The translations under genes and the position numbers were made by a program. Positions 1 through 64,000 of a DNA stretch of 64,000 nucleotides are shown piece by piece (the first letter of the stretch is position 1; every line of letters begins with the position of its first letter). The stretch comes from Paludisphaera mucosa (GTDB lineage Bacteria > Planctomycetota > Planctomycetia > Isosphaerales > Isosphaeraceae): positions 2,790,001 to 2,854,000 of the forward strand of contig NZ_JARRAG010000002.1 of assembly GCF_029589435.1 (NCBI RefSeq), given 5' to 3'. Under the pieces are notes generated by a model. The model was not told where the DNA came from and searched no databases. It was given only the letters and a program-made list of their open reading frames with translations.

Positions 1-2263
1 CGCCGATCTTGAGCCGGGCGTCGTAGAGGTTGAACACCTTGGCGAACTCGTACGCCACGGCCTCGTCGGACGAGACGCCGTCGTGATGGCCGCGTTCGAC
101 CATGAACGGCCGAGGCGCGATCAGCGCGGCCATCTCCGCATAGTTGAACGTGCTCCCCAGGTCGAACTCGAAGATCTCGTACTCTCCGGTCCGGACGTAG
201 CTGTGCGGGCTTCGCGTCGACGCGTTCTTCCAGACCCATTCGTTGAAGTCGGCCGAGCATATGGAAAGGCAGTAGTTCTCGACCAGCGGCGGGATCCGCA
301 TGGCCGACTTCCCGCCGTAGCTCAGCCCGTAGAAGGCGATCCGCGCGGGGTCGACCTGAGGCAGGGTCTTCAGCCAATCGGTGATCTGCTGATGCTGGGG
401 GACGATCATCGAGAAGAGCGTCTTGCCGAGCGGATTGGCCTTGCGCTGGAGGGTGCGGAAGCGGTCCTCGAAGATGTACAGATTCTGGGGTGCGAACGTG
501 ATGAAGCCTCGCTCCGCCAGCCGGACCGCGTATTTGTGATAGGCCGGGTTCTCGACCCGGGGGTCGGCGAGGTCCGTCGGCCGCCCTTCCAGGCCGTGCT
601 GGCAGACGACCACGGGGCGTTTCTCGCCCTCCTTCATCCCCTTCGGCATCAGCAGGATCCCCGAGGCGAAGAGGTCGGGGAAGACGTCCATGACGACCTC
701 GTAGCCCGTGAAGCCGGGCTCGTCGAAGATCTGCCGCGAGCGGACGTTCGGCGGGAGCCTTTCAAGGTCGAAGCGGCCGACGACCTCGGTCGCGAACCGC
801 TCGCGATAGGGCTCGACCGTCTTCGCGTAGGCCTCGATCGACGTCGTGTCGAGGTCCTTCATGAACTCCTTGCGGACGAACGGGCTCTCGACGAGCAACT
901 GCTGGGTGTGGCGGTCGATCTCGTGAAGCTGCCGGTCCTGACGCGCGACGAGCGCGGCGGCGGTCGGCCGCGGACCCTGCGGCGCCGGGCCGACCGGGGC
1001 GAGCTTTCGAGTGGGCTCCAGAGCGGCGAGGAACGCGGCGAGCGCGGGCTCGGACGCGAACGGTCCCTGGCCGTCTCCGCTGGCGAGGACCGAGAGGACG
1101 GGCCTCGGTTCGAGGCCGGCGATCAGCTTCCGGGCCCTTTCGACTTCCGCCTCGACCGTCGCCAACTTCGGCGTGGCGATCCGCCCCGGCGCGCCGCCCT
1201 TCCCCGGCCCGTAGACGAACTCGGGGGCCTTCGCCGCCTCGACGACGAGGGGCCGAGGGGCGATCATCGAGGCCAGTTCCGCGTCGCCGAACTGGTCGAG
1301 GAGGCCGAAGACGTTGCGATCGACGGGCTGCCGCCACACGTCGTCGCGATCGTCGAAATAGCCGCTCACGCAGGCGGCGTCGATCCTCGGGTCGAGCGCC
1401 GCGGCGTAGAGCGCGACGGCCCCCCCTTCGCCATAGCCGAAGACGCCGACCCGGGGTTCCGGCCCGGCTGCGGCGGAATCGACGATCGCCAGGACCTTCT
1501 GGACTTCCAGGCCGAGCAGCGTCCGTCCCAGCACGAACGCCGGACGTTGGAGGAATTCGCGGCTGGTCAGCTGAGCGCCGCCGCCCATGCGGGGGGCGAC
1601 CGCGCGATCGATCAGGACGGGCGCGATCACGGTGAAGCCGCTCTCGGCGAGGCGTCGGGCGACCTGACGCTCGGGCGGGAGGCCGGGCTCGATTCCCGCG
1701 AGTTGCTCGGGAGTCTGGTCGGCGTCGGGGACGACGACGATCACCCCGCTCGACGGCCCCTCCCCCCTGGCCTGGACGAGAAGCCCCTCCCCCGTGACGT
1801 CGCCGATCACGGGCCACCGGATCGCATGGATTTCAAGCGCATCGCCGACGAACGAGACGAGCCCCTCGCCCTGGATGCGGGCGGGCTCGGCGAAAGGGAC
1901 GCGAGGATCGCGGACGCCCAGGATGTGCGCCAGCCTCCTACGATTGGGCTCGATCGACCGTGGGTAGGCCTCGGCCGAAGAGAAGTCGCGCTTCCAGTGC
2001 GAGGCCCGGCCGGCCGCCGATTCGTCGATCTTCCGCAGCAGGAATCGGTCGGCCCCCGCGACGAGTTGGGAGGCGAGATCGCCGGGCATGTCGAGCGGCT
2101 TCGTCCCGGCGATCGGCGGCCCGATCGTCCTGTAATCCGGCCCCGGCTCGGAACCCCGGGCGAGCCCCGCGCCGAGAACCGCCGCGAGCATCGCCACGAC
2201 CGGACGAGTCGCATCCACCCGGACGACGCCGCATCGCTCCGCGAGCTTCCTGAAAGACCGCAT
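1..2263 (-). CDS. Tandem alpha/beta-hydrolase (acetylxylan esterase/dienelactone-hydrolase type), 3' end outside window
   Basis: About 754 residues are visible from an ATG at 2263; the C-terminus lies beyond the left edge. Residues ~10-35 form a signal peptide. Two hydrolase domains follow. The first (~90-400) has the elbow GYGEGG near residue 276, where the nucleophile Ser of GxSxG is replaced by Glu. The second (~480-754) has an intact elbow, GLSYGG, near residue 646, and an APRPFMVERGHHD stretch near 720 that should carry the acid residue. The catalytic His would fall past the window edge. I infer a secreted esterase whose activity resides in the C-terminal domain, the N-terminal one being a degenerate duplicate. 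The substrate is unknown, plausibly acylated polysaccharide. The gene is divergent from the amine oxidase. Confidence 0.8.
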   Translation of the reverse strand, partial: MRSFRKLAERCGVVRVDATRPVVAMLAAVLGAGLARGSEPGPDYRTIGPPIAGTKPLDMPGDLASQLVAGADRFLLRKIDESAAGRASHWKRDFSSAEAYPRSIEPNRRRLAHILGVRDPRVPFAEPARIQGEGLVSFVGDALEIHAIRWPVIGDVTGEGLLVQARGEGPSSGVIVVVPDADQTPEQLAGIEPGLPPERQVARRLAESGFTVIAPVLIDRAVAPRMGGGAQLTSREFLQRPAFVLGRTLLGLEVQKVLAIVDSAAAGPEPRVGVFGYGEGGAVALYAAALDPRIDAACVSGYFDDRDDVWRQPVDRNVFGLLDQFGDAELASMIAPRPLVVEAAKAPEFVYGPGKGGAPGRIATPKLATVEAEVERARKLIAGLEPRPVLSVLASGDGQGPFASEPALAAFLAALEPTRKLAPVGPAPQGPRPTAAALVARQDRQLHEIDRHTQQLLVESPFVRKEFMKDLDTTSIEAYAKTVEPYRERFATEVVGRFDLERLPPNVRSRQIFDEPGFTGYEVVMDVFPDLFASGILLMPKGMKEGEKRPVVVCQHGLEGRPTDLADPRVENPAYHKYAVRLAERGFITFAPQNLYIFEDRFRTLQRKANPLGKTLFSMIVPQHQQITDWLKTLPQVDPARIAFYGLSYGGKSAMRIPPLVENYCLSICSADFNEWVWKNASTRSPHSYVRTGEYEIFEFDLGSTFNYAEMAALIAPRPFMVERGHHDGVSSDEAVAYEFAKVFNLYDARLKIG

Positions 2264-2513
2264 ATCGCGTCGAACTCCGGGACCGTCGAGGTTGTCGGGC
2301 TGGGATTTCGAGGTCGAATCTATCCCAGCCCATCTGCCCGCTCAAGAACGCCGAGCCCGATCGATTCGAAAGTCGGGCGGCCGACCGGGCCGTTCTCGGC
2401 GAATGGTGGACGCGGTATGATGCGTCGATCTCCCGCCCCTCCCGGAGGAGCCGCTCCGCCGCGAATGCGGGCCGGTCGCACCGCCCCTGGCACGATCACG
2501 ATTCGGAGGCCAC

Positions 2514-4466
2514 GTGCTCGAACCCATCCAGATCTCGTCGCGGAAATCCACGTCGCTCCACCCGCTCGAGCCGCTGGGCGCCGAGGAAGTCCGGCGCGCC
2601 GTCGAGATCCTCCGGCGATCGGGCAAGGTCACGCCGACGACCCGGTTCGTCTCGGTCGCGCTGCGAGAGCCGGCGAAGGGATCGGTCCACGGCTGGGACG
2701 GCGGCGCGAAGCCGCCTCGCGAGGCCTCGGCGGTCCTGTTCGACAACGCCGCCAACGCCTGCTACGAAGCGGACGTCGCGCTGGCCGCCGGCGAGGTTTC
2801 GAGCTGGAGGCACGTCCCGGGCGTCCAGCCCACGATGACGATCGACGAGCAGGTCGAGTGCGAGCAGGCCGTGCTGGCCAGCCCCGCGTTTCGCGAAGCC
2901 CTCAAGGCCCACACCGGAGTCGACGACGCCAGCCTGGTGATGGTCGACATCTGGAGCGCGGGGAATTATGGGACGGAGGAGGACCGGACGCGACGGCTCG
3001 CCCGCCCGCTCTGCTTCCTGCGAACCGACCCGACCGACAACGGCTACGTCCGCCCCATCGAAGGCCTGCGCCCGGTCGTCGACCTCAACACGATGGAAGT
3101 GATCCGCATCGAGGATCACGGCCGCTGGCCGCTCCCCCCCGGCGAGGCCAACTACGCCGCGAGCCGGATGCCGCGGTTCCGCGACGACATACGTCCGCTG
3201 GAGATCGTCCAGCCCGAGGGGCCGAGCTTCGAGGTCGAGGGCTATCAGGTCGCGTGGCAGAAGTGGAAGTTCGTGATCGGCTTCAACGCCCGCGAAGGCC
3301 TGACGCTGAATCACCTGCGGTACGTCGACGACGATCGCGAGCGCTCGGTGCTCTATCGGGGCTCATTGACCGAGATGGTCGTCCCCTACGGCGACCCGGG
3401 CGAAACTCAAAGGCGCAAGAACGCGTTCGACGTCGGCGAGTACGGCATGGGCATGTGCGCCAACAGCCTGGAGCTGGGCTGCGACTGCCTGGGCCTGATT
3501 CGCTATTTCGACGCCCACCTGTGCGACAGCCGCGGCGAGCCGCTGACGATCAAGAACGCCGTCTGCATGCACGAGGAGGATTACGGCATCCTCTGGAAGC
3601 ACACCGACCGCCGCCTCCCCGACGCCCCCGAGGTCCGCAGGTCGCGCCGGCTGGTGGTCTCGTCGATCTCCACCGTCGAGAACTACGAATACGGCTTCTT
3701 CTGGTACCTGTACCAGGACGGCACGATCCAGTTCGAGATCAAGCTCACCGGCATCCTCTCGATGGGCGCGGCGCATCCGGGCGAGTCGCCGAAATTTGGC
3801 GTCCTCGTCGCGCCCCAGCTTTACGCCCCCAATCATCAGCACTTCTTCAACATGCGGCTCGACTTCGACCTCGACGGCGTGGACAACACCGTGATGCAGG
3901 TCGACGTCGTGCCCGACGCGATCGACGAGGACAACCTGTTCGAAAACGCCTTCTTCGCAAAGGCGACCCCGCTCAAGACCGAAATCCAGGCCCGGTCGCG
4001 GCTCAACCTGGAGACCGCGCGGACGTGGAAGATCGTCAACCCTTCGGTGAAGAACCACGTCGGCGAGCCGGTGGGCTACAAGCTGCTCCCGGGCGACAAT
4101 TCGGTCCCCTACGCCTCGCCGAACGCCTGGTGGCGCAGGCGGGCCCGGTTCGTCGACAACCACGTCTGGGTCACGCCGTACAGCCCCGACGAGCGCTACG
4201 GGGCCGGGGATTACCCCAACCAGAGCTCCGGCGACGGCGACGGCCTGCTCCGCTGGACGGACCAGGATCGGCCGATCGAGGACGCCGACGTCGTCCTCTG
4301 GTACACGTTCGGCCACACCCACATCCCCCGGCCCGAGGACTACCCGGTGATGCCCGCGGCGTACATCGGCTTCACCCTCAAGCCGGTCGGCTTCTTCCCC
4401 GCCAACCCGGCGAACGACGTCCCGCCGTCGGCGAAGAAGGCGTCCGAGAAGAGTTGCTGCCACTGA
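2514..4466 (+). CDS. Copper-containing primary amine oxidase
   Basis: 650 residues, the usual length for bacterial phenylethylamine/histamine-type copper amine oxidases. The enzyme deaminates primary amines to aldehydes with O2, giving H2O2 and ammonia. All key residues are visible: the TPQ-cofactor Tyr in ENYEYG (Tyr391), the catalytic-base Asp in NAFDVGEY (Asp306), and copper ligands His441 and His443 (HQH) and His603 (GHTHIPRPED). The spacing matches the family (85 residues from Asp to Tyr). The start is a GTG four bases after GGAGG. No signal peptide is seen, so it is probably cytoplasmic. It stands alone between divergent and convergent neighbours, with no amine transporter next to it. 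Confidence 0.95.
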   Translation: MLEPIQISSRKSTSLHPLEPLGAEEVRRAVEILRRSGKVTPTTRFVSVALREPAKGSVHGWDGGAKPPREASAVLFDNAANACYEADVALAAGEVSSWRHVPGVQPTMTIDEQVECEQAVLASPAFREALKAHTGVDDASLVMVDIWSAGNYGTEEDRTRRLARPLCFLRTDPTDNGYVRPIEGLRPVVDLNTMEVIRIEDHGRWPLPPGEANYAASRMPRFRDDIRPLEIVQPEGPSFEVEGYQVAWQKWKFVIGFNAREGLTLNHLRYVDDDRERSVLYRGSLTEMVVPYGDPGETQRRKNAFDVGEYGMGMCANSLELGCDCLGLIRYFDAHLCDSRGEPLTIKNAVCMHEEDYGILWKHTDRRLPDAPEVRRSRRLVVSSISTVENYEYGFFWYLYQDGTIQFEIKLTGILSMGAAHPGESPKFGVLVAPQLYAPNHQHFFNMRLDFDLDGVDNTVMQVDVVPDAIDEDNLFENAFFAKATPLKTEIQARSRLNLETARTWKIVNPSVKNHVGEPVGYKLLPGDNSVPYASPNAWWRRRARFVDNHVWVTPYSPDERYGAGDYPNQSSGDGDGLLRWTDQDRPIEDADVVLWYTFGHTHIPRPEDYPVMPAAYIGFTLKPVGFFPANPANDVPPSAKKASEKSCCH

Positions 4467-4503
4467 TCGAGCCGGCCGGACGGCACGCGATCGGGCCGCG
4501 ACT

Positions 4504-4926
4504 CTATGCCGGCGTCGCCACGGGCTGCGCGAGCGTTTCCGCCTCGCGCTTCGTCACGGCCTCGGCGGCGAGGTGCGCGCAGGCCGTCAGCGCCACGGTG
4601 CTCGCCTGCCACAAGAAGTAGCCCGAGTAGAGATTCTTAGGTTGGAAGAAATACCAGACGCCCAGCGCGGCGATGAAGGCGGCCAGTCCCAGGACGCGGG
4701 CGGTCCGGTAGCGATGAAAGACGTAGGCGAGCCAACCCGCGAGCATGATCGGGTTGGCGAGCCACGCGAAGCTCCAGGGCGGCATCCAGCCGAATGCGAG
4801 GCACGTCCAGCCGTAGAAGTAGTTTGGGGGCCCATTCTCTCCATCGTAGGTGCAGATCGCCGGGAAGACGCACGCGCCGATGTAAAGGGCCAGGAAGATC
4901 AGCGTCAGGATGCGTGTCGGTTTCAA
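4504..4926 (-). CDS. Small integral membrane protein, hypothetical
   Basis: 140 residues with four likely membrane helices (about residues 5-25, 40-65, 75-95 and 100-122), Trp/Phe/Tyr-rich. I do not recognise a family. The start is a TTG preceded by GGGGAC; no ATG is available upstream in frame. The gene converges on the amine oxidase with only 37 bases between the stops. The membrane topology is an inference from hydropathy. Confidence 0.7.
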   Translation of the reverse strand: MKPTRILTLIFLALYIGACVFPAICTYDGENGPPNYFYGWTCLAFGWMPPWSFAWLANPIMLAGWLAYVFHRYRTARVLGLAAFIAALGVWYFFQPKNLYSGYFLWQASTVALTACAHLAAEAVTKREAETLAQPVATPA

Positions 4927-5206
4927 CGGCGTCGTCCCCGGGAAAAGGCTCGCGGCGTGCAGCCCGCCGCGGGATCGGACGAATCTCGCCGGACCGGCGC
5001 CGACCGGGCGGCTCGACGGCGAGCCAGGTCTCGGCCGAAACCTCAGGGCCCGAGTTGCAAACCGCGGCCCGTCGGCGACGAAATCCGGGATACCATGACC
5101 CTGATGCGTTTCCGGTCGAAAAATCAGCTTTGCAGCTCTTGCATGAACATGGGAAAGGGGGCGAAACTATGCCGATTCCTTTCCCCATGCTCCGGAGACT
5201 GCATCG

Positions 5207-7114
5207 ATGAGTTCAACCGTGCGGAAGAGGCAAGGACGACGCCGGTCGGGTTTCAGGCTCGAGGCCCTGGAACCTCGCCAGTTGATGGCCGCGGATTTCG
5301 ATTACGCGATGGCGGAGCGGTTCGGGCGCGACCTGAACGACAACGGGCTCATCGACCTGCCCAACACGGCGACCTATGCCCAGCCGACGACGCTCACGCT
5401 GACCTTCTCGGTGCTCGACGACCCGAATCCCGACCCGGCGACGGTCTACGTCTGGGCGATGCAGGGGAGTTCCGGCCCGGCGACGATCGTGCAGCGGACG
5501 GCGGCCCAGATCGCCGCCGGAAACCTGCCGACCGTCAGCGTGCCCGGCGGAACCTATGATACGACCTTCCAGGAGATCGTGGGCGGCGTGGTCGTGTACA
5601 CGGTCGAGAAGCCGGTGAGCGTGCGCGACATCCTGATCGTCAGCCTGGGCGACAGCTACAGTTCGGGCGAGGGGAACCCGGAGCGCATCCAGGGGCTTTC
5701 GCTGCCGGATTATTTCCCCTCGGGCACGATCCCGTACCTCCAGACCAGCGACCTGAACGAGCTGGCGCCGGCCGCGGCCTTCACCCTGGCCGCCGGCTTC
5801 CTCTCCCAGACGAGCACCGCGCTCTGGGCCGACGGGGCCGACGGCTACTACGGCCCGACCCCCTTCGGCCTGAACATGACCGAGGAGAACCGCGAGTCGC
5901 ACCGCTCGACGGTGGCCGCGACCGCGCAATACGCCCTGCAGCTTGAGCGGTCCGACCCGCATACGTCGGTCACGTTCGTCCACGTCTCGCAGAGCGGCGC
6001 GACGACCCAGACGGCGATCGGGAAGGTCGTCGCCCACGGCATGGAGAACCCGAACTATGTGCTCACGCCCCAAACGCAGCTGATCCAGGCGATCGTGGGG
6101 AGTCGCCCGGTCGACCAGCTCTTCATCTCCCTGGGCGGAAACGACGTCGGCTTCAGCACCCTGGCGACGGGCCTGGTTGTGGGCGACATCGACGTGACGG
6201 ACGTGATCGGGAACGCCTCGACCGTCCAGCCGGGGTCGTTGAACCGGGTCCTGCGCCAGGCCCAAGCGGCGATCGCGAATTCGGACGCGCTGGCCGCCGT
6301 CAAGTTTGTCTTCGACGGCCTGGCAGCCGGGCTCCCGGCCGATTACGCGAGCGTGCAGAACGCGCTGAACACGATCGGGGTGACCCCCGCGGCGACGTTC
6401 ATCACCGAGTACCCCGACCCGACGCGGATTTCCCGAACGTTCATCAACTCGCGCACCGGCCGGCCGTTCACGGTTCCCTGGTGGGGGCCGGCGGTCTTCG
6501 ACGTGCTCCCCCCCGCCTCGATCTCGGCGACCGAGTCGTACTTCGTGTCGCAATCGATCGTCGGCCCGATGAACCAGGCGATCCAGTCGGCGGCCGCGGC
6601 CAACGGCTGGACCTACCTGGGGAACATCTCGAACGCCTTCCTCGGCCACGGCTACGACGCGCCCAAGGTCGGGGATTCGCTGGGGAACCTGCGTTTCATC
6701 CGGACGGCGCGCGAGTCCAGCCTGTTCCAGGGGCCCGTGGGCCTGACCGGTCCGGCGGACACCAAGGGGACGCTCCACCCGAACGCCCTGGGCCATCAGG
6801 CGATCGAGGCGGCGATCCTCGGCGACCTGACGCCGACGGTCGCGACGACCGTGGCGGTACGCGGAGCCACCGCGAGCGTCCGGACGCTGGGCCGCGCCGC
6901 GTCGCAGACGCGGAACGCCGGGCTGACCTACTCGTGGGACTTCGACCGCCTGCCCGGCCAGGGTCGCTTCCGCGCCGACGCCGTCGGCGCCAGAGTCGCG
7001 ATCACCGGGAAGGATCCGGACGGCAAGCCCGGACGCGTGGCCACCCTGCGCGTCACCAACGCCCTGGGCCTCACGACCGAGCGCGCCGTCTTCCTGAGGA
7101 CGCGGGTCGTCTGA
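5207..7114 (+). CDS. Secreted SGNH/GDSL-family esterase with LEPR-XLL N-terminus
   Basis: 635 residues. The N-terminus is Arg-rich and carries LEALEPRQLMAAD, the LEPR-XLL motif that marks exported proteins in planctomycetes. A domain of about 100 residues follows. The SGNH hydrolase comes next: block I GDSYSSGEGNP with the nucleophile Ser near residue 149, block III GGNDVGF near 306, and block V in TKGTLHPNALGH near 524 supplying Asp/His. The last ~85 residues (TYSWDFDRLPGQG...) look like a PKD-type beta domain. It is probably a surface or secreted ester hydrolase. A GGAGA ribosome site precedes the ATG and a strong hairpin lies just after the stop. Confidence 0.88.
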   Translation: MSSTVRKRQGRRRSGFRLEALEPRQLMAADFDYAMAERFGRDLNDNGLIDLPNTATYAQPTTLTLTFSVLDDPNPDPATVYVWAMQGSSGPATIVQRTAAQIAAGNLPTVSVPGGTYDTTFQEIVGGVVVYTVEKPVSVRDILIVSLGDSYSSGEGNPERIQGLSLPDYFPSGTIPYLQTSDLNELAPAAAFTLAAGFLSQTSTALWADGADGYYGPTPFGLNMTEENRESHRSTVAATAQYALQLERSDPHTSVTFVHVSQSGATTQTAIGKVVAHGMENPNYVLTPQTQLIQAIVGSRPVDQLFISLGGNDVGFSTLATGLVVGDIDVTDVIGNASTVQPGSLNRVLRQAQAAIANSDALAAVKFVFDGLAAGLPADYASVQNALNTIGVTPAATFITEYPDPTRISRTFINSRTGRPFTVPWWGPAVFDVLPPASISATESYFVSQSIVGPMNQAIQSAAAANGWTYLGNISNAFLGHGYDAPKVGDSLGNLRFIRTARESSLFQGPVGLTGPADTKGTLHPNALGHQAIEAAILGDLTPTVATTVAVRGATASVRTLGRAASQTRNAGLTYSWDFDRLPGQGRFRADAVGARVAITGKDPDGKPGRVATLRVTNALGLTTERAVFLRTRVV

Positions 7115-7121
7115 CCGAACC

Positions 7122-7152
7122 CCGGCGCGGCGGCGAGAGGTCGCCGCGCCGG
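7122..7152 (+). terminator. Hairpin terminator after SGNH esterase
   Basis: A perfect 11-bp stem (CCGGCGCGGCG paired with CGCCGCGCCGG, extendable by two pairs) with a short loop starts 8 bases after the stop codon. There is no T-run, as is common in GC-rich genomes. Confidence 0.6.
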
Positions 7153-7263
7153 CCTTCCGAGACGGCGGGAGCCCGATTGGAGAGCCGTCGCCGCTGGGGT
7201 AGACTCGGCGGCCGGGGGCTCGAAAGCCACGTGGCTCGGGGCGACCGGTCGGCGGGGGTGACG

Positions 7264-8478
7264 ATGAATCGTTTTGGATGGATCCTGGTGCCGTTCGGGA
7301 TCGGGCTGGCTGCAGCGGGCGCGGCGAATCACTTCTTGGCCGGGCGGCCCCTCGCCGCCCAGTCGGGTGGCGCGCCGACGCTTTCCTCGGTCGCTCCGGG
7401 ATGGAACCAGGGCCTCGCCGCCCTCCCCCACCTGGGTTCGACTCGCTCGCGTGCGATCACGGCCGAGAACCCGACCGGCGAGAAGGCCAGGGGCGGCATG
7501 GCCGTCCCCGACCCCACCGAGAAAAAGTTCCCCGCCTCGGGTCGCGCCGCCGACAAGCTCGGGCAGGGCTGGAAGGTTCGGCCGTTCCTCCGGGTCGATC
7601 GCGGCGCGACCGCGACGTTGATGAACGTGGAGGGGCCGGGCGTCATCCAGCACATCTGGATGGTCGAGGGCCTGAAGCGCGCCCACGTCCTCCGCTTCTA
7701 CTGGGACGGCGAGGACTCGCCCTCCATCGAGGTCCCCGCGCCCGATTTCTTCGCCGTCGGCCACGAACGGTTCGCCCCGGTGAACTCGCTCGCCGTGGTC
7801 GTCAACCCGCGCAATGCGCTGAACTGCTACTGGCCGATGCCCTTCCGCAGGCACGCGCGCGTCACGCTGACCAACGAATCGCCCGCCGAGGACCTCGACC
7901 TGCTGGCCTATCAGATCGACTACGCCGAGGGCGAGGTCCCGGCCGATTCGGGCTACCTCCACGCCCAGTTCCGCCGCGCCCGCACCGACGTCGAGAACCC
8001 GTACGTGATCCTCGACGGCGTCCGCGGACGGGGCCGGTACGTCGGCACGTTCCTGTCCTGGGTCCAGCGCGAGAAAGGCTGGTTCGGCGAGGGCGAGGTG
8101 AAGTTCTTCCTCGACGGCGACGACGAGTTCCCGACGATCTGCGGCACCGGGACCGAGGACTACTTCGGCGGCAGCTACGGCTTCCCGTCCTCGTTCAGCG
8201 GCCCCTACTCGGGCACCGTACTGCCCGCCAGCGACGCCGGCGAGCCGCCCAATTTCTGGAGCCTCTATCGCTGGCACCTGATGGACCCCGTCGCCTTCCA
8301 GAGCGACCTGCGAGTGACCGTTCAGGCCCTGGGCTGGGAGGGCCCCTTCTACAAGAAGCTCGACGACGACATCGCCTCGGTCGCCTACTGGTACCAGACC
8401 GAGCCCCACGCCCCCTTTCCGAAGCTTCCCCGCCTGGCGGAACGGCTGGCGACGGTGCTGCCGACGCCCGGATCCTGA
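7264..8478 (+). CDS. GH172 (DUF2961) glycoside hydrolase-like protein
   Basis: 404 residues starting at the ATG that begins a signal peptide (MNRFGWILVPFGIGLAAAG), which I prefer over longer in-frame extensions. The body matches DUF2961, now CAZy family GH172, whose characterised members act on alpha-fructofuranosides and arabinofuranosides. Seen here are the RVDRGATATLMNVEGPGVIQHIW beta strand region, NCYWPMPF and the hallmark GTGTEDYFGG near residue 298, whose Glu is a candidate catalytic residue. The length fits a single-domain member. It is exported or membrane-anchored by its N-terminus. The substrate cannot be read from sequence. Confidence 0.85.
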   Translation: MNRFGWILVPFGIGLAAAGAANHFLAGRPLAAQSGGAPTLSSVAPGWNQGLAALPHLGSTRSRAITAENPTGEKARGGMAVPDPTEKKFPASGRAADKLGQGWKVRPFLRVDRGATATLMNVEGPGVIQHIWMVEGLKRAHVLRFYWDGEDSPSIEVPAPDFFAVGHERFAPVNSLAVVVNPRNALNCYWPMPFRRHARVTLTNESPAEDLDLLAYQIDYAEGEVPADSGYLHAQFRRARTDVENPYVILDGVRGRGRYVGTFLSWVQREKGWFGEGEVKFFLDGDDEFPTICGTGTEDYFGGSYGFPSSFSGPYSGTVLPASDAGEPPNFWSLYRWHLMDPVAFQSDLRVTVQALGWEGPFYKKLDDDIASVAYWYQTEPHAPFPKLPRLAERLATVLPTPGS

Positions 8479-8514
8479 CCGCGGCCGGTTCGAGACGACC
8501 GGGCCGCCGCGGTC
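8477..8514. terminator. Bidirectional hairpin between convergent genes
   Basis: GACCGCGGC, overlapping the GH172 stop codon, pairs perfectly with GCCGCGGTC across 20 bases that can themselves pair. It lies between the converging GH172 and GNAT genes. Confidence 0.55.
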
Positions 8515-8517
8515 CAT

Positions 8518-9219
8518 TCAACCGCGACGGGCGATCACGGTGAGCTGGATCGCGCGCCGGACGCGGAAGCCGAGCTTCTCGTAGAGCGACTTCGCGCCGT
8601 TCTCCGACTTCACGTGCAGGAACGGGGTCCCGCCCGCCGCGCGGATCTGCGACGCCAGGTAGGCGACCAGCGTCCGCGCGTGCCCCCGACCTCGGAAATC
8701 GGGATCGGTGCAGACCGCGCTGATCTCGGTGAATCGGCCCGGCCGCAGCCGCTCCCCCGCCATCGCCGCGAGGCGACCTTCGAGGGAACGGATCCCATAA
8801 TATCGACCCATGACAATGGTCCGCGTCAGGAACGGCCCGGGTTCGGTCGCGGCGGCGAGGGCCGTCATCTCCGCGACGTCGGGCCGGTCCAGTGCCAGGG
8901 GGGGCGGCGACGACTCCGCGGGCGTCGCCGGGGCCGCGGCCGCCTCCGTCCAGACCATCTGGTCGATCAGGCGGGCCCGGACGACTCGCCAGTCGCCCGG
9001 CGCGCGGACCGGCTCGGTCGTGAACAGGGCCACGGCCTCGTCGGGGCCGACCAGATGCGCGAGGTCCCGGAAGGCTTCTTCCGACGGCTCCAGCAATCCG
9101 GCGAGCGGCGAGACGTCGCCGGGATACCGCCGCGCCGAGCCGTGGATCCGAGCCGTCGCGGCGTGCCCCGTCGTCAGCGAGGTCCAGATGGGGTTATCGA
9201 GCTGCCTGGAGTTCTTCAT
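8518..9219 (-). CDS. GNAT family N-acetyltransferase
   Basis: 233 residues from the ATG at 9219. The GNAT fold is in the C-terminal half: EISAVCTDPDFRGRGHARTLVAYL (motif A, acetyl-CoA binding, ~158-182) and LYEKLGFRVRR (motif B, ~212-222), typical of the FR47-like subgroup. The N-terminal half is variable. The start lies inside the last 26 bases of the RND pump gene, so the two are probably translationally coupled. The position suggests detoxification, but the acetyl acceptor is unknown. Confidence 0.85.
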   Translation of the reverse strand: MKNSRQLDNPIWTSLTTGHAATARIHGSARRYPGDVSPLAGLLEPSEEAFRDLAHLVGPDEAVALFTTEPVRAPGDWRVVRARLIDQMVWTEAAAAPATPAESSPPPLALDRPDVAEMTALAAATEPGPFLTRTIVMGRYYGIRSLEGRLAAMAGERLRPGRFTEISAVCTDPDFRGRGHARTLVAYLASQIRAAGGTPFLHVKSENGAKSLYEKLGFRVRRAIQLTVIARRG

Positions 9220-12200
9220 GGCCAGTTTCCGCCCTCGCAAACGTCGGCCCGACCGGGACGACGTGGCTCGTCGCGAGGCCGGCTCGACCGCCCCAGAACC
9301 GGTTCGACAGCTTCCTCAGGACGACGTAGAACGCCGGAGTGAGGAAGAGCCCGAAGAACGTGACGCCGAGCATCCCGCTGAAGACCGTCGTCCCCAGGAC
9401 GCGCCGCATCTCATATCCCGGACCGACCGCCCGCGCGAGCGGCAAGACGCCTAGGATGAACGCGAACGACGTCATGATGATCGGTCTCAGCCGCAGCCGG
9501 CAGGCCTCGACGGCCGCCTCGAAGGGGGTGTGGCCTTCCTCCTCCTGGTGCTTGGCGAACTCCACGATCAGCACCGCGTTCTTCGCCGCCAGGCCGATGA
9601 GGACGACGAAGCTGATCTGCGTGATCAGGTTGTTGTCCATGCCGCGAAGCCACACGCCCCCCAGCGCGAACGGCAGGCAGACCGGGGCGATCAGGATGAT
9701 GGCCAGCGGCAGCGTCCAGCTCTCGTACTCGGCCGAGTGGACCAGGAAGACGAACAGCACGCAGAGCGGGAAGATGTACAGCGCCGAGTTCCCCGCCAAC
9801 TGTTCCTGATAGGCGATGTCCGTCCACTCGATCGACATGCCTTGCGGCAGGACCTCCCGGGCCAGGCGCTCGATCGTCTGGATGGCCTGGCCCGAGCTGT
9901 ACCCGGGAGCCGTGTCGCCCTGGACCTCGGCGGCCGGATACATGTTGTACCGCACCACGCGATCGGGGCCCGTCTCCCAGCGGACGTCGACCGTCGAGCC
10001 CAGGGGGACCATCTCGCCGGTGGCGTTACGGGTCTTGAGCTGATTGATGTCCTCGGCCTGGTCGCGGAACGACTCCTCGGCCTGGGTGCGCACCTGGAAG
10101 GTCCGGCCGTACAGGTTGAAGTCGTTGACGTACGCCGACCCGAGGTTCACCTGCAACGTGTCGAAGATGTTCGTCAACGGCACGTCGAGCATCTGCGCCT
10201 TCACGCGATCGATCTCGGCGAACAACTGGGGCGTGGTGGCGCCGTAGATCGTGAACACGCCCGCCAACGCGGGCTCCTTGCGGGCGGCCGCAATCAGCTC
10301 CTGCGTCGCCTCCTGGAGTGCGCGGGCCCCGTGCCCTTCGCGGTCCTGGATCAGGAATTTGAACCCGCCCGAGGTCCCCAGCCCCTGCACCGGAGGCGCC
10401 GGGATGACGAAGATGTTGGCGTCCGGGATCGCCATCAGCTCGCGTTGCACGTTGACCAGCTCGTTCAGGATGTTGGGCTGGTCGTGCGCATGTTTCCGCT
10501 CGTTCGGCAGCGGGGGGCCGAAGAAGATCACCGCGGCGCTGGGGTTGTTGGAACGGGCCGCCCCCGAGTAGCCGACGAACTCGACCGTGTGGCCGACGAC
10601 CGGGTTGCGGCGGATGATCTCGCTCGCCCGGCGGACGATCGCGTCGGTCCGCGCCAGCGAGGCCCCGTCGGGTAGCTGGATGACCGTGATCAGGTAGCCC
10701 TTGTCCTGCCTCGGGATGAACCCCGCCGGGACCGTCCGGAAGCCGTAACACGTCAGCCCGATCAGCACCGCGTACATCAGAAGTGGGATCGCCAGCCGTC
10801 GCAGGAGCCAGCCGACGACCCTCGCGTAACGGTTGGAGACGCCTTCGAACACCCGGTTGAACCCGCGGAAGAACCAGCCAAAGGCGAGGTCCCAGAGCCG
10901 GCCGAACCAGTCCTTGCGGGCGCCGTGCGGCTGGAGCAGGATCGCGCACAGCGCGGGGCTGAGCGTGAGCGAGACGAAGGCCGAGATCAGCGTCGAGACC
11001 GCGATCGTCAGCGCGAACTGGCGATAGAACTGGCCGCTGATCCCGGCGATGAAGGCCGTCGGCACGAAGACCGCCGAGAGCCCGACCGCGATGGCGATCA
11101 CCGCGGCGGTGACCTCGTCCATCGCCTTGTGGGCCGCATTGCGTGGAGACAGCCCGGCCTTGATGTGGCGCTCGACGTTCTCGACCACGACGATCGCGTC
11201 GTCGACGACGATGCCGATGGCCAGCACCAGGCCGAACAGCGAGAGCATGTTCAGCGAGAAGCCGAACGCCGACATCGCGGCGAACGTCCCCACGAGCGAC
11301 ACCGGGATGGCGATCAGGGGGATCAGCGTGGCCCGCCAGTTCTGCAGGAAGATCAGCACCACGATCACCACCAGCACCGCGGCCTCGTAAAGGGTGTGGA
11401 TCACCGAGTCGATCGACTCGCGGACGAAGACGGTCGGGTTGTAGGCGATCCGGTACTCCAGGCCTTCGGGGAAGTTCTTGGAGAGGCGGTCGATCGTCTC
11501 TTGCAGGGCCGCGGCCGTCGCCAGGGCGTTCGAGCCGGGCCGCTGGGTGATGGCCATGCCGACGCCGGTCTCGCCGTCGACGTAGCTGTTGATGGTGTAG
11601 TCGCGGGCGCCCAGCTCGATGCGGGCGACGTCGCCCACCCGCACCACGCGGCCGTCCTCGGCCGTCTTGATGATGATGTCCGAGAACTGCTGGGGATCGA
11701 TGAGCCGGCCCAGCGTCTTGACCGTGAGCTGGAAATCGCCCTTCGTCGCCTGCGGCGCCTGGCCGATCACCCCGGACGCGACCTGCAGGTTCTGCCCCTG
11801 CATCGCCTTCACGACGTCGGAGGGGATCAGCGACAGGTGCGACAGTCGTTCCGGGTCGAGCCAGATGCGCATGCTGTATTCGCGCAGGCCGGGCGTGTTG
11901 ATGCTGCCCACGCCGTCGATCCGCGACAGGGCGTCGCGCACCTGGATCAGCGCGTAGTTGCTCATGTAGAGCTGGTCGTAGCGGTGGTCGGGCGAGACGA
12001 GGTGGATGACCATCAGGATGTCGGGCGACGCCTTGAGGGTCGTGACGCCCTGGCGGCGGACCTCCTCGGGGAGGCGGGGCTCGGCCGAGGACACGCGATT
12101 CTGGACGAGCACCTGGGCGTTGTCGAGGTCGGTCCCCAGCTTGAACGTGACGGTCAGCTCCATCTGGCCGTCCACCGTGCACTGCGACGACATGTAGAGC

Positions 12201-12430
12201 ATGTCCTCGACGCCGTTGACCTCCTGCTCGATCGGTGTCGCCACCGTGTCGGCGGTCACCTCCGGCGAGGCCCCCGGATAATTGGCCCGCACCACGATCG
12301 TGGGGGGCACGATGTCGGGATACTGGGCCGCCGGCAGCGCCAGGTACGAGATCGCCCCGAAGATGGTGATGACGATCGAGATCACCGTGGCGAAGATCGG
12401 CCGGTCGATGAAGAAGTGCGCGATCCTCAT
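9194..12430 (-). CDS. RND multidrug efflux permease, HAE1/AcrB family
   Basis: 1078 residues, the full AcrB/MexB length. It is the inner-membrane trimeric pump that exports drugs or lipophilic compounds using the proton gradient. The N-terminus MRIAHFFIDRPIFATVISIVI is the classic first helix, and the proton-relay Asp pair is present in IGIVVDDAIVVVEN (TM4). Two large periplasmic loops and a second helix bundle (FVVLIGLAAKNAVLIVEFA) follow. The start codon overlaps the stop of the membrane-fusion gene by ATGA. No outer-membrane TolC-type partner is encoded nearby, so it must be supplied from elsewhere. Confidence 0.96.
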   Translation of the reverse strand: MRIAHFFIDRPIFATVISIVITIFGAISYLALPAAQYPDIVPPTIVVRANYPGASPEVTADTVATPIEQEVNGVEDMLYMSSQCTVDGQMELTVTFKLGTDLDNAQVLVQNRVSSAEPRLPEEVRRQGVTTLKASPDILMVIHLVSPDHRYDQLYMSNYALIQVRDALSRIDGVGSINTPGLREYSMRIWLDPERLSHLSLIPSDVVKAMQGQNLQVASGVIGQAPQATKGDFQLTVKTLGRLIDPQQFSDIIIKTAEDGRVVRVGDVARIELGARDYTINSYVDGETGVGMAITQRPGSNALATAAALQETIDRLSKNFPEGLEYRIAYNPTVFVRESIDSVIHTLYEAAVLVVIVVLIFLQNWRATLIPLIAIPVSLVGTFAAMSAFGFSLNMLSLFGLVLAIGIVVDDAIVVVENVERHIKAGLSPRNAAHKAMDEVTAAVIAIAVGLSAVFVPTAFIAGISGQFYRQFALTIAVSTLISAFVSLTLSPALCAILLQPHGARKDWFGRLWDLAFGWFFRGFNRVFEGVSNRYARVVGWLLRRLAIPLLMYAVLIGLTCYGFRTVPAGFIPRQDKGYLITVIQLPDGASLARTDAIVRRASEIIRRNPVVGHTVEFVGYSGAARSNNPSAAVIFFGPPLPNERKHAHDQPNILNELVNVQRELMAIPDANIFVIPAPPVQGLGTSGGFKFLIQDREGHGARALQEATQELIAAARKEPALAGVFTIYGATTPQLFAEIDRVKAQMLDVPLTNIFDTLQVNLGSAYVNDFNLYGRTFQVRTQAEESFRDQAEDINQLKTRNATGEMVPLGSTVDVRWETGPDRVVRYNMYPAAEVQGDTAPGYSSGQAIQTIERLAREVLPQGMSIEWTDIAYQEQLAGNSALYIFPLCVLFVFLVHSAEYESWTLPLAIILIAPVCLPFALGGVWLRGMDNNLITQISFVVLIGLAAKNAVLIVEFAKHQEEEGHTPFEAAVEACRLRLRPIIMTSFAFILGVLPLARAVGPGYEMRRVLGTTVFSGMLGVTFFGLFLTPAFYVVLRKLSNRFWGGRAGLATSHVVPVGPTFARAETGHEELQAAR

Positions 12431-13872
12431 GGCATCATCCCCTCAGAGGTCCTCTGCTCCGTCGACCCGAGCGCGGTCGCCGGCGGCGACGGCGGACGCT
12501 CTCCCGACTCCGCCCGGCTCTTCGCGTACGAGGGCAGCCACCGCCCCTCGGGGAGCGGCTGCGCGTCGTCGGGGAGGCCGTCGTCCACGACGAGGGTTTC
12601 CTCGAAGGTCGCGTCGACGAGGCTCCCCGGCTTGACCCGCTGGAGGCCGCGGAGCAGGATCTTCTCGGGTCCGGCCAGGCCTTCGCGGACGATCCGCAGC
12701 CCCTGCACGCGCCGGCCGATGTCGACCTTCTGGCGATGGATCGTGTTCCCCTCGTCGACCACGTAGACGAACTTCTCGGACTGGTCGGTCGCGATCGCCG
12801 AATCGGGGATCAGCACCGCGTCGTGGCGGCCGCTCCCCGGGATCCGCACCTTGGCGAAGAGGCCCGGCGTCAGCGACAGGTCGGGGTTCGGCAGGATGGC
12901 GCGGCCCCGCATGGTGGCGGTCTTGCGATCCATCCGGTTGTCCAGGAAGTCGAGATGCCCCTGGTGCGGGAACCGCTTCGACTCGTCCGCCAGCCCCACG
13001 AACACGGGGAGCTTCGAATGGCGGAGGTCCGTGAGCTTGCCCGCCTCGACGAGCCGCATGTACTTCAGGAACGATTGCTCGTCGGCGTCGAAATAGCAGT
13101 GGATCGGGTCGAGCGAGACGATCGTCGTGAGCAGGGTCGCCTGGTCGGTCCCGCCGCTGATCAGGTTGCCGTCGGTCACGACGCGGCGGCTGACGCGGCC
13201 GGTGACGGGGGCCCTCACCTCGGTGTAGCTGAGGTTCAGGCGGGCGGTCGCCAGTTGCGACTGGGCGGCCCGCATGTCGGCGGCGGCCGTCGTGACGGCC
13301 GCCTTGGCGAGCGCGACCCGGGCCTTCTTCACGTCCCGATCGGCGCTCGTTTGCTTGAAGCTCGTCTCGCGGATGTCCAGCTCTTCCTGAGCCAGCGCGT
13401 TCTTGGCGACCAGGCGCCGGGCCCGGCCCAGCATCAGGACCGACAGCTCGCGCTGCGACTCGGCCGACTCGACCTCGGCGTCGGCCTGGACGCGCTGGGC
13501 CTCGGCCTCCTCGGAGCGGGCGACGGCGCGGGCCAGGTCGGCCTCGGCCTGCTCGACGGCCAGGCGGAAGGGCCGCTGGTCGAGGATGCACAGCAGGTCC
13601 CCCTTCTGGACGATCTGCCCCTCCTCGAAATGGGTCGATTCCAGGTGGCCGCTCACCCGAGCCCGCACCTCGACCGACTCGATCGGGTCGATGCGGCCGA
13701 CGTACTCGTCCCATTCGACGATCGGCTTGCGGACGGGCGACGTGGCCACGACCTTCGCGGCCGGCGCCGCCGGGGGGAGGCCCTCGCGCCGGCAGCCGGC
13801 CGCCAGGGCCAGGAGGAGCCACGCCGGCCACGAATACCGTGCGAAAGACCGGCGGACGCGAGGACCATTCAT
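12427..13872 (-). CDS. RND efflux membrane-fusion lipoprotein (AcrA/MexA family)
   Basis: 481 residues from the ATG at 13872. The N-terminus ends in LLLALAAGC, a lipobox that predicts a lipid-anchored periplasmic adaptor; a longer in-frame extension upstream would bury this signal. The order is lipoyl half (VRARVSGHLESTHFEEGQIVQKGDLL), a long alpha-helical hairpin rich in Ala/Glu (~95-190), the second lipoyl half (TEVRAPVTGRVSR), then beta-barrel and membrane-proximal domains. The adaptor links the pump to an outer-membrane channel. It is the first pump gene of the operon, with a MarR-type site 88 bases upstream. Confidence 0.93.
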   Translation of the reverse strand: MNGPRVRRSFARYSWPAWLLLALAAGCRREGLPPAAPAAKVVATSPVRKPIVEWDEYVGRIDPIESVEVRARVSGHLESTHFEEGQIVQKGDLLCILDQRPFRLAVEQAEADLARAVARSEEAEAQRVQADAEVESAESQRELSVLMLGRARRLVAKNALAQEELDIRETSFKQTSADRDVKKARVALAKAAVTTAAADMRAAQSQLATARLNLSYTEVRAPVTGRVSRRVVTDGNLISGGTDQATLLTTIVSLDPIHCYFDADEQSFLKYMRLVEAGKLTDLRHSKLPVFVGLADESKRFPHQGHLDFLDNRMDRKTATMRGRAILPNPDLSLTPGLFAKVRIPGSGRHDAVLIPDSAIATDQSEKFVYVVDEGNTIHRQKVDIGRRVQGLRIVREGLAGPEKILLRGLQRVKPGSLVDATFEETLVVDDGLPDDAQPLPEGRWLPSYAKSRAESGERPPSPPATALGSTEQRTSEGMMP

Positions 13873-13959
13873 GACAACCGCCCCATCTCGAGAAAACCGA
13901 AATCGTCGTTCCCGGAGCGACCCCCAATTCGAAGTCGCGAATCCGCCGCAGGTCCTGAT

Positions 13960-13971
13960 TTGCATATACAA
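13960..13971. promoter_or_regulatory. Predicted MarR operator, efflux operon
   Basis: TTGCATATACAA is the exact reverse complement of the site in front of marR, and both are followed by CTC on the plus strand. It lies between marR and the membrane-fusion gene. Confidence 0.6.
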
Positions 13972-14021
13972 CTCAAAAGGCCGAGTCCGGCTCCGAACGG
14001 GTCACGCATCCGGCGGACCGT

Positions 14022-14465
14022 TCAGCGCGTCTCGGTCTCTTCGAGGCGCCCCTCGTCGATCACCCGGTGCAGTTCCTGGATGAACGCGCCGCCGAGGAGT
14101 TTCTCGATCTCGGCCTGGGCCTCGTCCCACGCGGGCTTGACCTTGTGGAGCAAGGCGCGGCCGACCGCCGTGGCCTCCAGGCTCAGGCTCCGGCCCGAGC
14201 CGGGCGTAGAACGGATCCAGCCGTGTTCGACGAGCCGCTCGAGGTCACGGCTCAGGGTCGACTTCTCCAGCCTCAGCCGGCGGCAGACCATCGACGGGGC
14301 CAAGGGCCCCCTCGCGGCGACGACCGTCAGGATGTTGATTTGACTGGAGCGGATCCCATACGGCCGCAGCTTGGCGTCGAAGATGCCGCTGACGACCCGG
14401 TTCAACGTTCGAACCCGGCCCGCGAGGCATTCGGCGGCGAGCTGCTGCACGATCTCGTCTGACAT
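14022..14465 (-). CDS. MarR-family transcriptional regulator
   Basis: 147 residues from the ATG at 14465, preceded by AGGGGGG. An upstream in-frame start would run through the promoter and operator, so I reject it. The winged helix-turn-helix is visible: SSQINILTVVAARGPLAPSMVCRRLRLEKSTLSRDLERLVEHGWI (~45-90), with the wing in STPGSGRSLSLEATAVG. Helices at both ends form the dimer interface. The family represses efflux genes and releases DNA when it binds phenolic or drug ligands. It heads the efflux operon and probably represses itself and the pump. Confidence 0.92.
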   Translation of the reverse strand: MSDEIVQQLAAECLAGRVRTLNRVVSGIFDAKLRPYGIRSSQINILTVVAARGPLAPSMVCRRLRLEKSTLSRDLERLVEHGWIRSTPGSGRSLSLEATAVGRALLHKVKPAWDEAQAEIEKLLGGAFIQELHRVIDEGRLEETETR

Positions 14466-14488
14466 GGGACGCCCCCCTTTTGCAGTCC

Positions 14489-14516
14489 ATTGTATATGCA
14501 ACTCAGTGTGGGTCAA
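14489..14516 (-). promoter_or_regulatory. marR promoter with overlapping operator
   Basis: On the minus strand, TTGACC (14511-14516) and TACAAT (14489-14494) are 16 bases apart. The operator TTGTATATGCAA (plus strand, 14490-14501) covers the -10 box, so bound MarR would block RNA polymerase. Confidence 0.6.
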
Positions 14517-14577
14517 GCGATCACCCCGGATCTCGACCTGAGGCGACCGATCGGCGGCGAGCGAGGTAAGAACGACA

Positions 14578-14613
14578 ACGCCGCATCCCCAGCCTTGGCG
14601 GGGGGAGCGGCGT
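14578..14613 (-). terminator. Hairpin downstream of 42-residue peptide gene
   Basis: ACGCCGC pairs with GCGGCGT, and inside it TCCCC pairs with GGGGGA. It is followed on the minus strand by TGTCGTTCTT. It lies between the peptide gene and marR. Confidence 0.45.
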
Positions 14614-14649
14614 CGTGGAGCAATCAGCGTGGCCGTCGCGTCGCGACGG

Positions 14650-14778
14650 TTATTTGTTCATGGCCTTGGCGGCGACGTAGATGACGGCCGCGCCGACGAT
14701 TCCGCCACCGCAAAGCATGTAGAGCATCGAGTATTCGATCGCGGCGTAGAACACCGGGACTTGCGTGAGAACGTGCAT
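14650..14778 (-). CDS. 42-residue single-pass membrane peptide
   Basis: The peptide has a hydrophobic core from about residue 8 to 36 (FYAAIEYSMLYMLCGGGIVG...) and ends in AKAMNK, so the C-terminal end is positively charged. The ATG at 14778 has a good GAGGAAC ribosome site nine bases upstream, and a hairpin follows the stop. I do not recognise a family. It could be a small membrane subunit, a regulator or a type I toxin-like peptide; nothing in the sequence decides. Confidence 0.6.
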   Translation of the reverse strand: MHVLTQVPVFYAAIEYSMLYMLCGGGIVGAAVIYVAAKAMNK

Positions 14779-15155
14779 CGAAAGTTCCTCACCAGTTAAG
14801 TTGTCGTGCCGGGGACGCCTCGACCAGGCCGGCCCGAGCGGGCTCGATTCTGCATGAACGAGAAGGCAAACCCGATGCCGAACCACGTTGGGAAGGGCTG
14901 CGAAACGACTCGCCGGCTTGCGGTCGACCGCCTTGTACCGCGAGGGCGCCGACCTGCGAGAAAGCCGGACGATCCATGGCTGAGATCGACAGAGGTCGCG
15001 AAATCTCATCTGTGTGCGGCGACCCATGAGCGGGTAAAATTCGTCGACGCCACTCTCGCGGGGCGACCGCATCAGCCGCTTCCGCAATCGCTCGTCCGTC
15101 GTCCGACGCCACGCCCCGGCGATTCCTTCTTCGCTCGCCTCGGGAGCATCTCGTC
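14779..15155. other. 377-base divergent intergenic region
   Basis: This lies between the membrane peptide (minus) and the DUF1592 gene (plus). A TAAAAT box at 15035-15040 could be a -10 element for the plus-strand operon, but the -35 is poor. I see no convincing gene. Confidence 0.4.
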
Positions 15156-17522
15156 ATGTTTCACCTGGGCAGGTCGGGCCGAATCGGCCTCCTGGCGTCG
15201 GTCGCGATGATCGGCGGATGGGTCGCGTGCCTCGGGGAGGAACCGGAGGCGGACGGATCAAGCCGCGAGGCGTTGAGCCGGTTCGTCGGCCTCTACTGCG
15301 CGGAGTGCCATAACGCCGAGGACAAGTCGGGGGACCTGGACCTGGAGCGACTCGTCGCCGAGGGCGTCGAGGCCAATCCGCACGCCTGGGAGAAGACGGT
15401 CCGCCGGCTGGCCACCCGCCAGATGCCCCCCGCCGACGCGGTCCGGCCCCGAGAGCGGGCTTATGAGTCGATCCTGGCGACGCTCGAGGCCTCGCTCGAC
15501 CGCGCGGCCGCTGATCGGCCCAACGCCGGCCGGACCGAGACCCTCCGCCGCCTCAACCGCACCGAGTATCAGAACGCGATACGCGACCTGCTCGCCCTCG
15601 ACGTCGACGCCTCGGCGCTCCTGCCGAACGACGAGTCGAGTCGGGGCTTCGACAACATCACGGTCGCCGGCCTGTCGCCCACGCTCCTTGACCGCTACAT
15701 CACCGCGGCGCAGAAGATCAGCCGGCTGGCGATCGGCGGCCAGGGACGATCCCCCGGCGGGGACACCTTCCGCATCCGCGGCGACGTCACGCAGGAGGAG
15801 CACGTCGAGGGCCTCCCGCCCGGCACGCGCGGTGGGGCCCTGATCCCTTATACGTTCCCGCAAGATGGGAATTACGACGTCCAGGTCCGCCTGACCCGCG
15901 ACCGCGACGAGCACGTCGAGGGCCTGCACGAGCCGCACGACCTGGAGATCCTCCTCGACCGCGATCGCCGGGCGCTGCTCACCGTGACGCCGCCCAAGGT
16001 GGATACGGATCACCAGAAGGCCGACGAGAAGCTGAAGGTCCGCATCGCGGCGACCGCCGGCCCGCATCAGCTCGGCGTCACCTTCTTGAAAAACCCCTCA
16101 TCGCTGCTCGAAACCAAGCGCCAGCCGTACCAGGCGCACTACAACATGCACCGGCATCCCCGGCTCTCGCCGGCGGTCTTCCAGGTCTCGATTACGGGAC
16201 CTTACGCGGTCAAGGGGACCGGCGAGACGCCCAGCCGTCGCCGGATCTTCGTCCGTCGCCCGACCGGGCCCGACGACGAAGTGGCGTGCGCCCGCGAGAT
16301 CGTCTCCTTGCTGACCCGCCACGCGTATCGTCGCCCCGTCGCCGATGCGGACCTCGAAAAGCCCATGGAATTCTATTGCTCGGCGCGTGCTGATGGGGAC
16401 TTCGACGCGGGGATCGAGGCCGCGCTGGGCGCGATCCTGGTCAGCCCCCAGTTCCTCTTCCGGATCGAGCCCGACCCGCCGGGAGTCGCATCGAAGACGG
16501 CGTATCGCATCAGCGACGTCCAGCTCGCCTCGCGGCTGTCGTTCTTCATCTGGAGCAGCATCCCCGACGACGAGCTTCTCGACTTGGCGAGTCGCGGCGA
16601 GCTGCACAAGCCGGACGTCCTCGAAGGCCAGGTCCGGCGGATGCTCGGCGACGAGCGATCGCGGGCGCTCGCGACCAACTTCGCCGGCCAGTGGCTGCAC
16701 CTCCGCAACCTCGATTCGACGACGCCCGACCTGCGGCTCTTCCCCGACTTCGACGACAACCTGCGGCAGTCCTTCCGTCAGGAGACCGAGCTGACGTTCG
16801 AGAGCGTTTTGACCGAGGATCGCAGCGTGCTCGACCTGATCCAGTCCGATCACGCCTTCCTCAACGAGCGGCTGGCGAAGCACTACGGCATCCCGAACGT
16901 CTACGGCAGCCGCTTCCGCCGCGTCTCGCTCGGCGAAGGAGGCGAGCGCGGGGGCCTGCTCCGCCAGGGGAGCATCCTGACCGTGACCAGTTACGCCACC
17001 CGCACGTCGCCGGTGATCCGCGGCAAATGGGTGCTGGAGAACATCCTCGGCACGCCCCCGCCGCCTCCCCCCGCGGACGTCCCGGCGCTCGAGGACAACA
17101 CCGTGGCGTCGAACCTCTCGGTCCGCGAGCGACTGGCCAAGCATCGCGCCGACGTCGCCTGCGCGAGCTGCCACAAGCTCATGGACCCCGTCGGCTTCTC
17201 GCTGGAGAACTTCGACGCGGTGGGCCGATGGCGCACCCAGGAGGACGGCAAGCCGGCCGACGCCACGGGCGGACTCCCCGACGGCACCACGTTCACGGGG
17301 GTCGACGGCCTGGAGCGGGCCCTGCTCAAGCGTCCCGAGCTCTTCGCCGCCGCCCTGACCGAGAAGCTCATGACGTTCGCCCTGGGGCGCGGGGTCGAAA
17401 CGTACGACGCGCCGGCCGTCCGCAAGGTCGTCCGCCAGGCCCCCGAACGGGGCTATCGTTTCTCCTCGCTGATCCTGGGAATCGCCTCCAGCACGCCGTT
17501 CCAGATGAGGAACTCCGAATGA
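15156..17522 (+). CDS. Planctomycete cytochrome c-type DUF1587/1595/1592/1588/1585 protein
   Basis: 788 residues with a signal peptide. A c-type haem motif CAECH is near residue 48, followed by DUF1587 (TLRRLNRTEYQNAIRDLLALDVD, ~130), a carbohydrate-binding-like insert (~200-340), DUF1595, DUF1592 (SRLSFFIWSSIPDDELL), DUF1588 (TSPVIRGKWVLENILGTPPPPPP) and DUF1585, with a second CASCH motif near residue 669. The family is expanded in planctomycetes and verrucomicrobia and presumed periplasmic. Its biochemical function is not established; electron transfer coupled to polymer breakdown is the usual guess. It overlaps the DUF1552 gene by ATGA, so the two form an operon. Confidence 0.93.
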   Translation: MFHLGRSGRIGLLASVAMIGGWVACLGEEPEADGSSREALSRFVGLYCAECHNAEDKSGDLDLERLVAEGVEANPHAWEKTVRRLATRQMPPADAVRPRERAYESILATLEASLDRAAADRPNAGRTETLRRLNRTEYQNAIRDLLALDVDASALLPNDESSRGFDNITVAGLSPTLLDRYITAAQKISRLAIGGQGRSPGGDTFRIRGDVTQEEHVEGLPPGTRGGALIPYTFPQDGNYDVQVRLTRDRDEHVEGLHEPHDLEILLDRDRRALLTVTPPKVDTDHQKADEKLKVRIAATAGPHQLGVTFLKNPSSLLETKRQPYQAHYNMHRHPRLSPAVFQVSITGPYAVKGTGETPSRRRIFVRRPTGPDDEVACAREIVSLLTRHAYRRPVADADLEKPMEFYCSARADGDFDAGIEAALGAILVSPQFLFRIEPDPPGVASKTAYRISDVQLASRLSFFIWSSIPDDELLDLASRGELHKPDVLEGQVRRMLGDERSRALATNFAGQWLHLRNLDSTTPDLRLFPDFDDNLRQSFRQETELTFESVLTEDRSVLDLIQSDHAFLNERLAKHYGIPNVYGSRFRRVSLGEGGERGGLLRQGSILTVTSYATRTSPVIRGKWVLENILGTPPPPPPADVPALEDNTVASNLSVRERLAKHRADVACASCHKLMDPVGFSLENFDAVGRWRTQEDGKPADATGGLPDGTTFTGVDGLERALLKRPELFAAALTEKLMTFALGRGVETYDAPAVRKVVRQAPERGYRFSSLILGIASSTPFQMRNSE

Positions 17523-18868
17523 TCGTCATGAAGAAGGCCCTGCCGAGGCGGACGTTCCTGCGGGGCGTCGGGACCGCGCTCGCGTTGCCTCTGCTGGACG
17601 CGATGGTCCCCTCGATGACCGCCCTGGCCGCGACGCCGGCCGACCCGTCGCGGCTGCGACGGCTGGGGTTCGTCTACATGCCGATGGGCTGCGACCTGCC
17701 CCGGTGGACGCCCCCGGGCGGCGACGTGCTCGACGTCCTCTCGCCGATCCTCAGCCCGCTGGAGCCGGTGAAGAAGTACGTCACCGCGATCAGCAACCTG
17801 GAGCTGCGGAACGCCTACCCGGGCACGCACGCGACGTCCAACGCCTCCTTCCTGAGCGCGGCGCGGGCGAAGCTGACCGAGAGCACCGACTACTACCTGG
17901 GCACGACCGTCGACCAGATCGCCGCGAAGCAGCTCGGCCGCGAGACCCAGCTGCCGTCGCTCGAGATCGCGATGGACCTGCTGTCGACGGTCGGCCAGTG
18001 CGACAACGGGTATGCGTGCGTCTATCAGAACAACCTCTCGTGGTCCTCTCCGACCACGCCGCTGCCGGCCGAGGCCCATCCGCGGATCGTCTTCGAACGC
18101 CTCTTCGGCGAGGGAGGGAACGCCGTCGAGCGTCGCGCCGCCTTGAAGAAGCGGGCGAGCCTGCTCGACTCCGTCGCCGAGGAGATGGCCCGCCTCAAGA
18201 ATCAGCTCGGGCCGGCCGATCGCGAGAAGGTCGCCCAGTACCTCGACGCCGTCCGCGAGGTCGAGCGGCGGATCCAGAAGGCCGAGGCCGACTCGCGGGA
18301 GGACGCCCTGCCGGACCTGGACCGGCCCGTCGGCGTCCCCGCCTCGTACGCCGACCACGCCCGTCTGATGTTCGACCTCCAGATCCTGGCCATGCAGGGC
18401 GACGTCACGCGGGTCGTCACGTTCCAGCTCGCCCGCGAGACGAGCAACCGGACCTATCCCGAGATCGGCGTGTTCGACTCGCACCACCCGCTGACGCACC
18501 ACGGCAACGACCCGGCCAAGATCGCCAAGATGGCCCGGATCAACCAGTTCCACGTCTCGCTGTTCGCCGAGTTCGTCGCCAAGATGCAGGCGACCCGCGA
18601 GGGTGACGGTTCTTTGCTCGATCACTCGCTCTACCTCTACGGCAGCGGCATGGGCAACCCCAACCTCCACGACCACAAGGACCTGCCGATCCTCGTCGCC
18701 GGCGGAGCCGCCGGCCGCATGAAGGGCGGCCGCCACATCCGCTTCAAGGAGCCCACGCCGCTGGCGAACCTCCACCTGACCCTGCTCGACAAGGTCGGCG
18801 TGCATCTCGACTCCTTCGCCGACAGCCGCGGCCAGGTCGATGAGCTGTTCGAGCCGCTGGCGATTTGA
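17519..18868 (+). CDS. DUF1552 protein, Tat-exported
   Basis: 449 residues starting with a twin-arginine signal (PRRTFLRGVGTALALPLLDA). The rest is DUF1552, a family related to the DUF1501/alkaline phosphatase-like fold: GFVYMPMGCDLPRWTP near the N-terminus, THATSNASFLSAARAK in the middle and DHSLYLYGSGMGNPNLHDHKDLPILVAGGAAG near the end. It is almost always encoded after a DUF1592 protein, as here. Tat export implies it folds in the cytoplasm, possibly with a cofactor. The reaction is unknown. Confidence 0.93.
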   Translation: MIVMKKALPRRTFLRGVGTALALPLLDAMVPSMTALAATPADPSRLRRLGFVYMPMGCDLPRWTPPGGDVLDVLSPILSPLEPVKKYVTAISNLELRNAYPGTHATSNASFLSAARAKLTESTDYYLGTTVDQIAAKQLGRETQLPSLEIAMDLLSTVGQCDNGYACVYQNNLSWSSPTTPLPAEAHPRIVFERLFGEGGNAVERRAALKKRASLLDSVAEEMARLKNQLGPADREKVAQYLDAVREVERRIQKAEADSREDALPDLDRPVGVPASYADHARLMFDLQILAMQGDVTRVVTFQLARETSNRTYPEIGVFDSHHPLTHHGNDPAKIAKMARINQFHVSLFAEFVAKMQATREGDGSLLDHSLYLYGSGMGNPNLHDHKDLPILVAGGAAGRMKGGRHIRFKEPTPLANLHLTLLDKVGVHLDSFADSRGQVDELFEPLAI

Positions 18869-19014
18869 GGGCGTCGGTCGCGAGGAGATTTGGGTCAGAT
18901 CGGGCCCATGCCGGCAGAAGAGTTCGCCACGTCGATTTTTGATATCATCAATCCGCTCGCCGGCCGGGCCCGCTGAGCTTGGTCGTTCGGCCGGCGGAAG
19001 GACGAGATCCAACA

Positions 19015-19326
19015 ATGATGCGGTGGCTCCTTCCAGGATTCACATTCCGCCGTGTCTTGCTGGCGACCGCCATCGCCTGCCCGCTCTCGGCCTCGCAGAT
19101 CGGCTATACCACGGGCCGTTGCTGCCCCCTGTGCTTTTCTGGTCAAACCGCCCGATTCTATCGCTGCGCTCTCGTCACTCGGACCCCGGACGGGCAGACG
19201 CATATAGAGTACGGGACCCCGCTCGGTTGGTCCTGCCGCCGTTGCGGATTGGATTGGTGGTCACGCTCCAAACCTCGTGCTTCTGCGGATCCGGACCGCC
19301 CTGGAAGCGATGACAGATTGCCTTGA
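19015..19326 (+). CDS. Small possible zinc-ribbon protein, hypothetical
   Basis: 103 residues. A short hydrophobic segment (RRVLLATAIACPLSAS) is followed by CCPLCF and, about 45 residues on, CRRCGLDWW. The two CxxC knuckles look like a zinc ribbon. A purine-rich GGAAGGACGAG lies upstream of paired ATGs at 19015/19018. I know no family for it. The coding evidence is moderate because the C-terminal end (RASADPDRPGSDDRLP) is low in information. Confidence 0.45.
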   Translation: MMRWLLPGFTFRRVLLATAIACPLSASQIGYTTGRCCPLCFSGQTARFYRCALVTRTPDGQTHIEYGTPLGWSCRRCGLDWWSRSKPRASADPDRPGSDDRLP

Positions 19327-19443
19327 CCTGATCTAGCACCTGCCAAAAAACGCCGAAACGGCGGATTTCAATTCCATGGCGACTCACGCCCCGTTGAGAC
19401 GGGCGGGACCGGCGGGGCGACGAACGGCGCGGAGACGATCGGC

Positions 19444-20961
19444 ATGGCTCGAAAACGCGGGATCGCACTGGCCGGGCTGCTGCTCTTCCTGATCGTCGCC
19501 GGCGCCGGCGCGGGGGGACTGGAATCGCCCTTGCCGGATGCGGCGGAGAAGCAGAATTCGGCGGCCGTCCGCAAGCTCGTCGGCCAGGGCGTCGACGTGA
19601 ACCAGGCCCAGGTCGACGGCATGACCGCACTGCACTGGGCGGCCCATCATGACGACCTGGAGACGGCGCGATTCCTCGTCGCCGCGAAGGCCGACGTCAA
19701 ACGCGCGAACCGCTACGAGGTGACGCCCCTGTCGCTGGCCTGCACGAACGGGAACGCGGCGATGGTCGAGCTGCTGCTCGGGGCCGGGGCCGACCCCAAC
19801 ACCCGGCTTCGCGGCGGCGAGACGGTCCTGATGACCGCGGCGCGGACCGGGAAGCTCGGCCCGGTGCGGGCCTTGCTCGCCCGCGGCGCCGACGTGGACG
19901 CCCGCGAGCGGCGCGGGCAGACGGCCCTGATGTGGGCGGCGGCCGACGGCCATGCGGCGGTCGTCGAGGCGCTCCTGGCGGCCCACGCCGATTTTCGCAC
20001 GCCCCTGCCTTCCGGCTTCACGCCCCTCTTCTTCGCCGTCCGCGAGGGGCGGGCGGACGTGGTGCGGCTGCTGCTCAAGGCGGGCGCCGACGTCAACGAG
20101 GCCATGCAGCCGAAGAAGAACGCCGGCCGTGGCCCCGCCCGCGGGACGAGCCCGCTGATCCTGGCCGTCGAGAACGGCCATTTCGACCTGGCCGTCGAGC
20201 TGCTCAAGGCCGGCGCCGACCCCAACGACCAGCGCTCGGGCTTTACGGCCCTCCACATGATGAGCTGGGTCCGCAAGCCGAACCGCGGAGACGGGCTCGA
20301 CGACGCCCCCCCTCCCATCGGCAGCGGGACCATGACGAACCTCGACTTCGTCCGGGAACTCGCGGCCCGGGGCGCGAACGTCGACGCGCGGCTGGCCAAG
20401 GGGGCGGGAGGCCGCAGCCCCGTCGCGAAGTCCGGGGCGACGCCCTTCCTGATGGCCTGCGTGACGGCCGACGTGCCATTCCTGCGGACGCTCCTGGAAC
20501 TTGGGGCCGACCCGTCGACCCCCAACTCGGACGGCTGCACGCCCCTGATGGCCGCCGCCGGCGTGGGCTCGCTCGCGCCCGGCGAGGAGGCCGGCACCGA
20601 GACCGAGGCCTACGAGGCCGTCCAGCTCGCCCTCGAACTCGGCGGCGACGTGAACACCGTCGACGCCAACGGCGAGACCGCCATGCACGGCGCCGCGTAC
20701 AAGAGCCTCCCGTCCGTCGTCCAGTTGCTCGCCGATCGCGGGGCCAAGATCGAGATCTGGAACCGCAGGAACAAGCGGGGCTGGACCCCGCTGATGATCG
20801 CCGAGGGCCACCGGCCGGGCAACTTCAAGCCTTCGCCCGAGACCATCGTCGCGATCCAGCGGGTCATGGCCGCCGCGGGCGTCGCGCCGCCGACGGACGC
20901 CCCGCAGGCCGAGATCCGCAAGGGATACGAGGCCGACTCCGCGGCCAAACCCACGCCGTGA
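19444..20961 (+). CDS. Exported ankyrin-repeat protein
   Basis: 505 residues. A signal peptide (ARKRGIALAGLLLFLIVAGAGA) is followed by roughly ten ankyrin repeats covering residues ~35-470, each with the G-TAL/TPL-A-...-LL-GAD-N pattern (for example GMTALHWAAHHDDLETARFLVAAKADV). Two repeats carry insertions (~215-235 and ~270-305). Ankyrin arrays bind other proteins. Export suggests a periplasmic or surface scaffold, partner unknown. The tail (EIRKGYEADSAAKPTP) is unstructured. Confidence 0.9.
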   Translation: MARKRGIALAGLLLFLIVAGAGAGGLESPLPDAAEKQNSAAVRKLVGQGVDVNQAQVDGMTALHWAAHHDDLETARFLVAAKADVKRANRYEVTPLSLACTNGNAAMVELLLGAGADPNTRLRGGETVLMTAARTGKLGPVRALLARGADVDARERRGQTALMWAAADGHAAVVEALLAAHADFRTPLPSGFTPLFFAVREGRADVVRLLLKAGADVNEAMQPKKNAGRGPARGTSPLILAVENGHFDLAVELLKAGADPNDQRSGFTALHMMSWVRKPNRGDGLDDAPPPIGSGTMTNLDFVRELAARGANVDARLAKGAGGRSPVAKSGATPFLMACVTADVPFLRTLLELGADPSTPNSDGCTPLMAAAGVGSLAPGEEAGTETEAYEAVQLALELGGDVNTVDANGETAMHGAAYKSLPSVVQLLADRGAKIEIWNRRNKRGWTPLMIAEGHRPGNFKPSPETIVAIQRVMAAAGVAPPTDAPQAEIRKGYEADSAAKPTP

Positions 20962-20976
20962 GGCCGAACGCCGAAG

Positions 20977-21260
20977 TCAGGCGACCGGCGTGTTCTCGAT
21001 GTCCCCCGGATGACGTCGCGGGCCTGGGCGGCGAGGTTGGGGTCGGCCGCCGAGGCCGAGACGACGATCCAGGTGCCGTTGGCCTGGGGCACGCAGACGA
21101 TCGTCAGGGTGACCGCGTCATTGCCGCCGACCACCAGGTAGTCGACGCCGTCCGCCCCCTTGACGACGATCAGGTTCTGGCCCACCAGGGCCTGCTCGGC
21201 GAGCATCAGGCAGCCGCCGGGGGAGGAGGGTTTCACGAACGTCCCGTAGACCACGTACAT
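20977..21260 (-). pseudogene. Small hypothetical protein with C-terminal frameshift
   Basis: An ATG at 21260 (GGGAGCC upstream) opens a 94-residue protein, MYVVYGTFVKPSSPGGCLML..., rich in Val/Ala with no recognised domain. In the sequence as given, a run of five C at 21003-21007 shifts the frame and the reading frame continues antisense into the ankyrin gene as far as 20610. Adding one base there restores ...RGDIENTPVA and a stop at 20977. I therefore think the true end is 20977 and that the shift is a recent mutation or a homopolymer sequencing error. Confidence 0.5.
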
Positions 21261-21412
21261 GGAAGGCTCCCGGTCGCCGGCGTGATGGTGCGTCGTCCCG
21301 GCGCATTGTACGAGGCCCGGCCCAGGCTTGCGATCGGCCGGCGGCGGGGGCATCATGGCTGCCGATCCTTCGTCGCAACCTTCCTCGAAACGAGACGACC
21401 GAGAGACGAACC

Positions 21413-21823
21413 ATGATGAAACTGCTGTACGTCGCGTCGTTGCTGCTGCTCGGAGCCGCGCTCGCCTACCCGGCGCTCGCGACCGCCCCCAAGGACGAAG
21501 CCGAGGGGCCGCCGCTCGCGCATATGGTCTTCTTCACGCTCAAGGACCACTCGAAGGACGCGGTCGAGGCCTTCGCCAAGGACTGCGAGACCTACCTGAC
21601 CAAGCACGAGGGGACCGTCTACTTCTCGCTGGGCAAGCGGGCCGAGGACGTGGAGGAGCCGCCCAGCGTGAAGGACTTCGACGTCGCCCTGCACGTCGTC
21701 TTCGCCGACAGGAAATACCGCGACAAGTACCTGAAGAGCACCCGGCACGACGAGTTCGTCGCCGCCATCAAGACCCGGGTCGAGAAGGCCCGGGTGTTCG
21801 ACTCGTACCTGGCCAAGCCCTGA
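21413..21823 (+). CDS. Secreted Dabb-domain (stress-responsive A/B barrel) protein
   Basis: 136 residues. Residues 1-24 are a signal peptide (LLYVASLLLLGAALAYPALA). The Dabb domain fills the rest: LAHMVFFTLKDHSKDAVEAFAKDCETYL, SLGKRAEDVEEPPSVKDFDVALHVVFADRKYRDKYLKSTRHDEFV. The family forms dimeric alpha+beta barrels, and exported versions are frequent in planctomycetes with unknown roles. A shared hairpin separates it from the convergent Rrf2 gene. Confidence 0.88.
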   Translation: MMKLLYVASLLLLGAALAYPALATAPKDEAEGPPLAHMVFFTLKDHSKDAVEAFAKDCETYLTKHEGTVYFSLGKRAEDVEEPPSVKDFDVALHVVFADRKYRDKYLKSTRHDEFVAAIKTRVEKARVFDSYLAKP

Positions 21824-21832
21824 AAACGGCCC

Positions 21833-21863
21833 GCGGGGAGGCCCGACTCGCTCGCCTCCCCGC
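21833..21863. terminator. Bidirectional hairpin between Dabb and Rrf2 genes
   Basis: GCGGGGAGGC (21833-21842) pairs perfectly with GCCTCCCCGC (21854-21863). It lies between two converging stop codons. Confidence 0.65.
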
Positions 21864-21871
21864 ATCGCCGC

Positions 21872-22282
21872 TCAGATGGTCCAGTCGGGCGTCTTGCCCT
21901 GGGCGGCGAGGTGGGCGACCGTCGTGCGGTCCAGGATGTCGACCTGGGAGGCCTGGATTCGCTCCCAGAGCCGTGCGAGGGCGTCGAGCGTGGAGCGCCG
22001 GGCGGGACGCTCCTGGAAGCCCTCGCCGTCGATCACGCGAAGGACGTCGCCCAGCGAGATCGTCGCCGGGTCGCGCGCCAGGCGGTAACCGCCCGAAGAG
22101 CCCCGCGTGCTGTTGACCAGCCCCGCCCCCTTGAGCCGGATCAGGATCTGCGTCAGGAAGGTCTCGGGGATTTCGTAGGCCTCGGCGATCTCCCGGATCG
22201 GCACCGGCCGGTCGCCCTGATGGCGGTCGGCCAGCGCGATCACCGCCAGGCACGCGTATTCCGCCTTGGCCGAGATCTTCAC
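21872..22282 (-). CDS. Rrf2-family regulator without Fe-S cysteines
   Basis: 136 residues from a GTG at 22282, seven bases after a strong AGGAGG; this is better placed than the GTG six bases upstream. The winged helix is clear: MKISAKAEYACLAVIALADRH, then IREIAEAYEIPETFLTQILIRLKGAGLVNSTRGSSGGYRLAR (~30-75). The central C-terminal region has no cysteine triad, so it should not bind an Fe-S cluster and resembles CymR-type members in that respect. The final DWTI matches the end of the second Rrf2 protein at 23.5 kb. It is probably co-transcribed with the 73-residue gene upstream. Confidence 0.9.
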   Translation of the reverse strand: MKISAKAEYACLAVIALADRHQGDRPVPIREIAEAYEIPETFLTQILIRLKGAGLVNSTRGSSGGYRLARDPATISLGDVLRVIDGEGFQERPARRSTLDALARLWERIQASQVDILDRTTVAHLAAQGKTPDWTI

Positions 22283-22334
22283 GAACACCCCTCCTAGCTT
22301 CGGGCCGCGTCCCCGTCGACGCCCGGCGAGCCCA

Positions 22335-22556
22335 TCAGTTCCAACAGGGCTCGAGCATCTTCTGGAACTTCGACGGCTGCGTCGCCGCCAGGGCCTGCTC
22401 GTACGCCAACCGATACACCGCCGCCCAGGGCCCCGCCACCATGAAGCCGCCGGCCGTCGGGACGAACGAACCCGTGACACGCGTCGCGTGCGTCGAGGTC
22501 GCGACCGAGGAGACCGACGCCGTCGAAGTGGGGACCGACCAGGTGATTCGCGACAT
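22335..22556 (-). CDS. 73-residue hypothetical protein upstream of Rrf2
   Basis: The N-terminal half is Ser/Thr/Val-rich. The C-terminal half, GPWAAVYRLAYEQALAATQPSKFQKMLEPCWN, looks like an amphipathic helix with conserved-looking aromatics. No known domain. It is transcribed toward the Rrf2 gene with a 52-base gap, from a near-consensus promoter at 22604-22631. GC3 is high throughout, which supports coding. Function unknown; a partner or target of the adjacent regulator is possible. Confidence 0.6.
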   Translation of the reverse strand: MSRITWSVPTSTASVSSVATSTHATRVTGSFVPTAGGFMVAGPWAAVYRLAYEQALAATQPSKFQKMLEPCWN

Positions 22557-22603
22557 GACTGCGTGCGCCTCGGGAAGGAGTGCCTGACAACCTCACTACC
22601 TCA

Positions 22604-22641
22604 ACATTACCATTCCTATCGTCATGGTCAAGTTGAATCTT
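22604..22641 (-). promoter_or_regulatory. Promoter for 73-residue gene/Rrf2, with AAG-N6-CTT site
   Basis: On the minus strand, TTGACC (22626-22631) and TAATGT (22604-22609) are 16 bases apart. An AAG-N6-CTT sequence at 22630-22641 touches the -35 box and has the same spacing as the core of the palindrome before the Met/Cys gene. The region is clearly AT-richer than its surroundings. Confidence 0.5.
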
Positions 22642-22797
22642 CAGTATCCCTACCCGATTTCTAGGGGGGGCCTTCGGGCGCGCTATTAGGGCCCAACGGA
22701 CGTCGCGGGCGCGACTCGGCGAGATGCGACGCCGAGGTCGAGACGCCCTCGCGGAATGCGGTCCTTGTCGATCAGGCTTATCTGGAAGGTCATGATC

Positions 22798-22851
22798 CAT
22801 AAGAATTATCTTATGAATTGTCTTGAAACCCGCATCCGGCGCGACTAGAAC
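22798..22851 (+). promoter_or_regulatory. Promoter and palindromic site for the Met/Cys-rich gene
   Basis: A perfect inverted repeat, CATAAGA-ATTA-TCTTATG (22798-22815), lies seven bases upstream of a -35 TTGAAA (22823-22828). A -10 TAGAAC (22846-22851) follows at the ideal 17-base spacing. The palindrome above the -35 suggests an activator, or a regulator contacting polymerase. The 5' leader would be about 70 bases. Confidence 0.6.
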
Positions 22852-22928
22852 TAGGACCGTGCGGGGCGGAGTTCGACCCCGAGCCGGAAACGTGCGAGGC
22901 CGGCGACCTTATCCTGGGGAGCTTCGAG

Positions 22929-23396
22929 ATGACGACGATGATGATGGAACGGTCCGGCATGGCGATGAACATGGGCATGAACATGGGCATGGGCGGGATG
23001 ACGACCGGCGCGACCATGCCGACGACCCCGCAGTGGATGATGGTCCCCCGCTGCACCATCACGATGGAGAAGTGCGCCGGCGGGATGAAGATGGTCTGCA
23101 AGTGCGACGACAAGATGTCGGCGAGCATGATGCAGAACCTCTGCACCATGATGGCCGGCGGCATGTGCAGCGGCTGCATGATGATGAACGGCATGATGAT
23201 GTGCTGCTGCAACATGACCATGGGCATGTGCAAGTGCGAGATGACCGACGACGGCGTGACGATGACCTGCACCAGCGGCGACGCCGAGTGCTGCAAGATG
23301 ATCCAGGCCTGCTGCGACTGCATGACGACCATGATGAAGTCCGGCTGCGTCTGCTGCGTCTGCATGAACGGCATGCCCGTCTGCTGCTCCTGCTGA
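22929..23396 (+). CDS. Met/Cys-rich protein, candidate soft-metal-binding protein
   Basis: 155 residues, of which 40 are Met and 25 are Cys (42% together); there is no His, Phe or Tyr and one Trp. Residues 1-40 are a Met-only segment with MxM/MxxM spacing and no Cys. Residues 42-155 hold all 25 Cys as CC, CxC, CxxC and one CCC (92-94), mixed with Met clusters. No signal peptide is visible, so it should be cytoplasmic, where thiols stay reduced. Composition suits Cu(I) or other thiophilic metals, as in metallothioneins, but it matches no metallothionein pattern I know. The reading is supported by near-total GC3, a GGGGA ribosome site, a strong promoter and a terminator. Rrf2 regulators lie on both sides. 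Function is inferred. Confidence 0.82.
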   Translation: MTTMMMERSGMAMNMGMNMGMGGMTTGATMPTTPQWMMVPRCTITMEKCAGGMKMVCKCDDKMSASMMQNLCTMMAGGMCSGCMMMNGMMMCCCNMTMGMCKCEMTDDGVTMTCTSGDAECCKMIQACCDCMTTMMKSGCVCCVCMNGMPVCCSC

Positions 23397-23427
23397 GCGA
23401 GCCCGGACGGTCGCCTTCGAAATGCGA

Positions 23428-23473
23428 CGAAGCCGCCGCGACGCCCCGGACGGGACGCGTCGCGGCGGCTTCG
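23428..23473. terminator. 17-bp bidirectional hairpin terminator
   Basis: CGAAGCCGCCGCGACGC (23428-23444) pairs perfectly with its complement at 23457-23473 around a 12-base loop. It lies between the converging Met/Cys gene and the second Rrf2 gene and is the longest perfect hairpin I noticed in the window. Confidence 0.75.
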
Positions 23474-23512
23474 CGCTTCGAAACAGGAAGGCCCGCCCGC
23501 AGGCCGGCCGCC

Positions 23513-23962
23513 TCAGATCGTCCAGTCGGCGACGTAGAGGAAGCCGAGGTCCTGGTTTTCCTTGACCAGGTCGGCGAAGGTCGTCTCGTCGACGACGTCG
23601 GCGATGGCCTGGCGGACGCGGCCCCAGAAGCCGACGAACGGGCACTGGCCGGGATACTCGCAGGTCTTGGGGCGGGACTGGCTGACGCAGTCGACCGGTG
23701 CAACGGGGCCGTCGATGAAGCGGATCACCGACCCGATGGTGACGTCCTCGGGCTGCTTGGCGAGCAGGTAGCCCCCCTCGGCCCCGCGCCGGCTGTTCAC
23801 GAAGCCGCCGCCCTTGAGCTGGCTGAGGATCGCCTCCAGGAATTTGATGGGAATGTGCTGCCGCTCGGCGATCTCGTTGGCCTTCATCGGCGCGGACCCG
23901 CGATATTCGGCCAGGGCGTAGATGGCCCGCAACGCGTAATAACACTTGGCCGATACGGTCAT
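23513..23962 (-). CDS. Rrf2-family regulator with probable Fe-S cluster
   Basis: 149 residues. The winged helix is in the first 70 residues (MTVSAKCYYALRAIYALAEY, then KANEIAERQHIPIKFLEAILSQLKGGGFVNSRRGAEGGYLL). The loop after the dimerisation helix has Cys92, Cys101 and Cys107 (C-x8-C-x5-C), matching the position of the cluster ligands in IscR, NsrR and RirA. I infer a [2Fe-2S] or [4Fe-4S] sensor of iron, NO, redox or metal damage. It ends in DWTI like its neighbour Rrf2. It converges on the Met/Cys gene, which it may control. Confidence 0.9.
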   Translation of the reverse strand: MTVSAKCYYALRAIYALAEYRGSAPMKANEIAERQHIPIKFLEAILSQLKGGGFVNSRRGAEGGYLLAKQPEDVTIGSVIRFIDGPVAPVDCVSQSRPKTCEYPGQCPFVGFWGRVRQAIADVVDETTFADLVKENQDLGFLYVADWTI

Positions 23963-24402
23963 TCGAACGCTCTTTGATGATTCGATGTCGCTCGCGCCGG
24001 CCCATCTCCGGCCGCGCCACCCATTCCTCGAAACCCGCTACCTTTCATTCTACTCCGCAGGTGCCGACGAGAAACCCCCGATGTCCGTCGAGATTCTCGG
24101 GTTAGTAGGAAATCCAAGGAAACCCGCGGCCGCAGATGTGTTGCGGAATCCGGGACGGACCCTGGTTCCTGGGGCCGACCCTTCGTCGCCCCGACGGCCG
24201 TGCGTCGAGTTGGAGATCGGGCGTCGTTCGGGGCCAAATTCCCGTTTCGTCGCTCTCACGCCATCAAGCGCAGGTGGTTCCAGGCGAGAATCTCCTGGTC
24301 GCAGCCCCGGAACCCTCGCACGGTACGTCTCAAGATCCGCGTTTCACGATCCACCGGAGCCCGATCGCGTCGCGTGGATTCAAGGTCCCTCGGATCCCCA
24401 AG
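23963..24402. other. 440-base divergent intergenic region
   Basis: This separates the Fe-S Rrf2 gene (minus) from the deacetylase gene (plus). A TAGAAT box on the minus strand near 24048-24053 may be the Rrf2 -10, with a poor -35. Reading frames here lack homology-like content. I see no gene. Confidence 0.4.
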
Positions 24403-25329
24403 ATGGTCCCGATCGTCTATCATCCCCGTTACAACATCACGGCCTTCGGCCTGGAGCGGCTCCATCCCTTCGACGGCCGGAAGTACGGGCGAATCCGCGA
24501 CGCCCTCATCCAACGCGGCCTTCGGCGACCGAATGACTTCATCCGACCCGCCCCGGCGCGTCGCTATGAGTTGGCGAAAGTCCACACGCCGGACTACTTG
24601 GGGTCGCTGTGGAGTTCGAACGTGCTCGCCGGGATCCTGGAAGTCCCAGCGGTGCGGCGGCTCCCATGGTGGTTGATCGACTGGCGAATCCTGGGGCCGA
24701 TGCGCCTCGCGGCGGGCGGGACGATCGAGGCTTGTCGGCTGGCCCTGGAACACGGGCTGGCCGTGAACCTCGGCGGCGGTTTCCACCATGCGGCGGCCGA
24801 TCGGGGAGGCGGCTTCTGCGTCTACGCCGACATTCCGATCGCGGCACGGCTGCTCCACGACGAGGGCCGCCTGCGCACCGTGCTCGTCGTCGACCTCGAC
24901 GCGCACCAGGGGAACGGCGTCGCGTCGATCTTCCGGGGCTGGATCTGGGCTCGGATCCTCGACGTGTACGAGCACAACCTCTTCCCGCTCCACAAGGAGC
25001 CCGAGGATTATCCCCTGCCCGTCCCGCCCGGCATGACGGGGAGCGACTACCTCGAGGTCGTCCACGCCGCCCTGCCCCACGTCCTCGACGAGGTGCGTCC
25101 CGACCTGGTCGTTTATAACGCCGGCTCGGACCCGTTCGACGGCGACCCGCTCACCCGGCTGAAGCTGTCTGCGAACGACCTCGTCGACCGCGACCTGCTC
25201 GTCGTGACCGAGGCCCGCGATCGCGGCATCCCCGTCGCCATGGTCCTCTCCGGAGGCTACTCGGCGCTCTCCTGGAAGATCCACGCCGACGCCGTCGAGG
25301 CCCTCCTGACGCGATTCGATCGGGCCTGA
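24403..25329 (+). CDS. Histone deacetylase family protein (class IV-like)
   Basis: 308 residues from the ATG at 24403 (MVPIVYHPRYN); longer in-frame extensions have no family sequence. The zinc deacetylase core is complete: the His pair in GGGFHHA (128-129), zinc ligands Asp166 and His168 in DLDAHQGNG and Asp243 in NAGSDPFDGDPL, and the Tyr of LSGGYSALSW. Short length and DAHQGNG resemble HDAC11-like bacterial proteins. Bacterial relatives remove acyl groups from acetylpolyamines or acetyl-lysine; the substrate here is not evident. It is cytoplasmic, and the 1388-residue gene starts 105 bases downstream. Confidence 0.92.
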   Translation: MVPIVYHPRYNITAFGLERLHPFDGRKYGRIRDALIQRGLRRPNDFIRPAPARRYELAKVHTPDYLGSLWSSNVLAGILEVPAVRRLPWWLIDWRILGPMRLAAGGTIEACRLALEHGLAVNLGGGFHHAAADRGGGFCVYADIPIAARLLHDEGRLRTVLVVDLDAHQGNGVASIFRGWIWARILDVYEHNLFPLHKEPEDYPLPVPPGMTGSDYLEVVHAALPHVLDEVRPDLVVYNAGSDPFDGDPLTRLKLSANDLVDRDLLVVTEARDRGIPVAMVLSGGYSALSWKIHADAVEALLTRFDRA

Positions 25330-25434
25330 CCTCCAACGGCAGCCCATCGCCCAGCATGGGGAAGCGCGCTAGAATCGGCGGCTGGCGCCGGATGCCGGCG
25401 CCGCCCGAGAGAGCCAGGAGCGGAGGATCGACCG

Positions 25435-29601
<4,167 letters not shown>

Positions 29602-29959
29602 AGCCGGGAGTCGGGATCTCCGCCCGCCCATCGATTTCCAACTGGACATCGTGTCGTAAAGTACGGTGGGGACCGTGCGTCACGATCACGCGGCGCGGCG
29701 ACGGTGGAAACCCAGGGGCCCTGAGAATCACAAATTTTTTTGGCCAACGAAGCCAATTTTGACTAGAGTTAAACCTATATAGATCAGAGACTTAACCACA
29801 AAACATGCTGGTCTTCGCGACGCGAATGGAGCCGATTCGAAGCCAGTCCGAAGGACGCTGCTCGACGTCGGCGGCTTTCTCGTAGGAGCGAGCGGACCGG
29901 CCGATTATCCTGGGCTCGTCCCCGTCCCAAACCGAGGCTCGATCAACGGAGAAGCCCGC
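29602..29959. other. 358-base intergenic with AT-rich island
   Basis: Bases ~29730-29805 are far AT-richer than the region around them. They include a T7 run, a small hairpin TTGGC-N7-GCCAA followed by TTTT (29742-29759), and TTGACT/TATATA boxes whose spacing is too short for a normal promoter. It probably holds the terminator of the upstream gene and the promoter of the next one. Confidence 0.4.
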
Positions 29960-30646
29960 ATGAGCGCCGAGAACCGCACACTGTCGCGGCGATGGTTCGA
30001 GGAGGTCTGGAACGAGCGGCGGGCCGACGCCATCGACGAGCTGTTGAGCCCCGAGGGCGTGGGCCACATGGAGTCCGGCGACTTCGTCGGCGTCGAGCCC
30101 TTCCGCCAGGTCCGCGACCAGTTCATCGCGGCCTTCCCCGACCTCAGGTTCGAGATCGAGGACATGGTCGCGGACGGCGACGCCGTGGTCGTCCGCTGGA
30201 ACGTCCGGGGGACGCACACGGGCGAGGGCCTGGGGATCGCGCCCTGCCACCGCCCGGTCACGGCTCGGGGGATGACCTGGCACCGCTTCCACGACGGCGT
30301 CATGGTCGAGGGCTGGGACGCCTGGAACCAGGGGGCCTTCTTCCAGCATCTCCAGGAAGCCCCGGCCGAGCCCGTCGCGAGCGACGAGACCATCCTCGGC
30401 CGTCGCGCGGAGGTGGCCGCTCGGATCCGCGAGGTGCGCGAGGACCGCTTCGGGGCGACGGGCGGCCCCGAGGCGGCCCGGCGGCTGGGGCTCCCCGTCC
30501 GGACCTGGTACAACTACGAGACCGGCGTCGCCGTCCCCGCGGAAGTCCTGCTCGCCTTCCTCGACCTGACCGGCGTCGAGCCGGCGTGGCTGCTGACCGG
30601 CGAAGGCCCGATGTATCGGGGCGACCGAAAGGGATCCGAATCATGA
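29960..30646 (+). CDS. SnoaL-like polyketide-cyclase fold fused to HTH domain
   Basis: 228 residues. Residues 1-135 are a SnoaL/NTF2-like ester-cyclase domain (RRWFEEVWNERRADAIDELLSPEGVGHMESGDFVGVEPFRQV, VVRWNVRGTHTGEGLGIAPCHRPVTARGMTWHRF). Residues ~145-215 form a helix-turn-helix of the XRE/phage-repressor kind (RLGLPVRTWYNYETGVAVPAEVLLAFLDLTGVEPAWLLTGEGP). The combination suggests a one-component regulator that binds a small hydrophobic ligand in the SnoaL pocket. ATGA overlap with the downstream isomerase gene indicates an operon. DNA binding and ligand are inference. Confidence 0.82.
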   Translation: MSAENRTLSRRWFEEVWNERRADAIDELLSPEGVGHMESGDFVGVEPFRQVRDQFIAAFPDLRFEIEDMVADGDAVVVRWNVRGTHTGEGLGIAPCHRPVTARGMTWHRFHDGVMVEGWDAWNQGAFFQHLQEAPAEPVASDETILGRRAEVAARIREVREDRFGATGGPEAARRLGLPVRTWYNYETGVAVPAEVLLAFLDLTGVEPAWLLTGEGPMYRGDRKGSES

Positions 30647-31590
30647 TGACCCGAGGGTTCTCGCGACGTGGCTTCTTTGAAGCCGTCGCCGCGGTCGGCG
30701 CGGCGGGCGTCGCGCGCGGCCAGGGCGTCGCCGCCCGGAAGATGACGATGGACCTCGTCTGCGGGAACCTCGGCGTGCGGGCCGACCTGCCGACCGCCAT
30801 GGCCCTGGCCCACAAGCACGGGTTCGAGTCGGTCGCGCCCGACGCGGGCCATTTCGCGAAGCTCGCCGACGGCCAACTCGCCGAGCTGCTCGAGGACCTG
30901 AAGGCCAAGAAGCTCGCCTGGGGCGCCGCCGCGCTGGCCGTCGACTTCCGGGGCGACGACGGAGCCTTCCGCGCCGGGATGGCGGAGCTGCCCGCCTTCG
31001 CCGCCGCGCTTCAGCGGGCCGGCGCGACGCGGGTCGGCACCTGGATCCGGCCCGGCGACGACCGGATGACCTACGTCGCCAACTTCCGCCGCCACGCCGC
31101 GCGGCTGAGGGAGGTCGCCAAGGTCCTGGGCGACCACGGCGTCCGGTTGGGGCTGGAATACGTGGGGCCGAAGTCCGCCTGGTCGTCGTCGCGACACCCG
31201 TTCATCCACACGCTGGCCGAGGTCCGCGACCTGATCGCCGAGATCGGCCGCGACGACGTGGGGGTGGTCCTCGACGCCTGGCACTGGTACACGGCCGGCG
31301 AGACGGCCGACGACCTGCGCGGGCTTACCAACCGCGACGTCGTCGCCTGCGACCTGAACGACGCCCCGGCGTCCGTCCCCGTCGACCAGCAGCGCGACGG
31401 CGTGCGCGAGCTTCCCTCGGCCACCGGCGTGATCGACCTGAAGGCCTTCCTGTCGACGCTCGCCGCCATCGGCTACGACGGCCCGGTCCGCGCCGAGCCG
31501 TTCAACGCCACCCTCCGCACCCTGCCCGCCGACGAGGCCGTCGCCGCGGCGGCCCGGGCCATGAAGCGGTCCTTCGCCCTGCTGGGCTGA
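30643..31590 (+). CDS. Sugar phosphate isomerase/epimerase-like TIM barrel, Tat-exported
   Basis: 315 residues from the ATG overlapping the previous stop. A twin-arginine signal (SRRGFFEAVAAVGAAGVARG) is followed by an AP-endonuclease-2/xylose-isomerase-like TIM barrel: HGFESVAPDAGHFAKL, LGLEYVGPKS, DVGVVLDAWHWYTAGET, VACDLNDAP and PVRAEPFNATLR. The Glu (LGLEYV), Asp/His (LDAWHW) and C-terminal Glu (RAEPFN) are the usual metal ligands. Members epimerise or isomerise ketoses and inositols. Export is common for planctomycete paralogues, with unknown substrate. Confidence 0.88.
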   Translation: MMTRGFSRRGFFEAVAAVGAAGVARGQGVAARKMTMDLVCGNLGVRADLPTAMALAHKHGFESVAPDAGHFAKLADGQLAELLEDLKAKKLAWGAAALAVDFRGDDGAFRAGMAELPAFAAALQRAGATRVGTWIRPGDDRMTYVANFRRHAARLREVAKVLGDHGVRLGLEYVGPKSAWSSSRHPFIHTLAEVRDLIAEIGRDDVGVVLDAWHWYTAGETADDLRGLTNRDVVACDLNDAPASVPVDQQRDGVRELPSATGVIDLKAFLSTLAAIGYDGPVRAEPFNATLRTLPADEAVAAAARAMKRSFALLG

Positions 31591-31630
31591 GCGGCGGGAC
31601 CCTCCTACGGAGCCCCGGCCGGGTATCGAA

Positions 31631-31703
31631 TGGGCGATGAGGGATTCGAACCCCCGACCTCCTACGTGTAAGGCAGGCACTCTAACCGCTGAGTTAATCG
31701 CCC
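31631..31703 (-). tRNA. tRNA-Val (anticodon UAC)
   Basis: 73 bases fold into a full cloverleaf: acceptor GGGCGAT/ATCGCCC, D-stem ACTC/GAGT, anticodon stem CCTGC/GTAGG with loop CTTACAC, T-arm GGGGG-TTCGAAT-CCCTC and discriminator A. CCA is not encoded. The anticodon UAC reads GUA and probably other Val codons. Confidence 0.96.
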
Positions 31704-31766
31704 TTCGGCGGCCATTCTAGCCGATGGATCGGCCGGCGCGAGCGCGGGTCGGGAAATCCGCCGGGC

Positions 31767-32921
31767 TCAGGGCGCGGGGGCGTCGCCGAGGGATCGGGGC
31801 GGCATGGCGGGCGCCGGCTCGGATTCGGGCTTCGGGGAGGAGTCGGCGGGGATGGGGGCCGGCTCGGGGAGGCCGGGGAGGATGCGGCGGGCCTCGACCA
31901 CGCGCCAGGAGGTGTCGATCCCTTCGAGGCGGAAGCGGACCAGGGAGAGTCGCAGGGGGGTCGGGGGGTCGCCCGGCGAGCCCAGGGCGTCGACGACCTT
32001 GGCGTCGACCTCGGCGCGATCGTAGACGAACGGGCCGTCGGCCTTCAGGGAGAAGAACGGCCGCTTCAGGAGCGCGTCCCAGGTCTTGGGATTCTCGCCG
32101 ACGGCCAGGGCCAGCGTGCGGGGCTCGGCGGGGAGCGGGGGCTTGGCGTCGTCGACGAGCATCTTGTAGGTCGGCAGGATCTTCTTGGGCGCGAGCACGC
32201 CCTCGGAGAGCTTCTGGAAGACCTGGCCCAGGCCCTCGGCGGCGTCGAAGACGTCGTCGGGGTCGCCGCTGGCCATCTTGTCGTAGAGGCCGGACTTCTC
32301 GGCGTCCGCCTTGGCCGCGTGGAGCGCGTCGAGGGTCTCGGCCGCCGGCCCCAGCGGGTTGCGGGGCGTGAACCGGCCGATCGCCGGGTCGTACGCGAAC
32401 TCGCCCTCGATCCGCTTGTGCAAGGCCGCGATGGGCGCGAAGGAGCCCTTCAGGGAGCTGTTGCGGGCCTTGTCGCGGGCCGGCTCGAAGTAGCTGCGGA
32501 TGCCGGGCGGATCCTCCACGACCGACAGCTTCTTCTCGGCCTCGGCGTCGTGGTCCACCAACGCCTGGAGGTAGGCCCCCGCCACCCGCTCGACCGGGTC
32601 GACCGGCCGCTTCCGGAACCTCGGCCAGAGGACCAAAAACGCCGCGACGCCCGCGAGCAGGACCAGCATCAGGCCGATCGCGACGAGCTTCCGGCGCGAC
32701 GACTTCCGCTCCTTCGCCTCGGCGGACGGCCGGTAGACCGAGGTCGCCTCGTCGGCCGCGGGCTCGACGCGCCTCGCGGTCGGCAGGGTCGGGGCCTCGA
32801 CCTTCGCGGCGGGGGGCTTGCGCCGCGCGCCGCACTTGGGGCAGGCGACGACGTCGCCGTCGTGGTCGTCGGGGACGAGGAAGGCGGTCTGGCACTGGGT
32901 GCAGCGGACGCGGACGCTCAT
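31767..32921 (-). CDS. Zinc-ribbon single-pass membrane protein
   Basis: 384 residues from the ATG at 32921 (GGAGAAGGACC upstream). The N-terminus is an MJ0042-type zinc ribbon, CTQC...CPKC (residues 7-31). A basic linker is followed by one transmembrane helix (~82-104, LVAIGLMLVLLAGVAAFLVLW). The extracytoplasmic part has no known domain and ends in a Pro/Ser-rich tail. It overlaps the upstream gene by ATGA, so the pair are made together. Such ribbon-plus-helix proteins are frequent in planctomycetes and unassigned. Confidence 0.82.
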   Translation of the reverse strand: MSVRVRCTQCQTAFLVPDDHDGDVVACPKCGARRKPPAAKVEAPTLPTARRVEPAADEATSVYRPSAEAKERKSSRRKLVAIGLMLVLLAGVAAFLVLWPRFRKRPVDPVERVAGAYLQALVDHDAEAEKKLSVVEDPPGIRSYFEPARDKARNSSLKGSFAPIAALHKRIEGEFAYDPAIGRFTPRNPLGPAAETLDALHAAKADAEKSGLYDKMASGDPDDVFDAAEGLGQVFQKLSEGVLAPKKILPTYKMLVDDAKPPLPAEPRTLALAVGENPKTWDALLKRPFFSLKADGPFVYDRAEVDAKVVDALGSPGDPPTPLRLSLVRFRLEGIDTSWRVVEARRILPGLPEPAPIPADSSPKPESEPAPAMPPRSLGDAPAP

Positions 32922-33760
32922 CGGCGGTCCTTCTCCCCGGAGGGGGTTCGTCGTGGGGTCCCGGCATCCTGTTCGGCCTCGGGCTCGCAACGGCCGCAGA
33001 CGTCGCGACCGCCGGCGACGGCCCGCCCGCAGACGCGGCAAAGCCCCGCGCGGCGGCGGATCGCGGGGAGGGCCGTGCGGAGGGCGGCGGCCTCGGGCTC
33101 GTCGCCCAGGCTGTCGATCGCGCGGGCGACCCAGCGGGCCACCTCCCAGTCGACGTCCCTGGCCCGCAATCGGGCCTCGACGAGCCCCTTGATCCAGCTC
33201 GCCAGTTCGCGGTCGAGCGATTGCAGGGCCTCGCCGCGGAGGTGCTGCGTCAGCTCGTCGCGGAGGTCGAGCGCGCGGTCGACGTCCTCGTCCGCCTTCG
33301 CCGCGGCCCATTCCTTCATAAGTTCGTCCGCCCGGCCGGTCTTGAGCCGTCGCGGCTCCGTCGCCGCAGGCGGCGCGGTCGGCCCCTCCCGCCCCGCCTC
33401 GGCGTCGAACCGGGCGACGACCCGGCCGAGGGCGGGGATGACGTGCATCTCCATCAGGTCGACCGTCCGCCAGGAGGCTTCGGCCTGGTCCGCGAGCACG
33501 TCCAGCAGGCCGGCGACGACTCGCAGGGCCGTCCCCAGCACCCACCCCGCCAGCCCGAAGCCGACCACGGTCGTCAGCGCGATCAGGCCCGCGATGCGCC
33601 GCTCCGCCCAGGTGAACTGTGCGTCCGAGAGCAGCGCCTGCGCCTGGGTCAGGAAGTAGGCCGCCCCCAGCGACGCCACCCCGAGCTGCACCACCGGGGC
33701 CAGCCTGGCCAGGGCCCGGCCGCCGCTGCGGACCGACGTGTAGCGATGGGCCGAAGTCAT
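32918..33760 (-). CDS. Membrane protein with C-terminal zinc knuckles, hypothetical
   Basis: 280 residues. Two membrane helices (~22-42 and ~55-88) are followed by a long charged helical region (~130-215, probably coiled coil). Near the C-terminus two CxxC pairs, CRVCGRAVAGGRDVCGRC (~240-258), should bind zinc. No family recognised. Both proteins of this two-gene operon pair membrane helices with zinc ribbons, which suggests they work together. Confidence 0.78.
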   Translation of the reverse strand: MTSAHRYTSVRSGGRALARLAPVVQLGVASLGAAYFLTQAQALLSDAQFTWAERRIAGLIALTTVVGFGLAGWVLGTALRVVAGLLDVLADQAEASWRTVDLMEMHVIPALGRVVARFDAEAGREGPTAPPAATEPRRLKTGRADELMKEWAAAKADEDVDRALDLRDELTQHLRGEALQSLDRELASWIKGLVEARLRARDVDWEVARWVARAIDSLGDEPEAAALRTALPAIRRRAGLCRVCGRAVAGGRDVCGRCEPEAEQDAGTPRRTPSGEKDRR

Positions 33761-34011
33761 GATCGGGAAGGGCCTCGACGACGCAGACGCGCGACTCCTC
33801 GGCCGAGGGGGTCCGCCCTCGACCGCTGCATTATAGGGGATGCGGCCGCGGTCCGGGGGATGCGATCCGATTCGGTCGGACTTTGGGGGCGGCGAGCCGG
33901 GCCGGCGCCGGAGGCTTGTCCGCGGTCGCGGGGCGCGTTATCCCGGAAGGCGTTCGGGGGCCGGCCGACGTCGAGGTCGGGGCCGTTCGCGAAATCCGAG
34001 GAGGCTCGCCC

Positions 34012-35106
34012 ATGCGATCGCTCGCGAAGCTCATGTTCATCGCGCTGCTGGCCCAGGCGTCGTGGCAGGCGTCGGCCGCGCCGCCGGCGGAGGCGCGGGC
34101 GAAGGTGGGCGCCTACTACTTCGACGGCTGGACCGGGAAGACGTTCCACATCACCGAGCGGCTGACGACCGAGTTCGCCGACCGCGAGCCGATCTGGGGC
34201 TGGCGCGACGACTCCGTCGCGGTCATGGAGGAGCAGATCGGCTACGCGGCCGACGCCGGCGTCGCCTTCTTCAGCTTCTGCTGGTACTGGCCGGAGGGGC
34301 CCGACAAGGCCTGCCCCATGAACCAGGCGCTCGACTTCTACCACCAGGCGAAGAACCGCGAGCGGCTGGAATTCTGCCTGCTGGTCGCGAATCACGGCGG
34401 CTACCGGATCGGCCCCAAGGCGTGGGACGAGGTCTCGGCCGTCTGGGTCGGCGAGTTCCAGAAGCCTGGCCACCTCAAGCTCGGCGGCGAGCCGCTCCTG
34501 ATCTTCTTCTCCCCGCGCGAGCTGATCCAGGAGTTCGGCTCCCCCGAGGCCGTGGCCTCAGCCTTCGAGAAGCTTCGCGCGCGGGCCCGGGCCGCCGGCC
34601 TGTCGGGCGTGAAGATCGCCGGCTGCGCCACCCCGGGGCCGGAGTACGGCTGGGACGACCTGGAGAAGTTGGCGGCCTGCGGCTTCGACCTCTTCACCGG
34701 CTACAACTACCCCGGCGCGGGCCGCAAGGGGCCCGAGCTGGAGCGGCCCTTCGCCGAGCTGACCGAGGGGAGCGAGGGCGTCTGGGACGGCTTCGCCCGC
34801 AAGAGTCCCCGGCCCTACGTCCCGGTCGTCACCGCGGGTTGGGACATGCGGCCCTGGGAGAAGCCCGGCGACGCCAAGCCGCCGTCGCTCTACTACGTTG
34901 ACCGCACGCCGGCCGCCGTGGCCGACGCCGTCGACCGCGGAATCCGCTGGCTCGACCGCCATCCCGACCGCACCCTCCCCGAGCGGCTCCTGCTCGTCTA
35001 CGCCTGGAACGAGAACGGCGAGGGCGGCTACCTGACGCCGACCAAGTCGGGTGGGACGGCCTTCCTCGACGCCTTCCGGAAGGTCGTCGCGAGGCCCAGG
35101 CCATAG
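34012..35106 (+). CDS. Secreted GH99-like/WbsX-type protein
   Basis: 364 residues from the ATG at 34012, which has GAGGA upstream and begins a signal peptide (RSLAKLMFIALLAQASWQASA). The body matches the glycosyl hydrolase 99-like (WbsX) fold: VGAYYFDGWTGKTFHI, DAGVAFFSFCWYWPEG, GGEPLLIFFSPREL, YVPVVTAGWDMRPWEKPG and LLLVYAWNENGEGGYLTPT. The Asn-Glu of AWNENGEG is the likely acid pair. GH99 enzymes cut alpha-mannosides; WbsX relatives sit in polysaccharide clusters. The exact activity is unknown. Confidence 0.8.
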   Translation: MRSLAKLMFIALLAQASWQASAAPPAEARAKVGAYYFDGWTGKTFHITERLTTEFADREPIWGWRDDSVAVMEEQIGYAADAGVAFFSFCWYWPEGPDKACPMNQALDFYHQAKNRERLEFCLLVANHGGYRIGPKAWDEVSAVWVGEFQKPGHLKLGGEPLLIFFSPRELIQEFGSPEAVASAFEKLRARARAAGLSGVKIAGCATPGPEYGWDDLEKLAACGFDLFTGYNYPGAGRKGPELERPFAELTEGSEGVWDGFARKSPRPYVPVVTAGWDMRPWEKPGDAKPPSLYYVDRTPAAVADAVDRGIRWLDRHPDRTLPERLLLVYAWNENGEGGYLTPTKSGGTAFLDAFRKVVARPRP

Positions 35107-35254
35107 ACCGCGACGCCCGAAGGGACGGATCCCGCGGACCTCGCCGGTTCTGCGGCCGGCAATCTTTCCCAAGGTCGGAAATCCGTCGCGACCCGCCGTC
35201 TTTGCCCAGATCCGCGTGTTAGATTTCGAGCGACACCATCTGGGAGCGGCAGCC

Positions 35255-35527
35255 ATGAATGCGACGATGACAGGACGGGCGGACGCGGGCGTTCCGGCGG
35301 AGCTGACCGCCCTTCGCGAGAGGATACGGGCCCTCCCCTCCGAGGCGAGGGCCGAGCTGGAGCCGCTCATGGACGACGTCCTGGAGCAGGCGATGTTCCG
35401 TTCGCGCGTGCTGACGATCGCGCGGGACGCCCTGGAACGCTACCGCCTCGACCTGGCGGCGATGCGGTTCGACCTGGAGGCGACCCGTCGCGAGCGCGAA
35501 TCCCTCCGGGGGCGGCGGGGGGAGTGA
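35255..35527 (+). CDS. 90-residue hypothetical coiled-coil protein
   Basis: Starts at the ATG at 35255 (GGGAGC upstream). The protein is mostly charged alpha-helix (ALRERIRALPSEARAELEPLMDDVLEQAM; TRRERESLRG) and is likely a short coiled coil. No known domain. It converges on the sensor kinase gene with a 30-base gap. Confidence 0.6.
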   Translation: MNATMTGRADAGVPAELTALRERIRALPSEARAELEPLMDDVLEQAMFRSRVLTIARDALERYRLDLAAMRFDLEATRRERESLRGRRGE

Positions 35528-35557
35528 TGCGACCCGGCCCGAGGCTGCGCTTCGTCT

Positions 35558-38500
35558 TCAGGACGAGCCGGCGGACGGGTCGGCGATGATCTGGACGAGC
35601 GCGTCGGGCTCGACCGGCTTGACGAGGTGATGGTCGAACCCGGCCTCTCCGGAACGGGCGCGGTCGTTCAACCGGCCCCAGCCGGTGACGGCGATCAAGA
35701 CCACGTCGCGACCCCAGGGCTCGCCGCGGATGGCGCGGGCCAGTTCGTAGCCGTTCATGCCGGGCAGGCCGATGTCGAGGACGGCGAAGTCGGGGCGGAG
35801 TCGGCACGCCAGGACGAAGGCCTGCTCGCCGTCGTGCGCCAAGTGCACCTCACAGCCCTGGAGAGTCAGCAGCCGGCCCAGCGATTCGGCGATGTCCTCG
35901 CTGTCGTCGACGACCAGGACGCGGGCCTGCGAGGGGGCGGCTTCGCGGGTCGGGGCCGACTCCTCGCGCGTCGGCGAGGATCCGCCGTCGGAGAGGGGGA
36001 GCCGCACGACGAACTCGCTTCCCAGGCCCGGGCCTTCGCTGCAAGCCTCGACCGTCCCCTTGTGCAGCTCGACGACCCCCTTGACCAGCGCCAGCCCGAT
36101 CCCCAGGCCCCCCTGAGGCCGTTCGAGGATCGGGGCGAACTGGGCGAACATCTCGAAGACGTGGGGGATCTGCTCGGGGCGGATCCCGATCCCGTGATCC
36201 TTCACCCGGATCTCGACCTCGCGACCGCGACGGGCGACGCCGAGGTCGATCCTCGTCTCCCGAGGGGAGAACTTGGAGGCGTTGTCGAGCAGGTTGGCCA
36301 GGACCTGGGCGAGCCGGGTCGGGTCGGCGTCGAGCGCGACGGGGTCGGCGGGGAGGTCGACGTGCAGCACCTGTCCCTTGCCGTCGATCGTGGGGCGGCT
36401 GATCTCGACGGCCGCGGCGACGGCGGCGGCCACCTGGATCCGCTCCGGGCGGAGATCCAGCTTCTCGCGGGTGATCCGCGAGACGTCGAGCAGGTCGTCC
36501 ACCAGCCTCGACAGGTGGCCGACCTGGCGATCGATGACGTCGCGGGCCCACTCCGCGTCGGCGTCGCCCCCGCCCTTCATCTGGAGGATCTGCACCGAGT
36601 TGCGGATCGGGGCCATCGGGTTGCGCAGCTCGTGGGCCAGGGTCGCCAGGAAGTCGTCCTTGCGGCGGTCGGCCTCGCGGAGCCGGTCGTAAAGCCGGCC
36701 GTTTTCCACGGCGATCGCCGCGCGGCCGGCGAGTTCCAGGGCCAGTTGCAGGTCGGCGTCGTCGAAGTGGCGGCCCGAATGCGTCGTCGCGAACGAGAGC
36801 GCCCCCAGGACCCCCTCGCGGCCCACCATGGGGACGCACAGATACGACCGGGGGCCGAAAGATCGGAGCGCCTCCAGGTGTTCTTCGTTGCGGGCGCCGG
36901 ATCGAAGGTTGTCCTCGGTGACCTCGGCGATCAGGGCCGGCCGGCGGGTCTGGACGACCTCGAACAGCCCGTGCGGCATGTCGGCGCGAAGGCGATAGCG
37001 GTGCGAGATGGTGTCCATCACGTCGATAGGCTCGCCCTCGCCGTACGCCACGGCGACCCGGCGCAGCTCGCCGCCCTCCTCCAGCACGTCGACGGCGCTC
37101 CAGTCGGCGAAGTAGGGAACGGCCAGGCGGGCGATCTCGCGGAGCGTCGACTCGGCGTCGACCACCGCCGCGAGCTTGGCCCCGGCGTCGGCCAGGAACC
37201 GCGCCGCCTGCTCGGAACGCTTGCGGTCGTCGATGTCCGTCGCGGTGCCGAACCGATAAAGCAGGCCGCCGGAGGCGTCGCGGAGCCACATCGATCGGCC
37301 CAGGAACCAGCGGTACGAGCCGTCTCGCCCGCGGATGCGGTATTCCAGCTCCAGCGGCTCGCCGGTCTCCTTCGACTTCGAGCGCTCGGCGAGGATGGCG
37401 GCGACGTCTTCGGGGTGGACGACGCCGATCGGGCCGCCGTCGACCTTGGCATCGGCCTCGGTCGCGCCGGTGTAGTCGAACCAGCGACGGTTGAGGTAGA
37501 CGATGGAATCGTCGAGCCGGGTCATGAAAACGATCTGGGGGATGGCCTCGGCGAGCTGCCGGAACCAGCGCTCGCTCTCGGTCACGGCGGCCTCGGCCGC
37601 CCGCCGGGTGGTGACGTCGTGGAAGGCGGCGACCGCGGCAACCATCCGCCCCCGGTCGTCGAGCGCCGGGCCCGAGTTCACGCAGATCCGCCGCTTCTCG
37701 CCGTCGCAGAAGACCAGGTCGATCTCCTCGTCGACGACCGTCTCGCCCCGGGCCAGGGTCCGCATCAGCGGCCACTCTTCGACCTCGTATCGCGAGCCGT
37801 CGGGACGGAGGCCGACCAGCTCGTCCGACTCGACCTGACGCTCGATCCGCAGCCCGGGCTGCAGGCCGCCGCGGATGATCTGCTCGGCCTCGTCGTTGCT
37901 CAGGAGCACCCGCGAAGTCCCGGCCTCGGCCACCACGATACCCGAGGGGACCTGGCGGAGGATGGCCATCAGGAACGCGTTCTTCTCGCGGAGTTCGACC
38001 AGCAACTCCTCAAGCCGCCGCGACTGGTCCTCGGCCGTCTCGCGCAGCTCCACCTGCTGGCGCAGCAGCCGCTCCTCTTCCGCCTGAGAGGCCCGGCGCT
38101 GCTCGCCGGCCTCCTGCTCGAGCCGCGCGTGCCGTTCCTGGGCCGCGAGACGGGCGCATTCCGAGGCCGTCAACGACGACCTCATCCGTCCTCCGAAGTA
38201 GGCGACGCCGCCCCCCGCCAGCGCGTACAGGCCCAACCCCAGGATCGGGGAAGCCACGCCGCGCACGGCCCCGCCGGGAGCGGGCGGTACCCAGGAGAAA
38301 GCCGCCAACGTCACCCCGAGTGTGACCAAGGCCGGCCCGAAGCCCCCCCACCACGATGCGGCGACCAGCGCCGGGAACGCCGTCAGGAGGAGGAAGTCGT
38401 CACCGAGGAGCGGCTTCGAGATCAATCGCAGGAGGATCGCCGCCGCCCCCAGGGACGCGCCGACCGCATAGCCCTTCCATGGGGACTCGCCCGACCCGGG

Positions 38501-38665
38501 GCCCAGCCCCTCGGGCGGCGGCCGATGCGGGCCATCGGTCTCCGGGGCGTCGGACCTCGAACGTCGGAACCGCCAGACGCGGCGGGACTTCGGCGGAACC
38601 TCCTCGGGAGGTCGCTCGACGCTGGCGAAGAAAATCCGTCGACGCCGCGGCGCGAAGGCTTCCAT
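35558..38665 (-). CDS. Hybrid sensor histidine kinase/response regulator
   Basis: About 1035 residues from the ATG at 38665; starts further upstream are possible since none has a clear ribosome site. The order is DUF4118-type membrane domain with four helices (~55-140), coiled coil (~150-210), PAS (~220-340), PAS with PAC (~340-470), GAF (~480-640), HisKA with H-box HELRNPMAPIRN (His678), HATPase_c (VLANLLDNASKFSP, KDHGIGI, GGLGIGLALVK), and a C-terminal receiver with Asp964 in FAVLDIGLPGMNG. It senses a cytoplasmic or membrane signal and passes phosphate internally to its receiver. No output regulator is adjacent. Confidence 0.93.
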   Translation of the reverse strand: MEAFAPRRRRIFFASVERPPEEVPPKSRRVWRFRRSRSDAPETDGPHRPPPEGLGPGSGESPWKGYAVGASLGAAAILLRLISKPLLGDDFLLLTAFPALVAASWWGGFGPALVTLGVTLAAFSWVPPAPGGAVRGVASPILGLGLYALAGGGVAYFGGRMRSSLTASECARLAAQERHARLEQEAGEQRRASQAEEERLLRQQVELRETAEDQSRRLEELLVELREKNAFLMAILRQVPSGIVVAEAGTSRVLLSNDEAEQIIRGGLQPGLRIERQVESDELVGLRPDGSRYEVEEWPLMRTLARGETVVDEEIDLVFCDGEKRRICVNSGPALDDRGRMVAAVAAFHDVTTRRAAEAAVTESERWFRQLAEAIPQIVFMTRLDDSIVYLNRRWFDYTGATEADAKVDGGPIGVVHPEDVAAILAERSKSKETGEPLELEYRIRGRDGSYRWFLGRSMWLRDASGGLLYRFGTATDIDDRKRSEQAARFLADAGAKLAAVVDAESTLREIARLAVPYFADWSAVDVLEEGGELRRVAVAYGEGEPIDVMDTISHRYRLRADMPHGLFEVVQTRRPALIAEVTEDNLRSGARNEEHLEALRSFGPRSYLCVPMVGREGVLGALSFATTHSGRHFDDADLQLALELAGRAAIAVENGRLYDRLREADRRKDDFLATLAHELRNPMAPIRNSVQILQMKGGGDADAEWARDVIDRQVGHLSRLVDDLLDVSRITREKLDLRPERIQVAAAVAAAVEISRPTIDGKGQVLHVDLPADPVALDADPTRLAQVLANLLDNASKFSPRETRIDLGVARRGREVEIRVKDHGIGIRPEQIPHVFEMFAQFAPILERPQGGLGIGLALVKGVVELHKGTVEACSEGPGLGSEFVVRLPLSDGGSSPTREESAPTREAAPSQARVLVVDDSEDIAESLGRLLTLQGCEVHLAHDGEQAFVLACRLRPDFAVLDIGLPGMNGYELARAIRGEPWGRDVVLIAVTGWGRLNDRARSGEAGFDHHLVKPVEPDALVQIIADPSAGSS

Positions 38666-39014
38666 CGATGGCCATACCCCAATTGATCCATCGAGTCGGC
38701 GGCCCGGGAACCGTCGCGACCCGGCCGTGCGAGTCCGGCCACTTCGCCGACGCAGCGCTTCCTCTTTTCCGTCCATCCGCAAGATCGGCCCAGATCCGGC
38801 CGACGGAAAGTCGGCCGAGGAATATGCAAGAAGCACGCCGAGAATGCGGGCCGCGGCCGATTCCTGCTGTTTGAGGAGCATAACAGCCGGTCTGCAAGGG
38901 CGGAAGACCCTCGACCGCGATGCCGATCGATGGGTGCGTCGGCATCTGCGCACGCCGCTTCGCGGCCCGGCGCTCGGCGATTCCTCGATGGGGGGAACCG
39001 GGACAGGAACCCGC
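38666..39014. other. 349-base region upstream of the sensor kinase
   Basis: It may contain the kinase N-terminus if translation starts further upstream (ATG at 38776 is in frame), but that sequence is Arg/Ser-rich and unlike a domain. No other gene seen. Confidence 0.4.
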
Positions 39015-39914
39015 TCAACGGCGTCGGAGGCGGCCTGCCATCGTACGGAAGGAGAACGGGGCCTCGAAGCGCTTATCCAGCCGGGTGGCCTCGGCGCTGA
39101 TGGCGATGGGGGTCATCGCCTCCTTGGCCGTGGAGGCGACCACCACGAAGCCGTCGTACCCCTGGAGCCGGAAGACGTAGGTGTGGGGGAAGGCGTCGCG
39201 GATGGTCTGGATGTCCTGCTGGACGGACAGGTGGGGGTTGAGGTTGAAGACGACGACGCCGTCGGGGTTGAGCCGCTGCTTGACCTGCTCGTAGAAGGTC
39301 AGGGTCTTCAGGTGCAGCGGCACGCCCGTCATGTCGGTCCCGCCCGAGGGGCGGAGGAAGGCGTCCATGTAGATGACGTCGTACTTGGCGTCGGACTCGC
39401 GGAGGTAGGCCAGGCCGTCGGTCACCTTGACGTCGACGTTGCCGCCCGTCTTCACGCCGAAGTAGCGGTCGGCGATGCTGACGATCAGGGGGTCGATCTC
39501 GACGACGTCCACCTTGACCGCAGGGTCGTGGATCTTGAGGAAGTGGACCATCGACCCGCCGCCGAGACCCACGATGAGCACCTTCTTGGGCTGCGGCCGG
39601 AAGACGTAGCTGAGGAACATGAAGCGGGTGTATTCGACCCGCAGGTCGTCGGGCCGCTCGACGTCGACCTTGCTCTCGACGACGTGCTCGCCGTTGTCGC
39701 GGACGAACCAGAGCGTGCGCGTGGACCCGTCGCGCGTGACCTTGACGTGGGAGTAGTTCGACACCTCGTCGAGCTCGAGCTGGCCGGGGACCTGGAGGAG
39801 CGCGCCCCGGACCGACCCGGGAGGCGCGAGCGAGGCGACCGCGATGGCCAGGACCAGGGCCGATGCGACCGTCGCCCACGGCGGGGCCTTGCGTAAGAAC
39901 CGGACCAGCGGCAT
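39015..39914 (-). CDS. Spermidine synthase-like methyltransferase-fold protein
   Basis: 299 residues with one N-terminal membrane or signal helix (~15-35). The polyamine synthase/SAM-type Rossmann fold follows: YTRFMFLSYVFRPQPKKVLIVGLGGGSMVHFL (nucleotide-binding GLGGGS, ~110), VDVVEIDPLIVSIADRYF (acidic Glu-Ile-Asp, ~136) and DVIYMDAFLRPSGG (~178). Membrane-anchored versions are often annotated as fused spermidine synthases and may not make spermidine. A GAGGAG site precedes the ATG. Confidence 0.85.
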   Translation of the reverse strand: MPLVRFLRKAPPWATVASALVLAIAVASLAPPGSVRGALLQVPGQLELDEVSNYSHVKVTRDGSTRTLWFVRDNGEHVVESKVDVERPDDLRVEYTRFMFLSYVFRPQPKKVLIVGLGGGSMVHFLKIHDPAVKVDVVEIDPLIVSIADRYFGVKTGGNVDVKVTDGLAYLRESDAKYDVIYMDAFLRPSGGTDMTGVPLHLKTLTFYEQVKQRLNPDGVVVFNLNPHLSVQQDIQTIRDAFPHTYVFRLQGYDGFVVVASTAKEAMTPIAISAEATRLDKRFEAPFSFRTMAGRLRRR

Positions 39915-40163
39915 GCGAAACTCCTCGCCCTCGGCGTTCCATCCATCGGACGGCCCGTCCCGCCGGGCCCGGCGACCCCTGATCGTATGAGAGACCGCGA
40001 GGCGCGGTCAAGGCGGGACGGCCGCGACGTCGGCGCGCCGGGCCGCCGGCTTTTTCTCTGGACAGACGTCAGAGGTCGCGCCCAGAATTCGGGAGTCGCC
40101 TTTCACTCGCGGGTCGTTCGGCCTCGATTTCGGTCCGTTCCTCCATCTCCAAGGAGTCGCGTC

Positions 40164-40673
40164 ATGGGAAACATGCGGGATGGTCGGTCGTGGTTCGCGC
40201 GCGGGCTCGCCGCCGCCGCGGCGCTCGTCGTCGGCACGGTCGCGATGGCCGTCGACGACGGCGGCAAGAAGGCCGAGGCGCCCACCTGCGCCTGCTGCGC
40301 CGCGAAGGCCGGCGGGTTGTCGGGGATCTGGACGGGAGAGTACAAGTATTCGGAAGGCTCGGGGCAGCGGCCCGTCGCCTTCACCGCCTTCCTCTTCCAG
40401 CAAGGCGACCGGATCAAGGCCGAGATCAAGGAAGCCAACACCTTCGGCGACGACCGATCCCCCTGGCTCCACGCGACGGTCGAGGGCCGCTACGACGAGG
40501 CGGAGCGGGCGCTCAACTTCACCAAGACTTACGACGGCACGGCCGGCGTCAGCCACGAAGTCGTCTACAAGGGCGTGGTCGACTCGGAAGGTTCGCGGGT
40601 CGTCGAGGGGACCTGGGACGTCAGCGGCACCCAGGGGACGTTCACGATGAGGCGCAAGGCCTCGTCGGATTGA
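40164..40673 (+). CDS. Secreted hypothetical protein
   Basis: 169 residues with AAGGAG before the ATG at 40164. A signal peptide (WFARGLAAAAALVVGTVAMA) leads into a short Cys motif (CACC, ~37-40) and a beta-rich domain (GIWTGEYKYSEGSGQRPVAFTAFLFQQGDRIKAEI...GTWDVSGTQGTFTMRR), similar in style to lipocalin-like or ricin-independent small beta barrels. No named family. Probably periplasmic. Confidence 0.75.
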   Translation: MGNMRDGRSWFARGLAAAAALVVGTVAMAVDDGGKKAEAPTCACCAAKAGGLSGIWTGEYKYSEGSGQRPVAFTAFLFQQGDRIKAEIKEANTFGDDRSPWLHATVEGRYDEAERALNFTKTYDGTAGVSHEVVYKGVVDSEGSRVVEGTWDVSGTQGTFTMRRKASSD

Positions 40674-40799
40674 TCGCGGGCCGCCGGGGGTCGGCCGGTG
40701 CGGGTTGCGTCGGGCCCGACGCTCTGCTCCAATGACTCCCGGCCGGCCGCGGCCCGGACGTCGGGCCCGGCCGGAATTCGACCTGCCGGGAGCCCGACC

Positions 40800-41966
40800 T
40801 TGAGCCTTTCCTTCCTCCTCCGCGCGTGGCCGGCGGTCGCATTCCTGGCCGTCGTCTGGTCCTTCGGGGGCCGGCCGGCCGTCGCGGCCGACCTGCCGAC
40901 GATCCTGCTGACCGGCTTCGAGCCGTTCGGCAAGGAGAAGCCGCCGAACCCCTCGTGGGAGGGGATCAAGGCGCTCGACGGCCGCGAGTGGAACGGCTTC
41001 CGGCTCGTCGCCCGCCAGCTCCCCGTCGTCTGGGACGAGCCATTGAAGCGGGTCGAGGCCCTCGTCGCCGAGCTGCACCCCGCGGCCGTCTTCGCGTTCG
41101 GCCAGGGGCGCAAGGACGCCTTCACGGTCGAGGGCCTGGCGCGTCGGGATCGCTGGCCCTTCCCGGACGAGTCGGGCGCGAAGCCCAGGGCGCCGGCCAT
41201 CGCCGACGGCCCGCTCGCGTTCCTCGCCACGTCCGACGTCGAGCGGCTCGTCAAGACGCTCGCCGCCAAGGGCCAGCCTGTCCGGCTCTCCGACGACGCC
41301 GGCCGCTATCTCTGCGAGGAGTTGCTCTACAGCCTCGAATACCTCAAAAAGGCGGGCAAGATCCGCGGGCCCGTCCTCTTCTGCCACGTCCCGCCGCTGG
41401 GCGTCAAGTTGAAGGATGAGGTCGTGGACGCCGCGCGCGTCGAGAAATTCGTCCTGGACGTCCTCGACGCCTGGCGCGAGATCGACGGCGACGCATCCCG
41501 GCCGAAGCCCGAGGCGGCCGTCCGATCCGACGCCGTCGTCCGGCCCGTCGCCTTCCGCATCCAGGCCCCGGCGGCCGATGCGACGGCCCGCGAGAAGGAG
41601 GCCCGAGCCTTCGTCGAGCGCTACTTCAAGGTCTGGTCGGACCGCGACATGGACGGCTACGACGACTGCTTCATGACCGACGCCTCGATCCAGCACATCG
41701 ACGGCCAGGGCCAGCTTTTCACCATCCCCCGTCCCCGTTTCGTCGCCAGCCAGCGCGACGCCCACCGACGCTCGCCGAGTCGCATGATCGAGGTCCCCGA
41801 GTCGATCGAGATCCGCTTCGAGCAGGAACTCGCCCGCGCGGTGGTCTACTGGAAGTTGACCGCCGGGGACCGAGTCCAGAAAGGCTATGACCACTTCACC
41901 CTGCGGCGGGACCGCGGCCGATGGCGGATCGTCAACCTGCTTTTCTACTCCACCGACGAGGAGTGA
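40800..41966 (+). CDS. Exported pyroglutamyl-peptidase I (C15) fused to SnoaL-like domain
   Basis: 388 residues from a TTG at 40800 with GGGAG upstream; no ATG fits. A signal peptide (SFLLRAWPAVAFLAVVWSF) precedes a peptidase C15 domain (~32-235): ILLTGFEPFGKEKPPNPSWEG, Glu in AFTVEGLAR, Cys in DDAGRYLCEELLY and His in VLFCHVPPLG, the full Glu-Cys-His set. C15 enzymes remove N-terminal pyroglutamate. Residues ~260-388 form a SnoaL/DUF4440-like barrel (AFVERYFKVWSDRDMDGYDDCFMTDASIQHIDGQG). Export of C15 is unusual, since the family is normally cytoplasmic. Confidence 0.87.
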   Translation: MSLSFLLRAWPAVAFLAVVWSFGGRPAVAADLPTILLTGFEPFGKEKPPNPSWEGIKALDGREWNGFRLVARQLPVVWDEPLKRVEALVAELHPAAVFAFGQGRKDAFTVEGLARRDRWPFPDESGAKPRAPAIADGPLAFLATSDVERLVKTLAAKGQPVRLSDDAGRYLCEELLYSLEYLKKAGKIRGPVLFCHVPPLGVKLKDEVVDAARVEKFVLDVLDAWREIDGDASRPKPEAAVRSDAVVRPVAFRIQAPAADATAREKEARAFVERYFKVWSDRDMDGYDDCFMTDASIQHIDGQGQLFTIPRPRFVASQRDAHRRSPSRMIEVPESIEIRFEQELARAVVYWKLTAGDRVQKGYDHFTLRRDRGRWRIVNLLFYSTDEE

Positions 41967-41969
41967 CCG

Positions 41970-41982
41970 AGGCCGGCGGCCT
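41970..41982. terminator. Small hairpin between convergent genes
   Basis: AGGCC-GGC-GGCCT followed by TTTCC lies in the 21-base gap between the C15 fusion gene and the GH5-like gene. Confidence 0.4.
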
Positions 41983-41987
41983 TTCCG

Positions 41988-43127
41988 TCAGGGGACCACG
42001 ACTTCCAGACGCGAATCGGCCGGGGCGAGGGCGCGTAACCGCTTGAGCCATGCGGCGGTGACGGCGTGCGGCAGGTCGGCGGCCTGCTCGCATTCGGGGA
42101 TGGTCCGGCCCCAGTAGAAGCTGATCCAGCCGTCGACGTGGGCCCTGGAGCGATCGAGGAAGGTCTCGGTCTCCTCCAGGCTGGCGCCCAGGGGGAAGAT
42201 CTCCTCGATGACCAGCGGCTTGCCGACCTCGTAGACCTTGAGCGCCTCGAGCGTCTCGTCGAGCTTGCCGGCCTTGGGATAAAAATGGACGGCCACGAAG
42301 TCGAGCGGCTTGCCGACCTCGGGGTCCTGGAAAAGCGGCTTCGCCCCCTTGAACACCTGCGCCCAGGGGATCTCGCCCACGGTGATCGGGCGTCGATCGT
42401 CCACTTCCTTGATGGCGGACGACAGCCGCTTGACCCAGGCCCCGGCAATTTGTTCGTTCGTCCGGCCCTTGACGTCGATCGTCAGGCGCTGGACGAAGTG
42501 CATGTCGCCCAGCGGCTCGCCGGGGAGCCAGTCCTTCTCGTCCTCGCCGCCCGACGCGATGGGCTCGTTCATCAGGTCGTAGCAGAAGACGGCCGGGCTG
42601 TCCTTGCAGACCCCGGCGACCGCCTTCCAGAAGACGGCCTGCGCGTCCCAGCGGGCGGCCTCGTCCAGCGCGTCGTACCAGACCGGGACGTCCTTCTCGT
42701 GGTAGCAGCCCAGGCCGGTGACGTCGAGGTACAGCCGGGTCGACTCCGCAAGCCTGATCAGGTCGCCCAGCCGCTTGAGGCTCCCCTCGTCGGCCGCGTC
42801 GGCGGATTTCAGGAACCTGCCCGTCTGCAGGTGGATCCGGACGACGTTCGCGCCCAGGTCCTTGATCTCGCGGAAATCCTCGACGACCTTGGCCCATTCG
42901 TCGGCCCAGTAGTCTTCGAGCAGTCGCCCGGCGTCGTCGTGGTCGTAGTTCACGCCCCACAGGACGAACCGACGATTCGAACCGTCGAGGACGAAATGCT
43001 TGCGGTCCTCGCTTACCCGGATCCGCGCCAACGGCGATTTTTCGGGACCCTCTCCTCGCGTCTGCGCCGTCGTTGCGAGGCAGGTCGCGGCGAGGATCGC
43101 CAGGGCGGCGAGGCGTCGGTCGGGCAT
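41988..43127 (-). CDS. Secreted GH5-like glycoside hydrolase
   Basis: 379 residues from the ATG at 43127, with a signal peptide (RRLAALAILAATCLATTAQTRG). A (beta/alpha)8 barrel of the GH5/cellulase superfamily is seen: FVLWGVNYDHDDAG, LGANVVRIHLQTGRFL, CYDLMNEPIA with acid/base Glu188, DFVAVHFYPKAG, and LVIEEIFPLG holding the nucleophile (Glu308 or Glu309). The enzyme should cleave a beta-glycan such as glucan or mannan; specificity is not readable. It follows the large flavoprotein gene by 22 bases and is probably co-transcribed. Confidence 0.85.
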   Translation of the reverse strand: MPDRRLAALAILAATCLATTAQTRGEGPEKSPLARIRVSEDRKHFVLDGSNRRFVLWGVNYDHDDAGRLLEDYWADEWAKVVEDFREIKDLGANVVRIHLQTGRFLKSADAADEGSLKRLGDLIRLAESTRLYLDVTGLGCYHEKDVPVWYDALDEAARWDAQAVFWKAVAGVCKDSPAVFCYDLMNEPIASGGEDEKDWLPGEPLGDMHFVQRLTIDVKGRTNEQIAGAWVKRLSSAIKEVDDRRPITVGEIPWAQVFKGAKPLFQDPEVGKPLDFVAVHFYPKAGKLDETLEALKVYEVGKPLVIEEIFPLGASLEETETFLDRSRAHVDGWISFYWGRTIPECEQAADLPHAVTAAWLKRLRALAPADSRLEVVVP

Positions 43128-43149
43128 CAAGCGAGTCCTCCAGGTCGGA

Positions 43150-46100
43150 TCACCGCTGGGTCGTCAGCGTCGCAGCCGGCGCCGGCGGCGCGGGCCTGGC
43201 GGCCGAGAGTCGCGAGCGGTGTCCCAGCGTGTGCAGACATTCGTCGATCCAGAGCTTCGTCAGCTTCTCCTGGACGCTGTTCTGGGAGAGGCGGCTGCGC
43301 AGGGCGTCGAACCTCACGTGGTCGAGCGGCTGGTCCTGGTTGAAGCACGAGAAGACGACCGTCTCGACGCCGGTCGCCGGGTCCTGGTGCGTCTGGAGGC
43401 ACTGGGCGCAGATCTCCTTCATCATGCACTGCATCGGCGAGTTGATGCTGCCGATGGCGTGGTGCCCGGGCTTCAAAAACGGCCTCAGGACGCCGTGCCG
43501 CGCCTGCTGGACGCCGCGCATCATCGCGTCCGAGCCGATGACGACGAGACGGTCGGCCTGATCCAGGGGGATCTCGACATCGCCCAGGTCGCCCCGGGCG
43601 TACGCGGCCATCGCCTCCACGATGTTGCCCACGAACGAACGGTCCTGGACCCGCGCGGGGGTGAACCCGGGGGCCTCGTCCGAGCACCAGGTGACGATGT
43701 CGGCGGCCTTCTCGATCTCCTCGACCTTGTAGCGGTCGATGAGCTTCTTGTAGCCGGCGAAGTAGATCACCCGCGACCCCGCGGCCCGCAGCGCCTGGCC
43801 GATCGAGAAGAGCACCGCGTTGCCGAGGCCGCCGCCGACGAGCAGGACCGTCTCCCGGCCCGGCGTCTCGGTGGGCGCGCCCGTTGGGCCCATCAGGCAG
43901 ATCGGCTCGCCCGGCTTCAGCAACGCGCACAGGTCGGACGAGCCGCCCATCTCCAGGACGATCGTCGAGAGCAGGCCGCGATCGTGGTCGACCGACGCCC
44001 CGGTCAGCGCCAGGGCCTCCATCGCCAGGATCGTCCCCCCCGTCCGCGCGGCCAGGGTCTCGAAGTTCTGGAGGCGGTAGAACTGGCCCGGCCGGAACGC
44101 CCGTGCGGCGATCGGCGCCCGCACGACGATCTCGACGATGTTGGGCGTGAGCCGGACGACCTCGTGCACGACGGTCCGCAGCTCGTCGTTGAGCCGATCC
44201 ACCAGCGCCTCGGGCGTGGGGGCCGTCGGCTCGACGCGGGCGAGCATGCGCGAGACGACCGGGTAGCCCTGCTTGGCGCTCCCCATGGCCTTGACGACGT
44301 TGCCGGCGAAAGACGGGTGCAGGTCGCCGAAGAAGCTCATCGCCCGGCCGTCGGGCCGGATCGACATGAGGACCCGGACCGTCCCCGGCTTGGAGATCGG
44401 CTCTGGCTTGGCGGGCTGGCCGTCCTCGTCGAGGGCCCGGAAATAGCGGCCGTCGACCTGGACGTTGTGCGCGTCCTCGCGGGCCAGGACCGTGTTGGGC
44501 TGGGTGCCCGCGGCGACCAGGATCGTCCGGGCCGGGAGCACCACGTCGTCGCCCTCGGCCGTCGGCCGTCCCGTCGCCTCGTCGAGCCGCAGCTTCCGTA
44601 GCCGCAGCGCGCGGGCGGTGCCCGTGGCGTCGAGTTCGACCTCTTCGGGAACGAGCAGCTCCGCGAACCGGATGCCTTCCTCGAACGCCTTCGTGATCTC
44701 CTCGTGGTTGAGCGTATAGCTCGGCGCATCGACGAGTCGACGGCGGTAGGCGACGGTCACGCCTCCCCAGGCGTTGAGCAGGTCGATCAGCCGCGGGGCC
44801 CGCCCCTCCGCCGACGCCGCCCGTCGTTCGGCCCGGATCGCCCGCCCATGTTCCAGGAACTCGGCGGCCACCTCCGCCTCGTCGCCGATCCACCGCGAAC
44901 GGACGTGGTCCTCGCCGTGGGCCCGCGTCAGGTCCTCGTACCGGTGCAGGAACTTCTCGACCTGGACGACGTAATAGGCGAGCGATTCCGTCGCCGTGTC
45001 GATGGCGGTCAGGCCGCCGCCGATCACCACGATCGGCATCCTTATCTGGAGGTTGGCCAGCGACTCCGACTTGGCCGCGCCGGTGAGTTGGAGCGCCATG
45101 AGGAAGTCGGACGCCTGCCGCACCCCGCGGGCCAGGCCGTTCTTCATCGGGATGACCGTCGGCCGCCCCGCCCCCATGCAGAGCGCGATGTGGTCGAACC
45201 CCATGTCGAACGCGTCGTCGACTGTCAGCGTCCCGCCGAATCGGACTCCGCCGAACATCGCGAACTCGGCCCGGCGTTCGAGGAGCAATCGGATGATCTT
45301 CAGGAAGTTCTTGTTCCAGCGGACGGTGATCCCGTACTCGGCCACCCCGCCGAACCCGGCCATCACGCGGCGGTCGAGCAGCTCGTAGATCGTCGTCACA
45401 TCGACGATCGGCTCGAACGGGACGCGGCGGCCGTACGGATCCACGCCCGAGACCGCCTCGGGAAGGGGCTCGATCTTAAGGCCGTCGACGGCGACCACGG
45501 CATGACCGTCGTTCATCAGGTGGTGGGCCAGGGTGAACCCCGCCGGGCCGAGGCCGACGATCAGGACCTTGCGGCCGGTCGCCTCGCGGGGATAGGGCCG
45601 GCCGAAGTTCAGCGGGTTCCACCGGGTCAACAGGCTGTAGATCTCGAACCCCCAGGGCAGCTCCAGCACGTCCTTGAGCGTCCGGGTCTCGACCTGCGGG
45701 ATGTCGACGGGTTCCTGCTTCTGATAGATGCACGACTTCATGCAGTCGTTGCAGATGCGATGACCCGTCGCCGCGGCCATCGGGTTGTCGACCGTCACGA
45801 TCGCGAGCGCCCCGATCGGGTTGCCCTGGCCCTTGACCTGGTTCATCTCGGAGATCTTCTCCCCGACCGGGCAGCCGGCGAGGGGGACGCCGAAGACGCT
45901 CCGCTTGAACTCGCCGTTCTTCTCGCGGAGCCCCGTCGAGCAGCTGTCCTTGCCCTGGTTGTGGCACTTGATGCAGTAGCCGGCCTGGTCGAGCGCCCCC
46001 GCGAGGTCGGTCCCCGCGTCGGTGAGGTGGAAGCCGTCGCGATGGCGGACGTGCCCCCCCTCGGCCACGAACTGGACGAGGCCGGCCTCGCTTCGCTCGT

Positions 46101-46707
46101 CGTGCGGGACGAGGCGGTTCACGTCGATCTTCTGGGGGAGCTTGAAGACGACGCCTTCGCGGTGCCGGGCCCGGCCCTCGTGGGTCAGCACGGCCCATGT
46201 CGCGTATTCGGCGGCCAGCTTCAGCTCGGCCTCGTGGTCGGCCTCGGATTCCAGCCACTGCGAGACGTGCGTCGCGTAGCTCATCTCGGTCAGCGGGCCG
46301 AGCGTGAAGGCTTCCAGCTCGGCCGTCACCGTCCCGACGTCGACCTCGCGAGCCTGCTCGGGCGTCCGGCCGACGAGCTTGCGCTGGACGAACTTCCGCT
46401 TCACGGCGCGGAGCGGCGCCAGCGCGTCGTGCCGGGCCTGCAACGCCTGGAGTTCGGCCTCGATCCCTAACAGCCGGCCGACGAAGTCTTCGAGATACGG
46501 GGCCAGCTCGATCATCAGCTCCGAGGCCGACTTCGGTTCCAGCGACTCGGGGTCGCGACGCGCCGCCTCCAGGCCCTCGTGGAGCCCCGGCGCCCGCGAT
46601 TGCAGGTCGGCCAGGAATGCGGCGTCGAGCCGGAGCAACCCCTCGCGACGATAGAGATCTTCGAACGAAAGGCCGAAATGGAGGGGGCTGCGGGAGCCTG
46701 CGTGCAT
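43150..46707 (-). CDS. 1185-residue multi-domain FAD/NAD(P)-dependent oxidoreductase
   Basis: Residues 1-230 are helical with no known domain. Cys clusters follow at ~239-253 (CIKCHNQGKDSC) and ~316-325 (CNDCMKSC), similar to the Fe-S N-terminus of GltD-type proteins. Then come two Rossmann sites, KVLIVGLGPAGF (~382) and VVIGGGLTAIDT (~560), typical of a pyridine-nucleotide disulfide-type flavoprotein. The last third resembles the dihydroorotate dehydrogenase electron-transfer subunit (PyrK/ferredoxin reductase): RPGQFYRLQNFE (~868), LLVGGGLGNAVLF (~960), and a Cys-rich end (CAQC...SCFNQ, ~1097-1123). I infer a self-contained electron bifurcation-type or NAD(P)H:acceptor reductase; the physiological acceptor is unknown. 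Confidence 0.85.
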   Translation of the reverse strand: MHAGSRSPLHFGLSFEDLYRREGLLRLDAAFLADLQSRAPGLHEGLEAARRDPESLEPKSASELMIELAPYLEDFVGRLLGIEAELQALQARHDALAPLRAVKRKFVQRKLVGRTPEQAREVDVGTVTAELEAFTLGPLTEMSYATHVSQWLESEADHEAELKLAAEYATWAVLTHEGRARHREGVVFKLPQKIDVNRLVPHDERSEAGLVQFVAEGGHVRHRDGFHLTDAGTDLAGALDQAGYCIKCHNQGKDSCSTGLREKNGEFKRSVFGVPLAGCPVGEKISEMNQVKGQGNPIGALAIVTVDNPMAAATGHRICNDCMKSCIYQKQEPVDIPQVETRTLKDVLELPWGFEIYSLLTRWNPLNFGRPYPREATGRKVLIVGLGPAGFTLAHHLMNDGHAVVAVDGLKIEPLPEAVSGVDPYGRRVPFEPIVDVTTIYELLDRRVMAGFGGVAEYGITVRWNKNFLKIIRLLLERRAEFAMFGGVRFGGTLTVDDAFDMGFDHIALCMGAGRPTVIPMKNGLARGVRQASDFLMALQLTGAAKSESLANLQIRMPIVVIGGGLTAIDTATESLAYYVVQVEKFLHRYEDLTRAHGEDHVRSRWIGDEAEVAAEFLEHGRAIRAERRAASAEGRAPRLIDLLNAWGGVTVAYRRRLVDAPSYTLNHEEITKAFEEGIRFAELLVPEEVELDATGTARALRLRKLRLDEATGRPTAEGDDVVLPARTILVAAGTQPNTVLAREDAHNVQVDGRYFRALDEDGQPAKPEPISKPGTVRVLMSIRPDGRAMSFFGDLHPSFAGNVVKAMGSAKQGYPVVSRMLARVEPTAPTPEALVDRLNDELRTVVHEVVRLTPNIVEIVVRAPIAARAFRPGQFYRLQNFETLAARTGGTILAMEALALTGASVDHDRGLLSTIVLEMGGSSDLCALLKPGEPICLMGPTGAPTETPGRETVLLVGGGLGNAVLFSIGQALRAAGSRVIYFAGYKKLIDRYKVEEIEKAADIVTWCSDEAPGFTPARVQDRSFVGNIVEAMAAYARGDLGDVEIPLDQADRLVVIGSDAMMRGVQQARHGVLRPFLKPGHHAIGSINSPMQCMMKEICAQCLQTHQDPATGVETVVFSCFNQDQPLDHVRFDALRSRLSQNSVQEKLTKLWIDECLHTLGHRSRLSAARPAPPAPAATLTTQR

Positions 46708-46771
46708 CGCGATGGATTTCTGTCTTCAGAGGAGCGATCGGCGGACCCACGACAGGACCGCCCGACGCCCC

Positions 46772-46799
46772 ATTATATCGATCGTCGAGGAATTCCAAA
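46772..46799 (-). promoter_or_regulatory. Promoter for the large flavoprotein operon
   Basis: On the minus strand a perfect TATAAT (46772-46777) lies 16 bases from TTTGGA (46794-46799), 65 bases upstream of the ATG. The -35 is weak, the -10 strong. Confidence 0.5.
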
Positions 46800-46974
46800 T
46801 CACCAGTGATCGGCGCGACACGTCTGACGAAGGTTCACTGGCTTCTAGGATCCGCGAGGCCTCCTGCGATATCCTCGATGCGTTGAGGACCTCTCGGGCG
46901 AGGGCGATACCCCGGGAGGTTCGGCGCCTCGCGTCCGTCCGCGAGGGTCGGGGTCGTCGAGCAGGAGTCAGGGC

Positions 46975-48351
46975 ATGCTCAAGTTCACCGGCGCTGGACG
47001 GACCTCGAACTGCGACGGGACGACCCGTCGCGACTTCCTGCACGTCGGGACGCTGGGGGCGCTCGGCTTCGGGCTCCCTCAGTGGTTCGCGGCGCAGGCG
47101 GCCGGGGCGGTGAAGCCGGGCGCCTCCGACCGCTCGTGCATCATGATCTTCAACCTCGGCGCACCGAGCAACATGGACCTCTGGGACATGAAGCCCGACG
47201 CCCCGGCGGAGATCCGGGGGCCGTTCAAGCCGATCGCCACCAAATCGCCGGCGATCCAGTTCTCGGAGATCCTGCCCCGGCACGCCCAGATCGCCGACAA
47301 GATCTCGCTGGTGCGGTCGGTTCACCACGGCGGCGCGGCGGTGCACGACGCCGGCTGGCAGATGATGCAGACCGGCCGGCTGTTCGCGGGGGGCGTCAAC
47401 ACGCCCCACATCGGGTCGGTCGTCAGCTACATCGAAGGCCGGAAGACGGACCTGCCCCCCTTCGTGGTCCTCCCCGAGCTGATGGGACGGGGCGGCGGCA
47501 ATCTGCCGAACGGCCAGGCGGGCGGGTTCCTCGGCAAGGCGCACGACCCCTTCGCCCTCAACGCCGACCCCTCGAAGCCCGACTTCCGCGTCCCCGACCT
47601 GCTCCCCCCCAAGGAGATCGGCAGCCTCCGGCTCGACCGCCGCCGCAAGATCCGCGACCTCGTGGACGACGCGGTGACCACCTTCGAGGCGTCCGAGAAC
47701 GCCGCCCTGCTCGACGACAACTTCCAATCGGCCTTCCGCCTGATGACGAGCGCCAAGGCCCGCGAGGCGTTCGACCTGAGCAAGGAATCGACCGAGACCC
47801 GCGAACGGTACGGGATGACCCGGTTCGGCCAGTCGTGCCTGCTGGCGCGGCGGCTGATCGAGAGCGGCGTGCGGTTCGTCACCGTCAACGCGTTCCTCAC
47901 GGTCTTCGACGAGATCACCTGGGACATCCACGGCTCGAAGCCGTTCACCTCGATCGAGGGCATGCGCGACATCGTCTGCCCGATGTACGACCAGTCGTAC
48001 TCCGCGCTCGTCGAGGACCTGGACCGCCGGGGGCTGCTCGACTCGACGCTCGTCTGCAACCTCGCCGAATTCGGCCGGACGCCCCGCGTGAACCCGGCGG
48101 GAGGCCGCGACCACTGGCCGCTCTGCTTCACGGTCGGGTTCGCGGGCGGCGGCGTCCAGGGGGGCCGGGTGGTCGGGGCCAGCGACCCGATCGGGGCCGT
48201 GCCCGCGGACCGTCCCGTCGGGCCGGGTGACGTCGCCGCGACGATCTTCCACAGCCTGGGCCTTGACCTCGAAACCACGCTCCCCGGGCCCGCCGGCCGG
48301 CCCTTCCCGCTCGTCGATTTCGGCTGCCGCGAGATCCGCGAGCTGTTCTGA
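46975..48351 (+). CDS. DUF1501 protein, Tat-exported
   Basis: 458 residues; CAGGAGT precedes the ATG. The N-terminus has a twin-arginine signal (TTRRDFLHVGTLGALGFGLPQW). The DUF1501 domain, related to sulfatase/alkaline phosphatase folds, fills the rest: SCIMIFNLGAPSNMDLWDMKPDAPAEIRGPFKPI, HHGGAAVHDAGWQMMQTGR, TWDIHGSKPF and FGRTPRVNPAGGRDHWP. Almost every planctomycete genome encodes many copies next to DUF1549/DUF1553 cytochromes, as here. The reaction is unknown. It is first in a three-gene operon. Confidence 0.93.
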   Translation: MLKFTGAGRTSNCDGTTRRDFLHVGTLGALGFGLPQWFAAQAAGAVKPGASDRSCIMIFNLGAPSNMDLWDMKPDAPAEIRGPFKPIATKSPAIQFSEILPRHAQIADKISLVRSVHHGGAAVHDAGWQMMQTGRLFAGGVNTPHIGSVVSYIEGRKTDLPPFVVLPELMGRGGGNLPNGQAGGFLGKAHDPFALNADPSKPDFRVPDLLPPKEIGSLRLDRRRKIRDLVDDAVTTFEASENAALLDDNFQSAFRLMTSAKAREAFDLSKESTETRERYGMTRFGQSCLLARRLIESGVRFVTVNAFLTVFDEITWDIHGSKPFTSIEGMRDIVCPMYDQSYSALVEDLDRRGLLDSTLVCNLAEFGRTPRVNPAGGRDHWPLCFTVGFAGGGVQGGRVVGASDPIGAVPADRPVGPGDVAATIFHSLGLDLETTLPGPAGRPFPLVDFGCREIRELF

Positions 48352-48392
48352 CCGACCCGCCCGACCGCCCACCAGCCGAGGTGATCCGGATC

Positions 48393-50897
48393 ATGACCCG
48401 ACCCCCGCTCGCCCTCGCCCGGTCCCTCGTCGCCCTGGCCGCGACCCTGTTCGCCGCGCGGGCGGAGGAGCCGATCGCCGTGCTCCCCGCCGAGGTCTCG
48501 CTCAGCACGCCCGAGAGCCGCCAGCGCCTGATCGTCCAGGAGACCGAGCGCGGCGAGTTCGGCCGCCAGGTCGTCGACGGGATCGAATGGTCCTCGAGCG
48601 CCCCCGGGATCGCCGCCGTGGCCGCCGGCCTGGTGACGCCCGTGGCCGACGGCCGGGCCACGATCACGGCGAAGGTCGGCGACCGGACGGCGACCGTCGC
48701 GGTCACGGTGGCGGGCCTGGGCCGGTCCTTCGACTGGAGCTTCCGGAGCCACGTCGAGCCGATCCTTGCGAAGCAGGGCTGCAACTCGGGCGCCTGCCAC
48801 GGCGCGCTGGCGGGCAAGGGAGGCTTCCGGCTCTCGCTCCAGGGTTACGACCCCGACGCCGACTTCTTCAACATCGTCAAGCAGGACCGCGGCCGCCGCG
48901 TCGAGTTCGGCGACCCGGGCCGCAGCCTGCTGCTGGCGAAGCCGTCGGGGGCGATCGCGCACAAGGGGGGCGTGCGGTTCGCGACCGACTCGCCCGAGTA
49001 CCGGATCCTCTCCCAGTGGATCGCCGCCGGCGCGCCCCGGCCCGCCGCCGCCGACGCCCGCGTCGACAGCCTGGAGGTCGCCCCCGAGCGCTCGCTCCAG
49101 CGCGTCGGCCAGGGCCAGCAGATCCTCGTCCGCGCCCGCTACACCGACGGCCGTTCCGAGGACGTCACCCGCTGGGTCAAGTGGTCCTCGGCCGACGAGT
49201 CGGTCTGCCGGGTCGACGAGAACGGCAAGGCCCAGGTCGTCGGGCCCGGCGAAGGCTCCGTCGTGGCCTGGTTCGCCAGCCGGCTGGCGATCGCGAGGGT
49301 GACGGTCCCTTACGGCGATCCCGCTGCGGCGCCCGCCACGGTCGTCGACGGCCGCAAGCCGCGGAACTTCATCGACGAGCAGATCGACAAGCAGCTCGCG
49401 CGGCTCAACCTGCCGGCCTCGCCGGGCTGCGACGACTCCGAGTTCCTCCGCCGGGCCACGGTCGACGCCATCGGCCGGATACCGAGCGTCGACGAGGCCC
49501 GCGCCTTCCTCGCCGACCCGTCCGAGGCGCGGCGCGACGCCCTCATCGATCGGCTGCTCGCGACCCCCGATTTCGTCGATTACTGGACTTACAAGTGGTC
49601 CGACCTGCTGATGCTCAACGGCACGCGGCTCCGCCCGCAGGCGCTCAGGGCCTACTACCAGTGGGTGCGCAAGCAGGTCGCCGACGGCGTCCCCTGGGAC
49701 CGGTTCGTCCGCGAGATCGTCACGGCCACGGGCGAGAGCGTCGAGAACGGGGCCACCAACTTCTACGCCCTCAGCCAGTCGCCCGAGGACATGACGGAGA
49801 ACGTCAGCCAGGCCTTCCTCGGCCTCTCGATCGGCTGCGCCAAGTGCCACAACCACCCTCTCGAGAAATGGACCAACGACCAGTATTACGGCATGGCGAG
49901 CCTGTTCTCGCGGGTGCGGGCCAAAGGCTGGGGCGGCGAGGGCCGGCAGGGCGACGGCCTGCGGACCCTCTACGTCGCCGAGTCGGGCGAGCTGGTCCAG
50001 CCCCGGACCGGCAAGCCCCAGCCCCCCACGCCGCTCGACGGCGCTTCGCTGAGCTTCGACGACCCGGCCGATCGTCGCGCCAGCCTGGCGAAATGGCTGA
50101 CCGCCCCCGAGAACCCGTACTTCGCCCGGTCGATCGCCAACCGGATCTGGGCGAACTTCATGGGCGTCGGGCTCGTCGAGAAGGTCGACGACATGAGGGC
50201 CTCGAACCCGGCCAGCAACGAGGCGTTGATGTCGGCCGCGGCCGCGTTCGTGATCGAGAAGAAGTTCGACCTCAAGGCGCTCATGAAGGTCGTCCTCCAG
50301 TCGAACGCCTATCAGAGATCGAGCCGGCCGCTCCCCGGCAACAATGCCGACCATCGCTTCTACTCGCGATATTACCCCCGGCGGATGATGGCCGAGGTCC
50401 TGCACGACGCCATCGTCCAGGTGACCGAGGTGCCGACGCTGTTCGACTTCATCGGCTTCCCCGGCAACGACCGCGAGAAGACCGACTTCTACCCGCTGGG
50501 CACGCGGGCGATCCAGCTCTACGACGCCGCCGTGGAGAACTACTTTTTGCAGGCGTTCGGCCGCAACGCGCGGCGGATCGTCTGCGAGTGCGAGCGGTCC
50601 GACGAGCCGACGATGGTGCAGGTGCTTCACCTCTCCAACGGGTCGACCCTGAACGAGAAGCTGCGAGCCCCGGGGAATCGGCTCCACAAGCTGCTGAAGT
50701 TGCGCCGCGCGGGGATGTCCGCGGCGGCGATCGTCGACGAGCTGTACCTCGCCTGCCTCTCCCGCTACCCCACGGCGGCCGAGCGCGACCACCTGCTCGC
50801 CCTGCTGCCGCCGCCGGGCGACGCGTCCGAGGAGGAGGTCGTCGAGGATGTGTTCTGGGGGCTGATGAGCAGCCGGGAATTCCTGTTCAACCATTGA
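48393..50897 (+). CDS. DUF1549/DUF1553 cytochrome-type protein with bacterial Ig-like domains
   Basis: 834 residues from the ATG at 48393, seven bases after GAGGTGA; a GTG at 48381 would sit inside that ribosome site. Signal peptide, Ig-like Big2 domain (~22-108), haem-type CNSGACH (~125-131), second Ig-like domain (~222-305), DUF1549/PSCyt2 (FIDEQIDKQLARLNLP...), CAKCHNHPLEKW (~485), and DUF1553/PSD1 (ARSIANRIWANFMGVGLVEKVDDM; LHLSNGSTLNEKL). Presumed periplasmic redox protein that works with the DUF1501 protein before it. Confidence 0.93.
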   Translation: MTRPPLALARSLVALAATLFAARAEEPIAVLPAEVSLSTPESRQRLIVQETERGEFGRQVVDGIEWSSSAPGIAAVAAGLVTPVADGRATITAKVGDRTATVAVTVAGLGRSFDWSFRSHVEPILAKQGCNSGACHGALAGKGGFRLSLQGYDPDADFFNIVKQDRGRRVEFGDPGRSLLLAKPSGAIAHKGGVRFATDSPEYRILSQWIAAGAPRPAAADARVDSLEVAPERSLQRVGQGQQILVRARYTDGRSEDVTRWVKWSSADESVCRVDENGKAQVVGPGEGSVVAWFASRLAIARVTVPYGDPAAAPATVVDGRKPRNFIDEQIDKQLARLNLPASPGCDDSEFLRRATVDAIGRIPSVDEARAFLADPSEARRDALIDRLLATPDFVDYWTYKWSDLLMLNGTRLRPQALRAYYQWVRKQVADGVPWDRFVREIVTATGESVENGATNFYALSQSPEDMTENVSQAFLGLSIGCAKCHNHPLEKWTNDQYYGMASLFSRVRAKGWGGEGRQGDGLRTLYVAESGELVQPRTGKPQPPTPLDGASLSFDDPADRRASLAKWLTAPENPYFARSIANRIWANFMGVGLVEKVDDMRASNPASNEALMSAAAAFVIEKKFDLKALMKVVLQSNAYQRSSRPLPGNNADHRFYSRYYPRRMMAEVLHDAIVQVTEVPTLFDFIGFPGNDREKTDFYPLGTRAIQLYDAAVENYFLQAFGRNARRIVCECERSDEPTMVQVLHLSNGSTLNEKLRAPGNRLHKLLKLRRAGMSAAAIVDELYLACLSRYPTAAERDHLLALLPPPGDASEEEVVEDVFWGLMSSREFLFNH

Positions 50898-50910
50898 GAG
50901 ACGCGCCGCC

Positions 50911-53751
50911 ATGCCTCCTCTCCTGATGACGGCCTCCCTGCTCGCCCTCGCGACGGCCGCACTCGCCGACGACGCCCCGCCGCCCGACTACCAGGGCCAG
51001 GTCGCGCCCGTCCTGAAGAAGTACTGCGCCGGCTGCCACAACGACGAGGACCTGGAGGGCCGGTTCTCGGTCGAGAGCTTCGCCTCCCTCCAGCGCGGGG
51101 CCGAGCACGGGCCGGCCTTCCTGCCCGGCGATCCGAAGGGGAGCCTCATGCTTCGCCTGGTCAGGGGGGCAGCCCAGCCGACGATGCCGCCCAAGAAGGA
51201 GTCCCGGCCCACGGCCGACGAGATAGCGATCCTGGAAACCTGGATCGCCAAGGGCGCGCGCGGGCCGGCCGGCGAGGAGCCCGCACGACTCGCCCTGATG
51301 GTCCCGAAGATCGCCCCGAAGGCGGCGATCCGGCCGGTCGTCGCGATCGACGCCAGCCGCGACGGCCGCTGGACGGCGGTCGCCCGCGACTCCGACGTGA
51401 CGCTCTATGAGGGCGTCGGCGAGCCGGTCACCCGCGGCGATCGTCCGGGCCGGTCGATCGGCAAGTACCCGGGCAAGGTCACGGCCGTCCATTTCACGCC
51501 CGACGGCAAGCGCCTGGTCACGGCCTCGGGGATCGCCGGGCTGGGAGGAGTGGCGGCGATCTGGAACGTCGACGACGGCTCATTAATTCGGTCTTTCGAG
51601 GGCCACCGCGACCTCCTCTACGACGCCGAGCTTTCGCCCGACGGCGCGCGGATCGCCACCTGCGGCTACGACAAGATCATCGAGATCCGCGAGGTCGCCA
51701 CCGGCAAGCTCCTGCGGACGCTGGAAGGCCACACGGGGGCCGTCTACGACGTCGCCTTCAGCCCCGACGGCCTCTTCCTCGTCAGCGCCAGCGCCGACGA
51801 CACCTGCAAGGTCTGGCGGGTCGAGGACGGCGTGCGGATGGACACGCTCCCCCAGCCGCTGAAGGCCGAATCGACCTGCCTGTTTAGCCCGGACGGCCGC
51901 TCGATCGTCGCCGGCGGGGCCGACAATAATATCCGCGTCTGGCGGTTCGTCTCCCGCGACAAGCCCGAGATCAACCCCATGACGATCGCGCGGTTCGCCC
52001 ACGAGGGCCCGATCGTCCGCCTCGCCTTCTCGCCCGACGGCTCGTCGTTGGTCTCGCTGTCCGAGGACCGCACCATCAAGGCCTGGCGGACCGGCGACTA
52101 CGCGGAGATCCAGGTCTGGGCCGATCAGCCCGACGTGGCGTCAGCCCTCGCCTTCGCCCCCGACGGCTCGACCTTCGACGTCGGCCGGATGGACGGCTCG
52201 CTGGCGACGTACCCCGCCCCGGTCGCGAAACTGGACGCCCCCGCGGCCGAGGCGGCCCGATCCACGGCCGTCGCCGAGCGCGCCCCGGCGCCGGTCCAGG
52301 AGGGCGCCGAAAAGGAGCCCAACGGCTCGGCCGATCGCGCCAACCCCATCCAACTCCCGGCGAAGGTCGTCGGCGTGATCGGCGGGGCGGATGGCGCCGA
52401 GGTCGACGTCGATTTCTATCGCTTCTCGGCCCGAGCCGGGGAGCCCTGGGTCTTCGAGATCGCCGCGGCCCGTTCGGGCTCGAAGCTGGATTCGTTCCTC
52501 GAAGTGCTCGACGCCGAGGGGCGGCGGATCCCCCGGGTGCTCCTGCAGGCGGTCCGCGACTCGTACTTCACCTTCCGCGGCAAGAACGGCGCGGAGCCCA
52601 GCGATTTCCGGGTCTTCAACTGGGAAGAGATGGGGATCAACGACTATCTCTACGCCAATGGCGAGGTCGTCCGCCTGTGGCTCTACCCCCGCGGGCCGGA
52701 TTCCGGGTTCTTCGTCTACCCCGGCCAGGGCAGCCGCTGGGGCTATTTCGACACCACCCCCCTGGCCCACGCGCTCAACGAGCCTTGCTACATCGTCGAG
52801 CCCCACCCCCCGGGCGCGAAACTCGTCGATAACGGCCTCCCATCCTTCAACCTGTACTTCGAAAACGACGACGACGCCAAGCGCGAGCTGGGCAAGGACT
52901 CGCGGCTGACCTTCTCCGCCCCCGCCGACGGCGATTACCTGCTCAAGGTGCGGGACGTCCGCGGCCTGCAGGGGCCCGACTTTCGGTACACGCTGACGGC
53001 TCGCGATCGCCGGCCCGATTTCGCGGTGACCCTCGACGGCGCGAACCCGACCGTGAGCCCGGGTACGGCCCGCGAATTCAAGGTCTCGGTCCGCCGCATC
53101 GACGACTTCGACGGCCCGATCCGCGTGGACTTCGACGGGGTCCCGCCCGGCTTCCACGTCGCGTCGCCGCTGACCATCGAGGCCAGCCAGCTCGAGGCCT
53201 TCGGGGTCGTCGTCGCCGACGATTCCGCGACCGCGCCGGCCGCCGACGCGAAGCCGATCACCGTCTCGGCCACGGCCCAGATCGACGGCCGGGAGGTCCG
53301 CCACGACGTCGCCGCGCTGGGCGCGATCAAGCTCGGCCCGGCCCCCAAGCTCAAGGTCGCGATCGCCGCCGTCGATGGGGGCGCGAAGTCCCTTTCCAGC
53401 CCCGGCGAGGGCCCCCTCGAATTCGCCGTCGAGGCCGGCAAGACGATCATGCTGAAGCTCGTGATCGACCGGATCGACTTCCCGGGGCAGGCCCTCTTCG
53501 GGAACGAAGGCGCCGGGCGGAATCTCCCCTTCGGGACGATCGTCGACAACCTCGGCCTGAACGGCCTGCTGGTGGTCGAGGGCCAGAAGGAGCGCACGTT
53601 CTTCGTCACCGCGGACAAGACGACGCCCGAGCAGGTCCGCCCGTTCCACCTCACGACGTCCGTCGCCGGCGGCGTCTCCAGCCGGCCGGTCCTGCTGCGC
53701 GTCGTCAAGCCGAAGGCCGAGGCCCCCGAGACGGCCCAGGCGGGCCGATGA
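50911..53751 (+). CDS. Cytochrome c-type domain fused to WD40 propeller and beta domains
   Basis: 946 residues. Signal peptide (1-22), then a planctomycete cytochrome domain with CAGCHNDED (~38-46). A WD40 propeller covers ~125-430 (TAVHFTPDGKRLVTASGIAGLGGVAAIWNVDDG, YDAELSPDGARIATCGYDKIIEIREV, YDVAFSPDGLFLVSASADDTCKVWRV). A pre-peptidase/PPC-like beta domain (~460-690) and a further beta sandwich fill the end. It closes the DUF1501 operon, 13 bases after the previous stop. It may be the electron acceptor or scaffold for the first two proteins. Confidence 0.9.
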   Translation: MPPLLMTASLLALATAALADDAPPPDYQGQVAPVLKKYCAGCHNDEDLEGRFSVESFASLQRGAEHGPAFLPGDPKGSLMLRLVRGAAQPTMPPKKESRPTADEIAILETWIAKGARGPAGEEPARLALMVPKIAPKAAIRPVVAIDASRDGRWTAVARDSDVTLYEGVGEPVTRGDRPGRSIGKYPGKVTAVHFTPDGKRLVTASGIAGLGGVAAIWNVDDGSLIRSFEGHRDLLYDAELSPDGARIATCGYDKIIEIREVATGKLLRTLEGHTGAVYDVAFSPDGLFLVSASADDTCKVWRVEDGVRMDTLPQPLKAESTCLFSPDGRSIVAGGADNNIRVWRFVSRDKPEINPMTIARFAHEGPIVRLAFSPDGSSLVSLSEDRTIKAWRTGDYAEIQVWADQPDVASALAFAPDGSTFDVGRMDGSLATYPAPVAKLDAPAAEAARSTAVAERAPAPVQEGAEKEPNGSADRANPIQLPAKVVGVIGGADGAEVDVDFYRFSARAGEPWVFEIAAARSGSKLDSFLEVLDAEGRRIPRVLLQAVRDSYFTFRGKNGAEPSDFRVFNWEEMGINDYLYANGEVVRLWLYPRGPDSGFFVYPGQGSRWGYFDTTPLAHALNEPCYIVEPHPPGAKLVDNGLPSFNLYFENDDDAKRELGKDSRLTFSAPADGDYLLKVRDVRGLQGPDFRYTLTARDRRPDFAVTLDGANPTVSPGTAREFKVSVRRIDDFDGPIRVDFDGVPPGFHVASPLTIEASQLEAFGVVVADDSATAPAADAKPITVSATAQIDGREVRHDVAALGAIKLGPAPKLKVAIAAVDGGAKSLSSPGEGPLEFAVEAGKTIMLKLVIDRIDFPGQALFGNEGAGRNLPFGTIVDNLGLNGLLVVEGQKERTFFVTADKTTPEQVRPFHLTTSVAGGVSSRPVLLRVVKPKAEAPETAQAGR

Positions 53752-53915
53752 CGCCCCGAAGGGCCCCTAGTTCTGCGAGGATGGAACCGAGTGCAGATCG
53801 TCCGACGCCTGCTCAAAGCCGGTCCGCCCCCGCCGACGGGGGTTGAGGCCGGCGGGGTTCGGCCGGTATTTTAGCCTCTCCCTATTTCGCCCGACCTCAA
53901 GACAGGACTACGAGC

Positions 53916-54410
53916 GTGCCCAGACCGAGCGTCTACTTCGACATCACCATCGACGGCCAGCCCGCCGGCCGCATCACCATGGAACTCTTCGACGACATCG
54001 CGCCGAAGACCGCTGAGAACTTCCGCGCCCTCTGCACGCACGAGAAGGGCTTCGGCTACAAGGGTTCCTCGTTCCACCGCGTCATCCCCCAGTTCATGCT
54101 TCAGGGGGGCGACTTCACGAACCACAACGGCACCGGCGGCAAGTCCATCTACGGGGCCAAGTTCGCCGACGAGAACTTCACGCTCAAGCACGACCGGCCG
54201 TTCCTGTTGTCCATGGCCAACGCCGGGCCCAACACGAACGGGTCGCAGTTCTTCATCACGACGGTCCCGACCGCCTGGCTCGACGGCAAGCACGTCGTCT
54301 TCGGCGAAGTGACCGAGGGCTCGGACATCGTGAAGAAGATCGAAGGCCTCGGCTCCTCCAACGGCAGGACGTCGGCGAAGGTCGTCGTCGAGGACAGCGG
54401 CCAGCTCTGA
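53916..54410 (+). CDS. Cyclophilin-type peptidyl-prolyl cis-trans isomerase
   Basis: 164 residues from a GTG at 53916. The sequence is closer to eukaryotic cyclophilin A than to typical bacterial PpiA/Ppi[76 protein letters not shown]. The catalytic Arg in FHRVIP and the Trp of the cyclosporin pocket (TAWLDGKH) are both present. It catalyses proline isomerisation in protein folding in the cytoplasm; there is no signal peptide. Confidence 0.96.
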
Positions 54411-54470
54411 TCGCCGCCGCCCGCCGAGGGTCGACGCGGGAGCGGCACGAGCGGCGAACGACGTGTGAAT

Positions 54471-54545
54471 TGGTGCAGGGGGTGGGATTCGCACCCACGG
54501 CTCCGGGGGATTAGCCCGACGAGTTGCCTGCTACTCCACCCCTAC
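54471..54545 (-). tRNA. Unusual tRNA, anticodon AAU, initiator-like stem
   Basis: 75 bases including an encoded CCA. Acceptor GTAGGGG/CCCCTGC, D-stem GAGT/ACTC, anticodon stem TCGGG/CCCGG with loop CTAATCC, four-base variable loop, T-stem GTGGG/CCCAC, T-loop TGCGAAT. The three G:C pairs next to the anticodon loop and A11:U24 are hallmarks of bacterial initiator tRNA, but the anticodon is AAU (Ile, AUU) rather than CAU, and 1:72 is paired. C37 and G55 are abnormal. It is either a special tRNA or a decayed copy. Confidence 0.65.
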
Positions 54546-54576
54546 ACCCGCATCGTACCGCAATCCCGCCCCGCCG

Positions 54577-54684
54577 TCACGGCTTCTTGGGCGGCGGGGA
54601 GACCTTCGCCGGGGTCGACTTCGGCGCGGCGGCCTTCTTCGGCTTCTTCTTTTCCTTGCTCTGCGAGTTGTTGCCCTTCCCCAT
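54577..54684 (-). CDS. 35-residue Lys/Pro-rich peptide
   Basis: ATG at 54684 follows GAGGTGAC at good distance. The product starts MGKGNNSQSKEKKKPKK, continues with alanine and proline, and ends PPPKKP; 11 of 35 residues are Lys and it has no hydrophobic core. It resembles the tails of histone H1-like or ribosome-associated basic proteins, so nucleic-acid binding is plausible. The odd tRNA gene begins 31 bases downstream on the same strand, so they may share a transcript. I do not know a family. Confidence 0.6.
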   Translation of the reverse strand: MGKGNNSQSKEKKKPKKAAAPKSTPAKVSPPPKKP

Positions 54685-55031
54685 CGTCGTCACCTCGATT
54701 CGCGACCGAGAATTGGACCAGTTGCCACCACCCTAATGATACCACCCCGATGCGGGTGCGGGAGGGGCTCCAGCCAGTTCCACGCCGACCGCGACGCGCA
54801 TCCAAACGCCCCGTTCGATCGCTCGTGTGTCGAGCGACGTCCTTCGTCGGCGTCCGCCGAAAGGCTGGAGTGACCGCAGCGGGGAAACCCGACCGCGCCA
54901 TTCCTTCGGGCCGCGGGGTGGTATCTAATGAGGTCGGCCCAGGACCACGCCCAGGGTGATCACGCCGTCGTGCACCGCGGCGACGGCGGACTCCGGCGCC
55001 GGCAGGCCGATGCCGATCGAGGCGACCGCCG
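54685..55031. other. 347-base divergent intergenic region
   Basis: It lies between the Lys-rich peptide (minus) and the aldo/keto reductase (plus). A minus-strand frame at ~54925-55020 reads VASIGIGLPAPESAVAAVHDGVITLGVVLG, but nothing supports a start or a family. No clear promoter. Confidence 0.35.
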
Positions 55032-56075
55032 ATGAATCGCGATTCCTCCCCCCCGCCCCCCGCCGCCGACAGGGTGGACCCCAAGTCCGTCCCCGTGAAG
55101 ATCCTCGACTCGGGGGCGAGGATGCCCGCAATCGGGCTGGGGACCTTCGGTTCCGACCACGCCCACGGCGAGACGGTCGCCCAGGCTGTCCTCGACGCGG
55201 CCGCGGTGGGCTACCGGCATTTCGACTGCGCGTCGGTCTACGGCAACGAGAGACTCATCGGCGAGGCGTTGCGATCCGTGCGGGAATCCGGCGTTTCCCG
55301 CGATCAACTCTGGGTGACGTCGAAGCTCTGGAACGACCGCCACGGGGAACAGGACGTCCGGCGGTCGTGCGAGCAGTCGCTCGCAGATCTCGGGCTCGAT
55401 TATCTGGATCTCTATCTGATCCACTGGCCGTTCCCGAATTACCATCCCCCGGGGTGCGACGTCACCGCCCGCCAGCCCGACGCGAGACCTTACATCCACG
55501 ACGCCTACATGAAGACCTGGCGCCAGATGGAGCGGCTCGTCTACGAGTGCCTGGTGCGGCACATCGGGACGTCGAACATGACGATTCCGAAGCTGGAACT
55601 CGTCCTCCGCGACGCCCGGATCCGGCCCGCTTGCAACGAGATGGAGCTGCATCCCCACTTCCAGCAGCCGGAACTCTTCCGTTACGTCGTCGACCGAGGG
55701 ATCGTTCCGATCGGTTATTCGCCCATCGGCTCGCCCGGCCGTCCCGACCGCGACCGCACGCCTGACGACACGGTCGACGTCGAGGATCCCGTGATCGTCG
55801 CCATCGCGCGACGGCTGGGGGTGCATCCGGCGGTCGTCTGCGTGATGTGGGCCGTCCGCCGCGGCCAGGTCCCCATCCCGTTCTCGGTCCGACGGGCGAA
55901 CTACCTCGCCAACCTCCGGGGCGCGGTCGACGACCGCCTCACCGACTCCGACATGGCGGCGATCGCGGCCGTCGACCGCAACTGCCGCCTCATCAAGGGG
56001 CAGGTGTTCCTCTGGAAGGACGGCCAGAGCTGGGAAGACCTGTGGGACGTCGACGGCGAAATCACCCCACCCTGA
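55032..56075 (+). CDS. Aldo/keto reductase
   Basis: 347 residues. NADPH-dependent reductase of carbonyl compounds, with the full AKR tetrad: Asp65 and Tyr70 in FDCASVYGNE, Lys98 in VTSKLWN and His131 in LIHWPFP. NADPH contacts are in GIVPIGYSPIGSPG and VPIPFSVRRANYLANL. The C-terminal loop LFLWKDGQSWEDLWD-like region shapes the substrate pocket. No signal peptide, so cytoplasmic. The next gene, a zinc alcohol dehydrogenase, starts 12 bases after the stop, and a fucosidase follows, so both may handle fucose or a related sugar. Confidence 0.93.
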   Translation: MNRDSSPPPPAADRVDPKSVPVKILDSGARMPAIGLGTFGSDHAHGETVAQAVLDAAAVGYRHFDCASVYGNERLIGEALRSVRESGVSRDQLWVTSKLWNDRHGEQDVRRSCEQSLADLGLDYLDLYLIHWPFPNYHPPGCDVTARQPDARPYIHDAYMKTWRQMERLVYECLVRHIGTSNMTIPKLELVLRDARIRPACNEMELHPHFQQPELFRYVVDRGIVPIGYSPIGSPGRPDRDRTPDDTVDVEDPVIVAIARRLGVHPAVVCVMWAVRRGQVPIPFSVRRANYLANLRGAVDDRLTDSDMAAIAAVDRNCRLIKGQVFLWKDGQSWEDLWDVDGEITPP

Positions 56076-56087
56076 GAGAGGTCGGTC

Positions 56088-57140
56088 ATGGCGACGATGC
56101 AAGGCGTGATCCTGCCGGGGAACAGCACGGTCGACTTCGACGAGTTCGAGGTCCCGAAGCCGGGGCACGGCCAGGTCCTGGTCCGGATGAAGGCGTCGTC
56201 GATCTGCGGCAGCGACATCCGCGCGATCTACCGGGCGCACCTCGGCAAGGGTCCCGAGGGTTATCGCCCGGGCACCATCGCGGGTCACGAGCCCTGCGGC
56301 CAGGTCGTCGAGGTCGGGCCCGGCTGCCGGCGGTCCCGCGTCGGCGACCGCGTCGTGATCTACCACATCAACGGCTGCGGGGTGTGCGACGAGTGCCGCA
56401 AGGGGTACATGATCGGCTGCCACGACGAGCATCGGGCGGCCTACGGCTGGCAACGCGACGGCGGCCACGCCCCCTACCTCCTGGCCGAGGAGGCCACCTG
56501 CATCAGGCTGCCCGATTCACTGTCCTACATCGACGGCGCGCTCTGCGCCTGCGGGTTCGGCACGGCCTACGAGGCGCTCCGGAGGATGCAGGTCGGCGGC
56601 CGGGATCGTCTCCTGATCACGGGGCTCGGCCCGGTGGGCCTGGCCGCGGCCATGCTGGGCCGGGCGCTCGGCGCGGGCCCGATCGTCGGCACCGACGTCT
56701 CGGAGGACCGCCGTCGCCTCGCCCGCGAGCTGGGACTGGTCGATCACGCCTTCGCAGCCGGCGGGTCCGCGCTCGAAAACATCCTGGACGTCACCGCCGG
56801 GCGCGGCTGCGAGGCGGCCATCGACTGCTCGGGGGCGGCACCCGCACGTCTCACCGCGCTGGAGGGGACGCGCGAATGGGGCCGTTGCGCGTTCGTGGGC
56901 GAGGGGGGCGACGTCGGCTTCGAGGTGTCGAAGCTGCTGATCCACAAACAGATCACGCTCTTCGGATCGTGGGTCACCTCCCTGAATCACCTAGAGGAGC
57001 TGGTCGAGCGGCTCGATCGCTGGGACGTCCATCCCGAGGCGACGTGCACCCACCGGCTCACGATCGACCGGGCCGCGGAGGCGTACGACCTGGCCGACAA
57101 GGGCCAGGCCGGCAAGGTCTGCATCGTGTTCGACGAGTAG
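56088..57140 (+). CDS. Zinc-dependent alcohol/polyol dehydrogenase (MDR family)
   Basis: 350 residues. GroES-like N-terminal domain with catalytic zinc ligands Cys in SSICGSD and His-Glu in AGHEPCG; structural zinc lobe in [15 protein letters not shown]; Rossmann domain with [29 protein letters not shown] for NAD(P). It resembles threonine/sorbitol dehydrogenases. GAGAGG precedes the ATG. With the aldo/keto reductase and the fucosidase it forms a likely sugar-oxidation operon; L-fucose dehydrogenase activity would fit but is inference. Confidence 0.93.
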
Positions 57141-57190
57141 TCCCATCCCGCGCCCCCGATGCTGCGGGCCACTCGGATCAGGAGACGACC

Positions 57191-59145
57191 GTGCGACGAC
57201 TCCCCCTGCTGCTGACGACCTGCTGCCTGGCCGGCCTGGCCGCGAGGGCGCAAGACCTCCCGAAGCCGCTCATCGCCCCGGGACCCTTCCAGCCCGACAT
57301 GAAGTCCCTGGAGGGCTACAAATGCCCCGAGTGGTTCCGCGACGCCAAGTTCGGCATCTGGGCGCACTGGGGCCCTCAGGCCGTCCCCGGCGAAGGCGAC
57401 TGGTACGCGCGCAGGATGTACGAGGAGGGGGGGGCGTCTACGCCAGCCACCTCGCGAAGTACGGGCATCCCTCGGTCCAGGGCTACAAGGACGTCATCCC
57501 GCTCTGGAAGGCCGAGAGCTGGGAACCCGACCGCCTGATGGCCCTCTACAAGAAGGCGGGGGCCCGCTATTTCGTGAGCATGGGCTCGCACCACGACAAC
57601 TTCTACCTGTGGGACTCGAAGATCCACCGCTGGAACTCGGTCGCGATGGGCCCGCATCGCGACGTCGTCGGCGATTGGCAGAGGGCGGCGAAGAAGCAGG
57701 GCCTGAAGTTCGGCGTGTCGGAGCATCTCGGCGCGAGCTTCACCTGGTTCCAGGTCAGCCGCAAGGCCGACGCCAAGGGGCCGATGGCGGGCGTCCCCTA
57801 CGACGGCGCCGACCCGAAATACGAGGACCTCTACCACCCGGCCGCCCGGCCCGGCGACACCGGCTGGTACACCACCGACCCCCGTTGGCACCGACGCTGG
57901 TTCGAGGTCGTCAAGGAACTCGTCGACGCCTATCAGCCCGACCTGCTCTACAGCGACGGCCCCGTCCCCTTCAACAATGAGGTGGGCCTCTCGATGATCG
58001 CCCACCTGTACAACGCCGCGGCGGCGCGCGACGGCGGCGCCCCGCAGGTCGTCTACAACTGCAAGCAGGATTCGGGCGGACGCTGGGTCGACGACGTGGA
58101 GCGGGGGGTGATGCCGGGCATCCGCCCCTTCCCCTGGCAGACGGACACCTCGATCGGCGACTGGTACTACAACAAGAACTGGAAGTACCGCGGCGCCGAC
58201 TGGGTGGTGCAGATGCTCGTGGACATCGTGAGCAAAAACGGCAACCTCCTCATCAACGTCGTCCAGCGCCCCGACGGCGGGCTCGACCCCGAGGCCGAGA
58301 CCGTCCTGAGCCGGATGGCCGAATGGATCGCCGTCAACGGCGAGGCGATTTACGGGACCCGGCCCTGGCTCGTCCACGGCGAAGGCCCGGTCCGGGCCCG
58401 GGGCGGCAACTTCAAGGAAGACTTCGCCTACACCGCCCGCGATCTGCGCTTCACCAGCAAGGGCGACGGCGTGCTCTACGTCTTCGCCCTCGACTGGCCG
58501 GCCGACCACCGGATCCACGTCCGCTCGCTCGGCAAGTTCCCGGGCGTCGTCGGCCGGATCGCGGACGTCGCCCTCCTGGGCAGCCGCGCCTCGCTCAAAT
58601 GGACGCACGACGCCGACGGCCTGACCGTCACCCTTCCCGACGAAAAGCCTTGCGACCATGCGCTCGCCCTGAAGATCACCGGCGAAAGCCTCAGCGGATT
58701 CAAGCCCGAGCTGGCCGCGCCCATCATCGCCCTCGTACGGCCGGACGCCGCGGGGCTCATCGAACTCAAGGCCGACGAGGCCGAGCTGCACGGCACGCAG
58801 ATCCAGGTCGAAGACAAGGGCGGCCGTCCGTCGGTCGGTTTCTGGGACCGCCCTTCCGAATCGGTCTCGTGGCGCGTCGGCGCCGATCGAGGCGGGAAGT
58901 ATCGGATCTCCGCCTCGTGCGCCACGGTCCATCAAGCCGCTGTGCTCGCCGTCGACGCGGACGGCAAGGTCGTCGAGCTTCACCCCGTTCGGACCGCCGG
59001 TTGGGACCAGTTCGCCGAGACCGAGGCAGTCGAGATCGAGCTGCCTCCGGGAGGAGAGCGGACGGTGAAGGCCGGCCCGCGCGACGCCGCGAGCTGGAAG
59101 GCGGTGAACCTGCGATGGATCAGGCTGATCCCCGCCTCGCCCTGA
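57191..59145 (+). pseudogene. Alpha-L-fucosidase (GH29), broken by frameshift
   Basis: A GTG at 57191 (CAGGAGACGACC) opens a signal peptide (RRLPLLLTTCCLAGLAARAQ) and the GH29 start (CPEWFRDAKFGIWAHWGPQAVPGEGDWYARRMYEEGG). At a run of eight G (57427-57434) the frame is lost; it continues one frame over as VYASHLAKYGHPSVQGYKD and then runs intact to 59145 with YQPDLLYSDGPVPF, which holds the candidate nucleophile Asp. One extra G would restore a protein of about 651 residues. It is either a true pseudogene, a homopolymer read error or a slippage site. GH29 enzymes release alpha-L-fucose outside the cytoplasm. Confidence 0.85.
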
Positions 59146-59175
59146 GCCGTCGCAATCGAGCCGGCCGCCGCCGAG

Positions 59176-59982
59176 CTACCAGTGCATGACGAAGCCTCCG
59201 TCCACGTTGATCGTCTGCCCCGTGACGTGCTCCGCGCGGTCGGACGACAGGAAGACGATCATGTCGGCGATCGCCTCGGCCGTCTGCCACCGGCCCAGCG
59301 GCACCACCGCGCGGATCTTCCGGTCCGACCACTCGTCGTAGCTCAGTCGATCCGCCGGCGCGGCCTGGTCGTGCCAGGCCTGCCAGACCGAGCGGTTCAG
59401 CGTCGTCCGGACCATGCCGGGGCAGACCGTGTTGACGCGGACGCCGTGGGGGGCGAGGTCCTTCGCCAGGCACTGAGCGAAGTTGATCCCGGCCGCCTTG
59501 GACGCGCTGTAAGGCGGATCGGTCTGCGAGCCGATCTGCCCCGCGACGGAGCCGAGGAACACCATCGTGCCCGTCGCGCGATCGACCATGCGCGGCGCGA
59601 CGGCGTGGGCGACGTGCACCATGCCCATGACGTTCACCTGCAGCACCTTCGCCCAGTCCGCCGGCCGGAGGTTGGTGAACGGGAAGCCGAACCGGCCGGA
59701 GCCGACGGCCGCGGCGTGGGCGAGATGGTCGATTGAGCCCACCTCCACGATCGTCCGATCGACGGCCGCGGCGACGGCGAGCTCGTCGGTCACGTCGACC
59801 GAGACGCCGATCGCATCGACGGAGAACTCCGATCGGATCCGGCGCGCGGCGGCCTCCGCGTCGCCCAGATCCCAGACCACGATGCGCGAGCCCTCGGCCG
59901 CGAACGTCGAAGCCGCCGCCAGCCCGATCCCGCCGGCCCCCCCGGTGACGACCGTGACGCGTCCACTCAGGCCCAGGTCCAT
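59176..59982 (-). CDS. Short-chain dehydrogenase/reductase (SDR)
   Basis: 268 residues from the ATG at 59982. Classical SDR: TGGAGGIG (~13-20) for NAD(P), VSVDVTDE, N in VLQVNVMGMVHVA, catalytic Ser in VFLGSVAGQIGSQ, YSASK, and the C-terminal HVTGQTINVDGGFVMHW. GGGGGATGC precedes the ATG. Longer upstream starts would cross a low-complexity stretch without the fold. It is convergent with the fucosidase and may oxidise a released sugar or its lactone precursor. Confidence 0.92.
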   Translation of the reverse strand: MDLGLSGRVTVVTGGAGGIGLAAASTFAAEGSRIVVWDLGDAEAAARRIRSEFSVDAIGVSVDVTDELAVAAAVDRTIVEVGSIDHLAHAAAVGSGRFGFPFTNLRPADWAKVLQVNVMGMVHVAHAVAPRMVDRATGTMVFLGSVAGQIGSQTDPPYSASKAAGINFAQCLAKDLAPHGVRVNTVCPGMVRTTLNRSVWQAWHDQAAPADRLSYDEWSDRKIRAVVPLGRWQTAEAIADMIVFLSSDRAEHVTGQTINVDGGFVMHW

Positions 59983-60287
59983 GATGCATCCCCCGGAAGG
60001 CGTGCGTGTCGACGGCGACGGAGTTCCTTCTCGGGACGACGTCCGCCATCTTTCGAACAGACGTAAATTATCCCACGCCCAGGGCCGTCGAGACCAGTTT
60101 CCGGGCCGGCGGCCGGTCCGTCCTGGGATTCGATCGCCTGAGCAACCCGCCGGAAACGAAACGAGGCCCATTCTGACCGCACTCGCCGGTATGCAAAATG
60201 CACATGGGGGAGGAGTTGATCCGAAGACGATCCGACGTTTCACGACTTCAGCAACGGATCTTTCCCCCGGCAAGAGGAGCGGCATCG
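59983..60287. other. 305-base divergent intergenic region
   Basis: It separates the SDR gene from the exported protein gene. A TAATTT box on the minus strand and a TGCA-AAA-TGCA repeat near 60191-60202 are the only signals seen; neither forms a convincing promoter. Confidence 0.35.
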
Positions 60288-60974
60288 ATGAGGCTCGCTA
60301 TCGTCGCACGGTCCGCGAAGCTGGTGATCATATCGCTGTTGATCGCGGCGCCGCCGAGCGTCGGCCTGGCCCAGCAGGCGAAGGACGACCCGGCGGCGGC
60401 CAAAGGAAAGGCGTCGAAGCCCGAGATCATCTCCGGCGTGATCGTGAAGGCCGAGAAGGTCGCGAAGGAGCAGCTGCCGCAGTCCAAGTCGGACAAGGCG
60501 AAAGCCGATCCGGTGCTCTTCCGATTGTCCGTGAACACGAACGCGGTCTGGCGAGACTGGGTCCGCGATCAGGCGCAGGTCCGCGACGAGGGCCCGGCCA
60601 AGAAGGACGCCGAGAAGGGAGCGAACTCGATCGCGACCAAGGGGCAGCCGGTGGACGAGAACAGCCTGGTCGTGATCGAGGTCCTGGCCACCACCAAGAT
60701 CGAGACCCGCTTCCGCGCCCCCACCGACGAGACGAGCCTCGGCGAGACGAGCCCCGACAAGGTCAAATCCGAAGAGGGGGCGAAATCGACGGAGCCACCT
60801 GCCAAGAAGCCCGTCCGTTTCCGCGCGGAGGACCTTCAGCCGGGCCTCTTCGTCGAAGCCGAAGGGGGGAAATCGGGAACCAAAGACGAGGACGCGGCCG
60901 CCGTGATCACGGTGATCCGTCCGATCCGCGTCGTCGAGCCGGCCACCCGAGTCGAACCGGCTCCGAAGTCCTGA
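60288..60974 (+). CDS. Exported hypothetical protein
   Basis: 228 residues from the ATG at 60288 with AAGAGGAGC upstream. A signal peptide (AKLVIISLLIAAPPSVGLAQQ) is followed by a Lys/Asp/Glu-rich protein with two beta-like stretches (IISGVIVKAEKVAKEQL; FRLSVNTNAVWRDWVRDQA) and a low-complexity linker (~150-180). The end (AVITVIRPIRVVEPATRVEPAPKS) is beta/disordered. No family recognised. Probably periplasmic. Confidence 0.75.
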   Translation: MRLAIVARSAKLVIISLLIAAPPSVGLAQQAKDDPAAAKGKASKPEIISGVIVKAEKVAKEQLPQSKSDKAKADPVLFRLSVNTNAVWRDWVRDQAQVRDEGPAKKDAEKGANSIATKGQPVDENSLVVIEVLATTKIETRFRAPTDETSLGETSPDKVKSEEGAKSTEPPAKKPVRFRAEDLQPGLFVEAEGGKSGTKDEDAAAVITVIRPIRVVEPATRVEPAPKS

Positions 60975-61022
60975 TCCTCCCCAAACCGAGACCTGGCCGG
61001 ACCTTGATTCGGGAGCGCCTCT

Positions 61023-62660
61023 ATGAGCAGGGTTCGCAAGGGACGCGGAGCAAGGCGTTCGTCGCGGTTCGTTCTCGATTGTCTCGACCTGGTGCGGCGG
61101 CGACTGCTGGCCTAGTCGCCGACGGTCGCCGCCTCTACGGTGAATCAGGTGACGGACGGCGACCAGTACAAGGCGAGATCGACGGTCGGCCCCGACGGCG
61201 TGACGACGATCGTCTGGGAGGACCGCAGGCACGCCGGTGACGGCTTCGGCGTCTACGCCCGGCGGATCGACGCCTCGGGCAAGCCGCTCGGCGACCAGTT
61301 CCGGGTCGATACGGCCACGGCGGGGCAGCAGGAGTTCCCCCTCATCGGCTCGGACGCCCTGGGGAACGTCCTGATCGCCTGGAAGGAGGGCCAGTTCTCC
61401 ACGAAGGGGCTCGTCCAGTATTACCAGCGGTAGGACGCGAACGGCTCGCCGATCGGCGGGAACGTCCCCCTCCTTTCCGGATCTTCGTCCCGACCGGGAA
61501 CCCGTTGACCGGCCGGATCCCGATGTCGAACCTGCCCGTCGTGCAACTCTCGTTGATGCGCGTCGCCCCCACGTCGGGCACGGGCTTCCAGGTGAATTGG
61601 GGCCCCGGCGGCCTGGATCAGGCCGCCGGCGAGTTCTACTTACAGGCGTTCGCCGACGTGGCGACGGACGGGATGTCGACGACGTCTGTGCGGGTCGGCG
61701 AGGGCGGCGGCGTGGCGTAGATCTACGTCGTCCGCGACGGCGACCTGTCGTCCTCGGGGAGCGTCCGGTACAGCATCAGCCCCGGCACCACCGCGGCCGG
61801 GGCCGATTATTCGGCCTTCTCGGGCGTGCTGCACTTCGCTCCCGGGCAGGCCTCGGCCTACGTGGCGGTCCCCGTCATCCGCGACGCCCAGGCCGAGGGC
61901 GACGAGACGTTACTCGTTACGATCAGCGACCCAATCGACGTCGTCCTGGGCCAGTCGACCTCGACCCGCGTGACGATCGCCGACGACCCCAACGGCACGG
62001 CAGACGTTGGGCTCCCAAACGTCTACCTCGACCGCGGCGCGGACGGCCTCTGGGCCTGGACCGCGGGCTTGGGCCTCGTCCAGGTCGGCGTCGCCGATCC
62101 GGAGGGTTTTCGCGGTCGGCCGCGAGGGCTTCCTCTACGTCGACTACGGCCCGTATAAGCCCTGACGCCGGGCCGGCGACGCGCTCGTGCAGATCAACGC
62201 GGCGAACCCCGAGAATGGCCTCGTCGCCCCCGACGGCACGCTCTACGTCGACTTCGGCCCCTACGGCCTGTGGCGCCGCGACGCGTCGGGAATCGCTCAG
62301 GTCAACACGGCCGATCCCGAGGGCTTGGTCGCGGCCGACGACGGGACGCTCTACGTCGACTTCGGGCCGTTCGGATTCTGGCGGCGCGACGCGGCGGGCA
62401 TCGTCCAGATCAACGCCGCGGACGCCGAGGGGTTCGCCCCCGGGGCCGACGGATCGATGTTCATCGACTTCGGCTCCTTCGGCCTGTGGAGCTGGACCCT
62501 CGGGAGGTTCTCGCAGATCCGCACGGCAAACGCCGAGCACGTCGCGGTCGCCCGCGACGGCTTCGTCGATCTCGACTTCGGGCCCGCCGGTACCTGGCGT
62601 CGAGGCCCCTCGTGCGCGTGCGAACGGATCGATCCCGCCGACGCCCAGTCGGTCGCCTGA
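61023..62660 (+). pseudogene. Decayed LEPR-XLL surface protein with Calx-beta domain and repeats
   Basis: The ATG at 61023 opens a degenerate LEPR-XLL segment (SSRFVLDCLDLVRRRLLA) that stops at TAG 61113. The same frame continues TVNQVTDGDQ...YYQR to TAG 61431. A shift near 61470-61505 moves to another frame, with TAG at 61718; a Calx-beta-like domain follows (SGSVRYSISPGTTAAGADYSAFSGVLHFAPGQASAYVAVPV). A second shift near 62100 and a TGA at 62163 precede the final repeats to 62660. At least six lesions make this a pseudogene of an adhesin-like exported protein. The right edge abuts the convergent UvrA-type gene. Confidence 0.8.
62022..62640 (+). repeat. Six-copy 108-bp (36-residue) repeat array
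   Basis: The VDFGP-type segment recurs with the Asp codon at 62030, 62142, 62250, 62358, 62466 and 62574. Spacing is exactly 108 bases for the last five and 112 for the first, where the frame is lost. The consensus is DGTLYVDFGPYGLWRRDASG, then IAQVNTADPEGLVAA. The units look like short beta-propeller or beta-prism blades. Confidence 0.8.
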
Positions 62661-62692
62661 CGTCGGAGGGGTGTCGAAAGCGAAGAAGGCCG

Positions 62693-64000
62693 TCAGGCGC
62701 GACGCGGTGAACCGCGAGATTCGTCGGGCGATCGGCCAGGGCCGTCGCGGTCCGGATGCGAGCCGCTCAGGTATCGAGCCAGGTAAGGGGCGGTCCGGCT
62801 GCTCGAAACTTCGACCACCTCCGAAGGCGGCCCCGCGGCGACGATGCGGCCCCCCTCGTCGCCCGCGCCGGGGCCGACGTCGACGACCCAGTCGCTCGCC
62901 GCGACGACCTTCATCTCGTGCTCCACCACGATCACCGTGTTGCCCGACTCGACGAGCGCGTCGAGCTGCGCCATGAGTTTGTCGACGTCCGCCGGATGGA
63001 GCCCCGTCGTGGGCTCGTCGAGGACGTAGAGCGTCTCGCCGCGCTGGGGTCGCTGCAGCTCGGTCGCCAGCTTGATCCGCTGGGCTTCGCCGCCTGAGAG
63101 TTCGGTCGCGGGCTGTCCGAGGCGGATGTAGCCCAGCCCGACTTCCCGCAGGACGACCAGGGGGCGGAGCACCTGTGGCTCCTCGGCGAAGAACTCGCAG
63201 GCCGCGTCGACCGTCAGCCGCAGGACGTCGGCGACGTTCTTGCCGCGATACTCGACCGCGAGCGTCTCCTCGTTGTACCGGGCCCCTTGACACGTCGGGC
63301 AAGGGGCGTAGACGGAGGGCAGGAAGAGCAGCTCGACCATCACGAAGCCCTCGCCCTCGCATGTCTCGCAGCGCCCCTTGGCGACGTTGAAGGAGAATCG
63401 GCCGGCGTCGAAGCCGCTAGCCCTCGCCGCCTTGGTCGCGGCGAAAAGCTTGCGGATGGGATCGAAAAGCCCCGTATAGGTCGCCAGGTTGGATCGCGGC
63501 GTGCGGCCGATCGGCCGTTGATCGACCCGGACGAGACGCTTGACGCCCTCCATGCCGGCCGTGATCCGGCCGTCGAGGACGACCGCCGCCGGTCGCTCCA
63601 GTTCCGAGCCTTCCTCCTCGTCGACGGGGATGGAGTGGCCGAGCCGCTCGGCGACCAGCTCGACGAGCGCCTGGCTCACGAGGCTCGACTTGCCCGATCC
63701 CGAGACGCCGGTGACGCTCGTGAACAGGCCCAGCGGGAACGCGGCCTCCAAGTGATGCAGGTTGTTTCGGGTCACGTCGGCCAGCCGGAGCCAGCCCTTC
63801 GGCGTCCGAGGTTTTCGAAGGACCGACGAGGCGTCGCCGAAGAGATGCCGCCGGGTCTGCGAGGTTTCGACGTCGCTGAGGCCCGCGGGCGGGCCGCTGT
63901 AGAGCACGAATCCCCCCTGCTCGCCCGCCGCCGGGCCGACGTCGACGATCCAGTCGGCGTGCCGGATCACGTCGAGGTCGTGCTCGACGACAAACAGGGA
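62693..64000 (-). CDS. UvrA-type ABC ATPase, C-terminal 435 residues
   Basis: The frame is open to the right edge, so the N-terminal part is outside the window. Seen from the edge inward: the end of the first ATPase (FVVEHDLDVIRHADWIVDVGPAAGEQGG), the second Walker A (SVTGVSGSGKSSLV), a zinc finger (CETCEGEGFVMVE...CPTC), the signature LSGGEAQRIKLATEL, Walker B LYVLDEPTTGLHP and the H-loop VVEHEM. UvrA scans DNA for bulky lesions with UvrB. The short form with RHADWIVDVGP resembles UvrA-like paralogues, so whether it is the main repair UvrA or a paralogue cannot be decided. Confidence 0.9.
   Translation of the reverse strand, partial: SLFVVEHDLDVIRHADWIVDVGPAAGEQGGFVLYSGPPAGLSDVETSQTRRHLFGDASSVLRKPRTPKGWLRLADVTRNNLHHLEAAFPLGLFTSVTGVSGSGKSSLVSQALVELVAERLGHSIPVDEEEGSELERPAAVVLDGRITAGMEGVKRLVRVDQRPIGRTPRSNLATYTGLFDPIRKLFAATKAARASGFDAGRFSFNVAKGRCETCEGEGFVMVELLFLPSVYAPCPTCQGARYNEETLAVEYRGKNVADVLRLTVDAACEFFAEEPQVLRPLVVLREVGLGYIRLGQPATELSGGEAQRIKLATELQRPQRGETLYVLDEPTTGLHPADVDKLMAQLDALVESGNTVIVVEHEMKVVAASDWVVDVGPGAGDEGGRIVAAGPPSEVVEVSSSRTAPYLARYLSGSHPDRDGPGRSPDESRGSPRRA

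Follow-up and report, generated by a model that had tools for sequence, protein, structure and literature searches.

MCR, a Met/Cys-rich protein of Paludisphaera mucosa, belongs to a real, conserved family. Newly described here are a usually divergent partner gene, Rrf2 neighbors, neighbors encoding cysteine enzymes and a palindrome found at a single site. We analyzed a stretch of 64,000 nucleotides that carries the gene (denoted the window), on which a preliminary description was available; the partner gene, the internal duplication, the operator candidate and the two flanking Rrf2 genes go beyond that description. Nothing in the searched libraries matches the MCR family, the partner or the pairing of the two, and literature searches returned nothing naming the family. 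Because MCR is a real, conserved family with a partner gene and cysteine-type regulators, it may be a hitherto undescribed means by which the cell stores or buffers sulfur or soft metals. The reading that we favor, at somewhat less than an even chance, is a thiol-thioether depot or buffer of reduced sulfur controlled by sulfur or cysteine. Bacteria store phosphate, carbon, iron and copper; if the depot reading is true, MCR would be a gene-encoded protein that stores or buffers reduced sulfur, a kind of which we found no known example, and it would show how planctomycetes handle uneven sulfur supply or cysteine toxicity. The partner gene, the operator candidate and the regulators make MCR function directly testable either way. 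The features of the locus are as follows.

21413-21823: Dabb protein (PF07876, stress-responsive A/B barrel) with a signal-peptide-like start, by eye
21872..22288, minus strand: Rrf2-family regulator with a single Cys and no Fe-S triad, 46 bases downstream of the partner on the same strand (PF02082, E 1.1e-31)
22335..22556, minus strand: partner gene, 73 amino acids, C-terminal YRLAYEQA..PS.FQ....WN, divergent from MCR and recurring beside it
22798..22815, no strand assigned: operator candidate CATAAGAATTATCTTATG, a 7-4-7 palindrome just upstream of the -35 box
22823..22851, plus strand: promoter candidate TTGAAA-17-TAGAAC, by eye
22929..23396, plus strand: MCR, 155 amino acids, 16.6 kDa, from counts and family alignments
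22929..23036, plus strand: N-terminal arm of MCR, residues 1-36, rich in Met, Gly, Pro and Thr and variable in length, from the alignment
23061..23210, plus strand: repeat 1, residues 45-94, predicted hairpin-helix-hairpin (hhalign, AlphaFold2)
23232..23390, plus strand: repeat 2, residues 102-154, predicted hairpin-helix-hairpin (hhalign, AlphaFold2)
23397..23500, plus strand: strong hairpin between convergent genes (-64.1 kcal/mol, z -3.9)
23513..23962, minus strand: second Rrf2-family regulator, convergent with MCR and bearing a C-x8-C-x5-C triad (PF02082, E 1.2e-34)

Direct counting gave 40 Met and 25 Cys (41.9% of the residues) and no His, Phe or Tyr, the same figures as in the preliminary description, and the 65 sulfur atoms make up a computed 12.5% of the protein mass. 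The protein thus has the exceptional Met plus Cys content that is one mark of a zein-like sulfur storage protein. Among 242 six-frame ORFs of the window, read from the first Met to the stop and at least 100 amino acids long, the runner-up reached 12.5% and the remainder averaged 2.4% (sd 2.0%). The GC3 of MCR (99.1%) is the highest among 10 window genes, which hints at high expression. No signal peptide was seen by eye, and the protein would be cytosolic. Two minus-strand ORFs, 22811-23374 and 22851-24020, were discounted as antisense shadows of the Met and Cys codons of MCR, and no Rfam family reached its gathering score over 21800-24100.

Homologues of MCR (E<=0.01) were detected in 23 of 99 related genomes, its own included; the full-length ones are 46-87% identical and free of stops, and some carrier genomes hold second copies or fragments. 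The window genome was placed in the same genus as relative G003, and 15 pairs among the six MCR genes of the genus gave dN/dS values of 0.12-0.67, below 1. Thus the gene is a coding ORF and, as had been claimed, not junk. Scanning genome contigs with patterns drawn from the window protein only yielded 10 MCR loci; of these, L035, L037 and L038 come from MAGs whose titles read Verrucomicrobi(ot)a or Spartobacteria. A wider sample gave two distant planctomycete members (G134 and G176). The family is patchy, being present in 3 of 294 genomes of a phylum sample, its own one included, and in 1 of 288 of a phylum sample around G372, namely the seed genome itself. In a midpoint-rooted tree of the core, calculated from a short alignment, the three Verrucomicrobia sequences fall among the window's own family, and this nesting suggests transfer of MCR between Planctomycetota and Verrucomicrobia lineages. 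At E<=1e-5 there was no match in plasmids (two queries) or phages (one query), and a fragment of the partner gene had no phage match. Alignment A1 kept 25 of 35 extracted ORFs, the other ten being same-contig duplicates or fragments. The 31 loci and 29 sequences counted below exclude contig-end fragments from G011 (L028 and L029) and a weak, stop-bearing match in G070 (L027, E 0.004).

The 29 aligned sequences contain 5-72 Met and 18-34 Cys each, and Met:Cys spans 5:34 to 72:18 on one scaffold. Met plus Cys accounts for 25% of the residues in G092 and 31% in G097, the remaining 27 sequences lying at 35-46%. Within the core this sum varies little around 43% (sd 3.7%, range 30-47%), the Met fraction falling as the Cys fraction rises (r -0.82; -0.65 over 28 independent contrasts), which favors the depot reading. 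The abstract of PMC3420316 presents a likeness in the maize beta-, gamma- and delta-zeins, in which protein-bound Met and Cys form a sulfur sink and are traded for each other, there between proteins and in MCR between homologues; zeins, however, are plant seed proteins, unrelated to MCR in sequence as far as Pfam shows. Against the depot reading, Met trades more strongly with Leu, Ile, Val and Phe (contrasts r -0.81) than with Cys, and Met-Cys exchanges are not in excess: parsimony placed 33 among 562 changes, compared with 37 expected from LG exchangeabilities combined with family frequencies and scaled on eight other Met exchanges. We therefore rejected these exchanges as proof of sulfur selection. 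The low sum in G092 also weighs against a depot. The Met trade, the lack of excess exchanges and the nearly Met-free G092 homologue (5 Met and 34 Cys in 156 residues) would all suit an ordinary fold with a quirk of composition, in which Met and Cys occupy hydrophobic and small sites of a structural protein, for example a scaffold or a subunit working alongside the partner, and their sulfur plays no direct part. We consider this highly improbable; even G092 retains its 34 Cys, and the other 28 sequences hold 31-46% Met plus Cys against the window mean of 2.4%. The distant homologues L041 and L042, with chosen starts, contain 72 Met in 209 and 64 Met in 183 residues, or 34-35% Met.

From residue 35 on, G52, D61, N87, G88, G109, C114, G117, D118, G139, C142, P150 and C153 are invariant in 29/29 sequences, and 16 Cys and 10 Met positions are retained in at least 26 of the 29. 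The preliminary description had staked its reading on homologues with conserved Cys and Met positions, and these exist. Its division of the protein into a Met-only arm and a Cys-rich part was correct, the Cys-rich part consisting of two repeats. Residues 42-96 are homologous to residues 98-155 (hhalign probability 97.7 with a score of 58.1, where 100 column shuffles reached at most 19.9), and the core is, on this profile comparison, an internal duplication. The equivalent Cys pairs (repeat 1/repeat 2) are 57/114, 72/129, 80/140, 82/142, 83/143, 92/152 and 93/153; at position 82 the window protein has Gly and 21 of 29 sequences have Cys. AlphaFold2 modeled the whole protein with a pLDDT of 66 and a low-confidence arm, and the core alone with 8 strands and 2 helices (pLDDT 79.9, pTM 0.69). 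The predicted core fold comprises two hairpin-helix-hairpin (bb-a-bb) units, and the family is probably folded. The arm (residues 1-36, pLDDT <50) is probably disordered and, in the alignment, starts with MMM(E/D)R in most close homologues. By eye, most members, distant ones too, carry a short MMM(E/D)R or SER motif within residues 1-12, after which comes a variable Met-rich linker; the motif looks like a docking or targeting peptide.

The AlphaFold2 core model is not a Csp-type four-helix bundle with core-facing Cys. Foldseek found no PDB match at E<=0.001 for the whole or the core model, and VIA found none at Z>=5 (best Z 3.9 for either model); these absences neither make the fold new nor speak against a structural match to Csp. 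Among viral structures nothing reached E<=0.001, the closest, at 0.084, being an uncharacterised phage protein, and the best hit of a PDB sequence-profile search had an E of 1.3, taken as chance. Pfam gave no family for 17 of 17 members at E<=0.01, the window protein matching PF09981 alone at E 0.15, under its cut-off, and NCBIfam gave none for the window protein. No curated family model of prokaryotic metallothioneins matched MCR in sequence (Pfam, 17/17 members; NCBIfam, the window protein). MCR had been called unlike metallothioneins and Met-rich copper proteins, which agrees with the lack of any metallothionein or Csp match in the libraries searched.

CxC and CC motifs are typical of bacterial metallothioneins and are present in MCR; we know of no metallothionein with Met clusters. 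Together with CxxC and MxM motifs, and with the retained Cys positions, seven of which coincide between the repeats, they argue for a soft-metal thiolate store. Each repeat would then form a cluster of about seven Cys, aided by Met, for several Cu(I) (or Ag, Zn, Cd or Hg) ions, the Met arm would capture Cu(I), and control by Rrf2 would be a response to thiol or Fe-S stress arising from the metal. Fixed Cys in two matching repeats suit such a store about as naturally as a depot, and 16 fixed Cys go beyond what a pure amino-acid store would seem to need. In the portion of PMC2869319 drawn on here, loss of CymR in S. aureus raises copper sensitivity and copA expression. Csp1 and Csp3, in the sections of PMC7558416 on these proteins, are Cys-dense stores as well, folded before loading and with weaker Met/His coordination at the mouth; they are homotetramers of four-helix bundles, whereas MCR is predicted to form two bb-a-bb repeats, has far more Met and shows no sequence match to Csp in Pfam or the PDB sequence profile. 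The bacterial metallothioneins SmtA and MymT described in the same sections are small and Cys-rich too, MymT having 4.9 kDa against the 16.6 kDa of MCR. A metal store of the MCR type would combine a different predicted fold with mixed Cys/Met chemistry.

Weighing against the metal store, no metal transporter, chaperone or regulator was recognized within about 4 kb at the 31 loci (by eye among listed genes, and with the chosen queries); the predicted fold is not the Csp-like four-helix one, and both the Met arm and the Met content vary widely, down to the 5 Met of G092. The fixed Cys positions keep this reading alive despite the lack of a recognized metal gene nearby, and we regard it as possible though doubtful. 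Two efflux-pump-like proteins were seen by eye 4.6-4.7 kb from MCR, in L059 and L056. The preliminary description had proposed a Cu, Ag or Hg store or a sulfur/redox sink; this was partly borne out, in that the gene is real and conserved and a sulfur sink was among the options, and the metal option is not supported so far, the recurrent neighbors being Rrf2 and cysteine enzymes.

The partner family shares a C-terminal YxxA(Y)EQA-like motif, often with a CP motif ahead of it, and the window partner protein has no match in Pfam or NCBIfam. A 16-row partner profile matched at 25 of the 31 MCR loci (E<0.001), upstream and divergent in 22 of these 25; nine of the matches lay outside the profile rows (E 5e-20 to 9e-4), and none was found at this threshold in L048, L050, L063, L066, L068 and L069. 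In the 99 genomes, a 19-row profile matched 20 of 23 MCR carriers and 0 of 76 non-carriers (Fisher 4e-18, not corrected for kinship), and all 21 matches lay within about 1.6 kb of an MCR gene. Most matched carriers had supplied rows to this profile; G001, G002, G031, G037 and G091 had not. The carriers lacking a match were G015 (contig end), G056 (weak match 2.2 kb downstream) and G092. As the rows came from MCR loci and at most 64 candidates were scored per genome, the search could overlook a diverged partner gene in non-carrier genomes.

Both regulators that flank MCR in the window pass the Rrf2 domain cut-off (PF02082, 110 and 120 bits against 30). CymR is the best-scoring named equivalog listed for both in NCBIfam, with 91 bits for 21872..22288 and 101 bits for 23513..23962, below the cut-off of 195, and the nearest PDB entries are for both 4cic and then CymR 2y75. 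The two genes are half of the four Rrf2 genes in the window's genome, and an Rrf2 pair flanks MCR within 3.1 kb at 6 of 6 same-genus loci. Rrf2 lies within 3 kb of MCR in 16 of 25 carrier genomes, where about 0.1 is expected over 28 loci (119 Rrf2 genes in about 199 Mb). This excess favors the depot reading, as do the rank of CymR for both regulators and the GC3 of MCR. Nine carriers have no Rrf2 within 3 kb (G014 and G031, in both of which it is 9-10 kb away, G015, G055, G061, G092, G097, G134 and G176), and at the Verrucomicrobia loci Rrf2 is near MCR in L038 and was not found in L035 and L037; these absences and the unreached CymR cut-off count against a depot, as does the fact that the Rrf2 family also comprises Fe-S, iron, NO and redox sensors. 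The CymR regulon of Firmicutes offers a likeness in the excerpts of PMC2869319 and PMC9338935, Rrf2 being tied there to cysteine metabolism and CysK; it differs in that these excerpts describe no MCR-like target, and in the sub-threshold scores of the window proteins.

In the genus, an AT-rich palindrome is located about 115-131 bases ahead of the MCR start. It is of CATCAAA type in four relatives, near-perfect in a fifth and CATAAGAATTATCTTATG in the window, and both arms change letters together. With as many as 3 mismatches allowed in the window's genome and as many as 2 in its five relatives, this was the one site found in each of the 6 Paludisphaera-genus genomes. A regulon connected through the operator was rejected, no second site being found; a looser operator would escape this search. 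The genus form of the palindrome was not found at other MCR loci, a point against the depot reading. The operator candidate sits just before a TTGnA...AnAAT-like promoter, and by eye similar boxes occupy about the same place in several upstream regions of the family. The gene had been credited with its own promoter and terminator. For the promoter, the boxes in the window and in relatives speak in favor, and a consensus scan did not report it; for the terminator, the hairpin after the gene is very strong, but no T-run follows it on the plus strand and the one terminator of the scan lies on the other strand.

In the depot reading, MCR would be a cytosolic, folded, sulfur-dense protein that buffers or stores reduced sulfur as Cys thiols and Met thioethers. 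An adjacent CymR-like Rrf2 regulator would read cysteine status and bind the dedicated palindrome before the MCR promoter. With sulfur plentiful, MCR would be made and take up cysteine and methionine, thereby limiting toxic free cysteine; with sulfur short, it would be degraded or its thiols drawn on. The product of the divergent partner gene may aid MCR, for example as an adaptor, chaperone or turnover factor. More tentatively still, the two genes could form a sulfur amino-acid reserve, a depot with a divergent adaptor and its own Rrf2 operator, whose core sulfur selection would hold near 43% with Met and Cys interchanging and which was passed between Planctomycetota and Verrucomicrobiota.

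MCR neighbors were re-sought by tblastn with 18 chosen queries at the 31 loci, because a home-made gene caller had mis-called some antisense frames; contig ends cut the neighborhood at L065, L066, L067 and L069, and the per-locus counts are not independent. Cysteine synthase, cystathionine beta-synthase (CBS), gamma-lyase (CGL) or cysteine dioxygenase lies within about 4.3 kb of MCR at 9 of 31 loci (L037, L048, L049, L050, L051, L059, L060, L061 and L065), representative neighbors being verified by Pfam. L049 and L051 carry partner, Rrf2, CBS and CGL in one row, in L060 and L061 Rrf2 and cysK come after MCR, and L037 has a partner-DUF2292-cysK arrangement. The three PALP neighbors tested exceeded curated NCBIfam cut-offs, as cysteine synthase A (L061 and L037) and cystathionine beta-synthase (L059). 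PALP genes (E<=1e-50) occur within 3 kb of MCR in 6 of 22 carriers, with 0.12 expected over 25 loci (P 3.7e-9, or 7.8e-6 for 4 arrangements counted as independent). The expectation is based on 123 strong PALP genes in 22 of 28 carriers; those left out (G001, G002, G004, G005, G015 and G031) have no PALP neighbor by tblastn. Cysteine dioxygenase is encoded in 9 of 28 carriers, beside MCR in 3 and elsewhere in 6, and in G011, G033 and G037 the only one found adjoins an MCR copy. The PALP excess, the rows of L049 and L051 and these sole dioxygenases favor the depot reading; the 22 of 31 loci with no cysteine enzyme by tblastn and the six genomes with the dioxygenase elsewhere oppose it. No cysteine enzyme lies beside MCR in the window or in five same-genus relatives, and the sulfur link is therefore a family-level argument. 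The dioxygenase gene of the window genome is on another contig. In L048, L050 and L065 cysteine dioxygenase is beside, or in the home-made gene call fused to, an FAD-NAD(P)-binding protein (PF13454 in L065).

In L057 (G016), MsrA (PF01625) is located at -2024..-1242 relative to MCR, 1.2 kb away, which favors the depot reading and also suits a redox or reactive-sulfur sink. In such a sink, Cys and Met would absorb peroxide, NO, persulfide or disulfide stress sensed by Rrf2, and thioredoxin together with methionine sulfoxide reductase would return MCR to its reduced state. According to PMC9338935, sensors of NO, redox state and thiol oxidation belong to the Rrf2 family; the downstream Rrf2 has an Fe-S-like Cys triad, and the stress-type Dabb protein lies within 3.4 kb of MCR at 6 of 6 loci of the genus; all three are consistent with a sink of this kind. 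We nevertheless judge it unlikely: MsrA was found at 1 of 31 loci (one query), thioredoxin and catalase were not recognized nearby (by eye among the genes listed), and neighbors of cysteine biosynthesis suit it less well.

Other neighbors of MCR were also observed. L057 carries a PHO4-family transporter (PF01384) at 770..2251 relative to MCR. A DUF2292-type small protein is encoded 0.5-6 kb from MCR in L037, L052, L053, L055 and L056, as tested by Pfam in L037 and L052 and by tblastn in the others. A transposase-like gene lies 0.6-2.7 kb upstream of MCR, on the same strand, at the family-f3 loci L058, L060, L061 and L062; the L062 copy, the sole one tested by Pfam, contains DDE_5. This gene is possibly how the MCR module moved, or an old insertion.
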